A DNA stretch of 5,431 nt from positions 1 through 5,431 of the forward strand of contig CAMPKM010000231.1 of the NCBI GenBank assembly GCA_946887155.1, in the 5' to 3' direction. Source of the DNA: an uncultured Gemmatimonadota bacterium. Its GTDB lineage: Bacteria; Gemmatimonadota; Gemmatimonadetes; Gemmatimonadales; Gemmatimonadaceae. A model generated the notes under the pieces. That model was not told where the DNA came from. It was given only the letters and a program-made list of their open reading frames with translations, and made no database searches. Shown one piece after another: positions 1 to 5,431 of the stretch. Both the position numbers and the translations under genes were made by a program. How positions within the stretch are numbered: position 1 is the stretch's first letter; each line of letters begins with the position of its first letter.

Positions 1-679
1 GCGTAATGCCTGCTGGAGTCAGGAACCTGTTGACGACATAACTCGTTTCGGGTGATGACAGCAGCAACAGCCGGACGCTCGAGAAGTCCCTTGCCGCCAG
101 GTAGGGCCGCCCCGCCCAGGGGTGACGTGGCGATACCGCCGCCACCAGCTCGTCGGTAAAGAGGCGCGTGACTTGAAGCCCCGGCCATTGGCGAAACTCG
201 GTCAACAGGGCCACGTCGATATGCTCATCGCGCAGCATGGGTACCGGGTCTCCCGCGGCGTCGAACGCGATGTCGATCTCGACGTCCGGATGCGACAGGG
301 CAAACCGACTCGACACGCCGGGGAGCCAGTGGTAGCCGGTGTAGCACTCGGTGCCGACGCGGATCACGCGACGCTGCTGGGCCCGGGCCGTGTGTACGGC
401 GGTCTCGGCCTCGGTCAGGTGCTGCAGCACTATCGTCGCGTGCCGGAGCAGGATGTCCCCGGTGGACGTCGGGACCATGCGGGCGCCCGTGCGAACGAAC
501 AACGGCGTGCCTAACCGCGCCTCGAGCTGCGCCAGGTGCCGGCTGAGCGCTGGTTGCGACACGTGGAGGATTTCACCCGCCCTGGTCAACGAGCCCTGCG
601 AAGCCACGACCGTGACCAATCGCAGGTCGCGGATCTCCAGCCGCGGAGCCGGCTGGGTGCGCACCGTTCGGTCAGCCAT
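1..679 (-). CDS. LysR-type transcriptional regulator, MetR-like (partial, C-terminus off the left edge)
   Basis: The reverse strand is open from an ATG at 679-677 to the window edge, giving 226 residues without a stop. LysR regulators are usually about 300 residues, so roughly 75 are missing. Residues about 14-73 form the N-terminal winged helix-turn-helix: LEIRDLRLV, then GSLTRAGEILHVSQPALSRHL, then LEARLGTPLFVR, the classic LysR pattern. The effector-binding domain begins near residue 97 (RVIRVGTECYTGYHWLPGV) and includes HPDVEIDIAFD and DVALLTE. The pieces IRVGTEC...HWLP and VVNRFLTPAGIT resemble MetR, the regulator of methionine biosynthesis, more than other LysR branches. The ligand and targets cannot be read from the sequence. 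No good Shine-Dalgarno precedes the ATG, so initiation may be leaderless or the exact start may differ. The gene is transcribed away from the permease gene, and the shared intergenic region holds an inverted repeat that could be its operator. Membership of the LysR family is near certain; the MetR resemblance is moderate. Confidence 0.93.
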   Translation of the reverse strand, partial: MADRTVRTQPAPRLEIRDLRLVTVVASQGSLTRAGEILHVSQPALSRHLAQLEARLGTPLFVRTGARMVPTSTGDILLRHATIVLQHLTEAETAVHTARAQQRRVIRVGTECYTGYHWLPGVSSRFALSHPDVEIDIAFDAAGDPVPMLRDEHIDVALLTEFRQWPGLQVTRLFTDELVAAVSPRHPWAGRPYLAARDFSSVRLLLLSSPETSYVVNRFLTPAGIT

Positions 680-714
680 AATCAAAGGGTATGGGATGAA
701 TCAACGACAGGCAT

Positions 715-744
715 TTGACGCATACCTCTGCGTCATCCTAGGCT
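715..744 (+). promoter_or_regulatory. Possible sigma70-like promoter for the permease gene
   Basis: TTGACG at 715-720 matches five of six consensus -35 bases. TAGGCT at 739-744, after an 18-bp spacer, keeps the important T, A and final T of a -10 box. Transcription would start near 751, leaving a leader of about 33 bases before the GTG at 784. The -10 match is poor, so this is only a candidate. Confidence 0.25.
716..735. promoter_or_regulatory. Perfect inverted repeat, candidate operator between the LysR gene and the permease gene
   Basis: TGACGCA (716-722) and TGCGTCA (729-735) are perfect reverse complements separated by six bases, a 20-bp dyad. LysR regulators commonly bind dyads in the intergenic region shared with a divergent target, and this is the clearest dyad here. 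It overlaps the putative -35 element of the permease promoter, which would suit repression or activation there. The even 20-bp symmetry does not fit the textbook T-N11-A LysR box centred on a single base, so another regulator is possible. Confidence 0.4.
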
Positions 745-772
745 CCAGTTCGACAGACCGCAATCATCGACT

Positions 773-776
773 GGAG
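773..776 (+). promoter_or_regulatory. Ribosome binding site that supports the GTG start at 784
   Basis: GGAG lies seven bases before the GTG at 784, within the normal range. This favours GTG 784 over the in-frame TTG at 790. Confidence 0.55.
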
Positions 777-783
777 TCATTCC

Positions 784-3201
784 GTGGAATTGGTCAGCAG
801 CCTGCGTTTCCTCGCGCGCCGGAAGGCCGTCGCCGTCGTGGCCATCCTGACCATGGCCAGCGCGCTCGGCGTCAACACCGCCGCCCTCGCCGTGTTGCGC
901 GCCTTCCTGTTCTCGGGCATCGGCGTTCCCGAACCCGATCGCCTGGTCAGCATCGGTCCCTTCCGGGAGTTGCCGGGACGCGGTGAGGTGCTGTTCTCCG
1001 ACGCGTACCCGAACTACCTGCTGCTACGCGACACCGAACGCTCGTTCGACGAGCTGACGGTCACGTTGCAGAACATCGTCAACTGGCAGCAGGGGACCGA
1101 CGTCCGGGCGCTGCAGAACACCCGTGCTTCGGCGACGTTCTTCCGTACCATGCGCGTGTCCCCGGTCCTCGGGCGCGGCTTCACGCCTGACGAGGAAGGT
1201 CCGTCGCCAGCGCCGGTGATCGTCATCAGCCACGCCATCTGGACGTCCGCCTTTGCCCGCGACCCGGGCGTGGTCGGAAAGGTCATCACGATCGACGGCG
1301 TTCCGACGACGATCATCGGCGTGATGCCGCCGGGGTTCTCGCAGCCGGCACCCACCGATGTCTGGCAACCCTTCGACATTCCGCCTAACCAGCGCGTCCA
1401 GGTGGCTGGCGCCCGGTCCCTGGCGATCTTCGGGCGAATCGCGGACGGGGTCGCGCCTCGCACCGCCATGGCCGAGGTGAACGAATTCACGCGGCGGAGC
1501 CAGGAAGCCTATCCGCCGGACAATCGCGACTATCACTACCGCATGCAGACGCTGCGTGAACTGCTGCTCAGCGGCGCCAACTCGACGGTCGTGCTGATCC
1601 AGGTGGCGGCTGCCTGCCTGCTCGTGCTCGCGATCCTCAACCTAGTCTCACTCCTGGGGGCGTGGGGGTTCCAGCGGAACCAGGAAATGGCGATCCGTAT
1701 CGCGTTAGGTGGCGGTCGGCGACAGGTCGTTCGGCTGCTGCTGGCACAAAGCGGATTGATCGTCGGTGCCGGACTGGTGCTGGGCGTGGGACTGGCCGTG
1801 CTCTTGCTGGCCTTCGCGAAGCAACTGGATCTCGGGCCTCAGCTCGGATATTTCCTCGGCCAGGTGAGAGTGGATGCGACGGTGCTGGCGATCTGCATTC
1901 CGATCGCCACGATCGTTGCCCTGGCGGCCGGCTCGTTGCCGGCGCTGGTCACGCAGCGACGAGGGCTTGCCCAGACGCTTCGCTCGTCGTCGCGATCGGC
2001 CTCGCATTCGGCCGGCGCCCTCCGTCTGCAGCGGGCCATGGTCGTCCTGCAGGCCTCGCTGTCCGTGATCGTGCTGGCGGCGGCTGCCATCGTCGGGATG
2101 AGCTTTCGTAACCTTTCCGCCGTTCCTGACGGTTTCGAGGCGGATCGGCTGACCGTGGCTCGGGTGATTCTGCCTGACGCGCAATACGGAACGCACCCGT
2201 CTCGCGTGGCCTTTGCGGACGCGCTGACGGCGTCGCTGGAAGGCGAACCGGTCTTCACGGGTCATGCGATGACGACGACGTTGCCCGTGAGCGACGTGAG
2301 GTGGGGCAGCCGCTGGTTTGTGCCGGACCAGAACGGCGCCATTACCGGCGATCCGGCGTTGTTCCACTTCCGGCGCATTTCACCCGACTATCCGCGCGTC
2401 ATGGGTTTCGCACTCCTGCGCGGCCGCTATTTCACCGCCGGCGACGATAACGGGTCCCCCCGCGTGGTCATCATCAGCCGAGCGATCGCCGATCGATACT
2501 TCCCGAACCAGGATCCGGTGGGGAAGCAGATTCACCGGGCGGGCGCGCCCGGCACCGCCAACACCCCGTTCGAGATCGTCGGCGTCATCGGCGACGCCAT
2601 GGATGGAGGGTACGAAGCGCCGCCAGGTGAAGCCGTCTACGTGCCTTTCGCGCAGTTGTCGGGTACCCGGATTTCCATCGTCGTGCACACGCAGGCCGGC
2701 CGCCGCGAGGCCAGCGCGGCGATCCAGCGCGCGCTGCGATCGGCCGACCCGCTGGTCGCCGCGTCAGGCATAACGACGCTCGATGCCCTCGTGCAATCGG
2801 CGAACGCGTTGCCACAGATGCGGGCCGGCATCCTGCTCCTTTTTGCGGTAGCGGCCGTGATGATCGCGGGCCTCGGAAGCTACGGAGTCATGCGACAACT
2901 GGTCGCAAATCGCGAGCGCGAATTGTCGCTGCGGCTGGTCTTCGGCGCAGTTCCAGCGGACCTCGCGCGAGAGGTGCTCATCCAGGTGGCGCGGCTCACG
3001 GTGCCGGGAGTGTTGCTCGGACTGACGGGGGCGTGGCTGACGGCGAACCTGCTTCGGCGCTTCGTATTTGGTATCGATCCTCGATCGCTGGCGGTGCTGG
3101 CCATCGTTGGCAGTGCCGTCCTCGTGCTGGCGACCGCGGCCGCGTTGCCCTCGGTACTACGGGCGATGAGACTCGATCCGAGGTCGGGGACGTCGGGCTG
3201 A
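784..3201 (+). CDS. ADOP-family duplicated permease (MacB/FtsX-like ABC transporter permease)
   Basis: An 805-residue inner-membrane protein made of two tandem copies of the MacB-type unit: one membrane helix, a periplasmic MacB_PCD domain, then the three-helix FtsX domain. Copy 1: helix about 15-40 (ALGVNTAALAVLRAFLF), periplasmic domain about 50-260 with the signature SHAIWTSAFARDPGVVG and the following TIIGVMPPGF, FtsX domain about 267-390 containing EMAIRIALGGGRRQVVR. Copy 2: helix about 415-440, periplasmic domain about 445-675 with ISRAIADRYFPNQDPVGK and FEIVGVIGDAMDGG, FtsX domain about 680-795 containing ERELSLRLVFGA, ending PSVLRAMRLDP. About 800 residues is the usual length for the acidobacterial duplicated orphan permease family. 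Such proteins lack their own ATPase. No ATP-binding-cassette gene lies in this window, which fits 'orphan', although the flanks are not visible. MacB relatives couple cytoplasmic ATP hydrolysis to periplasmic conformational work; the substrate here is unknown. The start is GTG, preceded by GGAG seven bases upstream. The reading frame is intact, with no sign of decay. Confidence 0.93.
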   Translation: MELVSSLRFLARRKAVAVVAILTMASALGVNTAALAVLRAFLFSGIGVPEPDRLVSIGPFRELPGRGEVLFSDAYPNYLLLRDTERSFDELTVTLQNIVNWQQGTDVRALQNTRASATFFRTMRVSPVLGRGFTPDEEGPSPAPVIVISHAIWTSAFARDPGVVGKVITIDGVPTTIIGVMPPGFSQPAPTDVWQPFDIPPNQRVQVAGARSLAIFGRIADGVAPRTAMAEVNEFTRRSQEAYPPDNRDYHYRMQTLRELLLSGANSTVVLIQVAAACLLVLAILNLVSLLGAWGFQRNQEMAIRIALGGGRRQVVRLLLAQSGLIVGAGLVLGVGLAVLLLAFAKQLDLGPQLGYFLGQVRVDATVLAICIPIATIVALAAGSLPALVTQRRGLAQTLRSSSRSASHSAGALRLQRAMVVLQASLSVIVLAAAAIVGMSFRNLSAVPDGFEADRLTVARVILPDAQYGTHPSRVAFADALTASLEGEPVFTGHAMTTTLPVSDVRWGSRWFVPDQNGAITGDPALFHFRRISPDYPRVMGFALLRGRYFTAGDDNGSPRVVIISRAIADRYFPNQDPVGKQIHRAGAPGTANTPFEIVGVIGDAMDGGYEAPPGEAVYVPFAQLSGTRISIVVHTQAGRREASAAIQRALRSADPLVAASGITTLDALVQSANALPQMRAGILLLFAVAAVMIAGLGSYGVMRQLVANRERELSLRLVFGAVPADLAREVLIQVARLTVPGVLLGLTGAWLTANLLRRFVFGIDPRSLAVLAIVGSAVLVLATAAALPSVLRAMRLDPRSGTSG

Positions 3202-3342
3202 CACGTCGGAAAGTGCCGGCAGCAAACCCGGCGGCTCCACGGCCGAGTTGCTCTGCGGTTCCGGTCCCGTGAAGATTCGCCAGCCCCCGCTCGCGACGGT
3301 CGCCATCGGCGTCCGGCGTGCACGTGTCTGATACCGCCCGGG

Positions 3343-3375
3343 CCGGAACAATTCCGGTCTCACCAGCGCCGCTGG
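3343..3375 (+). promoter_or_regulatory. Two consecutive small inverted repeats in the leader of the cupredoxin gene
   Basis: CCGGAA (3343-3348) pairs with TTCCGG (3352-3357) across a CAA loop. Immediately after, CCAGC (3363-3367) pairs with GCTGG (3371-3375) across GCC. The second hairpin ends 13 bases before the AAGGAG ribosome binding site. They could be an operator pair or a structured leader that affects translation. Both are short and GC-rich, so chance is a real alternative. Confidence 0.3.
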
Positions 3376-3400
3376 AATTCACCCAGCGAAGGAGTCAGAC

Positions 3401-3985
3401 ATGCCTCGTGCCGTATACTCGTTATGCGTGCTGGCCGGCGTCAGTATCGCCTGCAGCGAAGACCCCGTTGGACAGCAGACCGCCGCTGACGTCGTGACTG
3501 ACCATGGTGCGGTTGTCGCGATGAACGCGCACGACGCGCATGGTCGTTCACAGATCGCGATCCTCGATGACTGTGCAACGGACCCGGCGTGGGCCCCGAC
3601 AGGCGGGTGCACGCTCCGGGATGGGGCCGTCACGGAAGCCGGGTTCGGCGCCTTCCTGTCGTCGCCGCTGTCCCTTTCAGTGGTTGGGCACCCCGCGTGG
3701 CGCAACGAGCCGTCGTACCTGCGGATCGATGCGGGGCAGCACGTTCGCGTGACCAACGAAGGCGGCCGGACGCACACTTTCACCCGCGTGGCGGAATTCG
3801 GTGGGGGGTTCGTGCCTCCGTTGAGCCAGGGGCTGACCCAGGCACCCGAATGTGTCCCCGGCGCGCCGACCACAAACGAGCTCGCGCCCGGTGACCGGCT
3901 GGAGCTCAACGGGCTCGCCCCCGGTGATCACCGGTACCAGTGCTGTATTCACCCCTGGATGCGTGCGCTCGTGAAAGTGCAGTAG
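3401..3985 (+). CDS. Cupredoxin (plastocyanin-like) lipoprotein
   Basis: A 194-residue exported blue-copper-type protein. ATG 3401 is preceded by AAGGAG (3389-3394) at six bases, a strong start. Residues 1-17 form a short signal peptide (VYSLCVLAGVSIA) followed by Cys18. The -3 residue is Ser rather than the usual Leu, so lipidation is likely but not certain. The C-terminal half is a cupredoxin fold. EPSYLRIDAGQHVRVTN leads to the first copper ligand His125 in GGRTHTFTRV, and the second cluster YQCCIHPWM supplies Cys181, His184 and Met187 (C-x2-H-x2-M, the compact loop of many bacterial and archaeal cupredoxins). Cys58, Cys70 and Cys151 could form a disulfide. The N-terminal segment of about 80 residues is an extension I do not recognise. 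Such proteins carry single electrons or bind copper at the outer face of the inner membrane or in the periplasm. The next genes encode a putative copper membrane monooxygenase-like assembly, so electron delivery or copper handling for it is a reasonable inference. A hairpin after the stop suggests separate or partly separate transcription. Confidence 0.88.
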   Translation: MPRAVYSLCVLAGVSIACSEDPVGQQTAADVVTDHGAVVAMNAHDAHGRSQIAILDDCATDPAWAPTGGCTLRDGAVTEAGFGAFLSSPLSLSVVGHPAWRNEPSYLRIDAGQHVRVTNEGGRTHTFTRVAEFGGGFVPPLSQGLTQAPECVPGAPTTNELAPGDRLELNGLAPGDHRYQCCIHPWMRALVKVQ

Positions 3986-3995
3986 TCGTCAGGCG

Positions 3996-4032
3996 GCCGA
4001 ACGGGCCGAGAGCCTCACCTGGTCCGTTCGGC
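3996..4032 (+). terminator. Strong hairpin just after the cupredoxin stop codon, terminator-like
   Basis: GCCGAACGGGCC (3996-4007) pairs with GGTCCGTTCGGC (4021-4032) over 12 bp with a single G-U wobble and a 13-base loop. It begins 11 bases after the TAG at 3983-3985. No T-run follows, so it is not a canonical intrinsic terminator. It could slow polymerase, protect the 3' end of the cupredoxin mRNA, or lower read-through into the membrane-protein gene. The rest of 3986-4158 shows no recognisable gene. Confidence 0.5.
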
Positions 4033-4158
4033 GCGCCCTGCGCTGGGGTCCGGCGGAGCGAGAGGAAGGGTACCTGGGCGAGATCAAGCGCTTTTGCGTA
4101 ATCCGCGTTGCGCCTTCCGCTTCACGCTGCACCTTTCACAGACCTCAACGCTTCCGCA

Positions 4159-5325
4159 GTGACCTCGACCACCGCCCCGATCCAGTCTGTTGCCGCGCCA
4201 GCCGGCCGAATCACCGCGGCGATGTGGCCACTGTACGCAGTCCTCGGCGCTTCGCTCGGCATTGTCGTGGGGCTGATCTGGGACATCTCGTGGCATCGCA
4301 CGATCGGCCGGGACACGTTCTGGTCCCCGCCACACCTCCTCGAGCAGGTGTCGGCACTGGTCGCGGGAACGACCTGCGGCTGGCTGGTACTCCGCACGAC
4401 GTTCGCCGGGACGCCTTCCGACCATGCCGCCACGGTCGGGTTCTGGGGATTCCGCGGCCCGTTAGGCGCGTGGCTGTGTATCTGGGGAACGCTGACGATG
4501 ATTGCGTCGGCCCCGCTCGACAACTGGTGGCACAACGCGTACGGGCTGGACGTGAAGATCATGAGCCCGCCCCACATGGTGCTGGCGTGGGGCATGATCG
4601 GCATCCAGGCGGGCGCGATCCTGATGACGCTGGCCAGGCAGAATCGAGCCACGCCTGACGAGGGCTCGCGCCTGGCGTTGCTCTACGCCATGTCGTCCGG
4701 CATCCTGCTGGCGATGCACGCGACGGGCATCATGGAATTCGCGGCCTTCGCGAACGATATGCATGGTCCCGCATTCTATCGAGTGACGGCGATCCTGATC
4801 CCGGTCATCCTGATCGCCACATCGCGACCCTCGAGGCTCCGGTACCCGGCGACCACCACCGCCGCGATCTACATGGCGATCATCGTGCTGCTCGTCTGGA
4901 TCCTGCCGCTGTTTGGCGCGACCGCCAAGCTCGCGCCCATCCACAATCCGGTTTCGCGAATGGTGCCGCCGCCATTTCCCTTGCTGTTGATCATCCCCGG
5001 CTTCGTGATCGACGTCATCATGAAGCGCACACGCCTGAACGACTGGTGGCTGTCGGTTGTTCTCGGCACGACGTTCGTTGGAAGCATGCTGGTGGCTCAC
5101 TGGTGGTGGGGCGAGTTTCTGCTGTCGCCGGCGGCACGCAATTGGCTCTTCGGTGTGGATCAGTGGGATTACTACGTCAGGCTCGGCGACTGGCGGTATC
5201 AGTTCTGGAGCTACGCCGGCGTACCCGACCTCGTCCGCGGCCTCGCCATCGCGCTCGCCACGGCGATCGTCACGTCGCGAGTGGGATTGTGGGTGGGCAG
5301 CGGCATGGCGCGAGTCCGTCGATGA
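4159..5325 (+). CDS. Polytopic membrane protein resembling a PmoC/AmoC-PmoA/AmoA fusion (putative copper membrane monooxygenase subunit)
   Basis: From the GTG at 4159 this is a 388-residue protein with about ten membrane helices (roughly 23-41, 60-78, 100-117, 139-159, 171-194, 205-222, 230-252, 270-288, 298-318, 359-379). Between helices 1 and 2, DISWHRTIGRDTFWSPPH places Asp42, His46 and His59 as D-x3-H-x12-H. This is the spacing of the PmoC CuC ligands, and it matches PmoC WHQTIVRDTDFTPSH almost residue by residue. Between helices 3 and 4, Asp121, His125 and His139 (DNWWH...SPPH) follow D-x3-H-x13-H, the spacing of the PmoC CuD site, where the first ligand is Asn. The C-terminal half follows PmoA: a YRVT helix, RLRYPATT (PmoA RLPWGAT), FPLLLIIPGFVID (PmoA FPASLVPGAIILD), then WDYYVRLGDWRY (PmoA YNYVRTGTPEY) at nearly equal spacing, then a last helix. 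It is shorter than separate PmoC plus PmoA and lacks the first helices of PmoC. Substrate is unknown. The start is uncertain: TTG 4108 (405 residues) and ATG 4222 are in frame, and none has a clear ribosome binding site. The stop overlaps the next gene. Confidence 0.72.
   Translation: MTSTTAPIQSVAAPAGRITAAMWPLYAVLGASLGIVVGLIWDISWHRTIGRDTFWSPPHLLEQVSALVAGTTCGWLVLRTTFAGTPSDHAATVGFWGFRGPLGAWLCIWGTLTMIASAPLDNWWHNAYGLDVKIMSPPHMVLAWGMIGIQAGAILMTLARQNRATPDEGSRLALLYAMSSGILLAMHATGIMEFAAFANDMHGPAFYRVTAILIPVILIATSRPSRLRYPATTTAAIYMAIIVLLVWILPLFGATAKLAPIHNPVSRMVPPPFPLLLIIPGFVIDVIMKRTRLNDWWLSVVLGTTFVGSMLVAHWWWGEFLLSPAARNWLFGVDQWDYYVRLGDWRYQFWSYAGVPDLVRGLAIALATAIVTSRVGLWVGSGMARVRR
4282..4335 (+). other. CuC-like copper site motif D-x3-H-x12-H in the membrane protein
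   Basis: Codons for Asp (4282-4284), His (4294-4296) and His (4333-4335) sit at offsets 0, +4 and +17. PmoC of Methylococcus capsulatus uses Asp156, His160 and His173 at identical spacing. The intervening residues T, I, R, D, T and P are also shared, and a Glu three residues after the last His matches PmoC (H-I-I-E versus H-L-L-E). The ligands lie at a predicted helix-loop boundary on the same side as the second site. Confidence 0.72.
4519..4575 (+). other. CuD-like copper site motif D-x3-H-x13-H in the membrane protein
   Basis: Codons for Asp (4519-4521), His (4531-4533) and His (4573-4575) sit at offsets 0, +4 and +18. PmoC uses Asn227, His231 and His245 at the same spacing, within NEWGH and APLH; here the residues are DNWWH and SPPH. 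The Asn-to-Asp change would give a carboxylate ligand and make this site chemically more like the first one. Confidence 0.6.
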
Positions 5326-5431
5326 AGAGTGTCGTCAGGCTGGCGACGATTGGCGCCATCGTGCTCGTGTCGTCGGCGCATATCGGCAGCCCCGACGCCT
5401 GGTTCGAGGGCATGGCCGGCTCGTTTCCGGT
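5322..5431 (+). CDS. Secreted protein with predicted mature N-terminal histidine, possibly PmoB-like (partial, cut by right edge)
   Basis: ATG 5322 overlaps the TGA of the preceding gene in the sequence ATGA, which points to translational coupling and a shared operon. No independent ribosome binding site is evident. The 36 visible codons give a short signal peptide: Lys2 and Arg6, a hydrophobic stretch LATIGAIVLV, and a cleavage site SSA. His20 would be the first mature residue, followed by IGSPDAWFEGMAGSFP. In PmoB/AmoB the mature protein also begins with His after Ala (SASA then HG), and that histidine is a copper ligand. PmoB is encoded directly after pmoC-pmoA in known operons, and this gene occupies the equivalent position. 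No cupredoxin domain is visible in so short a piece, so the PmoB relation is an inference from position and N-terminus only. That it is an exported protein is well supported. Confidence 0.7.
   Translation, partial: MKSVVRLATIGAIVLVSSAHIGSPDAWFEGMAGSFP

What the first reader, a model, noticed from the sequence alone, without database searches (positions are those of the whole stretch)
4282..4575. Both PmoC/AmoC copper-site motifs occur in an otherwise uncharacterised membrane protein
Seen: D-x3-H-x12-H at 4282-4335 and D-x3-H-x13-H at 4519-4575, each in a loop between two predicted helices. Known: in particulate methane monooxygenase PmoC, CuC is bound by Asp156/His160/His173 and CuD by Asn227/His231/His245, with exactly these spacings and order. 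The first motif also shares the W-H-x-T-I-x-R-D-T core and the trailing P-x-H-x2-E. Two independent three-residue patterns in the correct order, with flanking identity, are hard to get by chance. Inference: this is a divergent member or outgroup of the copper membrane monooxygenase superfamily.
Basis: partly seen in the sequence, partly recalled or inferred. Interest (0 to 1): 0.95.

Follow-up and report, generated by a model that had tools for sequence, protein, structure and literature searches.

The report
Fused two-gene copper membrane monooxygenase
A membrane protein known so far only as "hypothetical", found in more than a quarter of the Gemmatimonadota genomes sampled, keeps both copper-binding motifs of methane/ammonia monooxygenase subunit C, is predicted to carry the subunit-A fold on the same chain, and together with its neighbour gene likely forms an unrecognised branch of copper monooxygenases whose substrate is unknown.

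The parts
4159..5325 (+). Gene for the PmoC-PmoA-like fusion (family 'CA'); GTG 4159 is the likely start (inferred from relatives), ORF open from TTG 4108, database start ATG 4222
   Evidence: ORF list and translation; a close relative begins at the position of GTG 4159 (P0003, VTASAA...)
4222..4650 (+). PmoC-like part, residues 1-143 of P0002: four transmembrane helices with both metal triads
   Evidence: AF2 helices 2-27, 36-62, 81-107, 116-141; hhalign with PmoC E=1e-4; AmoC model hits land here in family genomes
4282..4335 (+). CuC-type triad D21-x3-H25-x12-H38, with R30 at the place of PmoC Arg165
   Evidence: invariant in 87 and 41 sequences; aligned to the PmoC ligands and Arg in 83 of 84 family hits of the PmoC HMM
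4519..4575 (+). CuD-type triad D100-x3-H104-x13-H118 (Asp where PmoC has Asn227)
   Evidence: invariant in 87 and 41 sequences; in register in hhalign; of 10 HMM hits whose alignments touch the CuD positions 6 are in register, 4 are not
4651..5322 (+). PmoA-like part, residues 144-367: the remaining transmembrane helices
5322..5431 (+). 5' end of the downstream gene 'B' (PmoB-like layout), cut off by the window end; its ATG overlaps the stop of CA (ATGA)
   Evidence: MKSVVRLATIGAIVLVSSA|HIGSPDAWFEGMAGSFP; a relative follows CA in 79 of 80 loci
5379..5381 (+). Codon of His20 of B, which would be the mature N-terminal histidine after signal peptide removal
   Evidence: hydrophobic stretch followed by this His in 79 of 79 B proteins of the loci; cleavage itself inferred
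3401..3985 (+). Cupredoxin-like lipoprotein gene just upstream; adjacent, but not a conserved part of the unit
   Evidence: reads ...HTFT...CCIHPWM... (cupredoxin reading by eye); no Pfam match; no tblastn match at E<=0.01 in the other 90 loci

Best explanation
The gene encodes a protein that keeps both metal triads of PmoC/AmoC and is predicted to join a shortened PmoC to a PmoA-fold domain in one chain; with the downstream, likely exported protein B it likely forms a two-polypeptide copper membrane monooxygenase, a deep outgroup of the pMMO/AMO superfamily. Proposed mechanism: copper is bound near the periplasmic face by Asp21/His25/His38 (the CuC place) and Asp100/His104/His118 (the CuD place), with Arg30 in the second shell as in PmoC; reduced copper there would activate O2 and hydroxylate a small hydrophobic or gaseous substrate that enters through the membrane. 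B would cover the site from the periplasm and hold or deliver copper through its N-terminal histidine and its conserved His clusters. SHOWN: the motifs and their invariance, homology to PmoC by profile, the fold match of the second half to PmoA by prediction, close linkage to B, and the hydrophobic-stretch-then-His start of B. INFERRED: copper binding, complex formation, signal peptide cleavage, membrane face, O2 chemistry. UNKNOWN: substrate and electron donor. My separate odds: PmoC homology 0.93, PmoA fusion 0.85, B as PmoB counterpart 0.7, monooxygenase activity 0.6.
Confidence: 0.62

Rival explanations
1. A copper-handling complex (uptake, storage or assembly, of CopC/CopD type) that shares ancestry with the monooxygenases but has no oxygenase activity; CA would pass copper through the membrane and B would be its periplasmic copper-binding partner.
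Against: CA resembles PmoC in sequence and PmoA in fold, both subunits of an oxygenase. Both complete triads, the Arg and the C-A-B order are kept in loci of several phyla. CopD is not among the 25 Pfam families shown of 43 for CA members.
Confidence: 0.27
2. The motifs are convergent: a membrane protein with two metal-binding loops (any divalent metal) unrelated to PmoC.
For: Low single-protein scores (best E 0.0022); generic four-helix fold of residues 1-148; the CuD part is rarely reached by the PmoC HMM.
Against: AmoC/PmoC profiles pick this gene and almost nothing else out of 12 genomes and 7055 ORFs; the match extends over WH-x-T-x-x-RDT-x-F-x-P-x-H-x-x-E, not only the ligands; the adjoining half independently matches the partner subunit PmoA.
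Confidence: 0.05
3. A true monooxygenase relative that now does something else with O2 or a small molecule (for example scavenging, sensing or NO chemistry) rather than hydroxylating a growth substrate.
For: No widely conserved pathway beside it, and canonical AmoC, AMO and Monooxygenase_B are over cut-off in 0 of 12 family genomes.
Against: Nothing here tests it; an association with PQQ alcohol dehydrogenases (33 of 42 family genomes against 47 of 108 others; not corrected for kinship) would fit alcohol-producing hydroxylation instead.
Confidence: 0.06

Closest known systems
PmoC/AmoC, subunit C of particulate methane and ammonia monooxygenase (Pfam PF04896; PDB 7s4h/7s4j)
   Same: D-x3-H-x12-H with Arg five residues after the first His and the WH-x-T-x2-RDT-x-F-x-P-x-H-x2-E setting; second triad with x3 and x13 spacing; order of the two triads
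   Different: Four-helix core only; Asp instead of Asn in the second triad; fused to the A part; below the Pfam cut-off in the 12 genomes tested
PmoA/AmoA, subunit A (Pfam PF02461)
   Different: Not a separate protein; no clear profile-level sequence similarity
PmoB/AmoB, subunit B (Pfam PF04744)
   Same: Gene follows C-A; N-terminal His in the expected mature form; beta domain, two membrane helices, beta domain
   Different: No sequence match; no invariant HxH in the first domain; invariant His residues (H247, H252, H266, H268, H387, H400, H402) in the C-terminal domains, and a longer C-terminal beta part
Archaeal CuMMOs (Nitrososphaerales, Ca. Angelarchaeales; PMC9038741, PMC10030591)
   Same: Very divergent lineages; shortened AmoC; CuC triad kept
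   Different: Those have amoA, amoB and amoC as separate proteins and are reported without the D-site (passages); here the CuD place is kept and C-A are one chain
Periplasmic copper proteins YtkA, CopC, CrdA
   Same: Beta domains of B resemble them weakly in sequence and in fold
   Different: B has two membrane helices and several domains and is found beside CA in 79 of 80 loci

Membership tests
Copper membrane monooxygenase superfamily (CuMMO) | CuC ligands D-x3-H-x12-H in subunit C | tested here: met
   Exact and invariant; aligned to PmoC ligands in 83 of 84 HMM hits and in hhalign
Copper membrane monooxygenase superfamily (CuMMO) | CuD ligands N-x3-H-x13-H in bacterial subunit C | tested here: inconclusive
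   Spacing and both His invariant, but Asp replaces Asn; in register in hhalign; of 10 HMM hits touching it 6 in register, 4 not. The D-site is reported as conserved only in bacterial lineages (PMC9038741 passage)
Copper membrane monooxygenase superfamily (CuMMO) | Arg165 near the CuC/CuD sites (reported in PMC12576850) | tested here: met
   R30, five residues after H25, invariant; Arg165 from a passage
Pfam AmoC PF04896 | Score over the curated cut-off (26.7 bits) | tested here: not met
   0 of 12 family genomes over the cut-off; best 18.2 bits. Hence filed as outgroup, not as a member of this curated family
Copper membrane monooxygenase superfamily (CuMMO) | Subunit A: seven-helix PmoA fold | tested here: met
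Copper membrane monooxygenase superfamily (CuMMO) | Three genes xmoC, xmoA, xmoB | tested here: not met
   C-like and A-like parts are one ORF in the relatives aligned; two genes, CA-B. Three-gene statement: PMC6215863 abstract and passages
PmoB/AmoB PF04744 | CuB site: N-terminal His plus HxH in the first cupredoxin domain | tested here: not met
   N-terminal His present (79 of 79), but no invariant HxH in the first domain; no profile match on B
PmoB/AmoB PF04744 | Fold similarity to PmoB | tested here: inconclusive
   No PmoB row in the lists shown for the B model, which does not exclude it
CopC/CopD copper transport | CopC domain in the partner, CopD in the membrane protein | tested here: inconclusive
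   CopC weak in 6 of 59 B proteins; CopD not among the 25 of 43 families shown for CA
Copper membrane monooxygenase superfamily (CuMMO) | Copper-dependent O2 activation and substrate hydroxylation | not testable with these tools
   Needs biochemistry

The most novel reading that the evidence does not exclude
A previously unseen major lineage of copper membrane monooxygenases made of only two polypeptides: a PmoC-PmoA fusion and a His-brace PmoB-like partner with extra copper domains, spread across Gemmatimonadota, Acidobacteriota, Verrucomicrobiota and Bacteroidota, which oxidises a small gaseous or hydrophobic substrate and would slip through surveys based on pmoA/amoA. As an outgroup it would root the superfamily and show which copper sites are ancestral.
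Probability: 0.5. Interest if true: 0.96.

Novelty: new variant of a known kind. Interest (0 to 1): 0.9.

Why it matters
Which copper site of pMMO/AMO does the chemistry has long been argued. An outgroup that keeps both the CuC and CuD places, changes Asn to Asp at CuD, and rebuilds the B subunit makes the question testable by comparison. If active, the family adds an uncounted capacity to oxidise small molecules in phyla whose family genomes show no canonical methane or ammonia monooxygenase subunit over cut-off (12 tested); current Pfam profiles miss it, and pmoA/amoA primers probably would too (not tested). It also suggests that the C and A subunits can work as one chain, which might ease expression of an enzyme class known to be hard to make (recalled).

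Tried and rejected
Tried without result: Pfam and NCBIfam on the window protein; PDB sequence search with the protein and with the profile; Foldseek with CA (best E 0.08, cytochrome bd and TRPV1 rows, low TM-scores) and with B (mostly beta-sandwich proteins); PDB sequence search with the B profile (best E 0.016, a copper resistance protein); hhalign of CA with PmoA and of B with PmoB; Pfam AMO in 12 family genomes (0 of 12 match at E<=10) and Monooxygenase_B (1 of 12 at E 0.29, not over the cut-off).

Neighbourhood: clusters of ORFs over 91 loci gave only CA, B and overlapping frames of them as near-universal; the other clusters that I looked at were in 17 loci or fewer, overlapping frames or local to a clade (read by eye as a phosphatidylethanolamine-binding-like protein, a sugar ABC transporter, a sensor kinase). 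No pathway follows. PQQ alcohol dehydrogenase was tested as a partner: strong matches in 33 of 42 family genomes and 47 of 108 others (Fisher p 1.1e-4; family split; 80 of 150 over cut-off, the family's 33 read by me from best E below 1e-140). Not corrected for kinship, so a lead only.

Considered and rejected: chance motifs, an unrelated metal protein (rival 2), a fixed role for the upstream cupredoxin (found in the window only).

Novelty searches: in a library without preprints and without most subscription journals; two searches listed only 10 of 2,214 and 20 of 24 papers. Nothing in the listings or passages I saw describes a fused C-A CuMMO or this family. Of papers I saw passages of PMC8163846, PMC9038741, PMC12576850, PMC6215863, PMC10030591 and PMC12533140 and only listings of the rest; none was read whole.

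Rows dropped: A2 holds 29 of 120 listed homologues and 58 of 80 loci; A3 holds 59 of 79 B proteins (left out: cut, interrupted, not caught by my start pattern, or near-identical ones; the range of L016 holds a stop); A8 holds 13 PmoC of 6 plus 20 candidates; A7 holds 6 database proteins, 25 loci and the 10 divergent loci. Rows of A3 and A9 were cut to begin at the His, so its invariance there is by construction; the free count is 79 of 79. My first count of HMM registers (74 of 84) read only the last of several alignments per hit; one search corrects it to 83 of 84.

Full report
WHAT IS THERE. The window holds, in order, a LysR-type regulator (minus strand, 2-685, named by eye), an ADOP-type permease (784-3201; NCBIfam TIGR03434 601.8 bits against a 622.3-bit cut-off), a cupredoxin-like lipoprotein (3401-3985, named by eye), the protein of the finding (ORF 4108-5325; likely start GTG 4159; database start ATG 4222) and the first 36 codons of a further gene from 5322. 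The last two overlap by ATGA. I call them CA and B.

THE OBSERVATION. The two motifs are exact at 4282-4335 and 4519-4575. All six residues are invariant in 87 aligned family proteins, 46-87% identical to the window's, and in 41 reaching down to 29%. They occur in 120 of 120 listed database proteins and in 91 of 91 family ORFs (the window's own counted in both); among 6964 other ORFs of the same loci none has the ordered pair. The database search gave 6028 homologues at E<=0.001 among the 7999 candidates scored, a lower bound.

LINK TO PmoC. Single scores are weak, so I tested where profiles land. The Pfam AmoC model, run through 12 whole genomes that carry the family, matched 8 genomes at E<=10 with one place each, and 8 of 8 places are the CA gene. 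None passes the cut-off, 4 genomes give no match, and background hits exist: two of 14 controls ring, and 39 of 387 Verrucomicrobiota genomes have only sub-cut-off hits at E<=1; of 24 of these held as loci only G002's is CA. Scanning 41 members against Pfam gave AmoC as the most frequent family: 7 members, best E 0.0022, the next families 3 members. A profile of 13 canonical PmoC proteins against 7055 ORFs gave 86 hits at E<=10, 84 of them CA (of 91); the PmoA profile gave 4 hits (3 CA, best E 3) and the PmoB profile 3 (1 CA, no B, best E 0.28). In 83 of the 84, Asp/His/Arg/His of CuC align exactly; the odd one is a long ORF in which my pattern probably took an earlier chance motif as the reference. 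Ten alignments touch the CuD positions, 6 in register and 4 elsewhere. hhalign gave E=1e-4 with probability 57.5% and both triads in register (the same E with the divergent set), against 0.077 and 0.028 for PmoA and 0.41 for PmoB. I take homology as established and membership in the curated AmoC family as not met.

THE NEIGHBOUR. A B relative follows CA in 79 of 80 loci, whose titles name Gemmatimonadota, Acidobacteria, Verrucomicrobia, a Cyclobacteriaceae bacterium and others; in the 80th, L002, the contig ends 64 bases on. It also follows in 10 of 10 divergent loci. In 79 of 79 a hydrophobic stretch is followed directly by His (residue before it: Ala 57, Gly 19, Val 2, Pro 1). Signal cleavage before this His is inferred. 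H247, H252, H266, H268, H387, H400 and H402 are invariant in 59 proteins; in a wider set of 23, H252 and H266 stay invariant and the rest reach 90% or more. The model (pLDDT 93.8) has a beta domain, helices 118-145 and 156-193, and further beta structure. PmoB is described as two cupredoxin-like barrels connected by two membrane helices (PMC12576850). But B has no sequence similarity to PmoB, its fold list shows generic beta-sandwich proteins and the copper proteins CrdA and CopC, no PmoB row, and its first domain lacks an invariant HxH pair. YtkA matches 17 of 59 members, best 3.8e-05; PKD, CopC and other beta-sandwich families match fewer and more weakly. I therefore call B PmoB-like in layout only. 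A database search with a B protein gave 2894 proteins at E<=0.001 among 7998 scored; the listed ones that bear a name are hypothetical proteins.

DISTRIBUTION. CA was found in 42 of 150 Gemmatimonadota genomes, 4 of 149 in the phylum of the Vicinamibacterales genome, 2 of 247 in that of the Cyclobacteriaceae genome and 1 of 194 in that of the Verrucomicrobia genome. These searches were centred on family genomes, which count among the hits: at least 4 of the 42 and one in each of the others were known carriers. In the 12 family genomes tested, AMO (PF02461) gave 0 of 12 matches and Monooxygenase_B 1 of 12 at E 0.29, none over cut-off, so canonical CuMMO subunits were not detected there.

HOW IT WOULD WORK. 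In pMMO, CuC is bound by Asp156, His160 and His173, CuD by Asn227, His231 and His245, with Arg165 nearby; the passages report that the active site is now suggested to be CuC rather than CuB (PMC12576850). The ligand positions and the Arg have counterparts here, with Asp for Asn227. By parity the family would activate O2 at this paired site; B would cap it and handle copper. The fusion would fix C and A as one unit. The substrate is open. PQQ alcohol dehydrogenases are more frequent in family genomes (33 of 42 against 47 of 108), which would suit an alcohol-forming enzyme, but kinship was not controlled. The main rival is a non-catalytic copper-handling complex, which the copper-protein character of B keeps open.

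NOVELTY. Published CuMMOs are described as encoded by three genes, usually xmoCAB (PMC6215863 abstract). Divergent archaeal ones are described with amoA, amoB and amoC as separate proteins (PMC9038741 passages). My searches listed nothing on a C-A fusion or on this family; preprints and most subscription journals were not searchable. I rate it a new variant of a known kind.

Noticed in passing
window 3401-3985 (+): A lipoprotein-like cupredoxin with a plausible type-1 copper set (HTFT ... CCIHPWM, by eye) sits directly upstream of CA; it has no Pfam match and no match in the other 90 loci, so it may be a local electron or copper carrier.
   Followed up: partly
window 2-685 (-) and 784-3201 (+): LysR-type regulator divergent from an ADOP-family permease; a permease relative lies in only 3 of the other 90 loci (L006, L019, L048).
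   Followed up: partly
Gemmatimonadota genomes: Strong PQQ alcohol dehydrogenase matches are more frequent in genomes with CA (33 of 42) than without (47 of 108); kinship not controlled.
   Followed up: partly
G514:C129:519-1193 and G518:C235:51657-51761: Second, partial CA matches: one covers only the PmoA-like part (positions 145-368, open frame 244 aa), one only positions 3-37; split genes, paralogues or contig-edge pieces.
   Followed up: no
L130:5167-6525 (-): In the most divergent locus B keeps the N-terminal His and GHMMH but reads HIN for HLH and lacks the second HLHP cluster, so the C-terminal His clusters may not all be essential.
   Followed up: partly
B proteins, residues 247-268 and 387-402 (A3 numbering): Two similar His patterns (H...HxH) in successive beta domains suggest an internal duplication with a metal site in each copy.
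   Followed up: no
L140-L219 (viral contigs): 127 stretches of the viral contig collection encode a canonical pmoC-like protein (80 kept as loci); not examined beyond use as a profile source.
   Followed up: no
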